64,000 nucleotides of DNA from Burkholderiales bacterium JOSHI_001 (GTDB taxonomy: Bacteria; Pseudomonadota; Gammaproteobacteria; Burkholderiales; Burkholderiaceae_C): assembly GCA_000244995.1 (NCBI GenBank), contig CM001438.1, positions 310,001 to 374,000 of the forward strand. The letters are read 5' to 3'. The position numbers and the translations under genes are program-made. The notes under the pieces were generated by a model, which was not told where the DNA came from, ran no database searches, and saw nothing but the letters and a program-made list of their open reading frames with translations. Below are positions 1 through 64,000 of this stretch, piece by piece; positions within the stretch are counted from its first letter, which is position 1; every line of letters starts with the position of its first letter.

Positions 1-86
1 GCCCGAAGTGGGTCTGGCCCGGCCGCAAAGCGCTTCAAAGTGCGTCAGGCTGTGACCGGCCCCGCGGCCCGATATCCTCGGTGCGC

Positions 87-1265
87 ATGCGTCGTCTCCT
101 GAATGACTTTTCCTTGTCCGCCGTGGTGGCGGGTTTCGTGGCCGTGCTGGTGGGTTACACCAGTTCGGTGGCCATCGTCTTCGCCGCCGCGCAGGCGCTG
201 GGCGCAAGCGCCGCGCAGACCACGTCCTGGATGTGGGCCCTGGGCCTGGCCATGGGGGCCAGCTGCATTGGCCTGGCGCTGTGGTTTCGCGAACCGGTGC
301 TCACCGCCTGGTGCACACCGGGCGCGGCGCTGCTGGCGGCCACGCAAGGCCTGAACATCGAAGAAGCCACCGGGGCCTTCATCGTCTGTGCGGTGCTCGT
401 CACGCTGGCGGGTGCCACGCGCGCCTTTGAACGGGTGATGGACCGCATTCCCATGGCCGTGGCCGCCGCCTTGCTGGCCGGCGTGCTGACACGGTTTGCG
501 CTGGACGCCGCGCTGGCCAGCCGCAGCGCGCCGTTGCTGGTGCTGACCATGGCCCTGGCCTTCCTGCTGGGGCGGCGCTTCTGGCCTCGGTATGCGGTGC
601 CCGGGGTGCTGCTGGCCGGCATGGCGCTGGCGCTGGCGCAAGGGCGGCTGCAATTCAACACGGTGCAGTGGCAGTGGGCGCAGCCGGTGTTCACCCCGCC
701 GCGCTTCACGCTGGCGGCGATGGTCGGTGTGGCGCTGCCGCTGTTCATCGTCACCATGGCCTCGCAGAACCTGCCCGGCGTGGCAGCGCAGCGCGCGGCG
801 GGCTACCGCACGCCGGTGTCGCCGGTCATCACCGCCACCGGGCTGACCACCCTGGTGCTGGCGCCTTTCGGCGCCTTTGCCATCAACCTGGCGGCCATCA
901 CCGCGGCCATCTGCATGGGCCGCGAGGCGCACGAAGACCCCAGGCGCCGCTACACCGCGGTGGTGGCCGCGGGCCTGTTGTACACCGCGCTGGGCCTGGC
1001 CGGTGGCGCGGTGGTGGGGCTGCTGGCGGCCTTTCCGCGCGAACTGGTGGTGGCGGTGGCCGGGCTGGCGCTGGTGGGCACCATCGCCGGTGCGCTGGCC
1101 ACGGCGCTGAAGGACGAGCAGCACCGCGACGCCGCCCTCATCACCTTCCTGGTCACGCTGTCAGGGCTGACCGTGTCCGGCATCGGCGCGGCTTTCTGGG
1201 GCGTGGTGGCCGGTGGGGTTGCTTTGGGCGTGCAACACTGGGGCCGTTCCCGCCATGGAAGTTGA
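87..1265 (+). CDS. benE: BenE-family benzoate/H+ symporter
   Basis: This is a polytopic inner-membrane protein of about 392 residues, the usual size of BenE transporters, which import benzoate by proton symport. It is almost entirely hydrophobic segments (about 11-12 membrane spans) and carries the family-typical stretch around MASQNLPGVAAQRAAGY, followed by the Thr/Pro-rich segment TPVSPVITATGLTT. The ATG at 87 is chosen; an in-frame GTG at 81 is equally possible and neither has a clear Shine-Dalgarno. The stop directly abuts gshB. The box genes for benzoyl-CoA breakdown lie about 46 kb downstream in this window, so substrate supply for that pathway is a reasonable role. The family is recognised from sequence; substrate is inferred from family. 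Confidence 0.88.
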   Translation: MRRLLNDFSLSAVVAGFVAVLVGYTSSVAIVFAAAQALGASAAQTTSWMWALGLAMGASCIGLALWFREPVLTAWCTPGAALLAATQGLNIEEATGAFIVCAVLVTLAGATRAFERVMDRIPMAVAAALLAGVLTRFALDAALASRSAPLLVLTMALAFLLGRRFWPRYAVPGVLLAGMALALAQGRLQFNTVQWQWAQPVFTPPRFTLAAMVGVALPLFIVTMASQNLPGVAAQRAAGYRTPVSPVITATGLTTLVLAPFGAFAINLAAITAAICMGREAHEDPRRRYTAVVAAGLLYTALGLAGGAVVGLLAAFPRELVVAVAGLALVGTIAGALATALKDEQHRDAALITFLVTLSGLTVSGIGAAFWGVVAGGVALGVQHWGRSRHGS

Positions 1266-2216
1266 ATGATGAAGCTCTTGTTCGTTGCCGACCCGCTGGA
1301 CACCTTCAAGACCTACAAGGACAGCACCTTCGCGATGATGCGGGAAGCCGCCCGCCGCGGCCACGAGTTGTGGGCCTGTGAAACCCCCGGCCTGCAGTGG
1401 ACCCGCGGGGGCCGCGTGACGGCCGCCGACGCGCGCTGCATCACCCTGACCGGGGACGTCCACGGCTGGTTCAGCGTGCAGCAAAGCGCCCCGCTGGCCC
1501 TGGCCGACGCGGACGCGGTGCTGATGCGCAAGGACCCGCCCTTCGACGCCGAATTCTTCTACGCCACCCACCTGCTGGGCCAGGCCGAGCGCGAGGGCGC
1601 GCGCGTGTTCAACAAGCCGGCCGCGCTGCGCGAACACCCGGAAAAACTGGCGATCCTGGAGTTTCCGCAGTTCATCGCCCCCACGCGCGTGGCGCGCGAC
1701 CCCGCGGCGCTGAAGGCCTTCCACGCCGAGCACGGCGACATCATCTGCAAGCCGCTGGACGGCATGGGCGGCATGGGCATCTTCCGCGTGGCGGCCGATG
1801 GCCTGAACCTGGGCGCCATCGTCGAAACCCTGAACCGCGACGGCACCACCACGGTGATGGTGCAGAAGTACCTGCCGCAGATTGCGCAAGGCGACAAGCG
1901 CGTGCTGGTGATCGGCGGCGTGCCGGTGCCCTTTGCGCTGGCGCGCATACCGCAGGGCGGTGAAGTGCGCGGCAACCTGGCCGCCGGCGGCAAGGGCGTG
2001 GCCATGCCGCTGACCGAGCGCGAACGCGAGATCGCCGAGGACCTGGGCCCCACGCTGGCCGCGCGCGGCCTGCTGCTGGTGGGGCTGGACGTGATCGGCG
2101 GGCACCTCACCGAGATCAACGTCACCAGCCCGACCTGCTTCCAGGAAATCACCGACCAGGCGGGCTTCGACGTGGCCAAGACCTTCATCGACGCGCTGGA
2201 GGCGGCGCTGCGCTGA
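1266..2216 (+). CDS. gshB: Glutathione synthetase
   Basis: ATP-grasp enzyme that joins gamma-glutamylcysteine and glycine to give glutathione in the cytosol. Its 316 residues match the standard bacterial GshB length. Visible features are the N-terminal MKLLFVADPLDTFKTYKDST, the ADAVLMRKDPPFDAEFFYAT segment, the glycine-rich ATP-binding loop KPLDGMGGMGIFR, and the C-terminal EINVTSPTCFQEI that holds metal-binding Glu/Asn. Two adjacent ATG codons (1266 and 1269) are possible starts; GGAAG lies just upstream. It follows benE without a gap, so the two are probably co-transcribed although unrelated in function. Confidence 0.96.
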   Translation: MMKLLFVADPLDTFKTYKDSTFAMMREAARRGHELWACETPGLQWTRGGRVTAADARCITLTGDVHGWFSVQQSAPLALADADAVLMRKDPPFDAEFFYATHLLGQAEREGARVFNKPAALREHPEKLAILEFPQFIAPTRVARDPAALKAFHAEHGDIICKPLDGMGGMGIFRVAADGLNLGAIVETLNRDGTTTVMVQKYLPQIAQGDKRVLVIGGVPVPFALARIPQGGEVRGNLAAGGKGVAMPLTEREREIAEDLGPTLAARGLLLVGLDVIGGHLTEINVTSPTCFQEITDQAGFDVAKTFIDALEAALR

Positions 2217-2219
2217 CCC

Positions 2220-3677
2220 TCAGGCGCACAGCGTTCGGATCGCGATGCCGCGCGCCGACGCGGCCTTCAGGCCGTCCGGGCTGATGACCACCACGCGCGC
2301 CTCGGTGCGAAAGCGCCGGCCCTGCACGTGGGTCCACTCGCCATGGTTGGTCAGTTCATAGCGGCCCGGTCGCGGCGCGTCGAATTGGGCCTCGCCGGTG
2401 ATGGTGGCGTTCCAGCCCTGGTCCTGGATGCGCAGCAACTGCGTCACCCGCACACCGCGGCCGGCGGGTTCGATGCTGAAGGTGGCCACCCCCTTCACCG
2501 CCACCGGCGGCCCGCCGCAGCCGCCCAGGTTGACCTTCCAGCCCGTGACCGTGAGCGTGGAGCCGGCGTTGCCGCTGGCCGCCGTGTTCACCTTGGCCGG
2601 TTCGCGCGGGCGCTGGGTCGCGGCCGTGGGCGCGGTGGGGCTGGGCTTTGGTGGCGGCGCAGCCGCTGACGCCGCCGGACCGGCGGCCGTGGGTTCGGCC
2701 GGCAAGGCGAGGGGCGGCACGGCCGGGGCCGCCGCCACCAAGGGCGCGGGGGCGGATGCCGCCGCTGGCGCCGGTGCGGATGCCAGGGCCGTCGCCACGG
2801 CGACGGCGGACGCTGGCGCCAGGGTTGCGGACGCGGCCACCTCGGCCGTCGGCACGGAAGCCGCTGCCACGGCCACCGGCGCGGAGGCGGCCTGCGGCTG
2901 CACGGGCGTCGAGGCCGGCCCCGCAGCCGGCGCGGGTGCGGCAGGGGCCGACGCCACCACCGCGGCCGCGGCCAGGCGATCGGGCGGCGCGGGCTGGACC
3001 GGCGTGGGCGGGCGCAGTGCCACGAAGGCCGCCCCCGCCGCGCCCGCCAGTGCCAGGCCGGCCCCGGCCCACAGCGCCGGGCTGCGTTTGGCGGGCGGCG
3101 GCGCAGGGGTCGGGATCGCCGGGGCGGTGGCCAGGGCCGGTGCGGGCGGCGCAGCGCTCACCACCGGGGGCATGGCCGCCAGGGGCCGCAGCGTCATCGT
3201 GTCGTTGGCCGATCGGCCGTCCAGGATGGCACGCAGCGTCACCGCCAGCAGTTCGATGTCCGGCCGCCAGCGGGTGTCGCGCACTTCGAAGGCGTTGCGG
3301 TAGGCCAGGTCGGCCAGTTCCGGCGGCAGGTCCTCAGGCTGCATCATCTGCGCGCCGTTCACCAGCACCGGCACCACCGGGATGTCCCGTTGCAGCGCGG
3401 TGGCGGTTTCCAGCCGCACATAGTCGGCCGGGTTGTCCAGGCGCCGGCGGCCACCGCTGTCGCGCGCGTCCAGCCAGCGCGGGCCGATCACCGCCAGCAG
3501 CACGCCGCATTCGCCCACTTGCTCGTGGATCACCTTGCGGAAGTCGCGCCCGGGCTGGATGCCGGCCACGTCCATGAACACCGACTTCTTGCCCAGGCGC
3601 TCGCACAGGTCGTCGAACAGGCGCCCGGCATGGCCGCTGGCGTCTTCACGCCGGTAGCTGATGAAGATGGCTTGCAT
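2220..3677 (-). CDS. Membrane-anchored TIR-domain protein
   Basis: A protein of 485 residues. Residues 1-150 form a bacterial TIR domain (TIR_2 type) starting MQAIFISYRREDASG, with the typical SVFMDV strand and GVLLAVIGPRW strand. Glu90 in YVRLETATAL is the likely counterpart of the catalytic Glu of NAD-cleaving TIR domains. A single membrane segment lies at about 201-221, followed by a ~180-residue Ala/Pro-rich linker and a C-terminal domain (about 400-485, with one GGCGG motif) that I do not recognise. The start is set by a strong AGGAGG eight bases upstream of the ATG at 3677; the open frame runs further upstream only as antisense to uup. TIR domains in bacteria can be NADases or signalling adaptors. 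No partner defence gene is adjacent, so the role is open. Confidence 0.8.
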   Translation of the reverse strand: MQAIFISYRREDASGHAGRLFDDLCERLGKKSVFMDVAGIQPGRDFRKVIHEQVGECGVLLAVIGPRWLDARDSGGRRRLDNPADYVRLETATALQRDIPVVPVLVNGAQMMQPEDLPPELADLAYRNAFEVRDTRWRPDIELLAVTLRAILDGRSANDTMTLRPLAAMPPVVSAAPPAPALATAPAIPTPAPPPAKRSPALWAGAGLALAGAAGAAFVALRPPTPVQPAPPDRLAAAAVVASAPAAPAPAAGPASTPVQPQAASAPVAVAAASVPTAEVAASATLAPASAVAVATALASAPAPAAASAPAPLVAAAPAVPPLALPAEPTAAGPAASAAAPPPKPSPTAPTAATQRPREPAKVNTAASGNAGSTLTVTGWKVNLGGCGGPPVAVKGVATFSIEPAGRGVRVTQLLRIQDQGWNATITGEAQFDAPRPGRYELTNHGEWTHVQGRRFRTEARVVVISPDGLKAASARGIAIRTLCA

Positions 3678-3797
3678 CGTCCGCACCTCCTCTGGTGGCC
3701 TGGCCTGAACCGGGGCGAAAGGGCTCGATTGAAGGCCGCCGGCCGCTCCCCGTCCATCCCCAAGGTTCCCGGGGCGGCCAGCGGGGACAATGCGCCC

Positions 3798-5669
3798 ATG
3801 GCCCTGATCTCCGTTTCCAACGCCCACCTCGCCTTCGGCCATGTGCCGCTGCTCGACGCCGCCGCCCTGTCGCTGGAGGCCGAAGAGCGCGTGGCCCTGA
3901 TCGGCCGCAACGGCAGCGGCAAGAGTTCGCTGCTGAAGGTGCTGGCCGGGCTGGAGAAGCTGGACGACGGCCTGGTGCAGAAGCAGCAAAGCCTGCGCAG
4001 CGTGTACGTGCCGCAGGAACCGCTGTTCGACCCCGACCACACGGTCTTCGAGGCGGTGGCCGAGGGGGTGGCCGAGGCCAAGGCCCTGCGCGAGCGTTTC
4101 GAAGCCCACGCGCCGGGCGACGACCTGGACGCGCTGCAGACGCGCATCGAAGCCCTGGACGGCTGGAACTGGGAACAGCGCGTGGACGAGGTGCTGCAGC
4201 GCCTGCACCTGGACCCCACGCGCCGCCTGGGCGACCTGTCCGGTGGCACCAAGAAGCGCGTGGCCCTGGCCCAGGCCCTGGCCGCCCGGCCCGACGTGCT
4301 GCTGCTGGACGAGCCCACCAACCACCTGGACCTGGACGCCATCGAGTGGCTGCAGGACCTGCTGACCGCCTGGCGCGGCGCGCTGGTCGTGGTGTCCCAC
4401 GACCGCGCCTTCATCGACGCGGTGGCCACCCGCATCGTGGAGCTGGACCGCGGCACGCTGCGCAGCTACCCGGGCCGCTTCTCGGCCTATGAAGCCACCA
4501 AGGCGGACGAACTGAACTCGGAAAACCTGGCCAATGCCCGCGCCGACAAGCTGCTGGCGCAGGAAGAGGTGTGGGTGAGGAAGGGCGTGGAAGCGCGCCG
4601 CACCCGCAGCGTGGGCCGGGTGGCGCGGCTGCAGCGCCTGCGCGCCGAGCGCAGCGCGCGGCGCGACCGCGTGGGCCAGGTGCGGCTGGAGCTGGCCACC
4701 GGCCTGCCCACCGGCAAGATCGTGGCCGAACTGCAGGACGTGGGCATGCGCTTCGGTGAGCAGGTGGTGGTGAGCCACTTCTCGGCCACCCTGCTGCGCG
4801 GCGACAAGGTGGGCCTGGTGGGCCCCAATGGCGCCGGCAAGACCACGCTGCTGAAGCTGATGCTGGGCGAGCTGGAACCCACCTCAGGCACGGTGCGCCG
4901 CGGCACCAACCTGCAGGTGGCCTACTTCGACCAGATGCGCGCCGGCCTGAAGCTGGACGCCACCCTGGCCGACACCATCAGCCCGGGCAGCGAGTGGGTG
5001 GAAATCGGTGCCAAGCGCAAGCACGTGATGAGCTACCTGAGTGACTTCCTGTTCTCGCCCGAGCGCGCGAACGCCCCGGTGCGCACCCTGTCGGGCGGCG
5101 AGCGCAACCGCCTGCTGCTGGCGCGCCTGTTCGCGCTGCCGGCCAACGTGCTGGTGCTGGACGAGCCCACCAACGACCTGGACATCGAAACCCTGGAACT
5201 GCTGGAAGAGCTGCTGCAAAGCTACGAGGGCACGGTGTTCCTGGTCAGCCACGACCGCCGCTTCCTGGACAACGTGGTCACCAGCCTGATCGCGCACGAA
5301 GGCGAGGGCGGGCGCTGGCGCGAATACGAAGGCGGCATCGAAGACTGGCGCGCCCAGCGCGCGCGCGGCCTGGCGGCGGCGGCCAAGGCCGAAGCCCCCG
5401 CGCCTGCGCCCGCGCCGGCCACGGCCCCGGCGCCGGTGGCGAAGAAAAGCGCCAAGCTCAGCTACAAGGAACAGCGCGAACTGGACGAACTGCCTGGCCG
5501 CATCGAAGCGCTGGAAGCCGAACAGAAGACCCTGGGCGAACGCCTGGCCGACAACGCCACCTACACCCGAGAGCCACAGAACGTGGCGGCGCTGCAGGCG
5601 CGCTTCGCACAGATTGAAGACGACCTGCTGGCCGCGCTGGAGCGCTGGGAAGTGCTGGGGGCGCGGTGA
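3798..5669 (+). CDS. uup: ABC-F ATPase Uup
   Basis: Cytosolic ABC-F protein of 623 residues with two ATPase cassettes and no membrane segments. First cassette: Walker A GRNGSGKSS, signature LSGGTKKR, Walker B LLLDEPTNHLDLD. A charged linker follows, then the second cassette with GPNGAGKTT, LSGGERNR and VLDEPTNDLDIE. An Ala/Pro/Lys stretch and a C-terminal coiled coil (about 555-623) are characteristic of Uup, which binds DNA or ribosomes and affects transposon excision and ribosome function. The start at 3798 gives MALISVSNAHLAFG; earlier in-frame codons are antisense to the TIR gene. The stop overlaps the dusC start by four bases, so the two are translationally coupled. Confidence 0.94.
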   Translation: MALISVSNAHLAFGHVPLLDAAALSLEAEERVALIGRNGSGKSSLLKVLAGLEKLDDGLVQKQQSLRSVYVPQEPLFDPDHTVFEAVAEGVAEAKALRERFEAHAPGDDLDALQTRIEALDGWNWEQRVDEVLQRLHLDPTRRLGDLSGGTKKRVALAQALAARPDVLLLDEPTNHLDLDAIEWLQDLLTAWRGALVVVSHDRAFIDAVATRIVELDRGTLRSYPGRFSAYEATKADELNSENLANARADKLLAQEEVWVRKGVEARRTRSVGRVARLQRLRAERSARRDRVGQVRLELATGLPTGKIVAELQDVGMRFGEQVVVSHFSATLLRGDKVGLVGPNGAGKTTLLKLMLGELEPTSGTVRRGTNLQVAYFDQMRAGLKLDATLADTISPGSEWVEIGAKRKHVMSYLSDFLFSPERANAPVRTLSGGERNRLLLARLFALPANVLVLDEPTNDLDIETLELLEELLQSYEGTVFLVSHDRRFLDNVVTSLIAHEGEGGRWREYEGGIEDWRAQRARGLAAAAKAEAPAPAPAPATAPAPVAKKSAKLSYKEQRELDELPGRIEALEAEQKTLGERLADNATYTREPQNVAALQARFAQIEDDLLAALERWEVLGAR

Positions 5670-6640
5670 GCTTCCAGATCCTGCTCGCGCCGATGGAGGG
5701 CGTGATGGACCACAGCCTGCGCGACGTGGTCACGCAGGTGGGCGGGCTGGACCGCGCGGTGAGCGAGTTCATCCGCATCACCGACCAGTTGCTGCCCGCG
5801 CGCGTGTTCCACCGCGTCATGCCGGAGCTGAAGCATGGCAGCCGCACCAGCGCCGGCGTACCGGTGCGTGCGCAGCTGCTGGGCAGCGACCCCGCCTGCC
5901 TGGCCGACAACGCGGCGCGCCTGGCCGAGTTGGGCGCTGAAGGCGTGGACCTGAACTTCGGCTGCCCGGCCAAGACGGTGAACCGCCACCGCGGCGGCGC
6001 GGTGCTGCTGGACGAGCCCGAACTTCTGCACCGCATCGTGCGCGCCGTGCGCCAGGCGGTGCCGGCGGGTGTGCCCGTGTCCGCCAAGATGCGCCTGGGC
6101 AACTTGTGCCACGGCGGCATGCTGGACGCCGCGCGCGCCATCGCCGACGGCGGCGCGGGCGAACTGGTGGTGCATGCCCGCACCAAGGCCCAGGGCTACC
6201 GCCCGCCGGCGCACTGGCAGCACATTGCGGCCATTCGCGACACCGTGGCGCTGCCGGTCATCGCCAACGGCGAGATCTGGACCGTGGACGACGCGCTGCG
6301 CTGCCGCGCCGAAAGCGGCTGCGACGCGCTGATGCTGGGCCGCGGCATGGTGTCCGATCCCGGGCTGGCGCTGGCCATCCGCGCCGCCAGCGCCCCGGCC
6401 GACCACCCTGCGCCCGCCGTGGGCTGGGACCGCATCCAGCCGCTGCTGGCGCAGTTCTGGCACCTGACCGCCCAGCACGTGGAGCCGCGCCACCGGCCCG
6501 GGCGCCTGAAGCAGTGGCTGTACCAGTTGTGCCGGCGGCACCCGCAGGCGCAGGCGCTGTGGGAGTCGCTGCGCACTGTGACCGATCCCAAAGCCGTGGC
6601 CCAGTGCCTGGGCGCTGGGCCGGCGCCGGTTCAGCGGTAG
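5666..6640 (+). CDS. dusC: tRNA-dihydrouridine(16) synthase DusC
   Basis: FMN-dependent enzyme that reduces uridine to dihydrouridine in the tRNA D-loop. The TIM-barrel N-terminus ILLAPMEGVMD, the catalytic Cys100 in LNFGCPAKTVNRHRGG and the FMN-binding segments VHARTK and ANGEIW are visible. The length of 324 residues and the PMEGVMD motif fit the DusC branch rather than DusA or DusB. It starts with GTG inside the uup stop (GTGA). The last ten bases overlap the 3' end of a convergent gene of unknown function. Confidence 0.92.
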   Translation: MSFQILLAPMEGVMDHSLRDVVTQVGGLDRAVSEFIRITDQLLPARVFHRVMPELKHGSRTSAGVPVRAQLLGSDPACLADNAARLAELGAEGVDLNFGCPAKTVNRHRGGAVLLDEPELLHRIVRAVRQAVPAGVPVSAKMRLGNLCHGGMLDAARAIADGGAGELVVHARTKAQGYRPPAHWQHIAAIRDTVALPVIANGEIWTVDDALRCRAESGCDALMLGRGMVSDPGLALAIRAASAPADHPAPAVGWDRIQPLLAQFWHLTAQHVEPRHRPGRLKQWLYQLCRRHPQAQALWESLRTVTDPKAVAQCLGAGPAPVQR

Positions 6641-7377
6641 CCGAACCAACCTTCGTTGGTGGCCGCGGGGTGCGTGCGGCTGACGATCAACCCGGCCATC
6701 AGGTACAGCGCGTTCAGCAGGCGCGCGGCGCGGGTGCGGTCCAGGCCGGGCCAGTCGGCCATCTCACGCAGGCTGGTGGTGTGGCGGCGCAGGCGCTCCA
6801 CCGCGGCGGCCAGGGCGCCGCCCAGTTCCAGCCCGTCCAGGTGCGCGCCCGGGGCCACGCGGTAGGCGGCCTGGCCGGCGATCTCGGGCAGCAATTCGTC
6901 GCGCGCGCCGCGCAGCGAGATGGCGCACACCAGCGGTGCCAGGGGGCTGTAGGCATTGGGCTCGCCCACCAAGTTGGCTTCGTCGTCACCCGGCGGGCGC
7001 AGCATGGCGCGCTCGACCTGCATCACCTGCAGTTCGGCCAAGCGGCCGTCCAGGAACTGGGCCATCGGCACCGGGCAATGCACCAGCCCGTCCGGCGGAA
7101 ATACCGTCAGCGGCACCACACGGTCCTGCCACTGCAGGTGAATGGTCAGTGCCTGGGCGTGGCGCAGGCTGGCGGCCAGCACCTCCAGCACCTCGCTCTG
7201 GCGTCCGCCTCGCTCGAAACGCTCCAGGTCCATCAGCAGCGACGGCGACAGCGAGGGCATGCGCGTGGCCAGCGGGTCGGCCTGCACGTCGGCCAGCAGC
7301 ATGCTGTCCAGGTATCGCTGGAAGTCGCTGGCCCGAATCAGGTCGGGCTCGCCCAGGGGCTGGGTGGAGGGGAACAT
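6631..7377 (-). CDS. Conserved-looking protein of unknown function
   Basis: An open frame of 248 residues with codon use like its neighbours. I do not recognise the family. It has no signal peptide or membrane segment. Residues 1-60 are moderately acidic (RYLDSMLLADVQADPLATRM). The middle has Trp/Pro-containing strands (LTIHLQWQDRVVPLTVFPPD), and the C-terminal half is a helical, Arg-rich region ending NEGWFGYR. The ATG at 7377 is preferred; a GTG nine bases upstream is the alternative. There is no clear Shine-Dalgarno. It overlaps the 3' end of dusC by ten bases tail-to-tail. The overlap and absence of frame breaks suggest a real gene, but function cannot be assigned. Confidence 0.6.
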   Translation of the reverse strand: MFPSTQPLGEPDLIRASDFQRYLDSMLLADVQADPLATRMPSLSPSLLMDLERFERGGRQSEVLEVLAASLRHAQALTIHLQWQDRVVPLTVFPPDGLVHCPVPMAQFLDGRLAELQVMQVERAMLRPPGDDEANLVGEPNAYSPLAPLVCAISLRGARDELLPEIAGQAAYRVAPGAHLDGLELGGALAAAVERLRRHTTSLREMADWPGLDRTRAARLLNALYLMAGLIVSRTHPAATNEGWFGYR

Positions 7378-7450
7378 AAGCGGCACAGGTTGCCGGCATC
7401 CTACGCCGGGCCTGTGACCAAATGCAACGCAGGGTGATACCGGGTGGCGC

Positions 7451-8881
7451 TCATCGCGTGGACGCGGCGGCGTGGCCGGCCAGCCTGTCCCGCGCGCGGC
7501 CGAAGGCCAACCACAGCCGGGCGTCCTGGGCGCTGGCGAAGTTCACCCGCATCAGCGTGCCCGGACGCGGGTGGGCCAGGAACAAGCGGCCGGGGGCGAT
7601 CAGCCAGCCCTCGTCGGCCATCAGCAGGCTCAGGGCTTCGGTGTCCACGCCGGTGTCCACCCAGCCGAACAGGCCCTGCGGCGGGGTGACGAAGTGGCAG
7701 CCCGCGTCCTGCGCCAGGCGCACCACGCGGCTTCGCGCCGCGGCCAGGCGCTGGGTGACGCGCTCGGCGTGGCGGCGCAGCGTGCCTTCGGCCAGGCACA
7801 GGCCCACCGCGCGTTCCAGCAGGCTGGGCGTGGACAGGGTCATCAGCAGCTTGGTGTCGATGCAGGCCTGCGCCAGGTCCGGCCGCGCGGCGATGTAGCC
7901 CACGCGCCAGTCGGGCGCCAGGATCTTGGAAAAGCCCGAGACATAGACCGTGCGTTGCAGCCCGTCCAGCGCCGACAGGCGCGGCGCATGGGTGGGGGCC
8001 AGCCAGGCGTAGGTGTCGTCCTCCACGATCGTCAGCCCGTGCGCCTCGGCCAGCTTCAGCACCTGGTGGGCCGCGGCCAGCGACAGCGACGCGCCGGTGG
8101 GGTTGTGCAGCACCGACACGGTGACATAGAGCTTCGGGCGGTGTTCGCGCAGCAGCGCGGCCATCACGGCCAGGTCCGGGCCGTCCACCCCGCGCGGCAC
8201 CGGCAGCAGGCGCATGCCGGCGCGCGTGAGGCGGGCGAACTCCACCGCCCAGCCGGGTTCGTCCACCAGCACCGCGTCGCCCGGGCGCAGGAGGGTGCGC
8301 ACCACGATGTCCAGCGCGTGGGTGGCGCCCAGGGTGGTGACGATCTGCCCCGGCGCCGCGGCAATGCCCAGGTCGCCCGCCAGGCGCTGCGACAGCGCCT
8401 GGCGCAGCGTGGCGTCGCCAGCCGGCTCGCCATAGCGCAGCGCCGCGCGGCCATCGGCGCTGGCGCGACGCAGCGCACGCTGCAGCAGCGGGGCGTCCAG
8501 CCAGGTTTCGGGCAGGGTGCCCAGGCCGGGCCCGGGCGTGGTGGACGCGGCGTTGAACATGCCGCGGATCAGCGCCGTGGCGTCCACCGGCGGCGGCAGG
8601 GCTTCGCCGGGCAGGGCGGTGGGCCGCAGGGCCGCCCGGTCGGCGCGGTCGCGCACGAAAAACCCGCGCTGGCGCCGCGCCTCCACCAGGCCGCGGGCCT
8701 GCAGGCGGTCGTAGGCGGCCACCACGGTGCTGGGCGACAGCCCATGCAGCCGCGCGCACTCGCGCACCGACGGCAGGCGCGCGCCGGGCAGCAGCAGGCG
8801 CTGCTCGATGCGCTCGGCATAGCGCCCGGCCAGGCGTTCACCCAGGGTGCCGGGGCTGTCTGCGGAAAGGGGCGGGTGCAT
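7451..8881 (-). CDS. MocR/PdxR-type GntR regulator with aminotransferase domain
   Basis: Transcription factor of 476 residues. Residues 10-75 are a GntR winged helix (RLPSVRECARLHGLSPSTVV, then YDRLQARGLVEARRQRGFFV). Residues 110-470 are a fold-type I aminotransferase domain with the PLP lysine Lys319 in SGFSKILAPDWRVGY and the VLHNPTGASLS motif. MocR proteins sense an amino compound or PLP and control a neighbouring divergent gene. Here that is the exporter at 8973, so an amino-acid-related efflux/metabolism set is the likely target. Direct repeats in the shared promoter region look like its operator. The effector cannot be told from sequence. Confidence 0.9.
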   Translation of the reverse strand: MHPPLSADSPGTLGERLAGRYAERIEQRLLLPGARLPSVRECARLHGLSPSTVVAAYDRLQARGLVEARRQRGFFVRDRADRAALRPTALPGEALPPPVDATALIRGMFNAASTTPGPGLGTLPETWLDAPLLQRALRRASADGRAALRYGEPAGDATLRQALSQRLAGDLGIAAAPGQIVTTLGATHALDIVVRTLLRPGDAVLVDEPGWAVEFARLTRAGMRLLPVPRGVDGPDLAVMAALLREHRPKLYVTVSVLHNPTGASLSLAAAHQVLKLAEAHGLTIVEDDTYAWLAPTHAPRLSALDGLQRTVYVSGFSKILAPDWRVGYIAARPDLAQACIDTKLLMTLSTPSLLERAVGLCLAEGTLRRHAERVTQRLAAARSRVVRLAQDAGCHFVTPPQGLFGWVDTGVDTEALSLLMADEGWLIAPGRLFLAHPRPGTLMRVNFASAQDARLWLAFGRARDRLAGHAAASTR

Positions 8882-8903
8882 GGCTGTGTGGTCCGGGTGA
8901 TCG

Positions 8904-8950
8904 GTACAGATTCAACTTGTGTCGCGCAAAGTGTACTGATTCTGTACTGA
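8904..8950. promoter_or_regulatory. Candidate MocR operator in divergent promoter region
   Basis: Between the MocR gene and the exporter there are two identical direct repeats TGTACTGA at 8932-8939 and 8943-8950, exactly 11 bases apart (one helical turn). A third half-site in inverted orientation, GTACA, lies at 8904-8908 within GGTACAGATTC, which mirrors GATTCTGTAC of the repeats. MocR dimers typically bind direct repeats plus an inverted one. Assignment to this regulator is by position. Confidence 0.6.
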
Positions 8951-8972
8951 ATGTTTGCCTAGACTGTGTGCC

Positions 8973-9920
8973 ATGCACCCAGCAGAACGGATCCCCGACC
9001 CGCGTCATGCCCACGCCAGCCGAGGCTGGTGGTTGGGCCTGGCCGGCGTGTTGATGTTTGCGCTCACCATCCCCATGACCCGCTTGGCCAGTGGTTCTGT
9101 GGCCAACCCGCAGTTGAGCGCCGCCTTCGTGGCCATTGGCCGCGCGGCGCTGGCCGGGCTGCTGGCGCTGGCCTACCTGCGGGGGGTGCAGGCCCCCTGG
9201 CCCACACCCGCACAGTGGCGGGCGCTGGCGGTCACGGCCAGCGGGGTGGTGTTCGGCTTTCCGCTGTGCATGGGGCTGGCGGTGCGGCAGGTGGAGGCGG
9301 TGCACGCGGCGGTGGTCACCGGTTTGCTGCCCTTGGCCACCGCGGTGGGCGCGGCGCTGTGGCTGCGCCAGCAACCGCCGCGCGCCTTCTGGGCCACGGC
9401 GGCGACCGGGGCGGCCCTGGTGCTGGCCTACGCGGCCTGGCAGGGCGGCGCCCAACTCCAGCCGGCCGACGCGCTGCTGCTGGCGGCGGTGGTTCTGGGC
9501 GCGCTGGGTTATGTGTCGGGGGCGCGCCTGTCGGCGCAGATGCCGCCGGAGCACGTCATTTCGTGGGCCCTGGTGCTGGCGCTGCCCTTTTGCCTGCCGT
9601 GGACGCTGCTGAACCTGCCCACGCAGCCGGTGCGGGCGGTTTCATGGGTCGCTTTCGGCTACGTGGCCGTGGTGTCCATGTGGCTGGGCTTTTTCGCCTG
9701 GTACCGCGGCCTGGCGCTGGGCGGCACCTTGCGCGTCAGCCAGGTGCAGTTGGTGCAGCCCTTCCTGTCGATGGCCTTCGCGCTGCCCCTGTTGGGCGAA
9801 CAGCTGGATGCGCCCACACTGGGGTTCGCGCTGGCGGTGATGGCCTGCGTGCTGGTGTCGCGTCGCCTGGCCGCGCCGGCGCTGCCCGCACCGGCAAAGC
9901 CCGCTGTCGCCGCGTCCTGA
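8973..9920 (+). CDS. EamA/DMT-family exporter
   Basis: Inner-membrane protein of about 315 residues with ten predicted membrane segments in two homologous halves, as in the drug/metabolite transporter (EamA) family that exports amino acids and related metabolites. The ends of the halves contain the typical patterns AVHAAVVTGLLPLATAV and SQVQLVQPFLSMAFALPLLG. The ATG at 8973 (MHPAERIPD) is taken as start; an upstream in-frame GTG-like start at 8955 would sit inside the operator region. It diverges from the MocR gene and is followed by an aminotransferase, suggesting export of an amino compound under MocR control. Confidence 0.85.
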   Translation: MHPAERIPDPRHAHASRGWWLGLAGVLMFALTIPMTRLASGSVANPQLSAAFVAIGRAALAGLLALAYLRGVQAPWPTPAQWRALAVTASGVVFGFPLCMGLAVRQVEAVHAAVVTGLLPLATAVGAALWLRQQPPRAFWATAATGAALVLAYAAWQGGAQLQPADALLLAAVVLGALGYVSGARLSAQMPPEHVISWALVLALPFCLPWTLLNLPTQPVRAVSWVAFGYVAVVSMWLGFFAWYRGLALGGTLRVSQVQLVQPFLSMAFALPLLGEQLDAPTLGFALAVMACVLVSRRLAAPALPAPAKPAVAAS

Positions 9921-9942
9921 TCCTTTCGCTGGAGCCTGCCCC

Positions 9943-11151
9943 ATGAGCCCCTTCGTGCAAGCCCGCCGCGCCCAGCGGCTGAACCCGTCCATCATCCGCG
10001 AGATCCTGAAGGTGACCGAGCGGCCCGACGTGCTGTCCATGGCCGGCGGCCTGCCCTCGCCCGAGAGCTTTCCCGTCGAGGCCATGCGCCAGGCCTGCGA
10101 GCGCGTGCTGACCGACACCCCCAAGCAGGCCCTGCAGTACGCCGCCAGCGAAGGCTTCGGCCCGCTGCGCGACTGGGTGGCCGAGCACCTGCGTGCGCAA
10201 GGCCTGCGCTGCAGCGCCGAGCAGGTGCTGATCACCACCGGGTCCCAGCAGGGCCTGGACCTGGTGGCCAAGGTGCTGGTGGACCCGGGCGCGCCGGTGG
10301 CGGTGGAAACACCCACCTACCTGGGTGCGCTGCAGGCCTTCGGGCCCTTTGAGCCGATCTTCACGTCGCTGGCCTGCGACGATGACGGCCCGCTGCCCGA
10401 CGCCGTCCAGCGCCTGCCGCACGACGCGCCGGGCACCCGCTTCGCCTACCTGCTGCCCAACTACCAGAACCCGAGCGGCCGGGTCATCCCTGCCGCGCGG
10501 CGCGACACCCTGGTGGCGGCGGCCCAGGCCGCGCGCGTGCCCCTGGTGGAAGACAACCCCTACGGCGACCTCTGGTACGACCAGGCGCCGCCGGCGCCCA
10601 TCGCCAGCCGCTGGGCCGAAGGCTGCATCTACCTGGGGTCTTTTTCCAAGGTGCTGGCCCCGGGCCTGCGGCTGGGCTACGTGGTGGCGCCGCCTGAACT
10701 GTTCCCCAAGCTGCTGCAGGCCAAGCAGGCGGCCGACCTGCACACGCCGGGTTTCAACCAGCGCGTGGTGCACGAGGTCATCAAGGACGGCTTCCTGGCC
10801 ACCCACGTGCCCGCCATCCGCGCCCGCTACAAGGCCCAGCGCGACGCCATGGCCGCTGCGCTGGCGCGCCACCTGCCCGAAGGCTGCGAATGGCAGCGCC
10901 CGCAGGGCGGCATGTTCTTCTGGCTGCGCCTGCCCGAAGGCTGTGACGCCATGGCGCTGCTGCCGCCCGCAGTGGCGGCCGGCGTGGCTTTCGTGCCGGG
11001 TGCGGCCTTCTACGCCCACGCGCCCGACCCGCGCACGCTGCGCCTGAGCTTCGTGACCCTGACGCCGCAGGACATCGACACCGCCGTGGCCACGCTGGGC
11101 CGCGTACTGCACCAACACCTGACCGAACAAAGTCTGGAGCCCACACCATGA
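9943..11151 (+). CDS. PLP-dependent class I/II aminotransferase (2-aminoadipate/MocR-like branch)
   Basis: Cytosolic aminotransferase of 402 residues. The N-terminus MSPFVQARRAQRLNPSIIRE and SMAGGLPSPESFPVE is characteristic of the LysN/2-aminoadipate aminotransferase branch. PLP-binding features are TTGSQQGLDL, the YLLPNYQNPSGR segment with the substrate-contacting Asn, VEDNPYGDLWY, and the Schiff-base Lys236 in LGSFSKVLAPGLRLGY. It lies 22 bases after the exporter and overlaps the PhzF gene by four bases (ATGA), so the three genes are one transcription unit. The exact amino donor is not determinable. Confidence 0.88.
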   Translation: MSPFVQARRAQRLNPSIIREILKVTERPDVLSMAGGLPSPESFPVEAMRQACERVLTDTPKQALQYAASEGFGPLRDWVAEHLRAQGLRCSAEQVLITTGSQQGLDLVAKVLVDPGAPVAVETPTYLGALQAFGPFEPIFTSLACDDDGPLPDAVQRLPHDAPGTRFAYLLPNYQNPSGRVIPAARRDTLVAAAQAARVPLVEDNPYGDLWYDQAPPAPIASRWAEGCIYLGSFSKVLAPGLRLGYVVAPPELFPKLLQAKQAADLHTPGFNQRVVHEVIKDGFLATHVPAIRARYKAQRDAMAAALARHLPEGCEWQRPQGGMFFWLRLPEGCDAMALLPPAVAAGVAFVPGAAFYAHAPDPRTLRLSFVTLTPQDIDTAVATLGRVLHQHLTEQSLEPTP

Positions 11152-11987
11152 GCACGCGCCGATTTGCGCAACTGGATGTCTTCACCGCCTCGCCGCTGCG
11201 TGGCAACCCGCTGGCCGTGGTGATCGACGGCGAAGGCCTCAGCGACGCGCAGATGGCCGACTTCGCGAAGTGGACCAATCTCTCCGAAACCACCTTCCTG
11301 CTGCCCCCCACCGACCCGGGCGCCGACTACCGCGTGCGCATCTTCACCCCCGGCGGCGAACTGCCCTTCGCCGGCCACCCCACGCTGGGCAGTTGCCACG
11401 CCTGGCTGGCCGCGGGCGGCGTGCCGCGCGACCCCGGCCAGGTGGTGCAGCAATGCGGCGTGGGCCGGGTGCGCGTGAAGCGCGACGGCACGCGCCTGGC
11501 CTTCGCGGCGCCGCCGCTGCGCCAAAGTGGCCCCGCAGCCGACCCGGCGCTGCGCGCCCAGGTGCGCGCCACCCTGGGGGTGCCCGACGATGCGCTGCTG
11601 CGCCTGCAGTGGGTGGACAACGGCCCCGGCTGGCTGGCCGCACTGCTGCCCGACGCGGCCACGGTGCTGGCGCTGAAGCCCGACTTCAACGCCATGGGCG
11701 ACCTGAAGCTGGGCGTGGTGGGCGCTCACCCGGCGGCCAGCGAATGCCAATGGGAACTGCGCGCCTTCGTGCCCACGTTGGGGGTGAAGGAAGACCCGGT
11801 CACTGGCAGCCTGAATGCGGGCGTGGCGCAGTGGCTCATCGGTGAAGGCCTGGCGCCGGACTGCTATGTGGCGGCGCAGGGTGCCGCGCTGGGCCGCGCC
11901 GGCCGGGTGCATGTGCAGCGCCAGGGCGCGGACATCTGGGTGGGCGGCGACACCGTGGCACTGGTGCAGGGCAGCTTGAGCCTGTGA
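11148..11987 (+). CDS. PhzF-family isomerase
   Basis: Protein of 279 residues of the PhzF/diaminopimelate-epimerase fold. It shows the diagnostic N-terminus FAQLDVFTASPLRGNPLAVV, the catalytic-region NLSETTFLLPP with the conserved Glu, FTPGGELPFAGHPTLGS, and the C-terminal EDPVTGSLNAGVAQWL. PhzF proteins isomerise trans-2,3-dihydro-3-hydroxyanthranilate in phenazine producers, but most homologues outside phenazine clusters have unknown substrates, and no other phenazine gene is visible here. It is coupled to the aminotransferase by a four-base overlap. Confidence 0.9.
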   Translation: MSTRRFAQLDVFTASPLRGNPLAVVIDGEGLSDAQMADFAKWTNLSETTFLLPPTDPGADYRVRIFTPGGELPFAGHPTLGSCHAWLAAGGVPRDPGQVVQQCGVGRVRVKRDGTRLAFAAPPLRQSGPAADPALRAQVRATLGVPDDALLRLQWVDNGPGWLAALLPDAATVLALKPDFNAMGDLKLGVVGAHPAASECQWELRAFVPTLGVKEDPVTGSLNAGVAQWLIGEGLAPDCYVAAQGAALGRAGRVHVQRQGADIWVGGDTVALVQGSLSL

Positions 11988-11997
11988 CAATGCCCGC

Positions 11998-12663
11998 ATG
12001 AACTGCGCGCTGGATCACCTGGTGGTGCTGGCGGCCAGCCTGGACGAAGGCGCGGCCTGGTGCGAGGCCACGCTGGGCGTGCCGCCCGGCCCCGGCGGCA
12101 AGCACCCGCTGATGGGCACGCACAACCGCCTGCTGCGCATCGACGGTGAGGGCTTCCCGCAGGCCTACCTGGAAATCATCGCCATCGACCCCGCTGCGCC
12201 GGCCCCGGGCCGCGCGCGCTGGTTCAACATGGACGACGCCGCCTTGCAGGCCGCGCTGAAGCGCGAAGGCCCGCGCCTGCACCATGCCGTGCTGCGCAGC
12301 CCCAACCTGGAGATGATGCGTTGGGGCCTGATCAACCGCGGCCTGAACCCCGGCGCCATGCTGGCCGCCGAGCGCGACACGCCGAACGGCACACTGAGCT
12401 GGCGCATCGTGGTGCGCGATGACGGGCGCATCGAAGCCGACGGCGCCCTGCCCACGCTCATCGCCTGGAACGGCCTGCACCCCAGCACGAACATGGCGGC
12501 CAGCGCGCTGCAGCTGACAGCACTGCGGGTGCGGGAACTGCCGGCGGCCGCGCGCGACGTGCTGCGCTGGCGCGGCCCTGAATTCGTCCCCGCACCGGCA
12601 CCGCTGCTGGAAGCGGTGTTCCACACGCCACGCGGCGAGCTCACGCTGCGCACCCCCGACTGA
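11998..12663 (+). CDS. VOC-superfamily (glyoxalase-like) protein
   Basis: Protein of 221 residues starting MNCALDHLVVLAASLDEGAAW, the typical opening of the glyoxalase-like domain (Glyoxalase_3 type) with a metal-ligand His at residue 7. A further candidate ligand is the Glu in YLEIIAID. The rest resembles uncharacterised VOC proteins of proteobacteria. It starts ten bases after the PhzF stop and is followed after four bases by the AlaX gene, so it belongs to the same operon. The substrate is unknown. Confidence 0.78.
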   Translation: MNCALDHLVVLAASLDEGAAWCEATLGVPPGPGGKHPLMGTHNRLLRIDGEGFPQAYLEIIAIDPAAPAPGRARWFNMDDAALQAALKREGPRLHHAVLRSPNLEMMRWGLINRGLNPGAMLAAERDTPNGTLSWRIVVRDDGRIEADGALPTLIAWNGLHPSTNMAASALQLTALRVRELPAAARDVLRWRGPEFVPAPAPLLEAVFHTPRGELTLRTPD

Positions 12664-12667
12664 AGGC

Positions 12668-13387
12668 ATGACCGAAGAACTGTTCCGAGACGATGCCAAG
12701 CTGCCGCGTTGTGATGCCACGCTGCAGGCCATCACCGAGCAAGGCCTGGTGCTGGACCGCACGGTGTTCTACCCGCAGGGCGGCGGCCAGGCGGGCGACG
12801 CTGGCGTGTTCAGGCTGGCCGACGGACGCCAGATCGCCATCGCCGACACCCGCAAGGGCAGCGAGCCGGGGCAGATCGTGCACGTGCCGGCCGAAGGCAG
12901 CGACCTGTCCGGGCTGGCGCCGGGGCTGCCGGTCAGCGCGCACATCGACCTGCAGCGACGCCAGGCCCACATGCGCTTTCACACCGCCACGCACCTGCTG
13001 TGCGCGCTGATCCCGCACCCGGTGGATGGCTGCTCGATCACCGCGGCCTATGCGCGGCTGGACTTCCACATGACCGAGCCGCTGGACAAGGACGAGATCT
13101 CGCGCGGCCTGGCGCGGCTGGTGGCCGAGGCCCACCCCATCACCCAGCGCTGGATCACCGAAGCCGAACTGGACGCCAACCCGGGCCTGGTGCGCAGCAT
13201 GAGCGTGCAACCCCCGCGGGGCCAGGGCCGCGTGCGGGTGATCGACATCGAGGGCGTGGACCTGCAGCCCTGCGGCGGGACGCATGTGGCCAACACGGCG
13301 GAGATTGGGGCCGTGGTGGTGACCAAGATCGAGAAGAAGTCGGCCAGGACGCGGCGCGTGGTGCTGGGCTTCGCCGCCGCGCCCTGA
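12668..13387 (+). CDS. Alanyl-tRNA editing protein (AlaX type)
   Basis: Freestanding trans-editing enzyme that hydrolyses Ser- or Gly-mischarged tRNA-Ala. Its 239 residues correspond to the AlaX-M size. Both zinc-binding motifs are present: HTATH (His105, His109) and CGGTH (Cys202, His206). The N-terminal FYPQGGGQAGDAG glycine motif is also typical. It follows the VOC gene by four bases and is the last gene before a strong hairpin terminator. Confidence 0.94.
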   Translation: MTEELFRDDAKLPRCDATLQAITEQGLVLDRTVFYPQGGGQAGDAGVFRLADGRQIAIADTRKGSEPGQIVHVPAEGSDLSGLAPGLPVSAHIDLQRRQAHMRFHTATHLLCALIPHPVDGCSITAAYARLDFHMTEPLDKDEISRGLARLVAEAHPITQRWITEAELDANPGLVRSMSVQPPRGQGRVRVIDIEGVDLQPCGGTHVANTAEIGAVVVTKIEKKSARTRRVVLGFAAAP

Positions 13388-13394
13388 AACGACA

Positions 13395-13416
13395 AAGCCC
13401 CGCCGGGGCGGGGCTT
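13395..13416. terminator. Bidirectional hairpin terminator
   Basis: AAGCCCCGCC at 13395-13404 is the exact reverse complement of GGCGGGGCTT at 13407-13416, with CAAA before and TTGGGG after. It lies between the convergent stops of the AlaX and cytochrome c' genes and can serve both. Confidence 0.8.
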
Positions 13417-13437
13417 GGGGCAGGAATGGACCAGCGA

Positions 13438-13893
13438 TTACTTCGCGCGGAAGTCGTCGTGGCAGCCCTTGCAGGCACCGCCGGTGGGGCCGAAGGCCTT
13501 CTTCACGTTGTCCAGGCTGCCGGTCTTCACGGCGTCGTTCAGCTTGGCCATTTCGGTGAACATCTTGTCGCGGGCGGTTTCGAAGCCGGCCTTCTTGCTC
13601 CACACCTCGGGCAGCGCCTTGGTGTCGCCGCCCTTGTCGGTGCCGTCACCGAAGGCCGTGAAGGGCAGCTTGTGCAGGTCCATCACGATCACCATGCTGT
13701 CGGCCGCGGCCTTGGCGTCCCACGGTGCCTTGTCATTGGCCATGGCGCCGACGCGACCGAAGTGGTTGGCCATCACGGTGAATGCAGCCTTGCGGTACTT
13801 GATGGCGTCTTCAGGCTTGGCGAACTGAGCGGCAGCAGGCAGGCTGGACAGCGCGGCGATGGTGGCCAGGGCGGCCAGGGCGAAACGTTTCAT
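13438..13893 (-). CDS. Cytochrome c'
   Basis: Periplasmic four-helix-bundle haem protein of 151 residues. A signal peptide (MKRFALAALATIAALSSLPAAAQ) is followed by the class II cytochrome c body (FAKPEDAIKYRKAAFTVMA), and the haem c motif CKGCH is near the C-terminus (Cys141, Cys144, His145). The distal-side segment VMANHFGRVGAM fits cytochrome c', which binds NO or CO and protects against nitrosative stress. It diverges from a cytochrome b561 gene; this pairing is common in betaproteobacteria and suggests an electron-transfer partnership. Confidence 0.92.
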   Translation of the reverse strand: MKRFALAALATIAALSSLPAAAQFAKPEDAIKYRKAAFTVMANHFGRVGAMANDKAPWDAKAAADSMVIVMDLHKLPFTAFGDGTDKGGDTKALPEVWSKKAGFETARDKMFTEMAKLNDAVKTGSLDNVKKAFGPTGGACKGCHDDFRAK

Positions 13894-14112
13894 TCTTCAA
13901 ATCCTCCGACAGGGAACAAGTCACGAAGTTTGCCGCGCCGGACAGGCGTTTGCGCGGGGCTGCCGAGTTTACGGTCGACCGCAGCGGGTTATTCCGCCGC
14001 GTGCACTGCGACATGGCGCCTCACGCCTGTGCAAACCCTGAGTGCGGCGCGGGGCCGGCGCGCTTCCGCTATCGTCGCGCGTTCTTTCGACTACCGCCTT
14101 GGTGTGCCGCGC

Positions 14113-14805
14113 ATGACATCCATCAACCCCTCCAGCCCGCTTCAGCCCGTCCGCGTGTGGGACCTGCCCACCCGCGCCTTCCATTGGTTGCTGGCGGCCT
14201 GTGTGGTGGGCCTGGTCATCACCGGCCATGTGGGGGGCGACGCGCTGATGTGGCACATGCGCCTGGGTCTGACGGTGGGCGCGCTGGTGCTGTTCCGCAT
14301 CCTCTGGGGCCTGGTGGGCGGGCGCTGGTCGCGCTTTGCCAGTTTCGTGCGCGGCCCGGGCACGGTGCTGCGCTACCTGCGCGGCGACACACGCCCGGGC
14401 GACCATTTCCACGTCGGCCACAACCCGTTGGGCGCCGGCTCGGTGCTGGCGCTGCTGACGCTGCTGGCCGTGCAGGTGGGCACTGGCCTGCTGGCCGACG
14501 ACGAAATTGCCACCACCGGCCCGCTGAACAAGTACGTGTCCACCGCCACCGGCCTGGCCGCCACCAGCTGGCACAAGGACGCGGGCCAGTGGATCCTGGT
14601 CGCCCTGGTGCTGCTGCACATCGGCGCCATCGTGTTCTACCGCGTCAAGAAGGGCCAGGACCTGGTGCGGCCCATGCTGGTGGGCGACAAGGAACTGCCG
14701 GCCGACGTGCCCGCGTCCACCGACTCCATCGTCACCCGCGGTCTGGCCCTGGCCATCGCTGCAGCGTGCGGCGCGCTGGCCGCCTGGGTCGGGCGCCTGG
14801 GCTGA
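14113..14805 (+). CDS. Cytochrome b561-family protein
   Basis: Di-haem b inner-membrane protein of 230 residues. Its four membrane helices carry histidines placed as in the Ni/Fe-hydrogenase-type b subunit or prokaryotic b561 family: VWDLPTRAFHWLL, VITGHVGG, MWHMRLGL, the FHVGHNPLGAGS loop and TSWHKDAGQW followed by VLLHIGAI. A fifth C-terminal helix follows. The ATG at 14113 is chosen because the open frame upstream is antisense to AlaX and the intergenic region. It lies head-to-head with the cytochrome c' gene across 219 bases. Confidence 0.88.
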   Translation: MTSINPSSPLQPVRVWDLPTRAFHWLLAACVVGLVITGHVGGDALMWHMRLGLTVGALVLFRILWGLVGGRWSRFASFVRGPGTVLRYLRGDTRPGDHFHVGHNPLGAGSVLALLTLLAVQVGTGLLADDEIATTGPLNKYVSTATGLAATSWHKDAGQWILVALVLLHIGAIVFYRVKKGQDLVRPMLVGDKELPADVPASTDSIVTRGLALAIAAACGALAAWVGRLG

Positions 14806-14874
14806 GGCCCTGCCTGGCGCGCTGTCACACCCACTTGCCCGCCGGTGGGGGCGCGGCGTTAGACTGCCCGGCCG

Positions 14875-15405
14875 ATGTCCAGCCTGATGGAGATTGCCCT
14901 GGTGCAACCCGACAGCCCCGCGCTGTGGGACGCCACGCGTGCGCTGATGCGCGAGTACGCACTGGGCCTGGGCGTGGACCTGTGCTTCCAGAACTTCGAA
15001 GCCGAACTGGCCAGCTTGCCCGGTGAATACGCCGGCCCACGCGGCCTGCTGCTGCTGGCCCTGGTGGACGGCCAAGCCGCCGCCTGCGGCGCCTTCCGGC
15101 CGCTGCCCGATGTGGACTACGCCAACGCCTGCGAAATGAAGCGCCTGTACGTGGCGCCCGGCTACCGCCAGTACGGGTTGGGCCGCCAGCTGGCGCAGGC
15201 GCTGATCGACCACGCCATCGAAGCCGGCTACTCGGCCATGCTGCTGGACACCCTGGACGACATGGAAGCCGCGCGCGGGCTGTACGAAAGCCTGGGCTTC
15301 GAAGAGATTGCGCCCTATTACTTCAACCCCATTCCGGGCGCACACTACCTCAAGGTGGACCTGCGTGCGGACCACGCTCCCACGGCCTTCAGGAGAACGC
15401 GATGA
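14875..15405 (+). CDS. GNAT-family N-acetyltransferase
   Basis: Cytosolic acyltransferase of 176 residues. The acetyl-CoA binding motif A is visible as MKRLYVAPGYRQYGLGRQLAQAL, i.e. the V-x-x-x-R-x-x-G-x-G/A pattern, followed by LLDTLDDMEAARGLYESLGF, the motif B region with the conserved Tyr. The substrate is not deducible. The stop overlaps the following aldolase start by four bases (ATGA), so the two are coupled. Confidence 0.88.
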   Translation: MSSLMEIALVQPDSPALWDATRALMREYALGLGVDLCFQNFEAELASLPGEYAGPRGLLLLALVDGQAAACGAFRPLPDVDYANACEMKRLYVAPGYRQYGLGRQLAQALIDHAIEAGYSAMLLDTLDDMEAARGLYESLGFEEIAPYYFNPIPGAHYLKVDLRADHAPTAFRRTR

Positions 15406-16220
15406 ACCTTTTTCGCCAGTTGCTGCGTTCCAGCGGCAGCCAGATTCCCATCGGGACCTGGGTGATGAGCGCCAGCCCGCTGGTGGCCGAAGCGGTGGGC
15501 CACGCCGGCTTCGACTGGGGCGTGATCGACATGGAGCATGCGCCGCTGGACATCATGGGCGTGGTGCACCTGCTGCAGGCGGTGGGCAACACCCGCATGG
15601 TGCCGGTGGTGCGGGTGCCCTGGAACGACGCCGTCACGGTCAAGCGCGTGCTGGACGCCGGCGCCACCACGGTGCTGTTCCCCTTCGTGCAGAACGCCGA
15701 CGAAGCGCGCCAGGCCGTGGCCGCCACGCGCTACCCGCCGCAGGGCCTGCGCGGCATGGCCGGCATGAGCCGGGCGTCCAAGTTCGGCACCACGCCCAAC
15801 TACCTGAAGACGGCCAACCAGAACATGGGCGTCATCGTGCAGCTTGAAACCGCGCACGCGCTGCAGCAGATCGAGGCGATCGCCGCGGTGGACGGGGTGG
15901 ACGCCCTGTTCATCGGCCCGGCCGATCTGTCGGGCAGCATGGGTTTTCCCGGCGAGGCCAACCACCCGGCAGTGCTGGAAGCCATGGCCGACGCGGCGCG
16001 GCGCTGCCGTGCCATCGGCAAGCCGCTGGGCACCCTGGGTGCGGCGCCCGACATGGTGGTGCGCTACCGGGCCATGGGCTACAGCTATGTGGCGGTGGGC
16101 ACCGACCTGGGCATGCTGATGCGCGGCGCGCAAACCGCCGTGGCGGCATTGCGGGTGCAAGAAGGCGGCACCCATGTGCATTCCCTCACTGCCGGCACCG
16201 CCACCGAGGCCGGTTATTGA
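15402..16220 (+). CDS. HpcH/HpaI-family class II pyruvate aldolase
   Basis: TIM-barrel aldolase of 272 residues that cleaves 4-hydroxy-2-oxo acids to pyruvate or oxaloacetate plus an aldehyde. The family signatures are visible: GFDWGVIDMEHAP (catalytic-region His and Glu), VRVPWND, the metal-binding segment MGVIVQLETAHAL with the Glu ligand, and VDALFIGPADLSGSMG with the Asp ligand. It is coupled to the upstream GNAT gene and followed by an aldose epimerase and an SMP-30 lactonase, consistent with a small sugar or sugar-acid cluster. The precise substrate is not assigned. Confidence 0.9.
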   Translation: MNLFRQLLRSSGSQIPIGTWVMSASPLVAEAVGHAGFDWGVIDMEHAPLDIMGVVHLLQAVGNTRMVPVVRVPWNDAVTVKRVLDAGATTVLFPFVQNADEARQAVAATRYPPQGLRGMAGMSRASKFGTTPNYLKTANQNMGVIVQLETAHALQQIEAIAAVDGVDALFIGPADLSGSMGFPGEANHPAVLEAMADAARRCRAIGKPLGTLGAAPDMVVRYRAMGYSYVAVGTDLGMLMRGAQTAVAALRVQEGGTHVHSLTAGTATEAGY

Positions 16221-16307
16221 GCCTGGGCGCTGGAACAATGTTCGGCCATGAGCCCGCCGGGCCGCCCCAAAGGCGAACTCCGGAGGGTGTAGCCCGAAGG
16301 TAGCCCA

Positions 16308-17186
16308 GTGACCACGACACCTCCCACCGAAACCGGCGCCCCGCCAACCCTGGAACTGCGCAGCGGCGATCTGCGGCTGGCCCTGCGACCTGACCTGGGC
16401 GGCTGCATCGCCGGTCTGTGGCTGGGCGATGTGGCCGTGCTGCGCGAATGCCCGCCCGCCGCGCTGACCAGCGCGCGCGCCAGTGGCAGCTTCCCGCTGG
16501 TGCCCTATTCCAACCGCCTGGGCTACCGCCGCTTTGACTGGCGCGGCCGGCACTACAGCACCCAGCCCAATTTCGACGACAACCCCCATTCGGTGCACGG
16601 CGTGGCCTGGCAGCAGCCCTGGTCGGTGGAAGCGCAGTCGGCGGGCAAGGTGGTGCTGGAGTACACGCACCCCAGCAACCCGGACTGGCCGTTTGCCTTC
16701 CATGTGGCGCAGAGCTTCGAGCTGACGCCCAACGCCCTGCGGGTCACGCTCACCGCCACCAACATCGATGCCCGCCAGGGCCCCATGGGCCTGGGCTGGC
16801 ACCCCTATTTCCCCAAGCGCAGCCGCAGCCACATCCAGCTGGCCGTGGCCCAGCGCTGGGACAGCGACGCCGCCGGCTTGCCGGTGGGCGCGGTGGCGCA
16901 GGGCGCCATCGCCGCCGACGTGGCAGCACTGAACTTCGACCACTGCTTCGACGGCTGGCAGGGCGCGGCCCGCATCCGTGACGAGGCGCTCAACCTCACG
17001 CTGACGTCCTCCCTGGATCGGGTTGTCATCTACACCCCCGGCGACAAGCCCTACTACTGCGTGGAACCCGTCAGCCACGTCAGCGATGCCTTCCACCTGG
17101 CCGACCCGCTGGCCCATGGCCTGGTGGCGCTGGACCCGGGGCAGACCACCAGCGCCTGGATGCAGATCGACGTGGCGCGCGCCTGA
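16308..17186 (+). CDS. Aldose 1-epimerase family protein
   Basis: Mutarotase-like protein of 292 residues that interconverts alpha and beta anomers of aldoses. The opening GGCIAGLWLGDVAVLRE, FPLVPYSNRLGYRRFDW, the HSVHGVAWQQPW segment with the catalytic-region His, and LGWHPYFPKR match the family. It starts with GTG at 16308, with GAAGG about seven bases upstream. It sits 14 bases before the SMP-30 lactonase gene, forming a likely two-gene unit for sugar oxidation. Confidence 0.9.
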   Translation: MTTTPPTETGAPPTLELRSGDLRLALRPDLGGCIAGLWLGDVAVLRECPPAALTSARASGSFPLVPYSNRLGYRRFDWRGRHYSTQPNFDDNPHSVHGVAWQQPWSVEAQSAGKVVLEYTHPSNPDWPFAFHVAQSFELTPNALRVTLTATNIDARQGPMGLGWHPYFPKRSRSHIQLAVAQRWDSDAAGLPVGAVAQGAIAADVAALNFDHCFDGWQGAARIRDEALNLTLTSSLDRVVIYTPGDKPYYCVEPVSHVSDAFHLADPLAHGLVALDPGQTTSAWMQIDVARA

Positions 17187-17200
17187 ATCGAAAGCCGAAT

Positions 17201-18106
17201 GTGCTGGACGAACACAGCTTCACCCCGCTGCCGGTGGCGCCCAGCCAACTGGGCGAGTCGCCGCTGTGGCACCCGGTGGAGCAGGTGCTTTACTGGTGCG
17301 ACATCCCGGAAAAGCGGGTGCACCGCTGGAACCCGAACACCGGTGAGGCGGCGCACTGGGACTTCGACAGCGAAGCCGCCTGCATCGCACCGCTGCTGGG
17401 TGGCGGCCTGCTGGTGGCGGCGCGCAAGGGCCTGTGGCGCTTGAACACCGACAACGGCGAACGCCAGCAGGTGGCCGCCGCGCCGTATGACGCGGCGCAC
17501 CAGCGCTTCAACGATGGCAAGGCCGACCCGCTGGGGCGGTTCTGGGCTGGCAGCTACAGCGACCGCAAACTGCCCGAAAGCGCGCTGTACTGCTACAGCG
17601 CTCGCGCCGGTTTCAACCGCGTGGCCGAAGGCATCACCAACAGCAACGGCCTGGCCTTCAGCCCCGACGGCCGCACCGTCACCTGGGCCGACACCACCGC
17701 GCACACGCTGTGGGCCTTTGATTTCGACGCCGCGGCGGCCACCCTGTCGCGCCGGCGCGTGCTGGGCCAATGGGCGCTCAAGCCAGCCGATGGCAACCTG
17801 GCGAACTACGGCGGCCGCCCCGATGGTGCGGCCATGGACAGCGAAGGCACGCTGTGGATCGCCATGTACGAAGGCCAGCGCCTGCTGCGCCTGGCGCTGG
17901 ACGGCACGGTGCTGCTGGAGCTGAAGCTGCCGGTGCGCTGCGCCACCATGCCCTGCTTCGGCGGGCCGGACCTGCGCACGCTGTACATCACCACGGCGCG
18001 CGCGCACCGACCGGCGGAAGAACTGGCGCGCCAGCCGCTGGCCGGCTGTGTGCTGCAGGCGCGGGTGGAGGTGCCGGGGCTGCCGGCGCACATGGCGCGT
18101 CTGTGA
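17201..18106 (+). CDS. SMP-30/gluconolactonase-family lactonase
   Basis: Six-bladed beta-propeller of 301 residues hydrolysing sugar lactones. Metal-ligand motifs are present: Glu in LGESPLWHP, Asn in ITNSNGLAFSPDG and Asp in GGRPDGAAMDSEGTLW. Family homologues act on glucono-, arabino- or galactono-lactone. The start is GTG at 17201; an overlapping ATG at 17199 is in another frame. Its pairing with an aldose epimerase supports an oxidative sugar pathway. It ends four bases before the stop of the convergent metallo-hydrolase gene. Confidence 0.9.
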   Translation: MLDEHSFTPLPVAPSQLGESPLWHPVEQVLYWCDIPEKRVHRWNPNTGEAAHWDFDSEAACIAPLLGGGLLVAARKGLWRLNTDNGERQQVAAAPYDAAHQRFNDGKADPLGRFWAGSYSDRKLPESALYCYSARAGFNRVAEGITNSNGLAFSPDGRTVTWADTTAHTLWAFDFDAAAATLSRRRVLGQWALKPADGNLANYGGRPDGAAMDSEGTLWIAMYEGQRLLRLALDGTVLLELKLPVRCATMPCFGGPDLRTLYITTARAHRPAEELARQPLAGCVLQARVEVPGLPAHMARL

Positions 18107-18110
18107 AGCT

Positions 18111-19217
18111 TCAGCGACGTGGTGCAAAGCGCTTCGTCTGACCCACGGCCAGCACGAAGAAGTCGTTCTCGCTGACGCCCGCGGCCTGTCGCACGCGGGC
18201 CAGTTCACGCGGTGGCTCGTCCAGCGATTCGTCGGTCAGCTCGAAGGTGCCCCAGTGCATGCCCAGCGATTGTTTCGCGCCCAGGTCACGGTGGATCTGC
18301 AGCGCCTCGGCCGGGTTCACGTGCTGGCTGGCCATGAACCAGCGTGGTTCGTAAGCGCCGATCGGAATCAAGGCCAGGTCAAAGCCACCGTCCTTCTGCA
18401 GGGGCGCCAGGCGCTCGCGCGTGGCCACGAAGTCGGCCGAATAGCCGGTGTCGCCCGCATGGAAGACATGGAAGTGCGCTGAGGTGATGGCGTAGCCGCC
18501 CCACAAGGTCTTCAGCCGGTCGGTGAGTGTGCGGCCGGACCAGTGCTGCACCGGCGTCAGCATCACCTGCACCTCGCCCAGCGTGTGGCTCTGCCACCAG
18601 TCCAACTCCACCGCGTTCGCGATGCCGGCATCCTGCAGCCAGGCCTTGTTGCCCAGCGGCACCACGAACAGCGGCGGCCTGCCGGGCTGGGCGTTCAGCG
18701 CCAGCAGGCTGGCCGCGTCCAGGTGGTCGTAGTGGTTGTGCGACACCACCACCAGGTCGATGTGCGGCAGATCGGCCAGGGCGATGCCCGGCGGTTGCGC
18801 GCGCTTCGGGCCGATGAAGGCCAGCGGCGAGGCGCGCTCGGCAAAGATCGGGTCGGTCAGCAGGTGAACCACGCCCTGCGCGGTGGGCAGTTGCACCAGC
18901 ACCGTCGCGTGCCCGATCCAGGTGGCCGTGGGCAGCGCGGACGCGCCGGCCTGGGCATTGGCGCGCAGGAAGGCCAGGTCGGGCGCCACCACCGGCGTGG
19001 GCGTTTGGGGTGGCCTGGGCAGGCCTTCACGCAGGGCCTGCAGGCGCCACTGCGTCAGCGCCAGCAGGCCTTTGGGTTCGAAGTCCAGGTGGTTGTTCTG
19101 GAAGTGGCCACCGCGGTGGTGGGGCGGCGCGCCGGGTGCCCCGGGGGCGTGGGCGCCGGCGGACAGCGCCATGCAAAGCAGCAGTGAAGCCAGGGTGCGG
19201 ATCAGCATGGCGGGCAT
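18111..19217 (-). CDS. Exported metallo-beta-lactamase-fold hydrolase (NAPE-PLD/UlaG-like)
   Basis: Hydrolase of about 368 residues. A signal sequence (MLIRTLASLLLCMALSAGAHA) precedes the mature part. The metallo-beta-lactamase motif HNHYDHLD, the upstream WIGHATVLVQL and TDPIFAERASPL, and later GDTGYSADF and GMHWGTFEL match the NAPE-phospholipase-D-like group, which includes cell-envelope lipid hydrolases. An LxxC-like string in the signal might make it a lipoprotein, but cleavage after AHA seems likelier. ATG 19217 (or 19208) is chosen because the longer frame upstream runs through the atp promoter region. Confidence 0.85.
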   Translation of the reverse strand: MPAMLIRTLASLLLCMALSAGAHAPGAPGAPPHHRGGHFQNNHLDFEPKGLLALTQWRLQALREGLPRPPQTPTPVVAPDLAFLRANAQAGASALPTATWIGHATVLVQLPTAQGVVHLLTDPIFAERASPLAFIGPKRAQPPGIALADLPHIDLVVVSHNHYDHLDAASLLALNAQPGRPPLFVVPLGNKAWLQDAGIANAVELDWWQSHTLGEVQVMLTPVQHWSGRTLTDRLKTLWGGYAITSAHFHVFHAGDTGYSADFVATRERLAPLQKDGGFDLALIPIGAYEPRWFMASQHVNPAEALQIHRDLGAKQSLGMHWGTFELTDESLDEPPRELARVRQAAGVSENDFFVLAVGQTKRFAPRR

Positions 19218-19279
19218 TGGAACCGAGCGGCGATTTCCCGTGTCGGCACGGGCCCACGCCGCCCTGCACTTGATCCATG

Positions 19280-19309
19280 TTCGGAACAGCGGGGGTTTGC
19301 CCGTATAAT
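19280..19309 (+). promoter_or_regulatory. Promoter of the atp operon
   Basis: A perfect TATAAT -10 hexamer stands at 19304-19309, with a weak TTCGGA -35 at 19280-19285 (18-base spacer). It is 37 bases upstream of the atpI start and the only sigma-70-like site seen ahead of the operon. Confidence 0.65.
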
Positions 19310-19345
19310 CCCGCGGTTTGCCGCCAACAAAGTCCATTTCATCCC

Positions 19346-19849
19346 ATGAGTTCACGGCCTGAAGAAGTACCGGCCGGAACCGACAAAAGCAAACGGTGGG
19401 AGCCCTGGAATGACGATGAGGCGCAAGACCCGAAATTCAAGAAGCTGAGCCCACAAGAGGCAGCGGCCCTCAGGGCCAAGGACCCGCCGGTGTCACCCTG
19501 GCGGGTTATCGCGGTGCAGGCCGCGGTCGGTGTGGCATTGGCCCTTCTGGGGCGCGTGCTCACCGGCAAGGAGGAGGTGGCTTGGTCGCTGCTTTACGGC
19601 GCGGCCACGGTGGTTTTGCCGGGGGCCTTGATGGCGCGTGGCATGACCAGCCGGCTTTCCAGCATGGCGCCCGGCACGTCAGCCGTCAGCTTCATGTTGT
19701 GGGAGATGGTCAAGATAGCGGTCTCGGTGCTGATGCTCATGCTGGCACCCAGACTCGTGCAGCCCCTGAGCTGGCCAGCGCTGCTGGTGGCCATGGTGTT
19801 GTGCATGAAGGTGTACTGGTTTGCGCTCCTGTGGCGCGGCCGTCGTTGA
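19346..19849 (+). CDS. atpI: ATP synthase subunit I (assembly factor)
   Basis: Small membrane protein of 167 residues at the head of the atp operon. A hydrophilic N-terminus (about 60 residues) precedes four hydrophobic helices, including GVALALLGRVLTGKEEVAWS and GAATVVLPGALMARGMTS, and the C-terminal ALLVAMVLCMKVYWFALLWRGR typical of AtpI. AtpI assists c-ring assembly and Mg2+ handling and is not a structural subunit. The ATG at 19346 (MSSRPEEV) is chosen; the frame upstream overlaps the promoter. Confidence 0.88.
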   Translation: MSSRPEEVPAGTDKSKRWEPWNDDEAQDPKFKKLSPQEAAALRAKDPPVSPWRVIAVQAAVGVALALLGRVLTGKEEVAWSLLYGAATVVLPGALMARGMTSRLSSMAPGTSAVSFMLWEMVKIAVSVLMLMLAPRLVQPLSWPALLVAMVLCMKVYWFALLWRGRR

Positions 19850-19882
19850 ACTGAACCGGATTTCCGCGCAGGCGTTATCAAC

Positions 19883-20722
19883 ATGGCAGCAGAAGAAGGC
19901 AAGGCGGTCACCGCCGGTGAATACATCATCCACCACCTGCATCACCTGCAGGTGGGCGGCCACGGCGCCCATGGCGGCGGCTTCTGGACCTTCAACGTCG
20001 ACTCCATCTTCTGGTCGCTGGTCATGGGCGTGCTGGGCCTGGTGGTGCTGATGGGCGTGGCCAAGCGCATGACCTCGGGCGTGCCGGGCCGCCTGCAGGC
20101 TGCGGTGGAGTTCCTGGTGGAAATGGTCGACAGCCAGGCCAAGGGCATCGTGCACAACGCCGAAAGCCGCAAGCTGGTGTCGCCGCTGGCGCTGACCGTG
20201 TTCGTCTGGATCGTGCTGATGAACTCGATGGACTTCCTGCCGGTGGACCTGCTGCCCAAGGCCGGTGAAGCCGTCGGCCTGCACTACATGCGCGTGGTGC
20301 CCACCGCCGACCTGTCGGTGACCATGGCGCTGTCGGTCAGCGTGCTGCTGATCTGCATCTTCTACAACCTGAAGATCAAGGGCGCGGGCGGCTGGGTTCA
20401 CGAGCTGTTGTCGGCCCCCTTCGGCGCCAAGTGGTACCTGGCTCCCTTCAACCTGGCCATGCAGTTGATCGAATTCGTCGCCAAGACCGTCTCGCACGGC
20501 ATGCGTCTGTTCGGCAACATGTACGCGGGCGAGCTGATCTTCATGCTGATTGCGCTGATGGGCGGTGCCTTCTTCACCGCCGTGGGCATTCCGCTGGCCA
20601 TCGGCCACGTCATCGCCGGCACGGCCTGGGCCATCTTCCACATCCTGATCGTCGTGCTGCAGGCCTTCGTGTTCATGATGTTGACGCTGGTGTACGTGGG
20701 CCAGGCCCACGACGCGCACTGA
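19883..20722 (+). CDS. atpB: F1Fo ATP synthase subunit a
   Basis: Inner-membrane a-subunit of 279 residues that forms the two proton half-channels. The essential stator arginine is Arg208 in KTVSHGMRLFGNMYAGE. The N-terminus is His-rich (EYIIHHLHHLQVGGHGAHGG), a feature of betaproteobacterial AtpB. Membrane helices follow, including FWSLVMGVLGLVVLMGVA and ALTVFVWIVLMNSMDFLPVD. It lies 33 bases after atpI with only a weak ribosome-binding site. Confidence 0.97.
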   Translation: MAAEEGKAVTAGEYIIHHLHHLQVGGHGAHGGGFWTFNVDSIFWSLVMGVLGLVVLMGVAKRMTSGVPGRLQAAVEFLVEMVDSQAKGIVHNAESRKLVSPLALTVFVWIVLMNSMDFLPVDLLPKAGEAVGLHYMRVVPTADLSVTMALSVSVLLICIFYNLKIKGAGGWVHELLSAPFGAKWYLAPFNLAMQLIEFVAKTVSHGMRLFGNMYAGELIFMLIALMGGAFFTAVGIPLAIGHVIAGTAWAIFHILIVVLQAFVFMMLTLVYVGQAHDAH

Positions 20723-20801
20723 CAGCGCACTGATTTCGTTTTCGGTCGTACCCGCTTTTCCTTTCCCTTTCGTCTTACCACTTCCCACCTAGGAGCAATA
20801 A

Positions 20802-21065
<264 letters not shown>

Positions 21066-21099
21066 GCAGCGCGCCAGCGTTTGCTTTCGTGGGCGGTGG

Positions 21100-21123
21100 G
21101 GGCCTTCACGCTGTTGAAGGCCC
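21100..21123 (+). terminator. Hairpin between atpE and atpF (leaky terminator or RNA-stability element)
   Basis: GGGCCTTCA at 21100-21108 and TGAAGGCCC at 21115-21123 form a perfect nine-pair stem with a six-base loop, followed by TTGTTGT. It sits directly after the c-subunit gene. Partial termination or 3'-end protection here would raise c-subunit mRNA relative to the downstream genes. Confidence 0.6.
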
Positions 21124-21158
21124 TTGTTGTCCGGTTCATTCCATGACGAGGTAAAGCC

Positions 21159-21629
21159 GTGAGCATCAATGCCACTCTCGTCGTTCAGATGATCGTCTTC
21201 GGGATCCTTGTTTGGTTCACGATGCGTTTCGTCTGGCCGCCGATCACCGCTGCGCTGGACGAGCGCGCGAAGAAGATCGCCGACGGTCTGTCGGCCGCCG
21301 ACAAGGCCAAGGCCGAACTGGCCCAGGCCAACGCGAAGGTGGAGCAACAGCTGGCCGCCGCGCGCAACGACGCCGCCAAGCGCCTGGCTGACGCCGAGCG
21401 CCTGGCCCAGCAGATGGTCGAAGAAGCCAAGGGTCGTGCCGCCGAAGAAGGCGCCAAGATCGTGGCCGCCGCCCGTGCCGAAGCGGCCCAGGAATCCGTG
21501 AAGGCCCGCGAGGCCCTGCGCGACCAGGTGGCCGCGCTGGCGGTCAAGGGTGCCGAGCAGATCCTGCGCAAGGAAGTCAACTCGGGCGTCCACGCCGAGT
21601 TGCTGTCCCGGCTCAAGACGGAACTCTGA
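21159..21629 (+). CDS. atpF: F1Fo ATP synthase subunit b
   Basis: Peripheral-stalk subunit of 156 residues, the usual length. One N-terminal membrane helix ([21 protein letters not shown]) is followed by a long Ala/Lys/Glu coiled coil (residues 35-140) that dimerises and binds delta. It starts with GTG at 21159 with GAGG upstream. It lies after the atpE hairpin and two bases before atpH. Confidence 0.96.
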
Positions 21630-21631
21630 CC

Positions 21632-22165
21632 ATGGCCGAAATCGCCACCATCGCCCGGCCCTATGCCGAAGCCTTGTACAAGGCCGTCGGTGGCGCCGAC
21701 GCGCTGTCCTGGCGCGACCAGCTGAACACGCTGGGCGCGCTGGCTGCCAATGCGGAACTGCGCCAGTTTGCCGACAACCCCAAGGTCAGCGCCGCTCAGG
21801 TGTTCGACCTGATCACCGCCGCGGCCAAGACGGCGCTGGACCCCAAGATGGCCAACCTGCTGCGCACCGTGGTGGAAAACGGCCGCCTGGCCGCGCTGCC
21901 CGAAGTGGCCGTGCAGTTCCAGGCCCTGGTGAACGCCCGCTCGGGTTCGTCGGATGCCGTGGTCGAAAGCGCCTTTCCGATTGAAGGCGCCGCGCTGCCC
22001 GATCTGGTGGCCACGCTGGAAAAGCGCTTCGGCCGCAAGCTCAACGCCAGCGTGAAGGTGGTGCCCGAGTTGATCGGCGGCATCCGCGTCACGGTGGGCG
22101 ACGAGGTGCTGGACACGTCCGTGGCCGCCCGACTGCAACAAATGAAAGTCGCGCTGACGGCCTGA
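21632..22165 (+). CDS. atpH: F1Fo ATP synthase subunit delta
   Basis: Stalk subunit of 177 residues linking the b dimer to the top of F1. It has the N-terminal helical domain ([13 protein letters not shown]) and the C-terminal signature [20 protein letters not shown], diagnostic for the delta/OSCP family. It is closely spaced within the operon. Confidence 0.96.
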
Positions 22166-22196
22166 GGGCTGCCCCGCTGACCATAGGAGTGATTCC

Positions 22197-23750
<1,554 letters not shown>

Positions 23751-23773
23751 AGCCCACCTCCTAGGAGAAGACC

Positions 23774-24661
23774 ATGGCGGTCGGCAAAGAGATACGCGGC
23801 AAGATCAAGAGCTTCGAGAACACGAAGAAGATCACGAAGGCCATGGAAATGGTCTCCGCGTCCAAGATGCGCAAGGCGCAGGACCGCATGCGCGCGGCGC
23901 GGCCGTACGCGGACAAGATCCGCAACATCACGGCCAACCTGTCGCAGGCGAACCCGGAATACCGCTCGCCCTACATGCGCAAGGTGGAAGGCGCGCCCAA
24001 GGCCGTGGGTTTCATCGTCGTCACGACCGACAAGGGTCTGTGCGGCGGCCTGAACACCAACGTGCTGCGCGCCGTCACCAACAAGATGAAGGAAGTGCAG
24101 GACGCCGGCGGCAAGGTGCAGGCGGTGGCCATTGGCAACAAGGGCTTCAACTTCCTGAACCGCATCGGCGCGCAGGTGATCAGCCACGTCACGCAGCTGG
24201 GCGACGCCCCGCAGCTGGAAAAGATGATCGGCCCGGTGAAGGTGATGCTGGACGCCTTCGTCGACGGCAAGCTGGACGCGGTGTACCTGTGCTACACCAA
24301 GTTCATCAACACCATGCGCCAGGAGTCGCTCGTCGAGCCGCTGCTGCCGCTGGGCGCCGAGCGCCTGCAGCAGACCGCGGCCGAGAAGTCGCAGTACGGC
24401 TGGGACTACATCTACGAGCCGGACCCCGCCTCGGTGATCGACGACCTGATGACGCGCTACATCGAAGCGCTGGTCTTCCAGGGCGTGGCCGAGAACATGG
24501 CCAGCGAACAGAGCGCGCGCATGGTGGCCATGAAGGCCGCCACCGACAACGCGGGCACCCTGATCGCCGAGCTGAAGCTGGTCTACAACAAGACCCGCCA
24601 GGCCGCCATCACCAAGGAACTGTCCGAAATCGTCAGCGGCGCCGCCGCCATCAGCGGCTGA
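23774..24661 (+). CDS. atpG: F1Fo ATP synthase subunit gamma
   Basis: Central rotor shaft of 295 residues. The N-terminal helix [20 protein letters not shown] and [10 protein letters not shown], the middle [11 protein letters not shown], and the C-terminal helix [15 protein letters not shown] with [15 protein letters not shown] are all family signatures. AGGAGAAG precedes the ATG. Confidence 0.98.
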
Positions 24662-24687
24662 TGCAGCCGCACCGCAACGAATACTGA

Positions 24688-26115
<1,428 letters not shown>

Positions 26116-26124
26116 GGAGCCGTC

Positions 26125-26541
26125 ATGGCGACCATTCACGTTGACGTGGTGTCCGCCGAGGAGAGCATCTTCTCGGGCGAGGCCAAGTTCGTCGCGCTGC
26201 CGGGTGAAAACGGCGAGCTGGGCATCCTGCCCCGCCACACGCCGCTGATCACCCGCATCAAGCCCGGCGCGGTGCGCATCGAGCGTGCCGACACCGGCGA
26301 GGAAGAGTTCGTCTTCGTCGCCGGCGGCATCCTGGAAGTGCAGCCCGGCACGGTCACCGTGCTGGCCGACACCGCGATCCGCGGCCACGACCTGGACGAG
26401 GCCAAGGCCACCGAAGCCAAGAAGCTGGCCGAAGAAGCCATGCGCAACGCCAAGAGCGACATCGACCTGGCGCGTGCGCAGGGCGAATTCGCGATGATGG
26501 CCGCGCAGATCGCGGCCATCGCCAAGCTGCGCAAGAAGTAA
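26125..26541 (+). CDS. atpC: F1Fo ATP synthase subunit epsilon
   Basis: Rotor subunit of 138 residues that can inhibit hydrolysis. The N-terminal beta-sandwich ([34 protein letters not shown]) and a C-terminal helical hairpin ([18 protein letters not shown]) are seen. AAGGAG lies before the ATG. It is the last gene of the operon, followed by an intrinsic terminator. Confidence 0.97.
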
Positions 26542-26562
26542 ATCCGCTGTCAGGCGAAAGAG

Positions 26563-26596
26563 CAAGGCCCGATCGGCTCACGCCGGTCGGGCCTTG
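26563..26596. terminator. Bidirectional intrinsic terminator (atpC / giant gene 1)
   Basis: CAAGGCCCGATCGG (26563-26576) pairs with CCGGTCGGGCCTTG (26583-26596) with a single mismatch/wobble and a six-base loop. TTGCTTCC follows on the + strand and a short run rich in A precedes it. It separates the convergent atp operon and giant gene 1. Confidence 0.85.
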
Positions 26597-26615
26597 TTGC
26601 TTCCGGTGTGGCGGG

Positions 26616-29600
26616 TCAGACCAGCGGCATGGCGCGAAGGGCTTCGTCGTCCAGGCGGATGGCGGCAGGCGCCACCGCAGCCATGTCGGCCGTTGTGGTG
26701 TTGACCGCCGGGTCGGACCCCGGCAGGGCCGCCGCCGGTGCGGCCAGCAGGTCGCCCAGGGCCGGCAGCGGTGCCGCGTCGGCGGCGCTGTCCGCCTTGG
26801 CAAACCACACGTCGGCCATCGCATGTTCCTGGCCGCTGGTGTCGGTCCAGCCCGACACCAGGCCCAGCATGTTGCCGTGTTGCACCTCGCTGCCGGCCTG
26901 GGCGTGCAGGTCCAGCGACGCGATGCCCAGCGCGGCCAGGCCGTGCAGTTCGGCCGTGGCGCTGATGCCGTCGTGGTTGGCATCCACCCACACCTGCAGC
27001 TGGTTCCAGTTCGCGTCCTGCGCGTCCAGCCGGCCGTCGTGGTTGCTGTCTTCCAGGGCCATCGCGGCGTAGCCGTTGCCGGCGCGCTGGCCTTGTGCGT
27101 TCAAGGTGGCCACGCCGAAGAGTTCGCTGCCGTTGGTGATGGCGCCGTCGCCATTGCGGTCCATCACCAGCAGGCCGTCGCCGCCGGCCACCCAGCCCAC
27201 CTGGTTCACCGTGCCGGTGCCGTTCAGGTCGAACTGAACGCCGCTGGCGGCGGCCACGGTGTTCACGCCGTGGCCGTCCAGGTCCAGCACGATGGGCGAG
27301 CTCAACACGAAGGCTTCCAGCTGGCCCGCGTCCAGCGCCGCCAGGTCGGCGGTCTCGAAAGCCAGGTGCTGGGCGCTGGTCATGGCCGCGATGTCGGCGG
27401 TCTCCAGCGCCACGATCTGGTCGGTGGTGAAGGCCACGATCTGGTCGGTGCTCAGGGCGCGGGCCTGGGCGGTGCTCATGGCCACGATGTCGGCGGTTTC
27501 CAGCGCCGCGAACTGCTCGGTGGTCAGCGCCCGGAACTGCGACGTCGTCAGCGACGCCACCTGGGCGCTGGTCAGCGCGGCCACGTCCTCGGTCTCCAAG
27601 GCCGCGATCTGCGTGGTGGACAGGGATGACAGCTGCGCCGTGGTGAAGGCCGCCACCTGTTCGGTGGTCAGCGCGGCAATCGCGTCGCTGTCCAGCGCGC
27701 GCAACGCCACGCTGGTCAGCGTGCCCAATGCGGTGGTGGACAGGCTGGCCACCTGGTCGGTGGTCAGCGCATCCACCTGGGCGGTGGTGAAGGCGCGCAG
27801 CTGCGCGCTGGTGAAGGCGGCGATGTCCTCGGTCTCCAGAGCAGCCACCTGGTCGCTGGTCAGCGCCTGGACCTGCGCCGTGGTCAGCGCGGCCACCTGG
27901 GCGGTGGACAGGGTCTGGATGCTTTCGCTGTCCAGCGCGCGGATGCCGCCCGTGGTCAGCGCACGCAGGTCGGCGGTCTCCAGGGCCAGCACCTGGGCCG
28001 TGCCGAGTGCCGCCACCTGGGCGGTGGACAGGCTGGCCACCTGCGCGCTGGACAGCGCGGCAATGTCCTCGGTGTCCAGGGCCGCGAACTGGGCCGTGTC
28101 CAGTGCGCGCAGCTGCGCGGTGGCCAGGGCGGCCACGCTGGCGCTGGTCAGGGCCGCCACCTGGTCGGTGTCCAGCGCGCCCAGTTGCCCGGCCGTCAAC
28201 GCGGCGACCTGTGCGGTGGTCAGGGCGGCAATATCGTCGGTGGCCAGCGCGGCCACCGCAGCGGTGCCCAGTGCACGCAGCGCGGCGGTGGCCAGTGCGG
28301 CGATGTCTTCGGTGTCCAGCGCCGCCACCTGGTCGGTGCCGAAGGCGGCGATCTGCTGGCTGCCCATGGCGGCCACCTGCGCGCTGGACAGCGCGGCCAC
28401 GTCGTCGGTGGCCAGCGCGGCCACCTGGGCGGTGGACAGCGCGGCCAGCTGCGTGGTGGACAGCGCCGCGGCCTGGTCGGTGGTCAGCGCGCCGATCTGG
28501 GCCGAGCCCAGCGCGCGCAGCCCGGCCACGCTCAAGGCCCGCAGGTCGGCGGTTTCCAGCGCCGCCACCTGGTCGGATGTCAGCGCACCGGCCTGTGCGG
28601 CCGACAGCGCGGCGGCGTGGGCGGTGGTCAGCGCGGTGATCTGGTCGCTGCCCAGTGCCGCCACCTGGGCCGTGGCCAGGCCGCCCACCTGCGCAGTGGT
28701 CAGTGCGGCGACCTGGCCGGTGGACAGCGCAGCGGCACCGGCCGTGCCGATGGCGCGCAGCGCCGCGGCGCTCATGGCCACCAGGTCGGCGGTGTCAATC
28801 GCCTGCACCTGCGCCGTGGTGAGCGCGGACACCTGCGTGGTGGTGAAAGCGGCGATCTGCGCGCTGTCCAGCGCGGCGATGGCGTCGCTGGCGATGCGGC
28901 CGACCTGCACGCTGGTCAGCGTGGCCAGTTGGGCCGAGGACAGCCCCGCCACCTGCGCGCTGGACAAGGCGGCCACCGCATCGCTGCCCAGCGCGCGCAG
29001 CGCGTTGCTGGTCAGCGCACGGAAGTCGGCGCTTTCCAATGCGGCCACCTGGTCGGTGCCGAGCGCGGCCACCTGGGCGGCGGTCAACGCGGCGGCCTGG
29101 GCGGTGGTCAGCGCGGCCACTTGCGTGGTGTCCAGCGCCGCGATCTGTTCGGTGGACAGGGCGCGCCACTGCGCCGTGCCCATGGCCGCCAGATTGGCGC
29201 TGGCCAGGGCCTGCACCTGGGCCGAATCCATGGCCTGCAATTGGGCCACGCTCAAGGCCACCGCTTGGGCGCTGGTCAGCGCGGCCACATCGCCGGTGGA
29301 CAGCGCCACGATCTGCGCCGTGCCCAGGCCGGCCACTTGCGCGGTGGTGAGTGCGGCCACCTGGTCGGTGCTCAGGGCGCCGATGGCGTCACTGCCCAGG
29401 GCGTGCACCGCGGCCACGCTCAGCTGGCGCAGGTCGGCGGTTTCCAGCGCCGCCACCTGGGCGGTGGTGAGGCCGGCCACCTGGTTGCTGGTCAGCACCG
29501 CGGCCTGGGCGGTGGTCAGGGCCTGGATGTTGGCGGTGGACAGCGCGGCCACCTGGGCCGTGGCCAGCGCGGCCAGCTGGCTGGTGGAAAGCGCGGCCAC

Positions 29601-32600
29601 CTGGGCGCTGGTCAGCGCACCCAGGGCGTCGGCGTCCAGCGCGCGCAGCGCGGTGGTGCTGAAGGCGCGCAGGTCGGCGGTTTCCAGCGCCGCCACCTGG
29701 TCGGTGGTCAGCGCGGTGATCTGGGCCGTGCTCAAGGCGGCGGCCTGGGCGCTGGTCAGCGCCACCACCGCATCGGTGCTCAGGGCGGCAATCTGATCGC
29801 TGCCCAGCAGGCGCAGTTGCGCGGTGCCGAATGCGGCCACCTGGGCGGTGCCGAGGGCGGCCACCTGGTCGCTGGACAAGGCCAGCACCTGCGCGGCGGT
29901 GAGCGCCACCACCTGGGCGGTGGTCAAGGCGGCCAGGTCGTCGCTGGCCAGGGCGGCCACCTGGTCGGTGCTCAAGCCCGCCAGCTGCGTGGTGGTCAGT
30001 GCCGCGGCCTGGTCGGTGCTGAAGGCCACCAGCGCGTCGGTGGACAAGGCCCGCAACGCGGCGGCGTTGATAAACCGCAGGTCGCCGGTCTCCAGCGCTG
30101 CGGCCTGTTCGGTGGACAGCGCCGCCACCTGGGCGCTGCCCAGCACGCCCGCCTGTCCGGCGGACAGGGCCACGATGTCTTCGGTCTCCAGCGCGGCCAC
30201 CTGGTCGGTGGTCAGCGCGGCCACCTGGGCGGTGGTCAAGGCGGCGATCTGGGCCGTGGTCAGCGCGCCCACCGAGCCCGTGCCCAGCGCGCGCAGCGCG
30301 GCGCTGCCCAGCACGCGCAGGTCGGCGGTTTCCAGCCCGCCGATCTGGTCGGTGGACAGGCCCGCCACCTGGGCCGTGGCCAGCGAAGCGATCTGGCCGG
30401 TGGTGAAGGCGGCGATGGCCGCGCTGCCGAAGGCGCCGAACTGGTCGCTGGTCATGGCGCGCAACTGCGCGGTGGTCAGCGCGGCCACCTGCGCGGTGTC
30501 CAGCGCGGCGATGGCGTCGGTGCCCAGCGCGGCGGCCTGGGTGCCCGACAGCGAGGCCAGTTGCGCGGTGGTCAGGCCCGCCACGTCGGCGCTGGACAGC
30601 GCGGCCACCTGCAGGGTCTGCAGTGCGGCCAGCTGGGTGCTGGACAGGGCCGCCACCTGGGCGGTGGACAGCGCGGCCACGGCGTCGCTGTCCAGGCCGT
30701 GCAACTGGGCGCTGGTCATCGCGCGCAGGTCGGCGGTTTCCAGCGCCGCCACCTGGTCGGTGGTGAAGGCGGCCACCTGGGTGCTGGTCAGCACGGCCAC
30801 CTGGGCGCTGCTGAAGCCGGCGATGGCCGCGGTGTCCAGCGCGGCGATCTGGTCGGTGCCCAGCACGCGCACCTGCGCGGTGGTCAAGGCGGCCAGGTCG
30901 GCGCTGGTGAAGGTGGCCAGCTGGTCGCTGCTGAAAGCGCCCACCTGGGCGGTGGTCAGCGCGGCCAGTTGGGCGGTGGTCAGTGCGGTGACAGCATCGC
31001 TGCCCAGGGCCGCCACCTGGGCCGTGGTCAGCGAGGCCACCTGGCCGGTGGCCAGGCCGGCGACCTGGTCGGTGCTGAAAGCGGCCACCGCGTCGGTGGA
31101 CAGGGCGCGCAAGACGCCGGTGCCCAGAGCCCGCAGGTCGGCGGTGTCCAGGGCCAGTGCCTGGTCGCTGGACAGGGCAGCGGCTTGCGCCACGGTCAGC
31201 GCCGCGGCCTGGGCGGAGGTGAGGGCTGCGATCTGGTCGGTGTCCAGCGCGCTGACCTGGTCGGTGGACAGGCCTCGCCACTGGGCGGTGGTCAGGGCGG
31301 CGATGTCGGCAGTTTCCAGCGCCGCGACCTGGTCGGTGTCCAGGGCGGCGATTTGCGCATTGCTCAAGGCACGCACCTGCGCAGTGGTCAGCGCGACCAC
31401 GTCGTCGCTTTCAAGCGCGGCGACCTGGGCCGTGCCGAGCAAGCTCACCTGCACGGTGGACAAGGCGGCCACGGCGTCGCTGGAAAGTGCGGCCACCTGG
31501 TCGCTGCCCAGGTAGCGCAGGTGAGCGGCGGTGAAGGCGCGCACCTGGGCCGTGGTCAGGGCGCCGATCTGGTCGGAGTCCAGGTGGTTCAACTGCGCGG
31601 TGGACAGCGCGGCCACCTGCGCGGTGCCGAGCGCGGCCACCTGGTCGGTGCTCAACGCCCCCAGGGCATCACTGCCCAGGCCGCGCAGCGCGCCGGTGTT
31701 CAGGGCCGCCAGGTCGGCGCTTTCCAGCGCCGCCACCTGGGCGGTGCTCAGGGCGCCCAGCTGGGCGCTGGTCAACACAGCGGCCTGCGCGGTGGTCAGG
31801 GCGGCGATGTCGGCGGTTTCCAGCGCCGCCACCTGGGCGCTGCGCAGCGCGGCCACCTGGGCGGTGGACAAGGCGGCCACCTGGCTGGTGGTCAGCGCGG
31901 CCACAGCCTGGCTTTCCAGCCCGCGCAGCGCGGTGGTGGCCAGGCTCTGCAGGCTGGCGGTGGACAACGCGCCCACCTGGTCGGTGGTCAGCGCCGCGGC
32001 CTGGGCGCTGGACAGCGAAGCCGATTGCGCCGTGGACAGCGCCGCCACGGCCGCCGTGTCCAGGGCCGCCACCTGTTCGGTGTTCAGCGCGCGCAGTTGT
32101 GCGGTGGACAGCGCCACGGCCTGGGCCGACGACAGCGCGGCCACGTCGTCGCTGGCCAGCGCTGCCACCTGGCGGGTGGACAAGGCCACCACCTGCGTGG
32201 TGGACAGGGCGGCCACCTGCGCGGTGGCCAGCGCCACCACGGCGGCGGTGCCGAGCGCGCGCAGCTGTTCGCTGGCCAGCGCGGCCACGTCCTCGGTGTC
32301 CAGCGCGGCCACCTGGTCGGTGGACAGCGCGGCCACCTGCGAGGTGCCCAACGCTGCCACCTGGGTGCTGGTCAGGGCCACCACCTGGTCGGTGTCCAGC
32401 GCGGCCAGCTGCGCATTGCGCAGCGAACGCAGCTGGCCGCTGGTGAGCGCGGCCACGTCTTCGGTTTCCAGCGCCGCCACCTGGGCCGTGCCGAGCGCGG
32501 CCACCTGGGTGCTGGCCAGCGCTGCCACCTGTGCGGTGGTGAGCGCCGCCACGTCGGCGGTCTCGATCGCCGCCACCTGGGCCGTGGTGAAGGCGTTCAG

Positions 32601-32900
32601 CTGCGCGGTGGTGACGGCCGCCACCTGCGCGGTGGTCAGGGCCGCCACGCGCGTGGCGTCCAGCCCGCGCAGCGCGCTGGTGGCAAAGGCCGCCAGGTCC
32701 GCGGTCTCGAAGGCGGCGATCTGGGCCGTGCCCATCGCGGCCAGCGCCTGCGACCCCAGCACCGCGGCCTGCGCGGTGGTCAGCGCGGCGATCTGGTCGG
32801 TGGAGAAGGCGGCCCAGTCATCGGTCTTCAGGGACGCAATCGTGCGCGTGGTCAGCGCGGCGATCTGGGCGGTGGTCAGGCTGGTGATGATCGAGGCCAT
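26616..32900 (-). CDS. Giant octapeptide-repeat protein 1 with FrpC-like calcium module
   Basis: A protein of 2094 residues. Residues 1-1864 are 233 consecutive octapeptides of the pattern [ST][ST]xQ[VIL]xxL (commonest form TTAQVAAL), in register from the initiator Met (MASIITSL is the first unit). Residues 1865-2094 resemble the self-processing module of Neisseria RTX protein FrpC: SPIVLDLDGHG, GWVAGGDGLLVMDRNGDG, ITNGSELFG, DSNHDGRLDAQDANW, VWVDANHDGIS. Several DxNxDG calcium loops are intact, but the Asp of the FrpC Asp-Pro cleavage site is Ser. There is no signal peptide and I saw no cysteine. The C-terminus LDDEALRAMPLV resembles that of giant protein 2. ATG 32900 is chosen from AAGGA upstream and alignment with its paralogue; the open frame continues 53 codons upstream without support. 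Secretion, perhaps by a type I system encoded elsewhere, is inferred. Function is unknown. Confidence 0.85.
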   Translation of the reverse strand: MASIITSLTTAQIAALTTRTIASLKTDDWAAFSTDQIAALTTAQAAVLGSQALAAMGTAQIAAFETADLAAFATSALRGLDATRVAALTTAQVAAVTTAQLNAFTTAQVAAIETADVAALTTAQVAALASTQVAALGTAQVAALETEDVAALTSGQLRSLRNAQLAALDTDQVVALTSTQVAALGTSQVAALSTDQVAALDTEDVAALASEQLRALGTAAVVALATAQVAALSTTQVVALSTRQVAALASDDVAALSSAQAVALSTAQLRALNTEQVAALDTAAVAALSTAQSASLSSAQAAALTTDQVGALSTASLQSLATTALRGLESQAVAALTTSQVAALSTAQVAALRSAQVAALETADIAALTTAQAAVLTSAQLGALSTAQVAALESADLAALNTGALRGLGSDALGALSTDQVAALGTAQVAALSTAQLNHLDSDQIGALTTAQVRAFTAAHLRYLGSDQVAALSSDAVAALSTVQVSLLGTAQVAALESDDVVALTTAQVRALSNAQIAALDTDQVAALETADIAALTTAQWRGLSTDQVSALDTDQIAALTSAQAAALTVAQAAALSSDQALALDTADLRALGTGVLRALSTDAVAAFSTDQVAGLATGQVASLTTAQVAALGSDAVTALTTAQLAALTTAQVGAFSSDQLATFTSADLAALTTAQVRVLGTDQIAALDTAAIAGFSSAQVAVLTSTQVAAFTTDQVAALETADLRAMTSAQLHGLDSDAVAALSTAQVAALSSTQLAALQTLQVAALSSADVAGLTTAQLASLSGTQAAALGTDAIAALDTAQVAALTTAQLRAMTSDQFGAFGSAAIAAFTTGQIASLATAQVAGLSTDQIGGLETADLRVLGSAALRALGTGSVGALTTAQIAALTTAQVAALTTDQVAALETEDIVALSAGQAGVLGSAQVAALSTEQAAALETGDLRFINAAALRALSTDALVAFSTDQAAALTTTQLAGLSTDQVAALASDDLAALTTAQVVALTAAQVLALSSDQVAALGTAQVAAFGTAQLRLLGSDQIAALSTDAVVALTSAQAAALSTAQITALTTDQVAALETADLRAFSTTALRALDADALGALTSAQVAALSTSQLAALATAQVAALSTANIQALTTAQAAVLTSNQVAGLTTAQVAALETADLRQLSVAAVHALGSDAIGALSTDQVAALTTAQVAGLGTAQIVALSTGDVAALTSAQAVALSVAQLQAMDSAQVQALASANLAAMGTAQWRALSTEQIAALDTTQVAALTTAQAAALTAAQVAALGTDQVAALESADFRALTSNALRALGSDAVAALSSAQVAGLSSAQLATLTSVQVGRIASDAIAALDSAQIAAFTTTQVSALTTAQVQAIDTADLVAMSAAALRAIGTAGAAALSTGQVAALTTAQVGGLATAQVAALGSDQITALTTAHAAALSAAQAGALTSDQVAALETADLRALSVAGLRALGSAQIGALTTDQAAALSTTQLAALSTAQVAALATDDVAALSSAQVAAMGSQQIAAFGTDQVAALDTEDIAALATAALRALGTAAVAALATDDIAALTTAQVAALTAGQLGALDTDQVAALTSASVAALATAQLRALDTAQFAALDTEDIAALSSAQVASLSTAQVAALGTAQVLALETADLRALTTGGIRALDSESIQTLSTAQVAALTTAQVQALTSDQVAALETEDIAAFTSAQLRAFTTAQVDALTTDQVASLSTTALGTLTSVALRALDSDAIAALTTEQVAAFTTAQLSSLSTTQIAALETEDVAALTSAQVASLTTSQFRALTTEQFAALETADIVAMSTAQARALSTDQIVAFTTDQIVALETADIAAMTSAQHLAFETADLAALDAGQLEAFVLSSPIVLDLDGHGVNTVAAASGVQFDLNGTGTVNQVGWVAGGDGLLVMDRNGDGAITNGSELFGVATLNAQGQRAGNGYAAMALEDSNHDGRLDAQDANWNQLQVWVDANHDGISATAELHGLAALGIASLDLHAQAGSEVQHGNMLGLVSGWTDTSGQEHAMADVWFAKADSAADAAPLPALGDLLAAPAAALPGSDPAVNTTTADMAAVAPAAIRLDDEALRAMPLV
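27309..32900 (-). repeat. Array of 233 tandem 24-base (octapeptide) units
   Basis: Coding repeats of exactly eight codons. The span from the first Met to the FrpC-like module is 1864 codons, i.e. 233 x 8, so there is no net insertion or deletion. Blocks are organised at a higher level: in the parts I parsed, ETADLRAL-type units recur after 10 or 17 octads. Because 24 is divisible by three, other frames also stay open and produce long spurious antisense frames. Confidence 0.9.
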
Positions 32901-32979
32901 GGCATTCCTTGTGGTCCGGGGCGCCGGGGCGGGCGATGCGACAGGCATGCCGAGCCCGGCCGGGACGGGGTTCGATCTG

Positions 32980-33007
32980 TTATCGGGTGTTGCAGCGCGG
33001 GCCTTGA
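32980..33007 (-). promoter_or_regulatory. Sigma-28 (FliA)-like promoter of giant gene 1
   Basis: Read on the minus strand: TCAAG (33007-33003), a 15-base spacer, then CCCGATAA (32987-32980). This compares with the flagellar sigma-28 consensus TAAAG/TCAAG, about 14-15 bases, GCCGATAA. It lies 80 bases before the start codon. The equivalent element occurs in front of giant gene 2. Confidence 0.65.
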
Positions 33008-33109
33008 ACCGCATTGCCGTGCCGGCCGCTCGCCGGCTGCGGGGTGTGAGCGAATGCACGGCAAAACCCGCCGGGGCCCGGAGGCCGACGGCGGGTTGCA
33101 GAGGGTCAA

Positions 33110-33146
33110 GGCGGGAACAGGCGGGTGTTGGCCCGCCTGTTCCGCC
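33110..33146 (-). terminator. Hairpin after giant gene 2
   Basis: A 12-pair stem (114-125 with 132-143 of 33,000) plus three more pairs beyond a one-base bulge, with a six-base loop, starts three bases after the giant gene 2 stop. No U-run follows, so it may be a Rho-assisted or 3'-protecting structure. Confidence 0.6.
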
Positions 33147-33149
33147 CGG

Positions 33150-36100
33150 TCAGATCAGCACCTGGTGGCGCAGCGCGTCGTCGCTGATCGACGGCAGGCC
33201 CAGGTTCACCACCGCCACGTCTTCGCTGGCGCTGGCCACCGTCACGTTGGTGCTGGTGCTGGCCGCTTCGGCGCCCACCAGGGCCGCCGCCGGGGCGGCC
33301 AGCAGGTCGCCCAGGGCCGGCAGGTCGGCGGTGTCCTTGGCGAACCAGACGTCGGCGGCGGCGTGGCTGCTGCCGTCGGTGGCCGTGTAGCTGCCCACCA
33401 GGCCCAGCAGGTTGCCGTTGTCCAGCGCGCTGCCGCTGCTGGAGGCCAGGCCGATCTCGGCCACGCCGGCTTCGGCCAGGGTCTGCAGTTCACCACCGTC
33501 GGTCTGGCCGTCGTGGTTGGCGTCCACCCACACGCGCAGCTGGTTCCAGTTCGCGTCGCTGGCGTTCAGCACGCCGTCGGCGTTGCTGTCCTGCCAGGCC
33601 ATGGCCTGGTAGCCGTTGGCGGCGCGTTGGCCTTCGGCGTTGAGCGTGCCGTTGCCGAACAGCTCGCTGCCGTTGTTGATGCTGCCGTCGCCGTTGCGGT
33701 CCAGGGCCAGCAGGCCGTCCAGCCCGCCCACCCAGCCCACCTGCGCCGACTGGCCGGTGCCCATCAGGTCGAAGTTCACGCCCTGGGCCGCGGCCAGGGT
33801 GTTCACGCCACCGCCGTCCAGGTCCAGAACGATGGGCGACACGGCCAGCAGCGCGTTGAGCTGGTCGCCGCTCATGGCGCCGATGTCGTCGGACTCCAGC
33901 GCTGCCACCTGCGTCATGTCGAAGGCGGCGATCTGGCGCGTGGACAGGGCCACGATCTGGTCGGTGGTGAAGGCCGCCACCTGGTCGGTGGTGAAGGCGC
34001 CCACCTGGCCCGTGGTCATGGCCGCGATGTCGTCGGTGGCGATGGCCGCGAACTGCTCGGTGGACAGGGCCGCCACCTGGGCGTTGGTGAGCGAGGCCAC
34101 CTGGGCCGTGCCCAGCGCCACCAGCTGGTCGCTGGACAGTGCGTGCACGGCGTCGGTGCTCAAGGCCCGCAGCGCGTTGGTGGACAGCGCGTGGATGTCG
34201 GCGCTGTCGATGGCCAGGGCCTGCGCGGTGCTGAAGGCCGCCGCCTGCGCGGTGGTGAAGGCGCCCACCTGGGCGCTGCTCAGGGCCGCGATGGCGTCGG
34301 TGTCCAGCCCGGCCAGCTGTACAGCGCTGAAGGACGCCACCTGGGCGGTGGTGAGCGCGGCCACCTGCTCGGTGGTCAGCGCATCCACCTGGGCCGAATC
34401 CCAGGCCCGCAGCTGCGTGGTGAGCAGGCCGTCCAGGTCGCCGGTCTGCAGTGCCGCCACCTGCTCGGTGCTGAAGGCCGCCACCTGCGCGGTGGTCAGC
34501 GCGGTGGCCTGCGCGGCGGTCAGGGCCACGATCTGGTCGGTGGTCAGCTCGGCCACCGCGGTGGTGGTCAGCGCGGCGATGGCGGCGGTGCCCATCACCG
34601 CCAGGTCGGCGGTTTCAATCGCCGCGGCTTGTGTGGATGTCAGCGCCGAGGCCTGGGTGTTGGTCAGTGCGGCCCACTGGGCGGTGCCCAGCGCGCCGAT
34701 GGCTTCGGTGTCCAGTCCGGCCAGTTGCACGCTGGTGAGCGACGCGAACTGGCTGGCGGTGAGTGCGGCCACCTGTTCGCTGGTGAGCGCGTCCACCTGG
34801 GCCGAGTCCAGCGCGCGCAGCTGGTTGCTGTTCAGCGCATGGATGTCACCGCTTTCCATGGCGGCCAGCTGCTCGGTGCTCAGCACGTCGATCTGCGCCG
34901 TGGTCAGCGCGGCGATCTGGGCACTGCTGAGCGCGGCCATGGCTTCGCTGTCCAGGCCCGGCAGCTGCAGCGAGCTCAGCGACGCCAGCTGCGCCGTGGT
35001 CAGCGCGGCCACGTGGCCGGTGCTCAGGGCGTCGATCTGGTCGGACGTGAACGCGGCCACCTGGGCCAGGCTCATCGCGGCCAGCTCGGCGGTTTCAATC
35101 GCGCCGATCTGGGCCGAGTCCAGCGCATGCACCTGGGCGGTGGTCAAGGCCACCACCTGGCCCTGGGTCAGCGCGCCCACCTGGTCGGACGTCATGCCGC
35201 CGAAGGCCCCCACGCCGATGGCGCGCAGCGCGTTGGTGCTGATCGAGCCGATGTCGGCGGTGGTGATGGCCGCCACCTGGTCGCTGCTCAGGGTCGCGGC
35301 CTGGGCGGTGGTCATTGCCGCCACCTGGCCGGCGGTCAGCGCGGCCATGGCTTCGGTGTCCAGCCCGGCCATCTGGCTGGCGGCCAGGTTGCCGAACTGG
35401 GTGTTGGTCAGCGCGGCCACCTGGACGCTGGTCAGTGCGTCGATCTGCGCCGTGTCCAGCGTGCGCAACTGGGCGCTGCCCAGGGCACGCAGGTCGTCGC
35501 TTTGCATCGCGGCCAGCTGCTCGGTGGTGATGACGTCCATCTGCGCGGTGGTCAGCGCAGCGGCCTGGCCCACGGTCAGCGCCACGATCTGGTCGGTGGC
35601 CAGGGCGGCGAAGGCGCCGGTGGACAGCGCGGCCACCGCGGCGGTGGACAGGGCGGCGAAGTCGCCCGAGTCAATGGCCAGGGCCTGGGCGCTGCTCAGC
35701 GCACCGGCCTGGGCCGTGGTCAGCGCGGCGACCTGGGCGCTGCCCAGGGCGGCGATGGCTTCGGTGTCCAGCCCGGCCAGCTGGCCGGTGGCCAGGGTGG
35801 CCACCTGGCTCGCCTGCAGGGCCGCCACCTGGGTGCTGGTGAGTGCGTCCACCTGGGCCGAGCTCCAGGCCCGCAGTTCGGCGCTGGTCAGGGCGCGCAG
35901 GTCGCTGCTTTCCATGGCCACGATCTGGTCGCTGGTCATGGCGGCCACCTGCTGGGTGCTCAGCAGCGCGGCCTGGTTGCTGGTCAGCGCCACGATCTGG
36001 TCGGTGGTCAGGGCGGCAAAGGCGTCGGTGCTGAAGCTGCGCAGCGTGGCGCTGGCCATGGCGGCCAGGCCGGCGGTGGCCAGCGCAGCGGCCTGGGTGG

Positions 36101-39100
36101 CGCTGAGCGCACCCACCTGGGCGCTGGTGAGCGCCACCACCTGGGCGCTGTCCAGCGCGGCGAAGTCGTCGCTGGCCAGGCCGGCCAGCTGGCCGTTGGC
36201 CAGCGCGGCGACCTGGGCCGTGGTGAGGGCCGCCACCTGGTCGGTGGACAGCGCGGCGATCTGGTCGGAACCGAAGGCCCGCACCTGGGCCGTGCCCATG
36301 GCGCGCAGGTCGGCGGTCTCGATCGCGGCCACCTGTTCGGTGGTCATGGCCACCAGCTGGGCGGTGGTCAGCGCACCAATCTGGGCGGTGGTGATGGCCT
36401 GGATCTGGCCGGATTCCAGCCCGTGCACCGCCGCGGTGGTCAGCGATTTCAGGGCGTTGGTGCTCAGCGCGGCGATGTCCGCGGAATCGATGGCCAGGGC
36501 CTGGGCGGTGCTCAGCGCCGCGGCCTGGCTGGCCGTGATCGCGCCCACCTGGGCGCTGGTCAGCGCGGCGATGGCGTCGGTGTCCAGGCCGGCCAGTTGC
36601 ACCGTGCTCAACGAGGCCACCTGCGCGGTGGTCAGGCCGGCGACCTGGTCGCTGGTCATGGCGTCGATCTGGGCGCTGCCGAAGGCGGCCAGTTGCGCCG
36701 TGGACAGGCCCGCCAGATCGGCGCTGTCGATGGCGGCGATCTGGCCGCTGCTCAGCGCGGCCAGTTGGGCCGTGGTCATGGCCGCCACCTGGGCGCCGGA
36801 CAGCGTGGCCAGGGCCTCGGTGTCGAAGCCGGCGAACTGGCTGGCGGCCAGGCCGGCCACCTGGGCGGAAGTGAGTGCGGCCACCTGGTCGGAGGTCAGC
36901 GCATCGATGCGGTCGGTGCCCAGGCTGCGCAGTTGCGCGCTGGACAGGGCCCGCAGGTCGTCGGTGGCCAGGCCAGCCACTTGCTCGGTGGTGAGTGCGG
37001 CCACCTGGTTCGTGCCCAGCGCGGCAGCCTGGGCGGTGGTCAGGGCCACGAGCTGTTCGCTGCCCATGGCGGCCACGGCGTCGGTGGTGATGGCGCGCAG
37101 CGCGGCGGTGGACAGCGATGCGATGTCGCCACTGTCGATGGCCGCGACCTGCGTGCTGGTCAGGCCGACGGTCTGGGTGGCGGTCAGCGCGGCCACCTGG
37201 CCGCTGGTCAGCGCGGCCATGGCGTCGGTGCCCAGGCCGGCAAGCTGCGCGCTGGCCAGGGCGGCCACCTGGGCCGTGGTGAGGGCGGCCACCTGGTCGG
37301 TGCCCAGGGCGGCGGCCTGCGCCGAGTCCAGCACGCGCAGTTGGGCCGAGTTCAGCGCCACCAGGTCACGTGTTTCGATGGCGGCCACCTGGTCGGTGGT
37401 CAGCACGTCCATTTGGGTGGTGGTCAGTGCGGCGGCCTGCGCGCTGGTGAGCGCGGCCACCTGCTCGGTGGTCAGCGCCGCGGTGGCGGCGGTGCTCAGG
37501 GCGCGCAGGGCGCCTGAGTTCATCGCCGCCAGGCTGTCGGTGGCCAGCGCCGCGGCCTGGGTGGCCGTGAAGGCCACTGCCTGTGCCGTGGCCAGGCCGG
37601 CCAGCTGCGCACTGGTGAGCGCGGCCATGGCTTCGGTGTCCAGCCCCGCCACCTGCGTGGAGGTGAAGGCGGCCACCTGGGCGGTGGTGAAGGCGGCCAC
37701 CTGCGTGGTGTCCAGCGCGCCGATCTGATCGCTGGCGAAGGCCCGCACCTGCGAGGTGTTCAGCGCGCGCAGGTCGGCGCTTTCCAGCGCGGCCATCTGG
37801 GCGCTGTTGAAGGCGGCCAGCTGCGCGTTGGTGAAGGCGCCCATCTGGGCCGTGCCCAGGGCCACGATGGCTTCGCTGTCCAGGCCGGCCAGCTGGGTGC
37901 TGCCGAGGGCGGCCACTTGTGCTGTGCTCAGGGCGGCCACCTGGTCGGTGCTCAGCGCGTCGAACTGGGCGCTGGACAGCGCGCGCAGCTGGGCGCTGCC
38001 CAGGGCGCGCAGGTCGGCGGTCTGGATGGCCGCCAGCTGTTCGGTGTCCAGTGCGGCCATCTGCGCGGTGGTGAGGGTGGCCACCTGGGCGCTGGTCAGC
38101 GCCACGATCTGGTCGCTGGACAGCGCGGCGGCGGCGGCGGTGGACAGCGACGCCAGCTTCAGCGCGGCAATGTCGCCGGTCTCGATCGCCAGTGCCTGGG
38201 CGGTGGTGAGCACGCCCACCTGGGCGGCGGTCAGCGCACCCACCTGGTCGCTGCTCAACGCGGCCAGGGCGTCGGTGGTCAGGTGGGTCACCTGGTTGGT
38301 GGCCAGCGCGGCCAGTTGCGTGGCCGTGAAGGCCGGCGCCTGCACGCTGGTGAAGGCGGCGACCTGGTCGCTGCCCAGCGCGGCCAGTTGCGTGCCGGTC
38401 AGCGCCCGCAGGTCGGCGGTTTCGATCGCGGCCACCTGCTCGGTGCCCAGCGCGGCCACCTGCTGCGTGGTGAGCGCGCCCACCTGGGCGCTGCTGAACT
38501 GGGCCACCTGGTCGGTGCCGAGTGCGGCCAGCGCGCCGGTGCTCAGGCTGCGCAGCGCGGCGGTGGTGATGGAGGCAATGTGGCTGCTGGCCAGCGCCGC
38601 GGCCTGCGCGGTGCTGAGGGCGGCGGTCTGCTGCGTGGTCAGTGCGGCCAGCTGGGTGCCGTTCAGCGTGGCGATGGCTTCGGTGTCCAGCCCGGCCACT
38701 TGCGTGCTGGCCAGCGCGGCCAGTTGGGTGGCGCTGAGCTGGGCCACCTGGGCGCTGCTGAAGGCGTCCATCTGCGCGCTGGTCAGGGCGCGCAGTTGCG
38801 CGCCGGTGAGCGAGGCCACGTCGGCGGTCTCCATCGCGGCCAGCTGGTCGGTGGACAGGGCCGCGGCCTGGGCCGTGGTCAGGGCGGCCAGCTGGCTGCC
38901 CGACAGCGCGGCGATGGCCTCGCTGTCCAGGCCGGCCAATTGCGCGGTGGACAGGCCGGCCACCTGGGCGACGGTCAGGGCCGCCACCTGGGCGCTGGTC
39001 AGGGCGTCGATCTGGGCCGAATCCAGCGCGGCCAGCTGGACCGTGGCCAGCGCGCGCAGGTCGCCGGTCTGCATGGCGGCCAGCTGTTCGGTGGTGAGCA

Positions 39101-42100
39101 CGTCCACCTGGGCGGTGGTCAGGGCGGCGACCTGGGCGCTGCTCAGCGCCACGACCTGGTCGCTGCTCAGCGCGGCCACGGCGGCGTTGGACAGGGCCTT
39201 GATGGCGTTGGTGGACAGCGCGGCCAGGTCGGCGGCCGAGATGGCCTGGGCCTGGTCGCTGGACAGGGCGGCGGCCTGCAGCGTGGTGAAGGCGCCGATC
39301 TGGCTGCTGTCCAGCGCGGCCATGGCTTCGGTGTCCAGGCCGGCGATCTGCAGCGTGCCGAGGGCGGCCACCTGGCCGGTGGTGAGCGATGCCACCTGGG
39401 CGCTGGTCAGGGCGTCCACCTGGGCCGAGCTGAAAGCGCGCAGCTGGGCGCCGGTCAGGGTGCGCAGGTCGGCGGTCTGCAGCGCCACCATCTGGTCGGT
39501 GCTCAGGCTGGGCAGCTGGGCGGTGGTGAGCGAAGCCACCTGGGCGCTGGTCAGCGCCACGATGGCATCGGTGTCCAGGCCAGCCAGCTGGGTGCTGGCC
39601 AGGCCGGCCACCTGCGCGGTGGTGAGCGAGGCCACCTGGGCGGTGGTGAAGGCGTCGAACTGGTCGCTGCCCATGGCGCGCAGCTGGGTGCTGCTCAGGG
39701 CGCGCAGGTCCGCGGTCTCCAGGGCGGCCAGCTGGTCGCTGGTGAGCGCGGCCACCTGCAGCGTGGTCAGGGCGGCGGCCTGGGCCGTGCTCATGGCCAC
39801 GATCTGGTCGGTGCCCAGGGCGGCGATGGCGGCGGTGGACAAAAGGCGCAGCGCGGTGGTGGACAGCGCGGTGATGTCACCCGACGCGCTGGAGCCCAGG
39901 GCGGCCACCTGGTCGGACGTCATCGACGCGGTCTGCGCGCTGGTGAGCGCGGCCACCTGGGCGGTGGTCAGCGCGGTGATGGCGGCGGTGTCCAGGCCGG
40001 CGATCTGGGCCGTGCCCAGGCCCGCGATCTGGACGGTGCTGAGGTTGGACACCTGGGCCGTGGTCAGCGCGTCGATCTGGGCCGAGTCCATCGCGTTCAG
40101 CTGGGCGGTGCCCATGGCGCGCAGGTCGGCGGTCTGGATCGCGGCCACCTGGTCGGTGGACAGTGCGGCCACCTGGTTGTTCGCCAGCGACGCCACCTGG
40201 GCGCTGGTGAGCGCCACCACCTGGTCGCTGCTCAGGCCGGCGATGGCGGCGGTGGACAGCGCGCGCAGCGCGGTGCTGGTCATCGAGCCGATGGCGGCGG
40301 TGGACAGTGCGGCGGCCTGCTCGGTGCTCAGGGCCACGGTCTGCGTGCTGGTGAGCGCGGCCACCTGCGCGCCGGACAGCGCGCCCATGGCTTCGGTGTC
40401 CAGGCCGGCCAGTTGCGCCGTGCCCAGGGTGCCCAGGCGCACGGCGGCCAGCGACGCCACCTGGTCGCTGGTCAGGGCGTCGAACTGGGCCGAGTCCAGC
40501 GCGTTCAGCTGGGTGCTGCTCATGGCGCGCAGGTCGGCGGTTTCAAGGGCCGCCACCTGCTCGCTGGTCAGCACGTGCATTTGGGCGGTGCTCAGGGCAC
40601 CGGCCTGCAGCGTGCTCAGCGCTTCGATCTGGTCGCTGGTCAGCGCGGCCGTGGCGGCGGTGCTCAGCGCGCGCAGCGCGTTGGTGCTCAGGGCGCCGAT
40701 GTCGCGGGTTTCGATCGCGGCCACCTGTTCGGTGGTCAGCGCGGCGGCTTGCGTGGTGCTGAGCGCGCCCACCTGCAGGCTGGTCAGCGCGGCGATGGCT
40801 TCGGTGTCCAGCCCGGCCAGCTGGGCCGTGGTCAGGGCGGCAATCTGCGGGTTGCCCAGCGCGGCCACCTGGGCGGTGGTCAGGGCGTCGATCTGGGCGC
40901 TGGAGAAGGCCGTCACCTGCGCGGTGTTCAGCCCCGCCAGGTCGGCGGTTTCGATCGCGGCCACCTGTTCCGTGGTCAGCGCGGCGATCTGCGCCGTGGT
41001 CAGCGAACGCAGCTGCAGTCCCGACAGGGCGGCGATCTGGGCCGTGTCCATCGCCGCGATGGCGGCGGTGCTCAGCGCCTTCAGCGCGTTGGTCGACAGC
41101 CCGGCCAGGTCGGCGGTTTCCATCGCGGCCACCTGGTCGCTGGACAGCGCGGCGGCCTGTTGGGTGGTGAAGGCGGCCAGCTGGCCCGAGCTCAAGGCGG
41201 CCATGGCGGCCGAACCCAGCCCGGCCAGCTGGGTGGTGCCCAGCGCGGCGATCTGGCCGGTGGCCAGCGCGGCGATCTGGGCCGAATCCAACGCGGCGAT
41301 CTGGTCGGAATCCAGCGCGCGCAGTTGCGCACTGCCCAGGGCCGCCACCTGGGCGGTAGTGAAGGCGCCCAACTGGTCGGTGCCCAGCGCGGCCACGGCC
41401 GCGGTGCTCAGCGAGCGCAGGGCCAGGGTGTTCAGCGCGGCGATGTCGCCAGTTTCGATTGCGGCGACCTGGTTGGACGACAGCGACGCCAGCTGCGTGG
41501 CGTTGAGCGCGCCCACCTGGGCGCTGGTCAGGGCGGCCACCGCTTCGGTGTCCAGGCCGGCCAGTTGGGCGCTGCCCAGGCTGCCGATCTGGGCGCTGGT
41601 CAGGGCGGCCACCTGCTCGGTGGTCAGCGCGTCGATCTGGGCCGAATCCAGCGCGCGCAATTGCAGGCTGGACAGGGTGCGCAAGTCGGCGCTGTCGATG
41701 GCGGCCAGCTGGGCGCTGGTCAGCGCATGCAGCTGGGCGGTGGTGAGCGCGGCCACCTGGGCGCTGGACAGCGCGGCAATGTTCTCGCTGGACAGGCCGG
41801 CCGTCTGCACGGTGCTCAGGCCCGCCAGTTGGGCGGTGGACAGCGCGGCGATCTGGGCCGAGTCCAGCGCGGCGAATTGCGCCGAGCTCAAGGCGCGCAG
41901 CTGGGCGCTGCCCAGGCCCGCCAGGTCGGCGGTTTCGATCGACGCCAGTTGTTCGGTGGTGAAGGCGGCCACCTGGCCAGTGGTCAGGGCGGCGAGCTGG
42001 GCGCTGCCCAGCGCCACCACCTGGTCACTGCCCATCGCCGCCACGGCGGCGGTGGTGAAGGTGCGCAGCGTGGCGGTGCCCAGCGCGGCGATGTCGGCCG

Positions 42101-43184
42101 AATCAATCGCCGCCACCTGGGCCGAGCTGAGCGAGCCCCCCTGCAGCGCGGTGAGCGCGCCCACCTGGGCGCTGGACAGGGCGGCGATGGCGGCGCTGTC
42201 CAGCCCGGCCATCTGGCCGCTGGACACGCTGGCCACCTGCGCGGTGGTGAGGGCGGCCACCTGGTCGGTGCCCAGCGAAGCCAGCTGGTCGCTGGACAGG
42301 TTGCGCAGCTGCGCCGCGGTCAGCGCGCGCAGGTCGGCGGTTTCCAGCGCGGCCAGCTGGTCGGACGACAGGGCCGTCACCTGGGCGCTGGTCAGGGCCA
42401 CCACCTGGGCCGTGCCCAGCGCGGCCACGGCCTCGCTGTCCAGGCCGGCGATCTGGGCGGTGCTCAACGCCGCCACCTGGCCCGTGGCCAGTGCGGCCAC
42501 CTGGGCACTGGTCAGGGCGTCCACCTGGGCCGAGCTGAAGGCCTGCAGCTGCGTGGCCGACAGGGCGCGCAGGTCGGTGGTCTGCATCGCCGCCACCTGG
42601 TCGGACACCAGGGCGTGCAGCTGGGTGGTGGTGAGCGCGGCCACCTGGGCCGTGGTCAGGGCCTGCACCTGGTCGGTGTTCAGGGCCGCGACGGCGTCGC
42701 TGGACAGGGACTTCACCGCATTGCTGGACAGCACCGCCACGTTGGTGCTGCTGATGGCCGCCGCCTGGGTGGCCGACAGCGCCGCGGCCTGCGCCGTGGT
42801 CAGCACCGCCATCTGCTGTGTGCCCAGGGCGCCGATGGCCTCGGTGTCCAGCCCCGGCAGTTGCGCGGCGGTGAGCGCGGGTACCTGGGCGGTGGTGAGC
42901 ACGCTCACCTGTTCGGTGGTCAGCGCGTCGATCTGGGCCGAGCTGAAGGCGCGGATCTGGCCGGTGGAAAACAGCACCAGGTCGCGTGTCTCGAAGGCCG
43001 CGATCTGGGCCGAATCCAGCACCGACAGGCCCAGGGTCGAAATCGCCCCGATCTGGTTGGTGCCCAGGGCCGCGATCTGGTCGGTGGTGAACGCAGCCCA
43101 GTCCGCCGTGCTGAGGGACGAGATCGAGCGCGTGGACAGCGCGGCGATCTGTGCGGTGGACAGGGAAGCAATGATCGAGGGCAT
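33150..43184 (-). CDS. Giant octapeptide-repeat protein 2 with FrpC-like calcium module
   Basis: A protein of 3344 residues, paralogous to giant protein 1. Residues 1-3112 are octapeptides starting in register at the Met (MPSIIASL, STAQIAAL, STRSISSL, STADWAAF). 3112 equals 389 x 8, although one unit has 11 residues and another has five. Residues 3113-3344 are the FrpC-like module: VSPIVLDLDGGG, GWVGGLDGLLALDRNGDGS, INNGSELFG, DSNADGVLNASDANW, VWVDANHDGQTDGGEL. Ser again replaces the scissile Asp of FrpC. The C-terminus ISDDALRHQVLI parallels that of protein 1. ATG 43184 has AGGA nine bases upstream and a sigma-28-like promoter about 76 bases upstream. Composition is dominated by Ala, Thr, Ser, Leu, Gln, Val, Asp. 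No secretion gene is adjacent. Surface fibre, adhesin or secreted structural roles are inferences. Confidence 0.87.
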   Translation of the reverse strand: MPSIIASLSTAQIAALSTRSISSLSTADWAAFTTDQIAALGTNQIGAISTLGLSVLDSAQIAAFETRDLVLFSTGQIRAFSSAQIDALTTEQVSVLTTAQVPALTAAQLPGLDTEAIGALGTQQMAVLTTAQAAALSATQAAAISSTNVAVLSSNAVKSLSSDAVAALNTDQVQALTTAQVAALTTTQLHALVSDQVAAMQTTDLRALSATQLQAFSSAQVDALTSAQVAALATGQVAALSTAQIAGLDSEAVAALGTAQVVALTSAQVTALSSDQLAALETADLRALTAAQLRNLSSDQLASLGTDQVAALTTAQVASVSSGQMAGLDSAAIAALSSAQVGALTALQGGSLSSAQVAAIDSADIAALGTATLRTFTTAAVAAMGSDQVVALGSAQLAALTTGQVAAFTTEQLASIETADLAGLGSAQLRALSSAQFAALDSAQIAALSTAQLAGLSTVQTAGLSSENIAALSSAQVAALTTAQLHALTSAQLAAIDSADLRTLSSLQLRALDSAQIDALTTEQVAALTSAQIGSLGSAQLAGLDTEAVAALTSAQVGALNATQLASLSSNQVAAIETGDIAALNTLALRSLSTAAVAALGTDQLGAFTTAQVAALGSAQLRALDSDQIAALDSAQIAALATGQIAALGTTQLAGLGSAAMAALSSGQLAAFTTQQAAALSSDQVAAMETADLAGLSTNALKALSTAAIAAMDTAQIAALSGLQLRSLTTAQIAALTTEQVAAIETADLAGLNTAQVTAFSSAQIDALTTAQVAALGNPQIAALTTAQLAGLDTEAIAALTSLQVGALSTTQAAALTTEQVAAIETRDIGALSTNALRALSTAATAALTSDQIEALSTLQAGALSTAQMHVLTSEQVAALETADLRAMSSTQLNALDSAQFDALTSDQVASLAAVRLGTLGTAQLAGLDTEAMGALSGAQVAALTSTQTVALSTEQAAALSTAAIGSMTSTALRALSTAAIAGLSSDQVVALTSAQVASLANNQVAALSTDQVAAIQTADLRAMGTAQLNAMDSAQIDALTTAQVSNLSTVQIAGLGTAQIAGLDTAAITALTTAQVAALTSAQTASMTSDQVAALGSSASGDITALSTTALRLLSTAAIAALGTDQIVAMSTAQAAALTTLQVAALTSDQLAALETADLRALSSTQLRAMGSDQFDAFTTAQVASLTTAQVAGLASTQLAGLDTDAIVALTSAQVASLTTAQLPSLSTDQMVALQTADLRTLTGAQLRAFSSAQVDALTSAQVASLTTGQVAALGTLQIAGLDTEAMAALDSSQIGAFTTLQAAALSSDQAQAISAADLAALSTNAIKALSNAAVAALSSDQVVALSSAQVAALTTAQVDVLTTEQLAAMQTGDLRALATVQLAALDSAQIDALTSAQVAALTVAQVAGLSTAQLAGLDSEAIAALSGSQLAALTTAQAAALSTDQLAAMETADVASLTGAQLRALTSAQMDAFSSAQVAQLSATQLAALASTQVAGLDTEAIATLNGTQLAALTTQQTAALSTAQAAALASSHIASITTAALRSLSTGALAALGTDQVAQFSSAQVGALTTQQVAALGTEQVAAIETADLRALTGTQLAALGSDQVAAFTSVQAPAFTATQLAALATNQVTHLTTDALAALSSDQVGALTAAQVGVLTTAQALAIETGDIAALKLASLSTAAAAALSSDQIVALTSAQVATLTTAQMAALDTEQLAAIQTADLRALGSAQLRALSSAQFDALSTDQVAALSTAQVAALGSTQLAGLDSEAIVALGTAQMGAFTNAQLAAFNSAQMAALESADLRALNTSQVRAFASDQIGALDTTQVAAFTTAQVAAFTSTQVAGLDTEAMAALTSAQLAGLATAQAVAFTATQAAALATDSLAAMNSGALRALSTAATAALTTEQVAALTSAQAAALTTTQMDVLTTDQVAAIETRDLVALNSAQLRVLDSAQAAALGTDQVAALTTAQVAALASAQLAGLGTDAMAALTSGQVAALTATQTVGLTSTQVAAIDSGDIASLSTAALRAITTDAVAAMGSEQLVALTTAQAAALGTNQVAALTTEQVAGLATDDLRALSSAQLRSLGTDRIDALTSDQVAALTSAQVAGLAASQFAGFDTEALATLSGAQVAAMTTAQLAALSSGQIAAIDSADLAGLSTAQLAAFGSAQIDAMTSDQVAGLTTAQVASLSTVQLAGLDTDAIAALTSAQVGAITASQAAALSTAQALAIDSADIAALSTNALKSLTTAAVHGLESGQIQAITTAQIGALTTAQLVAMTTEQVAAIETADLRAMGTAQVRAFGSDQIAALSTDQVAALTTAQVAALANGQLAGLASDDFAALDSAQVVALTSAQVGALSATQAAALATAGLAAMASATLRSFSTDAFAALTTDQIVALTSNQAALLSTQQVAAMTSDQIVAMESSDLRALTSAELRAWSSAQVDALTSTQVAALQASQVATLATGQLAGLDTEAIAALGSAQVAALTTAQAGALSSAQALAIDSGDFAALSTAAVAALSTGAFAALATDQIVALTVGQAAALTTAQMDVITTEQLAAMQSDDLRALGSAQLRTLDTAQIDALTSVQVAALTNTQFGNLAASQMAGLDTEAMAALTAGQVAAMTTAQAATLSSDQVAAITTADIGSISTNALRAIGVGAFGGMTSDQVGALTQGQVVALTTAQVHALDSAQIGAIETAELAAMSLAQVAAFTSDQIDALSTGHVAALTTAQLASLSSLQLPGLDSEAMAALSSAQIAALTTAQIDVLSTEQLAAMESGDIHALNSNQLRALDSAQVDALTSEQVAALTASQFASLTSVQLAGLDTEAIGALGTAQWAALTNTQASALTSTQAAAIETADLAVMGTAAIAALTTTAVAELTTDQIVALTAAQATALTTAQVAAFSTEQVAALQTGDLDGLLTTQLRAWDSAQVDALTTEQVAALTTAQVASFSAVQLAGLDTDAIAALSSAQVGAFTTAQAAAFSTAQALAIDSADIHALSTNALRALSTDAVHALSSDQLVALGTAQVASLTNAQVAALSTEQFAAIATDDIAAMTTGQVGAFTTDQVAAFTTDQIVALSTRQIAAFDMTQVAALESDDIGAMSGDQLNALLAVSPIVLDLDGGGVNTLAAAQGVNFDLMGTGQSAQVGWVGGLDGLLALDRNGDGSINNGSELFGNGTLNAEGQRAANGYQAMAWQDSNADGVLNASDANWNQLRVWVDANHDGQTDGGELQTLAEAGVAEIGLASSSGSALDNGNLLGLVGSYTATDGSSHAAADVWFAKDTADLPALGDLLAAPAAALVGAEAASTSTNVTVASASEDVAVVNLGLPSISDDALRHQVLI
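33849..43184 (-). repeat. Array of 389 tandem octapeptide units with a 17-unit superstructure
   Basis: Reading the first ~1100 residues by eye, the units fall into blocks of 17 octads (136 residues, 408 bases) recognised by the landmark [DS][TS]EAIAAL, with shorter blocks of 10 and 14. Position-specific units recur: unit 4 SSDQVAAI, unit 5 ETGDIAAL, unit 6 STNALRAL, unit 12 ETADLRAL, unit 14 DSAQIDAL, unit 17 STAQLAGL. Units 4-6 and 11-13 resemble each other, so a seven-unit sub-block probably duplicated; the 10-unit blocks lack those seven. Confidence 0.85.
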
Positions 43185-43259
43185 GAGGGGCGTTCCTGCG
43201 GGTTGTTTCGGGTCGGCCTCCGGCCCCGGAAGGGGCGGGAGACACGCACTTCAGGACGG

Positions 43260-43286
43260 TTATCGGCGCGTGGACCCCGGCCTTGA
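43260..43286 (-). promoter_or_regulatory. Sigma-28 (FliA)-like promoter of giant gene 2
   Basis: On the minus strand TCAAG (43286-43282), a 14-base spacer, then a perfect GCCGATAA (43267-43260), 76 bases before the start codon. This matches the flagellar sigma-28 consensus in both boxes and spacing. Confidence 0.72.
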
Positions 43287-43322
43287 GACGCCGGGCGGCC
43301 CCGGCGGGCGGGCGGTTCGTGT

Positions 43323-43350
43323 GAACTGACCGGTGCGAACCGGTCAGTTC
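43323..43350 (-). terminator. Perfect hairpin after the subtilase gene
   Basis: GAACTGACCGGT (43323-43334) and ACCGGTCAGTTC (43339-43350) form a perfect 12-pair stem with a four-base loop, 16 bases beyond the subtilase stop and upstream of the giant gene 2 promoter. There is no U-run. It insulates the two transcription units. Confidence 0.7.
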
Positions 43351-43366
43351 GGCGCCGATGCGGCGG

Positions 43367-45163
43367 CTACAGCGCCAGGCTGAGCTGGTAGGCGCCGGTG
43401 GCGCCGCTGGCCCGCCAGACGCGCAGCACCAGCGGCGCGGCGCTGGTGCCGGCGTTGGTGATGGTGAATTGCCGCGTCAGCCCGGCGCTGCCGCTGGCCG
43501 ACACCACCAGGGCGCCGCTGGCGGTGTAGGCCGCCAGTGAAAAGGCCGAGCTGCTGCCCTGGGTGAGGGTGGCCACCAGCTTGGCGCCTGCAGGCAGGCT
43601 GAGCTTGAAGTAGTCGTTGTCGCTGGTGCTGGCGATGCTGCCGCCCACCCGGGCCGGCAGGCTGGCCACGGCCTGGGCGCCACCCAGGCTGTTGTTGGGT
43701 TCCTTGTCGGTCACGGCCAGCACGCTGACCACCGGCGTGGGCGTGGGTGTCGGCGTGACCGTGCTGCCCTGCGCGGCGGCCACCGCGGCGTTGGCGTCCA
43801 CCAGGCCGGCGCCGCAGCCGCTGCAGGCGGCCGGGAAGGCGCGGGCACTGCCCTTCAGCAGCGTGGCCACCTGGTCCGGCGTGAGTGTGGCGTTGCTCGC
43901 CAGCATCAGGGCCGCGGTGGCGGCCACCACCGGTGTGGCCATGGACGTGCCCATGTAGGCCGCGTAGCTGTCGGCCCCCGGCGTGCTGCTGCCGGCGTTC
44001 AGCGTGGACAGGATGCCGTAGCCGCTGTCGCCGCCCGGCGCGGCCAGGGTGACGGTGGCGCCGCTGTTGGAATAAGACGCCTTGCCGCCGGTCTTGCCAG
44101 TGGCGGCCACGACGATGGTGCCGCTGCAGTTGGCCGGCGTGGCGCTGGCCGCGTCGGTGGCGCTGTTGCCAGCGGCCACCACCACCACCGCCCCCTTGGC
44201 GCGGGCGGCGTTGATGGCGCTTTGCATCGTCGTGCCGCAGGCGCCGCTGCCGCCCAGCGACAGGTTGATCACCCGCGCCGGCGTGGTGTTCGTGGGCAGC
44301 CCGGTCACCGCGTTGCCGGCCGCCCAGGTGATGGCGTCGGCAATGTCGGAGGTGTAGCCGCCGCAGCGGCCCAGCACGCGCAGCGGCAGCAGCTTGGCGC
44401 CATGGGCCAGGCCGGCCACGCCGCTGGCGTTGTTGGCCACCGCGGCCACGATGCCGGCCACATGGGTGCCGTGCCAGGAACTGGTGGAGGCGGCCGAGCC
44501 GCTGCCGCACTGGCCGGCGCTGGTGAAGTCGCCGGGGTCGCTGGGGTCGGCGTCGCGGCCGTTGCCGTCGCCGGCGATGGCGGTGTCGGTGATGAAGTCG
44601 TAACCCGCCAGCAGGTTGGCCTTCAGGTCCGCGTGCGGGCGCACCCCGGTGTCCACCACTGCCACCACCACGCCAGCGCCGCTGCTGCGGTCCCAGGCGG
44701 CGGGCGCGCGCACGCCGGCGGTGGTGTCGCTCCAGGCCCATTGCTGGGCGTACAGGCTGTCGTTGGGCACGCCCAGGGTCTGCAGGCGCAGGTCGGGCTC
44801 GGCGTATTCGATGTCCGGGTCGCCGGCGCGCAGGCTGGCGGCCAGGGCCAGGGCTTCGTCGTGGCGCAGGGTGCGGTTGGCGCGCAGCACCTGGGCGCCG
44901 TTGGCCAGGTCGCGCAGCCGCCCCAGGCTGACGCCCTGGCGGTTGGCCGCCACGCGCAGGGCGTTTTCGGTGCGGGCCGCCGCCGCGGCAGTGGGCAGGG
45001 CGCTGGTGCCGGCGCTGCGGTACTTCACGATCAGCCGGTCGGTGGCCTCGGGCCCGGCGTTGGCAGGACGGCCGGCGTCAAAGCGCTGGGCCTGGGCGCT
45101 GGCGCCCAGCACCAGCAAGCACGCGGCCAGGGCGGCGCGAAGCGGCAAGGAAAGGGTCTGCAT
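43367..45163 (-). CDS. Secreted subtilisin-like serine protease (S8) with PPC domain
   Basis: Protease of 598 residues. A Sec signal peptide (MQTLSLPLRAALAACLLVLG, cleavage near ASAQA-Q) is followed by a ~120-residue propeptide (DRLIVKYRSAG) and an S8 catalytic domain. The complete triad is Asp171 (VVAVVDTGV), His231 (WHGTHVAG) and Ser407 (MGTSMATP), with oxyanion Asn333 (AAGNS). A Thr/Pro linker (TVTPTPTPTPVV) and a C-terminal pre-peptidase (PPC) beta-domain (KEPNNSLGGAQAV, DNDYFKLSLPAG) follow. It resembles extracellular proteases exported by type II secretion. The leader holds a c-di-GMP-I riboswitch. It lies codirectional and immediately upstream of giant gene 2, so it may act on the giant proteins; that link is inference. 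Confidence 0.93.
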   Translation of the reverse strand: MQTLSLPLRAALAACLLVLGASAQAQRFDAGRPANAGPEATDRLIVKYRSAGTSALPTAAAAARTENALRVAANRQGVSLGRLRDLANGAQVLRANRTLRHDEALALAASLRAGDPDIEYAEPDLRLQTLGVPNDSLYAQQWAWSDTTAGVRAPAAWDRSSGAGVVVAVVDTGVRPHADLKANLLAGYDFITDTAIAGDGNGRDADPSDPGDFTSAGQCGSGSAASTSSWHGTHVAGIVAAVANNASGVAGLAHGAKLLPLRVLGRCGGYTSDIADAITWAAGNAVTGLPTNTTPARVINLSLGGSGACGTTMQSAINAARAKGAVVVVAAGNSATDAASATPANCSGTIVVAATGKTGGKASYSNSGATVTLAAPGGDSGYGILSTLNAGSSTPGADSYAAYMGTSMATPVVAATAALMLASNATLTPDQVATLLKGSARAFPAACSGCGAGLVDANAAVAAAQGSTVTPTPTPTPVVSVLAVTDKEPNNSLGGAQAVASLPARVGGSIASTSDNDYFKLSLPAGAKLVATLTQGSSSAFSLAAYTASGALVVSASGSAGLTRQFTITNAGTSAAPLVLRVWRASGATGAYQLSLAL

Positions 45164-45168
45164 GGAAT

Positions 45169-45185
45169 GCCTCGTTGAATGAGGC
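45169..45185 (-). promoter_or_regulatory. Shine-Dalgarno-sequestering hairpin (riboswitch expression platform)
   Basis: On the minus strand GCCTC-ATTCAAC-GAGGC forms a five-pair hairpin ending five bases before the subtilase ATG. GAGG is the likely ribosome-binding site, so the hairpin would block translation. Its position between the riboswitch and the start codon suggests it is the expression platform. Confidence 0.55.
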
Positions 45186-45198
45186 CAGTGCGCGAATG

Positions 45199-45280
45199 CC
45201 CACCGGCAACCCCGCTACCGTGGCGCTGCGCGCGCTGTAGGCCGGAGGCTTTGCGTCCCACGCTTTCACGTGGTTTGCGA
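45199..45280 (-). promoter_or_regulatory. c-di-GMP-I (GEMM-I) riboswitch
   Basis: Transcribed leftwards ahead of the subtilase gene. The minus-strand RNA reads UCGCAAACC, ACGU-GAAA-GCGU (P2 with GNRA tetraloop), GGGACGCAAAGCC, UCCGGCCUA, a GC-rich P3 arm, then GGUAGC, GGGGUUGCCGG. These are the conserved core elements of the GEMM-I aptamer, including the ligand-contacting A of GGGACGC and the CCUA/GGUAGC tetraloop receptor. A TATCAT -10-like box lies just upstream (45297-45302). Confidence 0.95.
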
Positions 45281-45349
45281 AATGAAACTGGATGTAATGA
45301 TAGGGGTGGCGGTGGGCGCGCGGCCTGCCGCTCATCCGCCAGCCCGGGG

Positions 45350-45373
45350 CTTGTGCGCATTTGTCGGCACAAG
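45350..45373. promoter_or_regulatory. Inverted repeat upstream of the MFS gene
   Basis: CTTGTGC (45350-45356) and GCACAAG (45367-45373) are perfect arms with a ten-base spacer, 38 bases before the MFS start codon and in the region shared with the divergent subtilase leader. It is operator-like; the binding protein is unknown. Confidence 0.4.
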
Positions 45374-45411
45374 TTCTGGCGGCTTCGAACGCTCTGCCAC
45401 ACTGACCCCCC

Positions 45412-47115
45412 ATGCGCCTACCCAACCTGCTGGCCACCCGCCGCGGCCGCCTTGTCGCCTTCTTCTTCCTGTACGTGACCGAAGGCATCCCGCTGGGCTT
45501 TGCGGCCACGGCCATCGCCACCCAGCTGCGGCGGCAGGACGTGGGGCCGGCCGAGATCGGCGCCTTCGTGGCGTCTTTCTACCTGCCCTGGGCCTTCAAG
45601 TGGGCCTTCGGGCCCGTCATCGACGTGTTCTCGTCCGAACGCCTGGGCCGGCGGCGCGGCTGGATCCTGGGCACGCAGCTCATGCTGATCCTCACCCTGC
45701 TGGCCTGCACCACCATCCAGTTGCCAGCGCAACTGGGCCTGCTGACGGCGGTGCTGCTCATCCACAACAGCTTCGGCGCCATGCAGGACGTGGCCATCGA
45801 CGCATTGGCCGTCACCACCCTGCACCCGGACGAACGCGGTCTGGCCAACGGCATGATGTTCGGCGGCGCGGCCATCGGCCAGGGCATCGGCGGCAGCGGC
45901 GTGCTGTTCCTGATGCCGGTGCTGGGCGTGGCCGGCGGCTTCGTCTTCGTGGCGGCCTGCATCGCGCTGGTGACGGTGTTCATCGTGCTGCCGCTGCAGG
46001 AGCCGGCCACCCCGCTGGCCGATCGCCGCGAAGGCGGCCTGGGTGCGGCCGTGGCGGCGATGAAGGCCTTCTCGGCCGAGGCCTTCCGCAGCTTCCTGGG
46101 CACGCGCGGCGCCTACGTGGGCATGCTGTTCTCGCTGCTGCCGGCCGGCGCCATGGGCCTGGGCCTGGCGCTGCAAAGCAACCTGGCAGTGGAAGTGGGC
46201 ATGAGCGACGACAGCGTGGCCTGGCTGGCGCTGTGGACCCAGGTGATCAGCGCGGTGTTCATGGTGGTGGGCGGGCAGTTGTCCGACCGCTGGGGCCGCC
46301 GCCGCACGCTGGGCGTGTACCTGTCGCTGATGAGCCTGCCGGCGCTGTACATGATGGGCGTGCTGCTGGACCACCAATGGGTGATGCCGGTGCCGCAGAA
46401 CGCCGCCGAAGGCGCGCGCCGCGTGGCCCCGGCCGCACTGGTGACCGCGGTGTGGGTGGCCACGCTCACCTATTCGGTGGCGCAGGGCCTGATGTATGGC
46501 ACCCGCTCGGCGCTCCTGATGGACGTGACCAACCCCAAGGTGGCGGCCACCCAGTTCACCGCCTACATGGCGATGATGAACCTGGTCATTTCCTATTCCG
46601 CCGCCTGGCAGGGCATCGCGATCGAAACCCTGGGCTACCCCAAGACCCTGCTCATCGACGCCATCACCGGCCTGTTGTGCGTGGCGCTGCTGCCCTGGAT
46701 CAAGCCCTCGACGGTGAACGAGGACGGCCATGGCGCCGCCCGCGCGCGCCGCACCGCCTGGGTGCTGGCCATCGGCTGCCTGGCCTGGTTGCCCTACCGC
46801 AGCGGCCTGTTCAGTGCGGGCGCGGCGGCACCGATGTTCGAGACCCTGTTCACCCTGGTCTTCGTGGCGGCGGCCGTGTTCCTGGCCACGGGGTCCATGG
46901 TGCTGGGTGCTGCGGCGGGCCGCCTGGGCCGCCTCGGCCTGTGGCTGGCGCCGCTGCTGCTGGCCATGTACCTGCGCAAGTGGTGGCCGCAGGCCGGCGC
47001 GCTGTACCTGCTGGTGCCGGCCCTGGCCGCCGGGGTGCTACTGGCGCAGGCCCGGCAGGCCTGGTCGGGCTTGAAAGGGGCGGGTGCGGTGCCGGCCACG
47101 GCCGCCCTGGCCTGA
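45412..47115 (+). CDS. MFS transporter (AmpG/PAT-like)
   Basis: Inner-membrane protein of 567 residues with about 14 hydrophobic segments. The opening FFFLYVTEGIPLGFAATAIA, then FYLPWAFKWAFGPVIDVFSSERLGRRRGWIL (motif A region) and the DVAIDALAVTTL segment resemble AmpG and acetyl-CoA-transporter-like (PAT) MFS proteins. A second motif A is SDRWGRRRTLGVY. AmpG carries anhydromuropeptides, but homologues with other substrates exist and the C-terminus here is extended, so the substrate is uncertain. It lies upstream of boxR but is probably separately transcribed. Confidence 0.82.
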   Translation: MRLPNLLATRRGRLVAFFFLYVTEGIPLGFAATAIATQLRRQDVGPAEIGAFVASFYLPWAFKWAFGPVIDVFSSERLGRRRGWILGTQLMLILTLLACTTIQLPAQLGLLTAVLLIHNSFGAMQDVAIDALAVTTLHPDERGLANGMMFGGAAIGQGIGGSGVLFLMPVLGVAGGFVFVAACIALVTVFIVLPLQEPATPLADRREGGLGAAVAAMKAFSAEAFRSFLGTRGAYVGMLFSLLPAGAMGLGLALQSNLAVEVGMSDDSVAWLALWTQVISAVFMVVGGQLSDRWGRRRTLGVYLSLMSLPALYMMGVLLDHQWVMPVPQNAAEGARRVAPAALVTAVWVATLTYSVAQGLMYGTRSALLMDVTNPKVAATQFTAYMAMMNLVISYSAAWQGIAIETLGYPKTLLIDAITGLLCVALLPWIKPSTVNEDGHGAARARRTAWVLAIGCLAWLPYRSGLFSAGAAAPMFETLFTLVFVAAAVFLATGSMVLGAAAGRLGRLGLWLAPLLLAMYLRKWWPQAGALYLLVPALAAGVLLAQARQAWSGLKGAGAVPATAALA

Positions 47116-47164
47116 AGCCGGGCGATCCGGGCTCCTGCGGACCTCACGCCTGCGGTGCCCGGCC

Positions 47165-47196
47165 TTGCCAGCGCCGTGGGCATGCATTATTGTGCG
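47165..47196 (+). promoter_or_regulatory. boxR promoter with BoxR operator
   Basis: TTGCCA (47165-47170), 17-base spacer, TATTGT (47188-47193). Over the -10 lies TGCA-N6-TGCG (47183-47196), matching the TGCA-N6-TGCA half-site arrangement of the BzdR/BoxR family. It implies autoregulation. Confidence 0.6.
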
Positions 47197-47226
47197 TGCC
47201 TATGAACGCCAGCGCCGGTTGAGGCC

Positions 47227-48171
47227 ATGTCCAGCACGATGATGCATCCCGGCGAGCGCCCGCCCCTTGCCACCGACAACGGGCACGAGCCCGAAGAGCG
47301 CCATCCCTTCCTGGCCGCCCTGGGCGACCGGGTGCGGTCGCTGCGCTCGCGCCGCGGCATGACCCGCAAGGCCGTGGCCCTGGCGGCCGACGTGTCCGAG
47401 CGCCACCTGGCCAACCTGGAATACGGCATCGGCAACCCTTCGGTGCTGGTGCTGCTGCAGGTGGCGGGTGCGCTGCAGTGTTCCTTGGCCGAACTGCTGG
47501 GTGACGTCACCACCACGTCCCCCGAATGGCTGCTGCTGCGCGAACTGCTGGAAAACCGCAACGAAGACACGCTGCGCCGGGTGCGCGAAGCGGTGGGCGA
47601 ACTGCTGGGCACCGGTGGTGCGCATGGGCAGACCCAGGCGCGCAGTTCGCGCGTGGCCCTGGTGGGCCTGCGCGGCGCGGGCAAGAGCACCCTGGGCCAG
47701 TTGCTGGCCGACGACCTGGGCTTCCCCTTCGTGGAACTGTCCCGCGAGATCGAGAAGTTCGCCGGCTGCAGCGTGGGCGAGATCCAGGCCCTGTACGGCC
47801 AAAGCGCCTACCGCCGCTACGAACGCCGGGCGCTGGAAGAGGCGATCCAGATCTACCCCGAGGCCGTCATCGCCACCCCGGGCGGCCTGGTGTCCGACGC
47901 CGCCACCTTCAACCTGCTGCTGGCCCACTGCACCACGGTGTGGCTGAAGGCCAGCGCCGAGGACCACATGCAGCGGGTGCGCGCCCAGGGCGACATGCGC
48001 CCCATGGCCGCCAACCCCGAGGCCATGGAAGACCTCAAGGGCATCCTGGCTGGGCGTGCGGCCTTCTACTCCAAGGCGGAGTTCAGCCTGGACACCAGCG
48101 CCCAGGCGCTGGAGCCCAGCTTCACGGCCCTGCGCGCGCTGGTGCGCGGCGCCTTGGAACTGCCGGCCTGA
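47227..48171 (+). CDS. boxR: Benzoyl-CoA-responsive repressor BoxR
   Basis: Regulator of 314 residues of the BzdR/BoxR family. An XRE-type helix-turn-helix (about residues 30-95: LRSRRGMTRKAVALAADVSE, LANLEYGIGNPSVLVLLQVA) is joined to a shikimate-kinase-like domain with P-loop GLRGAGKS (147-154), which binds benzoyl-CoA as inducer in characterised relatives. It precedes boxCBA in the same direction. Matching operators are present at its own promoter and at the boxC promoter. An alternative start at the Met five codons in is possible. Confidence 0.94.
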   Translation: MSSTMMHPGERPPLATDNGHEPEERHPFLAALGDRVRSLRSRRGMTRKAVALAADVSERHLANLEYGIGNPSVLVLLQVAGALQCSLAELLGDVTTTSPEWLLLRELLENRNEDTLRRVREAVGELLGTGGAHGQTQARSSRVALVGLRGAGKSTLGQLLADDLGFPFVELSREIEKFAGCSVGEIQALYGQSAYRRYERRALEEAIQIYPEAVIATPGGLVSDAATFNLLLAHCTTVWLKASAEDHMQRVRAQGDMRPMAANPEAMEDLKGILAGRAAFYSKAEFSLDTSAQALEPSFTALRALVRGALELPA

Positions 48172-48189
48172 AAGACCGGATCGGCGACA

Positions 48190-48280
48190 TGCACTTTCGT
48201 GCATGTACTGCTTGACACCGCCCAAGCATGCACTATGATGCCTGTCATCCCAGCCGAACAAATGCACTTTAATTCGTGCC
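48190..48280 (+). promoter_or_regulatory. boxCBA promoter with three BoxR-type operators
   Basis: A strong promoter is visible: TTGACA (48212-48217), 16-base spacer, TATGAT (48234-48239). Operator 1 is TGCACTTTCGTGCA (48190-48203), a perfect TGCA-N6-TGCA just upstream of -35. Operator 2 is TGCA-N6-TGCC (48229-48242), over the -10. Operator 3 is TGCACTTTAATTCGTGCC (48263-48280), the same sequence with four extra bases, in the transcribed leader. Confidence 0.8.
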
Positions 48281-48296
48281 GACAGGAGATTCACCG

Positions 48297-49955
48297 ATGA
48301 GCACCGCCCCCCGCGTGGACTACCAGACCGACCCGTCCCGCTACCGCCACTGGAAGCTGAAGTTCGAAGGCCCGGTGGCCACGCTGGCCGCCGACTTCGA
48401 CGAAAACGCCGGCCTGGCCCCAGGCTACAAGCTGAAGCTCAACAGCTACGACCTGGGCGTGGACATCGAGCTGAACGACGCCATCAACCGCATCCGCTTC
48501 GAACACCCCGAGGTGCGCACCGTGGTGCTCACCAGCGCCAAGGACAAGGTGTTCTGCTCGGGCGCCAACATCTTCATGCTGGGCGTGTCCACCCACGCCT
48601 GGAAGGTGAACTTCTGCAAGTTCACCAACGAAACCCGCAACGGCTTCGAAGATTCCAGCGCCCACAGCGGCCTGAAGTTCCTGGCCGCGGTGAACGGTGC
48701 CTGCGCCGGCGGCGGTTATGAACTGGCCCTGGCCTGCGACGAAATCATCCTGGTGGACGACCGCAGCAGCGCCGTCAGCCTGCCCGAGGTGCCGCTGCTG
48801 GGCGTGCTGCCCGGCACCGGCGGCCTGACCCGCGTGACCGACAAGCGTCATGTGCGCCACGACCTGGCCGACATCTTCTGCACCACCAGCGAAGGCGTGC
48901 GCGGCCAGAAGGCCAAGGACTGGCGCCTGGTGGACGACATCGCCAAGCCGGCGCAATTCGCCGCGAAGGTGCAGGAGCGCGCGTTGCAATTGGCCGAGAA
49001 GAGCGACCGCCCGGCCAACGGCCAAGGCGTGGCGCTGACCCCGCTGAACCGCACGGTGGAAGCCGATTCGCTGCGCTACGGCCACGTCAGCGTCACCATC
49101 GACCGCGCCGGCCGCACCGCCACCTTCACCGTGAAGGCGCCGCAGGGCGCGCAGCCGACTGACGTGGCCGGCATTGAAGCCGCGGGTTCCAACTGGTACC
49201 CGCTGCAACTGGCGCGCGAACTGGAAGACGCCATCCTGTCCATGCGCACCAATGAGCTGGACACCGGCACCTGGCTGATCAAGACCGAAGGCGACGCCGC
49301 GGCCGTGGCCGCGATGGACGCCACGCTGCTGGCCCATAAGAACCACTGGCTGGTGCGTGAAACCATCGGCCTGCTGCGCCGCACCTTCAGCCGCCTGGAC
49401 GTGTCCAGCCGCAGCCTGTTCGCGCTGATCGAGCCGGGTTCCTGCTTCGTCGGCAGCTTCCTGGAACTGGCGCTGGCCTGCGACCGCAGCTACCAGCTGA
49501 TGCTGCCCGACGACGCGGACAAGAGCCCGAAGATCGGTGTGGGCGAAATCAACTTCGGTGTGTTCCCCATGGCCACCGGCCAGAGCCGACTGCAGCGCCG
49601 CTTCTACGACGAAGCCCCTGCGCTGGAAGCTGTGCGCGCAGTGATCGGCCAGCAACTCGACGCGGATGCCGCCTTCAAGCTGGGTCTGGTCACCAGCAAC
49701 CCCGACGACATCGACTGGGCTGACGAGACCCGCATCGCCATCGAAGAGCGTGTGTCCATGAGCCCCGACGCACTCACCGGCATGGAAGCCAACCTGCGCT
49801 TCAACGGCCCGGAAAACATGTTCACCCGCGTGTTCGGGCGGCTCACCGCCTGGCAGAACTGGATCTTCCAGCGGCCCAATGCCGTTGGAGAGAAGGGCGC
49901 CCTGAAGGTGTACGGCAAGGGCGACAAAGCGGCATTCGACTGGAACCGGGTCTGA
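48297..49955 (+). CDS. boxC: Benzoyl-CoA-dihydrodiol lyase (2,3-epoxybenzoyl-CoA dihydrolase)
   Basis: Cytosolic ring-opening enzyme of 552 residues in the aerobic benzoyl-CoA (box) pathway. It converts 2,3-epoxybenzoyl-CoA to 3,4-dehydroadipyl-CoA semialdehyde and formate. It is a duplicated enoyl-CoA hydratase-like protein: the first half has SAKDKVFCSGANIFMLG and AAVNGACAGGGYELALACDE, the second half has SFLELALACDRSYQL. ATG 48297 with AGGAG is the start; the GTG seven codons upstream lies in operator 3 and is rejected. First gene of the box operon. Confidence 0.96.
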   Translation: MSTAPRVDYQTDPSRYRHWKLKFEGPVATLAADFDENAGLAPGYKLKLNSYDLGVDIELNDAINRIRFEHPEVRTVVLTSAKDKVFCSGANIFMLGVSTHAWKVNFCKFTNETRNGFEDSSAHSGLKFLAAVNGACAGGGYELALACDEIILVDDRSSAVSLPEVPLLGVLPGTGGLTRVTDKRHVRHDLADIFCTTSEGVRGQKAKDWRLVDDIAKPAQFAAKVQERALQLAEKSDRPANGQGVALTPLNRTVEADSLRYGHVSVTIDRAGRTATFTVKAPQGAQPTDVAGIEAAGSNWYPLQLARELEDAILSMRTNELDTGTWLIKTEGDAAAVAAMDATLLAHKNHWLVRETIGLLRRTFSRLDVSSRSLFALIEPGSCFVGSFLELALACDRSYQLMLPDDADKSPKIGVGEINFGVFPMATGQSRLQRRFYDEAPALEAVRAVIGQQLDADAAFKLGLVTSNPDDIDWADETRIAIEERVSMSPDALTGMEANLRFNGPENMFTRVFGRLTAWQNWIFQRPNAVGEKGALKVYGKGDKAAFDWNRV

Positions 49956-49973
49956 CCTTCAAGGAGACATGAC

Positions 49974-51401
<1,428 letters not shown>

Positions 51402-51428
51402 ACCAGAATCCAGGCATCAGCGGATGGA

Positions 51429-51450
51429 GAGGCCCCGCGGGGCCTCTTTT
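51429..51450 (+). terminator. Intrinsic terminator inside the box operon
   Basis: GAGGCCCCGCGGGGCCTC (51429-51446), a perfect palindrome able to form a seven- to eight-pair stem, is followed directly by TTTT. It lies between boxB and boxA, 17 bases before the boxA ATG, and would attenuate boxA expression. Confidence 0.8.
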
Positions 51451-51467
51451 CACGACAGGAGACTCTC

Positions 51468-52742
51468 ATGGACATGGCCGTCAGCACCGTCAAGCAGCAC
51501 CTCATCGACCCCGAGATCTGCATCCGCTGCAACACCTGCGAGACCATGTGCCCGGTGGGCGCCATCACGCACGATGCGCGCAACTACGTGGTGGACGTGG
51601 CCAAGTGCAATTGGTGCAATGACTGCATCTCGCCCTGCCCCACCGGCAGCATCGACAACTACCGCGTGGTGCCCATCGCGCGCGCCTACACGCTGGAAGA
51701 ACAGCTCGGCTGGGACAACCTGCCGGCCGAGCTGAGCAAGGAAGAGCTGGCGGCGGCGGGCGGCGCTGGCCCCGAGGTCGAAGCCGCGCCCGCCGAAACG
51801 CCGGTGGCCCCCGACCCCAGCGGCACCGCGCCCTTCAACCCCGCCCAGTACGGCGCCACGCTGCCGCCCTGGAGCGCCGCGCACGCCTACACCAACCTCT
51901 ATGGCCCTAAGGCGGTGGAGAAGTCCATCACCGCCAGCGTGGTGGGCAATGTGCGCGTCACCGCGGTGGGCAAGGAGTACGACACCCACCACATCGTGCT
52001 GGACTTCGGCGCCATGCCCTTCCCGGTGCTGGAAGGCCAGAGCATCGGCATCGTTCCGCCGGGCACGGACGCCCAAGGCCGGCCGCACCATGCGCGCCAG
52101 TACTCCATCGCCAGCCCGCGCAACGGCGAGCGGCCGGGCTACAACAACCTGTCGCTCACCATCAAGCGCGTGCTGGAAGACCACAGCGGCAAACCCGTGC
52201 GCGGTGTGGCCAGCAACTACATGTGCGACCTGCAGGTGGGCGACAAGGTGCAGGTCATCGGGCCCTTCGGCACCAGCTTCCTGATGCCCAACCACCCGAA
52301 GAGCCACATCGTGATGATCTGCACCGGCACCGGCAGCGCCCCCATGCGTGCCATGACCGAATGGCGGCGGCGGCTGCGCAGCTCGGGCAAGTTCGAAGGC
52401 GGCAAGCTGATGCTGTTCTTTGGCGCGCGCACCCAGGAGGAACTGCCCTATTTCGGCCCCTTGCAGAACCTGCCGAAGGATTTCATCGACATCCACTTCG
52501 CCTTCAGCCGCACCCCCGGCGCGCCCCGGCGCTACGTGCAGGACGCGATGCGCGAGCGCGCCGCCGACCTGGTGCCGCTGCTGGCCGACCCCAACGCCTG
52601 CTTCTACGTCTGCGGCCTGAAGGCCATGGAAGAGGGTGTGGTGCTGGCGCTGCGCGACATGGCCACGGCGGCCGGCCACGATTGGGACACGCTGGGCGCG
52701 GCCCTGAAGCGCGAAGGTCGTTTGCACCTGGAAACCTATTGA
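51468..52742 (+). CDS. boxA: Benzoyl-CoA 2,3-epoxidase subunit A (reductase)
   Basis: Reductase of 424 residues delivering NADPH electrons to BoxB. An N-terminal ferredoxin part binds two [4Fe-4S] clusters: [12 protein letters not shown] (Cys18, 21, 24, 28) and [12 protein letters not shown] (Cys47, 50, 53, 57). A linker follows (about 85-125), then an FNR-like module with the FAD motif [24 protein letters not shown], the NADPH-binding [14 protein letters not shown] and the C-terminal [17 protein letters not shown] lies before the ATG. Last box gene in this window; the later-pathway enzymes (boxD, ligase, thiolase) are not here. Confidence 0.96.
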
Positions 52743-52809
52743 GCCCCTGCCGCATCGCCAAGCATGAAGCGGGCGTTCGCGCATCCACGTTTTGAGGTAC
52801 AACCCGCGG

Positions 52810-52852
52810 GGTACGGGCACCGCCCGTGCCAGGGCCGGCGCGAACGGCCCTG
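52810..52852. terminator. Tandem hairpins between boxA and the H-NS gene
   Basis: Hairpin 1 pairs 52810-52818 with 52822-52830 (nine pairs including one wobble, three-base loop). Hairpin 2 pairs CAGGGCCG (52830-52837) with CGGCCCTG (52845-52852). They share one base. There is no U-run; they may end the box transcript or act in the leader of the next gene. Confidence 0.45.
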
Positions 52853-52878
52853 ACCGATCGTGGAGAAGGGCCAACAAC

Positions 52879-53613
52879 GTGAAGACCTACCGCGCCATGC
52901 TGGCGGAAATTGAACGCCTGCAACGCAAAGCCGAGGCACGTCGGCGCATCGAAATCAAGGGCGTTGTCAAGCACATCCGTGAACTGATCGCCAAGCACGG
53001 ACTGAGCAGCCACGACCTGGGCCTGGACGGCGGCAAGGCGACCGCGGCGCCGCGCCAGTTCCAGGACCTGGTGGCCGCCCTGCCCGCGCGCGGGCGCAAG
53101 GCGGGCCGGCCGGCCAAGGCTGCCACCTCCAAGGGTGTGGCGCGTTACCGCGACCCGGCCACTGGCAAGACCTGGACGGGCCGGGGCAAGCCGCCCAACT
53201 GGATTGCCGGTGCCAAGGACCGCAGCGCGTTCGAGATCGGCGCTGCGGCCGCGCCGGTGAAGGCCGCTGCGGGCAGACCCGCGAAGGCAACCAAAGCGGT
53301 GAAATCCGTGAAGGCCGTGAAGGCCAAGCGGGTGGCCAAGGCCGCGAAGGCGGCCAGGAAGCCCGTCGCCGAAAAGCCTGTCGCCAAGAAGGCCGCGGCC
53401 AAGCGGGCGGCCCCGGCCAAGGCCGCCCAGGCGGCAAAGCCGGCGAAGTCCGCGAAGGCTCCGAAGGCCCCAAAGGCGGTGAAGCTGCCCAAGGCGCCCG
53501 CGCCGAAGGCGGCTCGCAAGAAGGCGCCCACCCCCAAGCCGGCCAAACCGGCACCGGCGCCCGCCGACAGCGGCGCTGGCGCCGCGCCGACGCCGGCACC
53601 GGCGGGCGAATGA
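52879..53613 (+). CDS. H-NS-family DNA-binding protein with Lys/Ala-rich tail
   Basis: Nucleoid protein of about 244 residues. Residues 1-50 are a charged oligomerisation helix (YRAMLAEIERLQRKAEARRR). Residues 80-105 hold the H-NS C-terminal DNA-binding motif RYRDPATGKTWTGRGKPPNW. Residues 120-244 are a low-complexity Lys/Ala/Pro tail (repeated AKAAKA, KAPKAP) like histone H1 or AlgP. It starts with GTG at 52879, supported by GAGAAGGG upstream. Such tailed H-NS proteins are typical of Burkholderiales. They silence AT-rich or acquired genes; the tail adds non-specific DNA binding and length can vary through slippage. Confidence 0.88.
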   Translation: MKTYRAMLAEIERLQRKAEARRRIEIKGVVKHIRELIAKHGLSSHDLGLDGGKATAAPRQFQDLVAALPARGRKAGRPAKAATSKGVARYRDPATGKTWTGRGKPPNWIAGAKDRSAFEIGAAAAPVKAAAGRPAKATKAVKSVKAVKAKRVAKAAKAARKPVAEKPVAKKAAAKRAAPAKAAQAAKPAKSAKAPKAPKAVKLPKAPAPKAARKKAPTPKPAKPAPAPADSGAGAAPTPAPAGE

Positions 53614-53629
53614 GCCTGGCGCGCGGCGG

Positions 53630-54043
53630 ATGAACTACGTCAACACCTTGATCCTGGTGGCGCCGGATTGCCCGGCCGTGGCGGCCGAGGCACCGCCCGA
53701 ACGGGCGGCAGGCGCCACCATCGGGCGCATCGAGTACGAACTGATCCACGACCAGCCCTACACACTGACGCACGAGGAAGTGCAGTTCACCGTGAACGTG
53801 CGCCGCCGCGGCATCGGGGCCGAATTGCTGGCCGAGCAGCGCCACCGCCTGTGGGACAAGTTCTTCGCCAAGCCCATGGCCTGCATGCGCACTTCGGCGC
53901 TGCCCAAGCGCTACGGCTGGGGCCTGCACTTCGACCACAACGCCAAGGTGGCGCTGGTGGCGGTGCAGGGCGAGGACTACGCCCGCCTGGCCGCCGACCC
54001 CGCGGTGGTGAAGGTGCAGGCCACGCGCAGCAAGCGCCCCTGA
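53630..54043 (+). CDS. Small conserved protein (DUF6157-like)
   Basis: Protein of 137 residues starting MNYVNTLILVAPDCPAVAAE, with IGRIEYELIHDQPYTLTHEE, the FFAKPMACMRTSALPKRYGWGLHFD segment and the end VVKVQATRSKRP. The pattern agrees with my recollection of the DUF6157 family, whose function is unknown. There is no signal peptide or membrane segment. It lies 16 bases after the H-NS gene and may be co-transcribed. Confidence 0.75.
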   Translation: MNYVNTLILVAPDCPAVAAEAPPERAAGATIGRIEYELIHDQPYTLTHEEVQFTVNVRRRGIGAELLAEQRHRLWDKFFAKPMACMRTSALPKRYGWGLHFDHNAKVALVAVQGEDYARLAADPAVVKVQATRSKRP

Positions 54044-54154
54044 AGGCTGGTGCTGGCCAAGCCTGGCTGGTGTCAAGCCAGTACATTCGCCGCGCCGCCA
54101 CCGACCGGGAAACTTGATAGGCTGGCGCCGCATCCACCCGCCAGGAGCCGCGCC

Positions 54155-54634
54155 ATGTCCAAGCCCGAGACCGAATCGAACGACCTGGTCATCACCCGCT
54201 TCTTGCAGTCACCCCGCGCTGCACTGTGGCGCTGCTGGACCGACCCCGCGCTGCTGGCCCCCTGGTGGTGCCCCCGGCCCTGGACCACGGAGGTGCTGGC
54301 CTTCGACCTGCGGCCCGGCGGCGCCTTCCACACCTTCATGCGTGGCCCGGACGGCGGCACCAGCGACAACCCGGGCTGCTTCCTGGAGATCGTGCCGCAG
54401 CAGCGCCTGGTGTTCACCACCATGCTGCTGGCCGACTGGCGGCCCGCCACGCCCTGGATGCCCATGACCGCCGTGATCGACATGGCCGACGAAGGCGTCG
54501 GCACCCGCTACACCGCCACCTGCATGCACGCGGACCGCAAGTCGCGTGACGAACACGACAAGATGGGCTTCTTCGAGGGCTGGAACCTCTGCATCGACCA
54601 ACTGGACGCCTTCGCCCAGGCCCAGGCCCGGTGA
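54155..54634 (+). CDS. SRPBCC/AHSA1-family protein
   Basis: Small START-like ligand-binding domain of 159 residues. The family features ITRFLQSPRAALWRCWTDPALLAPWWCP, the FDLRPGGAFHTFMRGPDG strand and the C-terminal GFFEGWNLCIDQLDAFAQ are visible. AGGAG precedes ATG 54155; the longer frame upstream is unsupported. AHSA1-type proteins bind hydrophobic ligands or act as chaperone co-factors; the ligand is unknown here. Confidence 0.85.
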   Translation: MSKPETESNDLVITRFLQSPRAALWRCWTDPALLAPWWCPRPWTTEVLAFDLRPGGAFHTFMRGPDGGTSDNPGCFLEIVPQQRLVFTTMLLADWRPATPWMPMTAVIDMADEGVGTRYTATCMHADRKSRDEHDKMGFFEGWNLCIDQLDAFAQAQAR

Positions 54635-54719
54635 CGGGCGGCTGACCCGGTGGCGGGCCCGGCTTCAGCCGGCGCCGCGGCGGCCGATATCAGGCTGTCC
54701 CGCGTGAACCGGCCTGCCC

Positions 54720-55610
54720 ATGTCCAACACCACCGCCACCCCCTCCCGCTGCGTTGACATCGAGCGTGAAGTCGATCACGCCCGCCGGCAAGGCGCGCTG
54801 CAGTCCATCGTGGTGCCGCCCTGTCCGGCCTTGCTGGTGCAGTTGCGGGCGGCCATGGCGCACGAGCCGCCCGACCTGACCGAAGTGGCCCGCATCGCCG
54901 GCAGCGACGTGGCCATGTCGGCCACGCTGATCCGCCAGGCCAATGGCGCCCTGCACGCCGCCGGCCAGCCGGTGCGCACCGTGGGCCAGGCGATGACGCG
55001 GCTGGGCATGGACATCACCGCCCAGGTGATGACCGGCTTTCTGGCGCGCAGCGCCATCGTGCCGGACAACCGCCACCTGGCTCGCTTCTGGGAACACAGC
55101 GCCCAGCGCGCGGCCCTGATGGGCAGCCTGGCGCGCCACCTGCCGGGCGTGCACGACGACCTGGCCCACACCTGCGGCCTGTTCCTGCACGTGGGCCTGC
55201 CGGTGATGCTGCAGAGCCTGCGTGGTTATGCCGGCACCCTGGTGGAAGCCGCGGCGCGCAAGGACCGCACCCCGGTGCAGACCGAAAACGCCAACCACCG
55301 CACCGACCATGCCGTGGTGGGGGCCCTGGTGGCCCGCGTGTGGCAGTTGGCGCCCGAGGTGATGGCCGCGGTGCGCCTGCACCACGACCTGGAAGCCCTG
55401 TCCGACGACGGCATCGAGCCCGAGGTGCGCACCCTGATGGCGCTGTCGCTGGTGGCCGAAATGCTGTTGCGCCGCCACGCCAACCTGCCGCCCGATGCCG
55501 AGTGGCAGCGCCACGGCGCCGTGGCGCTGAAGTGGCTGGAAATCGGCGACGCCGAATTGGACGCGTGGCACGACACCCTGGTGGCGGCGCTGGACGCCGT
55601 GGACGCCTGA
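54720..55610 (+). CDS. HDOD-domain protein
   Basis: Protein of 296 residues with an HDOD domain (about 25-225): VVPPCPALLVQLRAAM, VARIAGSDVAMSATLIRQAN, VRTVGQAMTRLGMDITAQVM, FWEHSAQRAALMGSLA and TCGLFLHVGLPVML. The HD metal ligands are degenerate, as usual for HDOD, so it is probably non-enzymatic and signals through protein contacts. No output domain (EAL, GGDEF or kinase) is fused. Such proteins often act in c-di-GMP or stress networks. Confidence 0.86.
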   Translation: MSNTTATPSRCVDIEREVDHARRQGALQSIVVPPCPALLVQLRAAMAHEPPDLTEVARIAGSDVAMSATLIRQANGALHAAGQPVRTVGQAMTRLGMDITAQVMTGFLARSAIVPDNRHLARFWEHSAQRAALMGSLARHLPGVHDDLAHTCGLFLHVGLPVMLQSLRGYAGTLVEAAARKDRTPVQTENANHRTDHAVVGALVARVWQLAPEVMAAVRLHHDLEALSDDGIEPEVRTLMALSLVAEMLLRRHANLPPDAEWQRHGAVALKWLEIGDAELDAWHDTLVAALDAVDA

Positions 55611-55636
55611 GCGCTTGAGGGGCGCGCCCGCCGCGC

Positions 55637-56305
55637 TCAGCCCAGCAGGTGGCGCAGCTTGATGAAGGCCAGCGCCGCCATCACCGCGTCGTTCACCGCA
55701 TCGTGGGCCTCGCGCATGGGCAGGTCCAGGTCCTTCATCAGCGTGGCGAAGCGCAGGTCGATGTGGCCGCCGTGCTGGTAGGGCGGCAGCTGGCGCACCT
55801 TGTACTCGTAATACATGGCCGAGACCTCGTGCTTGGGCTGCGGCAGGCCCAGGCCGGTCATGTGGAAGATGGCGCGGTTGACCATGGCCACGTCAAATTC
55901 CAGGTAATAGCCCACCAGCGGCCGCGGGCCGATGAAACTGAGCAACTGGGCCATGGCCACGTCCGGCTCCAGGCCGCCCGCCACGTCGCGTTCGCGCAGG
56001 CCGTGCACCCGCACGCTGTCGGCGCTGACGCCCTTGCTGGGTTTGACCAGCAGCTCCAGCCGTTCGCTGGTCATCACGCGGTTGCCCTTGATCAGCACCG
56101 CCCCCACCGCGATGATCTCGTCCTTCTGCGTGTTCAGCCCCGTGGTCTCGCAGTCCAGGCTCACCCATTCGTCGGCCGGCGGCTCGTCGTACATGGCCTT
56201 GAAGCGCGGGTCGCCCAGGTGGTACAGGCGCCACTCGCGCTTCAGGCGTTCCAGCATGCCGGCGGGCGTCCAGGCCGGGGCCGGCCCCTTCAACGCGGTG
56301 CTCAT
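55637..56305 (-). CDS. DnaQ-like 3'-5' exonuclease
   Basis: DEDDh exonuclease of 222 residues. ExoI motif SLDCETTGL (Asp51, Glu53), ExoII in GYYLEFDVAMVNRAIF and ExoIII in MREAHDAVNDAVMAAL (His and Asp) are all present. It is like the DNA polymerase III epsilon-type exonucleases paired with CBS/DUF294 proteins. ATG 56305 has GGAGGG upstream. It lies 58 bases after the DUF294 gene in the same direction, and the two probably form an operon. Confidence 0.9.
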   Translation of the reverse strand: MSTALKGPAPAWTPAGMLERLKREWRLYHLGDPRFKAMYDEPPADEWVSLDCETTGLNTQKDEIIAVGAVLIKGNRVMTSERLELLVKPSKGVSADSVRVHGLRERDVAGGLEPDVAMAQLLSFIGPRPLVGYYLEFDVAMVNRAIFHMTGLGLPQPKHEVSAMYYEYKVRQLPPYQHGGHIDLRFATLMKDLDLPMREAHDAVNDAVMAALAFIKLRHLLG

Positions 56306-56363
56306 GGGGAAGCCCTCCGCGCTGCGCACGGCGGGGTGAGCGCTATGGAGCGGCCATGCGCGC

Positions 56364-58217
56364 TCACAGCGCATCCAGCCGGTAGCGGTGCGACAGCAGG
56401 GCCTTGAAGCGCTTCACCACGCCCAGCGCGTCCTTCAGCAGGTCGCGCTCCAGGGTGCTGAGCTTGTCCACTTCAATGCCGCGCCCCGGCGTGCGGCCGG
56501 TGTCCGTGGCGTCCAGCCCGGCCTTGAGCTTCAGGCCCATGAAGAAGTGCAGGCTCTCGACCAGTTCGCCGGCCAGGTCGGGCGGCAGCTTGTTCATGGC
56601 CACCAGGGCCTCGATGCGGCCCAGGGTGCTGGTGGCCGGCAGGCGCTGCTCCAGCGCCATGGCCCGCACGCCGTGCACCAGCGGGAAGGTGCCGGCCTTC
56701 TTCAGGTCCAGCTGCTGGCGTTCACCCGGTGCCAGTGCGAACAGCCGGTTCCACCAGCCGCTGCCCGATTCGAAGGAGTTGATGGCCGAGGCAAAGCGCG
56801 CCAGCAGGGCGTCGTTGTCGGTCACCAGCTTGAACAGTTCGGTGCGCACCGCTTCCAGCAGTTGCGCGTCGCCGCAGACCGCGTGGGCGTCGATGAAGAT
56901 GGCCAGCGCCATCAGGCTTTCGGCGTCCGGCATCAGCAGCCAGCGCCGTGCGGTCTCGCTGAAGGCCGTGACCGCGCCGCGCCACTGTGGGTTGCTCACC
57001 ATGATGTGGCCCGGGCATTCGGGGTAGCCGAAGCCCGACAGCGCGTCGGAGAACTGCTGGCACAGCGCGTCCAGGTCGTCCGGCGGCGTGTAGCCGTCGC
57101 GCAGGATCAGGCCGTTGTCCTGGTCGGTCTTCAGCAACTGCTCGCCGCGGCCTTCGCTGCCCATCACGAACAGGCAGGAATTGGCCACCAGCTCGGCCGG
57201 GGCGATGATCTGCCAGGTGCGCTCGAACAGCTTGGCGTTGAGCTCCTGCACCAGCCGCGCCACCAGGCTCACCTTGGTGCCACCGCGGTACAGCAGCCCG
57301 ATCAGCCGGGTGATCTGCTCGGCCGCGGGTTTCAGGCCATTCAGGTCCTTGGCCTCCAGGATCTGGCGCGTGATCAGGTAGCTGTGGTTGGACAGGAAGC
57401 TCAACACGTCCAACTGGTCCAGCGTGCCCAGGATCTTCGGGCCGTCGGGCAGCGCCGGGTCGCCGGGGCCGTCCACCACCACCACGCGGCGCACCTTGTG
57501 GCGGATCATCGTGGCCAGCGCGTCGAACAGGTAGTCGGCCGGGCGCGACGTCACCAGCTTGAAGGTGGCCAGCTCGCCCACCGGCAGCTGAGCCAGGTCG
57601 CCGCCGTGCAGGATGGCGCGCTGCAGCCCGGTGGTGGTGAAGATGCCCAGCCGCGGCGGCGTGCTGGCTTCGTCGCGCACCAGCACGTGGTCGGTGCGTT
57701 CGGCGGCGAAGATGCGCACGCAGGACACGATGTCGGTGGCCGCGCTCACCACCTTGGAGGGCCGCATCACGGCCGCTTCCACCCGCGCCATGGTCAGGCT
57801 CTGCATCTGGTGCTGGCTGTGGCGTTCGGCCAGCGCCGAGAGCTTCTTGGACAGGTCGGAAAACAGCAGGGCGCCGAAGGTGTCGTTCGCGCTGATGAGT
57901 TCGGTCACCGCCTTCTTGGCCAACTGGTAGGCCAGCACTTCTTCGGCCGCCACGAAGCGCCCGCTCACCCGACCGGCCACCAGGGCCCGGCCGTCGAACA
58001 CGTCGCGCGGGCCGTAGGTGGCCAGCACCTCGTCGCTGTCGGCGTGGCGCACATGGCCCTTGATCACGATGAACAGGTGCGAGGGTTCCACCCCCGGCTC
58101 CAGCACCGCGTCGCCCTCGCGGAAATAGGCAATGTCCACATGGTCGCGCACCAACTGGCGCTCGTCGGCGGTGAGACAGTCGAAGGGAGAGACGGAAAAG
58201 TCGAAGGCGTTGGGCAA
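56364..58217 (-). CDS. cNMP-binding/CBS/DUF294 nucleotidyltransferase-like protein
   Basis: Protein of 617 residues. In order: a cyclic-nucleotide-binding-like domain (about 10-125, YFREGDAVLEPGVEPSHLFIV), a CBS pair (about 150-285), a GlnD-like nucleotidyltransferase DUF294 domain (about 310-440, FVMGSEGRGEQLLKTDQDNGLI with G-S and DxD residues) and a DUF294 C-terminal substrate-binding domain (about 460-617). The arrangement is common in proteobacteria next to a DnaQ-like exonuclease and is thought to sense nucleotides. The start is a TTG at 58217 with no clear ribosome-binding site, so the exact N-terminus is uncertain. Confidence 0.88.
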   Translation of the reverse strand: MPNAFDFSVSPFDCLTADERQLVRDHVDIAYFREGDAVLEPGVEPSHLFIVIKGHVRHADSDEVLATYGPRDVFDGRALVAGRVSGRFVAAEEVLAYQLAKKAVTELISANDTFGALLFSDLSKKLSALAERHSQHQMQSLTMARVEAAVMRPSKVVSAATDIVSCVRIFAAERTDHVLVRDEASTPPRLGIFTTTGLQRAILHGGDLAQLPVGELATFKLVTSRPADYLFDALATMIRHKVRRVVVVDGPGDPALPDGPKILGTLDQLDVLSFLSNHSYLITRQILEAKDLNGLKPAAEQITRLIGLLYRGGTKVSLVARLVQELNAKLFERTWQIIAPAELVANSCLFVMGSEGRGEQLLKTDQDNGLILRDGYTPPDDLDALCQQFSDALSGFGYPECPGHIMVSNPQWRGAVTAFSETARRWLLMPDAESLMALAIFIDAHAVCGDAQLLEAVRTELFKLVTDNDALLARFASAINSFESGSGWWNRLFALAPGERQQLDLKKAGTFPLVHGVRAMALEQRLPATSTLGRIEALVAMNKLPPDLAGELVESLHFFMGLKLKAGLDATDTGRTPGRGIEVDKLSTLERDLLKDALGVVKRFKALLSHRYRLDAL

Positions 58218-58358
58218 GGGCAGTCCGGCGGATGGGAGTTTTCAGGCCATTTTTCTCGTCTTGGCTTTATCCGCCGCTGACCTGTCGCAAGGCTGAACGC
58301 AGGCCCCATGGCCTTGGGCTACCCTTGGGTTCGCTGCCGGGACCCAACCCTTGCCATC

Positions 58359-59036
58359 GTGACCGCCACTGCCCCCAAACCCAATCCGATCCATTTCGAC
58401 GCCGCCATCATCGACCTGGACGGCACCATGATCGACACGCTGGGTGACTTCGAAGTGGCCCTGAACCGCACGCTGCGCGACCTGTCGCAACCCCTGGTGG
58501 CACGCCATTTCATTGAACGCACCGTGGGCAAGGGTTCGGAACACCTGATCCGCAGCACCCTGGCCCATGTGGGCGCCGAAGCGGCGCTGTACGACCCCGC
58601 CTGGGCGCTGTACCAGCAGCACTACCAGGCCGTGAACGGCCAGCGCTCGATGGTGTTTCCCGGTGTGGTGGAAGGCCTGGAGCGGCTGCACATCGCCGGG
58701 CTGAAGCTGGCCTGCCTGACCAACAAACCCACCGCTTTTGCCCGCCCGCTGCTGGCGGCCAAGGGGCTGGAATCCTTCTTCAGCGTGGTCTTCGGCGGAG
58801 ACGCCTTTGCGCGCAAGAAGCCCGACCCGCTGCCGCTGCTGAAAACCTGCGAAGCGCTCGGCACGTCGCCCGCGCGCACGCTGATGGTGGGCGACAGCAG
58901 CAACGACGCCCGCGCCTCCCGCGCCGCCGGCTGCCCGGTGGCCCTGGTGAGCTACGGCTACAACCACGGCGAGCCGGTGTCCGCGTCCCAGCCCGACGTG
59001 GTGCTGGAACGGCTGGACGCCCTGTTCTGGGACTAG
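58359..59036 (+). CDS. gph: Phosphoglycolate phosphatase (HAD family)
   Basis: HAD hydrolase of about 225 residues that dephosphorylates 2-phosphoglycolate. Motif I is IIDLDGTMIDT, motif II is ACLTNKPTAF, motif III uses the Lys of ARKKPDPLP, and motif IV is MVGDSSNDARAS. The GTG at 58359 gives the usual short N-terminus before motif I; an in-frame ATG at 58308 would add 17 residues. Neither has a strong Shine-Dalgarno. In many betaproteobacteria gph lies upstream of trpE, as here, although a reversed gene intervenes. Confidence 0.87.
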   Translation: MTATAPKPNPIHFDAAIIDLDGTMIDTLGDFEVALNRTLRDLSQPLVARHFIERTVGKGSEHLIRSTLAHVGAEAALYDPAWALYQQHYQAVNGQRSMVFPGVVEGLERLHIAGLKLACLTNKPTAFARPLLAAKGLESFFSVVFGGDAFARKKPDPLPLLKTCEALGTSPARTLMVGDSSNDARASRAAGCPVALVSYGYNHGEPVSASQPDVVLERLDALFWD

Positions 59037-59039
59037 GCC

Positions 59040-59639
59040 CTAGTTGCCGTCGCTGCCCTGCGGCTTGCCCAGCAGCGCGGCCTTCAGCGTGGCCTCGGCG
59101 GGCGACTTGCCCAGCCAGATGCGCATCAGCCCGCTGTAGAACTCGGGCTCCACGATCGGCTGGCCCGTGGCCTTGCCGTTGACCGAGATCACGGTGCCGG
59201 TGCCGGGCACCCAGTCCACGCTGAAGGCGTCGCCAGCCACCAGCTTCTTCTGGGCCGAGAAGATGTCCGACATGCGGATGGTGCCCGGGATCATCTTCAG
59301 GAACTCGGCCTTCTCAGTGTTGTCCTGCATGCCGCGGGTGAACAGCTTGCCCAGTTCGTTGGCGTCGATGTCGCGCAGCATCACCACGTGCATGCGCTTG
59401 GCACCGGTGTTGGCCAGCACCGCGTCGGTGGTGGTGGCCTTGGCCGTCAGGTACAGCCCGGCGGTATAGACCTTCACGAACTTGTAGCGGATGCCCGCAC
59501 CATTCAACTGCAGGGTGGCGCCGCCCACCTGCACCGACGGCGGGTACTTCACGCCGGCCAGTTCCATGCCTTGGGCCTGCGCCAGCAGCGGCAGGAACGG
59601 GGTGGCGGCCAGCAGGCAGGTCAGGTGGCGACGGTTCAT
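59040..59639 (-). CDS. Exported chalcone-isomerase-like protein
   Basis: Protein of 199 residues with a signal peptide (MNRRHLTCLLAATPFLPLLAQAQ). The body is typical of the bacterial chalcone-isomerase-like domain: GVKYPPSVQVGGATLQLNG, YKFVKVYTAGLYL and the C-terminal EPEFYSGLMRIWLGKSPAE. Bacterial members probably bind fatty acids or other lipids rather than isomerising chalcones. AAGGAG precedes ATG 59639. Its stop lies three bases from the gph stop (convergent). Confidence 0.85.
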   Translation of the reverse strand: MNRRHLTCLLAATPFLPLLAQAQGMELAGVKYPPSVQVGGATLQLNGAGIRYKFVKVYTAGLYLTAKATTTDAVLANTGAKRMHVVMLRDIDANELGKLFTRGMQDNTEKAEFLKMIPGTIRMSDIFSAQKKLVAGDAFSVDWVPGTGTVISVNGKATGQPIVEPEFYSGLMRIWLGKSPAEATLKAALLGKPQGSDGN

Positions 59640-59704
59640 GGGGCAACTCCTTGGGCCACGCGCAGGCGTGGCCTGGATGCACACTCTAGCGCCACTTCGT
59701 GCAT

Positions 59705-59713
59705 TGCTACACT
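59705..59713 (+). promoter_or_regulatory. Candidate extended -10 promoter of trpE leader
   Basis: TGC-TACACT (59705-59713) is an extended -10 with no recognisable -35. Transcription would begin about seven bases on, at or next to the A of the leader-peptide ATG (59720), implying a leaderless leader peptide. Inferred from sequence alone. Confidence 0.45.
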
Positions 59714-59719
59714 GCGCCC

Positions 59720-59791
59720 ATGTTCGCCGAGCACCGCCTGTGCAACCCCACCTGGCCCTGTGGCCAGGGGGCTTGGCCCTGGCGACGCTGA
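59720..59791 (+). CDS. trpL: trp operon leader peptide
   Basis: A 23-residue open frame, MFAEHRLCNPTWPCGQGAWPW followed by RR and TGA, ahead of trpE. It has three Trp codons (residues 12, 19 and 21) in ten, far above the frequency of Trp in ordinary proteins. The Trp codons overlap a hairpin and lie just before further hairpins, as in ribosome-mediated attenuators. No Shine-Dalgarno is visible; a leaderless start is possible. Confidence 0.7.
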   Translation: MFAEHRLCNPTWPCGQGAWPWRR

Positions 59792-59842
59792 AACGCCGCT
59801 TTCAGCCCCGCCCGGGGCGGCCTGGCCGTCAGGCGCCGCCCC
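59764..59842 (+). promoter_or_regulatory. Putative trp attenuator structures
   Basis: Three hairpins follow one another. The first is CCAGGG (59764-59769) with CCCTGG (59777-59782), over Trp codons 19 and 21. The second is GCTGAAA (59787-59793) with TTTCAGC (59800-59806), containing the leader stop. The third is GGGGCGGC (59814-59821) with GCCGCCCC (59835-59842). CCCC at 59806-59809 can instead pair with GGGG at 59814-59817, so the last is mutually exclusive with an alternative. There is no U-run after it, so the mechanism may not be classical intrinsic termination. Confidence 0.5.
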
Positions 59843-59904
59843 CGTGACACCCCGCCGCGCCGCTGCACCGCCCGCGCCGCGGCACCGCCCACAGGACACC
59901 CGAC

Positions 59905-61395
59905 GTGATCACCGAACTGGAATTCAAGAGCCTGGCCGCGCAAGGCTTCAACCGCATCCCGCTGCTCAGCGAGGCCTTTGCCGACCTGGAAACCCCGCTG
60001 TCCCTGTACCTGAAGCTGGCCGGCGGCGCCAAGCACAGCTTCCTGCTGGAAAGCGTGGTCGGTGGCGAGCGCTTCGGCCGCTACAGTTTCATCGGCCTGC
60101 CCGCGCGCACCCTGCTGCGGGTGCGCGGCTGGACCACCGAGGTGGTCACCGACGATGCCGTGGTGGAGACCCACGAAGGCAACCCGCTGGACTTCATCGC
60201 CGCCTACCAGGCCCGCTTCAAGGTGGCGCTGCGCCCGGGCCTGCCGCGCTTTTGCGGTGGCCTGGCTGGCTACTTCGGCTACGACGCCGTGCGCTACATG
60301 GAGCCCAAGCTGGCCAAGGTGCACAAGCCCGGCGGCCTGGACACACCCGACATCGCGCTGCTGCACACCGAGGAACTCGCTGTCATCGACAACCTGTCGG
60401 GGCGGCTGTACCTGATCGTGTACGCCGACCCCAGCCAGCCCGAGTCCTACTTCAAGGCCAAGAAGCGCCTGGCCGACCTGGCCGACAAGCTGAAGTACTC
60501 GGTCACCGCGCCGGCGGTCAAACGCGGCCCCAGCTATGCGGTGGAGCGCGAATTCGACAAGGCCGACTACCTGGCCGCGGTGGGCCGGGCCAAGGAGTAC
60601 ATCGCCGCCGGCGACATGATGCAGGTGCAGGTGGGCCAACGCCTGAAAAAACGCTACACCGAAAGCCCGCTGTCGCTGTACCGGGCGCTGCGTTCGCTGA
60701 ACCCCAGCCCCTACATGTACTTCTACGACTTCGGCGGCTTCCAGATCGTGGGCGCCTCACCTGAAATCCTGGTGCGCCACGAACACGTCACCACGGCGGA
60801 CGGGCAGGCGGGCGACAAGATCACCATCCGCCCGCTGGCGGGCACACGCCCGCGCGGCACCTCACCCGAGGCCGACAAGGCCACCGAAGCCGAGCTGCTG
60901 GCCGACCCCAAGGAGCGTGCCGAGCACCTGATGCTGATCGACCTGGCACGCAACGACATCGGCCGCATCGCCATCACCGGCAGCGTGAAGGTGAGCGAAG
61001 CCTTTGTGGTGGAGCGCTACTCGCACGTGATGCACATCGTCAGCAACGTCGAGGGCATGTTGAAGCCCGGCATGAGCAACATGGACGTGCTGCGCGCCAC
61101 CTTCCCCGCCGGCACCCTGACCGGTGCGCCCAAGATCCGGGCCATGGAAATCATCGACGAGCTGGAACCGGTGAAGCGCGGCATCTACGGCGGCGCCTGC
61201 GGCTACCTCAGCTACGCCGGCGACATGGACGTGGCCATCGCCATCCGCACCGGCATCGTGCAGAACAACACCCTGTACGTGCAGGCGGCGGCCGGCGTGG
61301 TGGCCGACTCGGTGCCGGAAATGGAATGGCGCGAAACCGAGCACAAGGCGCGTGCCCTCATCCGCGCGGCCGAGCTGGTGGAAGAGGGCTTCTAG
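59905..61395 (+). CDS. trpE: Anthranilate synthase component I
   Basis: Chorismate-utilising enzyme of 496 residues, the first step of tryptophan synthesis, working with TrpG. The feedback-site region LLESVVGGERFGRYSFIG (Leu-Leu-Glu-Ser), IRPLAGTRPRG, the catalytic ERAEHLMLIDLARND, and FPAGTLTGAPKIRAMEIIDE with YGGACGYLSYAGD are all present. It starts with GTG at 59905 after AGGA. trpG/D/C, which often follow, are absent; instead a convergent gene begins at once and the two stop codons share the palindrome CTAG. Confidence 0.97.
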   Translation: MITELEFKSLAAQGFNRIPLLSEAFADLETPLSLYLKLAGGAKHSFLLESVVGGERFGRYSFIGLPARTLLRVRGWTTEVVTDDAVVETHEGNPLDFIAAYQARFKVALRPGLPRFCGGLAGYFGYDAVRYMEPKLAKVHKPGGLDTPDIALLHTEELAVIDNLSGRLYLIVYADPSQPESYFKAKKRLADLADKLKYSVTAPAVKRGPSYAVEREFDKADYLAAVGRAKEYIAAGDMMQVQVGQRLKKRYTESPLSLYRALRSLNPSPYMYFYDFGGFQIVGASPEILVRHEHVTTADGQAGDKITIRPLAGTRPRGTSPEADKATEAELLADPKERAEHLMLIDLARNDIGRIAITGSVKVSEAFVVERYSHVMHIVSNVEGMLKPGMSNMDVLRATFPAGTLTGAPKIRAMEIIDELEPVKRGIYGGACGYLSYAGDMDVAIAIRTGIVQNNTLYVQAAAGVVADSVPEMEWRETEHKARALIRAAELVEEGF

Positions 61396-62366
61396 TCGAC
61401 CGACACCTTGGCGCGCCGGATCACCTGCGCCCACTTGGTGGTTTCGGCGTCCAGGAAGGCCTGGAACTCGGCCGGGCCGTTGCCCACCGGCACCGTGCCC
61501 ATGTCGTCCAGGCGCTTCTTCACGTCGTCCAGCTTGACGATGCGGCCCACCTCCTCGGCCACGCGCTGCACCAGCTCGCGCGGGGTGCCGGCCGGCGCCA
61601 GCAGGCCGGCCCAGGTGTTGCCGGTGTAGCCGGCCACGCCCTGCTCGATGAATGTGGGCGTGTCCGGCAGTGCGGCCAGGCGCTTGTCGGCGGCCACGCC
61701 AATGAGGCGCACCTTGCCGGATTTGCCGGGGTTGATGAGCCCCTGCGCCGCGTCCAGGAAGAGCTGGATCTGCCCGCCCATCAGGTCGGTCAGCGCCGCT
61801 GCCGCGCCGCGGTAGGGGATGTGCACCATGAAGGTGTTGGTCACGCTCTTCAGCAGCTCGGTGCTCAGGTGCGCCGCCGAGCCATTGCCGCTGGAGCCGA
61901 AGCTGATCTTGCCCGGGTTGGCGCGCGCAAAGGCCAGCAGCTCGGGCACGGTCTTGAAGGGCGCGTCGTTGTTCACCGCCGCCACCAGCGGCGACAGGCC
62001 GATCAGCGACACCGGGACGATGTCCTTCTTCGGGTCATAGGGCAGCTTGGGGTACAGCGTGGTGTTGGCGGCGTGGGCGGCAATCACCACCGCGAAGCTG
62101 CTGCCGTCGGGCGCCGACCGGGCCAGGGCTTCCACCGCCAGGATGCCGTTGGCGCCGGGCTTGTTCTCGATGCTGACGCTCTGGCCCAGGCGTTCCTGCA
62201 GCTTCTGGCCCACCAGGCGCGCGGTCACGTCGGTGAAGCCACCCGGCGGGTAGCCCACCAGGATGCGGATGGGCTTGTTGAACGCGGGCTGTGCCAGCGC
62301 GCCGGGCCCGGCCAGTGCGCCGGCAACTGCCAACAGGGCCTGGCGGCGGGTGACTGCGTGCCTCAT
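61392..62366 (-). CDS. Bug-family tripartite tricarboxylate transporter substrate-binding protein
   Basis: Periplasmic solute-binding protein of 324 residues. An RR-containing signal (MRHAVTRRQALLAVAGALAG, cleavage after ALAQ) leads into the Bug signature KPIRILVGYPPGGFTDVTAR, ENKPGANGILAVEALARS and GDT-like later motifs (PDTPTFIEQGVAGYTG). Bug proteins bind carboxylates for TctAB-type transporters or act as sensors. The start overlaps the upstream aldolase stop by four bases, so it is coupled to that gene. The stop overlaps the trpE stop. Confidence 0.92.
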   Translation of the reverse strand: MRHAVTRRQALLAVAGALAGPGALAQPAFNKPIRILVGYPPGGFTDVTARLVGQKLQERLGQSVSIENKPGANGILAVEALARSAPDGSSFAVVIAAHAANTTLYPKLPYDPKKDIVPVSLIGLSPLVAAVNNDAPFKTVPELLAFARANPGKISFGSSGNGSAAHLSTELLKSVTNTFMVHIPYRGAAAALTDLMGGQIQLFLDAAQGLINPGKSGKVRLIGVAADKRLAALPDTPTFIEQGVAGYTGNTWAGLLAPAGTPRELVQRVAEEVGRIVKLDDVKKRLDDMGTVPVGNGPAEFQAFLDAETTKWAQVIRRAKVSVD

Positions 62367-63136
62367 TGGTCGTAGCCGGGGTTGCGGCGGTCCAGCCGGC
62401 GCAGCAGGCCCGGCCACACCAACTGGTCGGCGCCCTGGCTGCGGGTGGCGGCGCGGGCCATGGCCGGGATCTCGTCCTGGATGGCCTGCGGCACCTTCAG
62501 CAGGGTGGCGCCGCCGCCCTGGGCCAGCACCTGGATGCGGCAGGCGGCTTCCAGGAAGTACATGTTCTGGAAGGCCTCGGCCACGCTGCGACCGCAGGTC
62601 AGCAGGCCGTGGTTGCGCAGGACCATGCAGTTGCCGTCGCCCAGGTCGGCCACAAGCCGTGACTTCTCGCCCTCGCGCACGGCCACGCCTTCGTAGTCGT
62701 GGTAGCGCAGCTGGGTCAGCGGGAACAGCGAATGCTGCGAAATCGGCAGCAGCCCGTCCTTTTGCGCCGACACCGCCACGCCGTGCAGGGTGTGGGTGTG
62801 CAGCACGCAGGCCACGTCCGGGCGGCCTTCGTGCACCGCGCTGTGGATGATGAAGCCGGCCGGGTTCACCGGGAAATCGGTGGCGTGCAGCGGCTGGCAG
62901 GCGTGGTCCACCTTGATCAGGCTGGACGCGGTGATCTCGTCGAAGAACAGGCCATAGGGGTTGATGAGGAAGTGGTCCGCCTCGCCCGGCACCCGCATGC
63001 TGATGTGGGTGTAGACCAGGTCGTCCCAGCCGAACTGGGCCACCAGGCGGTAGCAGGCGGCCAGGTCCACCCGGGCCAGCCATTCGGCGTCGGACACCTG
63101 GCTGCGCAGGGAGGGAATGTTCAGGCTGTGGTTCAT
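62363..63136 (-). CDS. Class II aldolase/adducin-family protein
   Basis: Protein of 257 residues related to fuculose-phosphate aldolase and ribulose-5-phosphate epimerase. Metal ligands are visible in VACVLHTHTLHGVAVS and MVLRNHGLLTCG, with the anion-binding-region GLFFDEITASSLIKVD. ATG 63136 is chosen for its AAGGA; an upstream GTG at 63151 overlaps the previous stop. It lies between two Bug genes in one operon, suggesting uptake and cleavage of a hydroxy-carboxylate. The substrate is unknown. Confidence 0.88.
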   Translation of the reverse strand: MNHSLNIPSLRSQVSDAEWLARVDLAACYRLVAQFGWDDLVYTHISMRVPGEADHFLINPYGLFFDEITASSLIKVDHACQPLHATDFPVNPAGFIIHSAVHEGRPDVACVLHTHTLHGVAVSAQKDGLLPISQHSLFPLTQLRYHDYEGVAVREGEKSRLVADLGDGNCMVLRNHGLLTCGRSVAEAFQNMYFLEAACRIQVLAQGGGATLLKVPQAIQDEIPAMARAATRSQGADQLVWPGLLRRLDRRNPGYDQ

Positions 63137-63147
63137 GCGGTTGTCCT

Positions 63148-64000
63148 TCACTTGGCGGCAGCCAGGCCCAGGCGTTCGATCAGGCGTTTGTCTTTCACGT
63201 ACACCTCGCGGGCCCAGCGGGCGTAGTCGTCGCCGCTGCGGTACCAGGCGTCCTGGTTCAACTGCGCCAGCAGCTCCACGTGCTTGGGGTCGTCCATGGC
63301 CTTCTTGAAGGCGTCGTGCAGGGTCTTCATCACGGCCGGGTCCATGCCCTTGGGGCCCACCAGCCCGTAGGGCGAATTGCCCACCACGTTGTAGCCCAGT
63401 TCCTTGGCCGTGGGCACCTGCGGCCAGCGCTTGCTGCGCTGTTCGCCAAAGCTCACCAGCAGGCGCATCTGGCCGCTGTCCACGAACTTGTCCCAGCCGG
63501 TGGCGTCGCTGCCAGCCATCACATGGCCGCCCAGCAGGGCCTGCATCAGGTCGGCATTGCCCTTGTAGGGCACGTGGTTCAACTGCACGCCGGCGTTCAT
63601 GGACAACTCTTCCAGCAGCAGGTGCGGGCTGGTGCCGGTGCCGGTGGAGCCGTAGTCGATCTTGCCGGGCGACTTGCGCGCGGCCTCGATGTAGTCCTTG
63701 AAGGTCTTGTAGGGCGAATCGGCGCGCACCACGAAGCCGAAGGAATAGCCCGACACGCCCAGGATCATGCTGAAGTCGGTCAGCGGGTGCCAGGCCACCT
63801 TCTGCATGTGCGGGATGCGCAGCATGCCCATGGGGAACTGGGCGATGGTGTAGCCGTCGGGCTTGGCGGTCAGCGCCATGGTGCCCGGGCCCAGGGTGCC
63901 GCCGGCGCCGGGGGTGTTCTGGATGAGCACGTTCTGGCCCAGGTGCTTGCCGGCAATTTCGGCCAGGGTGCGCAGGTGGCGGTCGGTGGAGCCGCCCGGC
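63148..64000 (-). CDS. Bug-family substrate-binding protein, N-terminus beyond the window
   Basis: Partial gene; the frame is open to the window edge. Visible residues begin PGGSTDRHLRTLAEIAGKHL and continue QNVLIQNTPGAGGTLGPGTM, KPDGYTIAQFPMGMLR, GSTGTGTSPHLLLEEL and LNHVPYKGNADLMQALLGG, all typical of Bug proteins. The signal peptide and first strand are missing from the window. Its stop (TGA) overlaps an alternative GTG start of the aldolase. It is the first gene of the operon as far as can be seen. Confidence 0.93.
   Translation of the reverse strand, partial: PGGSTDRHLRTLAEIAGKHLGQNVLIQNTPGAGGTLGPGTMALTAKPDGYTIAQFPMGMLRIPHMQKVAWHPLTDFSMILGVSGYSFGFVVRADSPYKTFKDYIEAARKSPGKIDYGSTGTGTSPHLLLEELSMNAGVQLNHVPYKGNADLMQALLGGHVMAGSDATGWDKFVDSGQMRLLVSFGEQRSKRWPQVPTAKELGYNVVGNSPYGLVGPKGMDPAVMKTLHDAFKKAMDDPKHVELLAQLNQDAWYRSGDDYARWAREVYVKDKRLIERLGLAAAK

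Follow-up and report, generated by a model that had tools for sequence, protein, structure and literature searches.

A c-di-GMP-I riboswitch predicted to silence translation of a presumably secreted S8 subtilase

The 64,000-base stretch of Burkholderiales bacterium JOSHI_001 analysed here (positions 310,001 to 374,000 of contig CM001438.1, hereafter the window) carries an element that is, by sequence, a canonical c-di-GMP-I riboswitch, matching the Rfam model over its full length. It probably controls translation of the adjoining gene, which encodes a presumably secreted S8 subtilase, and most likely does so as an OFF switch. That the riboswitch is in control of the subtilase had been proposed in an initial annotation of this DNA, and the proposal is supported at the sequence level by the covariance match together with a conserved, covarying expression platform around the Shine-Dalgarno sequence.

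To identify structured RNAs, the Rfam gathering threshold was applied to all 64,000 bases with cmscan. The c-di-GMP-I aptamer (RF01051) was the sole match in the window to reach it, scoring 71.6 bits (cut-off, 35 bits) and aligning to all 87 positions of the model (minus strand, 45289-45202; Table 1). In a search of the whole genome, a single contig of 5.6 Mb, two c-di-GMP-I aptamers were reported and the one in the window obtained an E value of 9.7e-14, so the match lies far beyond chance. The initial annotation had described the hallmark elements of a GEMM-I aptamer in a given order on the subtilase strand, and the Rfam alignment bears this out: the core matches the consensus at GCAAAcc, the GAAA loop, GACGCAAA, CUA, AGC and GCC. 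It had also placed the element correctly, at 45199-45280, with ends that were a few bases off (45202-45289 in the Rfam match). The aptamer is located on the subtilase strand, in the 5' leader of the gene, with 38 nt between its end and the ATG at 45163. Columns invariant in 29/29 aligned aptamers include A38-A40, G75, C76 and C84, among which we take the ligand contacts G20, A47 and C92 of Vc2 to be represented. A consensus scan of 43100-45500 found no sigma-70-type promoter; a possible -10 element was read directly from the sequence (Table 1). A second Rfam element, M23, at 43483-43545 on the opposite strand, scored 23.1 bits, below its cut-off of 41.2, and was dismissed as weak.

Table 1. 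Coordinates of the riboswitch, its predicted expression platform and the neighbouring genes within the window.
Feature	Position	Strand	Remarks
Possible -10 element TATCAT (tentative)	45297-45302	-	Read from sequence; 7 nt before the first base of the aptamer
c-di-GMP-I (GEMM-I) aptamer	45202-45289	-	Rfam RF01051, 71.6 bits, E 4.7e-12, full model
X 5' arm GCCGGUG	45201-45207	-	Begins on aptamer G83, C84, C85
X 3' arm CACUGGC	45184-45190	-	Covariation in orthologues
Y 5' arm GCCUC, anti-Shine-Dalgarno	45181-45185	-	Two-base overlap with X
Y 3' arm GAGGC with Shine-Dalgarno GAGG	45169-45173	-	5 nt before ATG
S8 subtilase, 598 aa, presumably secreted	43367-45163	-	Pfam PF00082, E 1e-52
Perfect 12-bp inverted repeat	43323-43350	-	16 nt past the subtilase stop; without U run
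Giant ALTTAQ-repeat protein, 3344 aa	33150-43184	-	PF20080 repeats
Giant ALTTAQ-repeat protein, 2147 aa	26616-33059	-	PF20080 repeats

The gene downstream of the aptamer encodes a member of peptidase family S8, in which VVDTG, HGTHVAG and GTSMATP are the Asp, His and Ser motifs. Its catalytic domain (about residues 132-465) is followed by a C-terminal extension, and its N-terminus, judged by eye, resembles a signal peptide, in line with a presumably secreted enzyme. Among solved structures, the best match was 5yl7_A (E 2.9e-114), with AprB2 and AprV2 also among the best; the catalytic domain is homologous to those of the secreted subtilases AprV2, AprB2, BprV and the 5yl7 protease. The inverted repeat that follows the stop codon may mark a boundary between the subtilase and the giant gene further downstream; it was not called by the terminator scan. 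Ten S8 matches were found in the genome in all, and its two c-di-GMP-I switches both precede members of this family. The second switch (G000:C1:2537547-2537633 (-), loci L002 and L003) is located upstream of a subtilase that shares 34% identity over 434 residues with the one in the window and belongs to another clade, and the architecture of its leader also differs. The genome carries 44 GGDEF matches and therefore likely encodes c-di-GMP makers. A LapG-like peptidase (PF06035, G000:C1:2440133-2440465 (+)) lies near one of the GGDEF matches (2441340), perhaps forming a LapD/LapG pair.

Between the core of the aptamer and the start codon, two short overlapping hairpins, X and Y, constitute the predicted expression platform (Table 1). 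Both were present in 16/16 switch-bearing orthologous leaders. These comprise the window and 15 aptamer-bearing orthologues, 12 from genomes of the same family and three from MAGs (L052, L068 and L070); in the S8 tree described below, they are the members of the window's clade that carry the switch. At positions 4-7 of X, 45 of 48 possible pairs among the 12 distinct arm pairs were standard; in 20,000 shuffles of the 3' arms, a control that retains the common descent of the leaders, the count averaged 32.9 and never exceeded 43. When Watson-Crick pairs at X positions 4-6 alone were counted instead, the observed value was matched by 1/20,000 shuffles. Over the 15 distinct leaders, standard pairs amounted to 102/105 for X and 88/90 for Y. 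Sliding the 3' partner by 1-3 bases brought these down to 15-54% and 27-44%, respectively, a comparison in which the shared ancestry of the leaders remains. In L212, the Shine-Dalgarno arm of Y varies together with its partner (GCCUU with AAGGC). The leaders therefore combine a conserved helix that sequesters the Shine-Dalgarno sequence (Y) with an overlapping alternative helix (X), both covarying, as expected for a translational switch.

We then evaluated how specific this arrangement is. An automatic search for the layout of X, Y and Shine-Dalgarno over 146 c-di-GMP-I sites detected it at 13 of the 52 sites followed by a GTSxAxP protease motif versus none of the 94 others, while shuffled downstream sequences yielded on average 0.0 and 0.1 occurrences, respectively. 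The window accounts for one of the 13 positive sites and its 12 orthologues from the family for the rest. At two further sites, L236 and L245, the layout recurs with GGUCUC/GAGACC as the arms. Of the 94 sites without the protease motif, four combine X with a Y-like hairpin that lacks a Shine-Dalgarno, about as many as shuffling would yield (3.3). A platform common to all c-di-GMP-I switches of the family was rejected because the layout is absent at most sites (94/94 without and 39/52 with the GTSxAxP motif) and the genome's second switch has a different leader. A transcription-terminator platform was also rejected: no U run follows X or Y, and a terminator scan of 43100-45500 was empty on the minus strand.

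These elements suggest how the switch could operate. In the ligand-free state, GCCGGUG at the end of the aptamer would pair with the downstream CACUGGC to form X; this would remove two bases from the anti-Shine-Dalgarno hairpin Y, GAGG would be held less tightly and the protease would be made. Upon binding of c-di-GMP, the aptamer would claim GCC, X would open, and Y (GCCUC with GAGGC) would be completed, hiding the Shine-Dalgarno sequence. In this model, motile, dispersing cells with low c-di-GMP would make the protease and sessile cells would silence it. The second base of the X 5' arm, C84, is invariant in 29/29 aptamers and unpaired in the Rfam structure, and we take it to be C92 of Vc2, presumably a ligand-contacting nucleotide. 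Given this invariance and the presumed contact, X and the bound aptamer are expected to be mutually exclusive; if the ligand does claim C84, X would be lost and Y would win. The aptamer match, the two conserved, covarying hairpins with their overlap, the identity of the gene and the recurrence in relatives were observed directly; binding of c-di-GMP in the cell, exclusion of X by binding, the OFF direction and a role in dispersal or nutrient scavenging are inferred.

The direction of the response was evaluated by folding models. The mean cost of opening the Shine-Dalgarno sequence over the 16 leaders was 3.9 kcal/mol when X was allowed versus 7.0 kcal/mol when GCC was kept unpaired, and by this energy proxy 14/16 leaders agreed with an OFF switch, while L068 and L070 went the opposite way. 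In the full window leader with the aptamer pairs enforced, P(X) was 0.96 and P(Y) 0.51; with both Cs kept unpaired as well, the values became 0.21 and 0.96, respectively. The first P(X) value, obtained with the Rfam pairs enforced and nothing else, shows that these pairs tolerate X. When the full leader was folded unconstrained, P(X) was 0.81 alongside a P(Y) of 0.86, with little weakening of Y by X; the contrast between the two hairpins appears in the full leader only when the aptamer is enforced. The probability of the Shine-Dalgarno sequence being unpaired in the window was 0.06 and 0.00 in models of the leader alone and 0.01, 0.04 and 0.01 in models of the full leader. Because it is mostly paired in every one of these models, the predicted switching range is modest.

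The largely formed Y in unconstrained folding and the two dissenting leaders would also fit an ON switch acting on the same target, in which c-di-GMP would raise protease synthesis, for example with Y as the default structure and disfavoured by the bound aptamer. Switches of this class with both directions exist (PMC6366702). This possibility is weakened by the preference of the other 14 leaders for OFF and by the two bases contested by X and Y, X moreover including the invariant C84 of the aptamer, and we consider it unlikely. OFF is therefore treated here as the better-supported direction, as a prediction of the models and not as a result.

Next to the subtilase, on the same strand, two genes encode giant ALTTAQ-repeat proteins (Table 1). 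The non-repeat C-termini of the two proteins are alike by eye and resemble calcium-binding stretches. A tRNA-Ala predicted by ARAGORN at 40629-40728 (+) lies antisense inside an ALTTAQ-repeat gene and was rejected as a probably spurious, chance fold. The initial annotation had drawn attention to a protease beside giant repeat proteins; their adjacency holds in the window, and the neighbourhood was not found in the other loci examined. If the riboswitch governed the subtilase and the giant proteins together, the protease could trim or release the latter, as LapG does LapA or PPEP-1 does CD2831. Such a unit would be in keeping with the distance of only 182 nt from the subtilase stop to the next start codon, and there are precedents for the release of surface proteins by proteases under c-di-GMP control (PMC7865049, PMC6584795). 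However, no ALTTAQ-like frame was detected when 90 other sources (L003, L051-L139) were scanned for the motif; these were switch regions and relatives of the subtilase gene including flanks of up to 10 kb. One genome, G021, does carry both; there, no ALTTAQ frame was found within the 17 kb that surround the orthologous subtilase (L129), and ALTTAQ, at least among the matches listed, lies about 675 kb away. In the window itself, the 12-bp inverted repeat stands between the genes. A conserved operon with the giant ALTTAQ genes was rejected on the basis of the scan and of the distance in G021, and joint control appears very improbable. Since the giant proteins are not neighbours of the subtilase in other examined loci, they should not be read into the system.

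Slightly less probable still is a relic aptamer, or one that binds c-di-GMP and leaves the gene uncontrolled. Clostridioides difficile has some non-functional c-di-GMP riboswitches (PMC6366702) and one member of the window's clade has no aptamer, but the full-length match to the Rfam consensus and the covarying platform kept in 16/16 switch-bearing orthologues argue against this reading.

To assess the history of the pairing between switch and subtilase, a tree was built from 61 S8 proteins chosen by hand, 37 with a switch and 24 without. The switch label requires four changes on this tree, at least three of them being forced by well-supported branches; the deep joins are unsure, with long branches. 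The subtilase of the window falls in a clade of 17 (support 95/89), of which 16 carry the switch, and the X/Y platform was found in one subtilase clade. In L051, the switch-free member of the window's clade, no aptamer was found either by our own covariance model or by Rfam. At this locus (9869-9886), the subtilase and its GAGGC Shine-Dalgarno are kept, and neither the aptamer nor the GCCUC anti-Shine-Dalgarno arm is seen. L051 thus provides a natural switch-free comparison. Our own model, R1, has a poor first stem and served for site finding, not for pair counts. Among 78 named loci with subtilase relatives, 63 were scanned for the aptamer, the 15 from Actinomycetota being left out. An aptamer was located directly upstream in three of the 63 (L052, L068 and L070), and L083 gave a weak match of 16.1 bits elsewhere in the locus. 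None was found in the scanned Massilia, Sphaerotilus and Xanthomonadaceae loci.

In a sample of 299 genomes of the window's family, at least one c-di-GMP-I match was found in 87. A hand count gave 149 sites, of which 146 in 86 genomes were used after the three weakest-scoring were left out. Downstream genes were assigned by a simple open-frame rule, by which some genes are misassigned; 145 genes were obtained, as one site extends beyond the end of its contig. The start codon lies within 200 nt of the aptamer for 112/145 of them and for 33/34 of the S8 genes. With a Pfam threshold of E 1e-5, S8 was the most frequent downstream family, with 34/145 genes (25/72 and 9/73 in the two halves of the set), the related genomes not being independent; FliE came second with 16/145 (3 and 13). 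The subtilase had been called an unexpected target, a view that does not hold, because no family is found more often downstream of c-di-GMP-I in these genomes. The 34 switch-linked S8 loci were identified by their catalytic motifs, with totals equal to those of Pfam in both halves, and are distributed over 32 genomes and 19 genera, as tallied from genus labels.

A further 18 sites precede a gene with the GTSxAxP motif and without a Pfam S8 match. One of them, L163, was compared with solved structures and gave a sedolisin match (E 1.9e-6), which suggests a second protease family (sedolisin, S53) under the switch. Matches to reprolysin-like metallopeptidases were observed for the genes downstream at L020 and, weakly, L032, possibly a third protease family. 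In one genome, two switches (L174 and L182, G307:C1:434001 and 436357) are separated by about 2.4 kb and an S8 frame follows each of them, apparently through tandem duplication of the whole switch-subtilase unit. We give about even weight to a broader reading, in which the c-di-GMP-I switches of this family (probably Sphaerotilaceae, Burkholderiales) are largely a layer of protease control: subtilases of several clades and sedolisin-like proteases would each be placed under the switch, with a conserved OFF platform in at least one clade, and extracellular proteolysis would be silenced at the RNA level at high c-di-GMP.

With the RF01051 class, the window switch shares the full-length covariance match and the position in a 5' leader on the strand of the gene; it differs in its target, a presumably secreted S8 subtilase, and in its platform of overlapping hairpins on the Shine-Dalgarno sequence. 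A close parallel is found in C. difficile, where a c-di-GMP-I riboswitch mediates repression of the protease PPEP-1/ZmpI when c-di-GMP is high (PMC7865049, PMC6366702). Like the predicted arrangement in the window, the zmpI/PPEP-1 leader (Cdi1_12) places a c-di-GMP-I element before a secreted protease that is off at high c-di-GMP. In contrast, Cdi1_12 precedes a zinc metalloprotease and the class I switches of C. difficile act by transcription termination (PMC6366702), whereas the window has a serine protease, a Shine-Dalgarno hairpin without U run and a Burkholderiales-type genome. The two class I switches of Vibrio cholerae respond in opposite directions, and neither works through termination (PMC6366702). 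The LapD/LapG/LapA system resembles the window in logic only, in that low c-di-GMP favours extracytoplasmic proteolysis; it relies on another protease family and on a c-di-GMP-binding protein, unlike the proposed control by RNA (PMC6584795). A full-text search, in which subscription journals are thinly covered and which is therefore weak evidence, gave no report, among the matches listed, of an S8 subtilase or peptidase under a c-di-GMP-I switch. The riboswitch class is thus a known one, and its recurrent S8 subtilase target is apparently unreported.

The conserved leaders represent compact, Shine-Dalgarno-based candidate OFF sensors of c-di-GMP for Gram-negative bacteria, and the covarying X/Y platform leads to a sharp prediction, namely that the protease would be off at high c-di-GMP. 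Riboswitches of this kind are usually described as controlling motility, chemotaxis and adhesion (PMC6366702). A secreted protease as the top target family would tie the decision between sessile and motile life directly to extracellular digestion.
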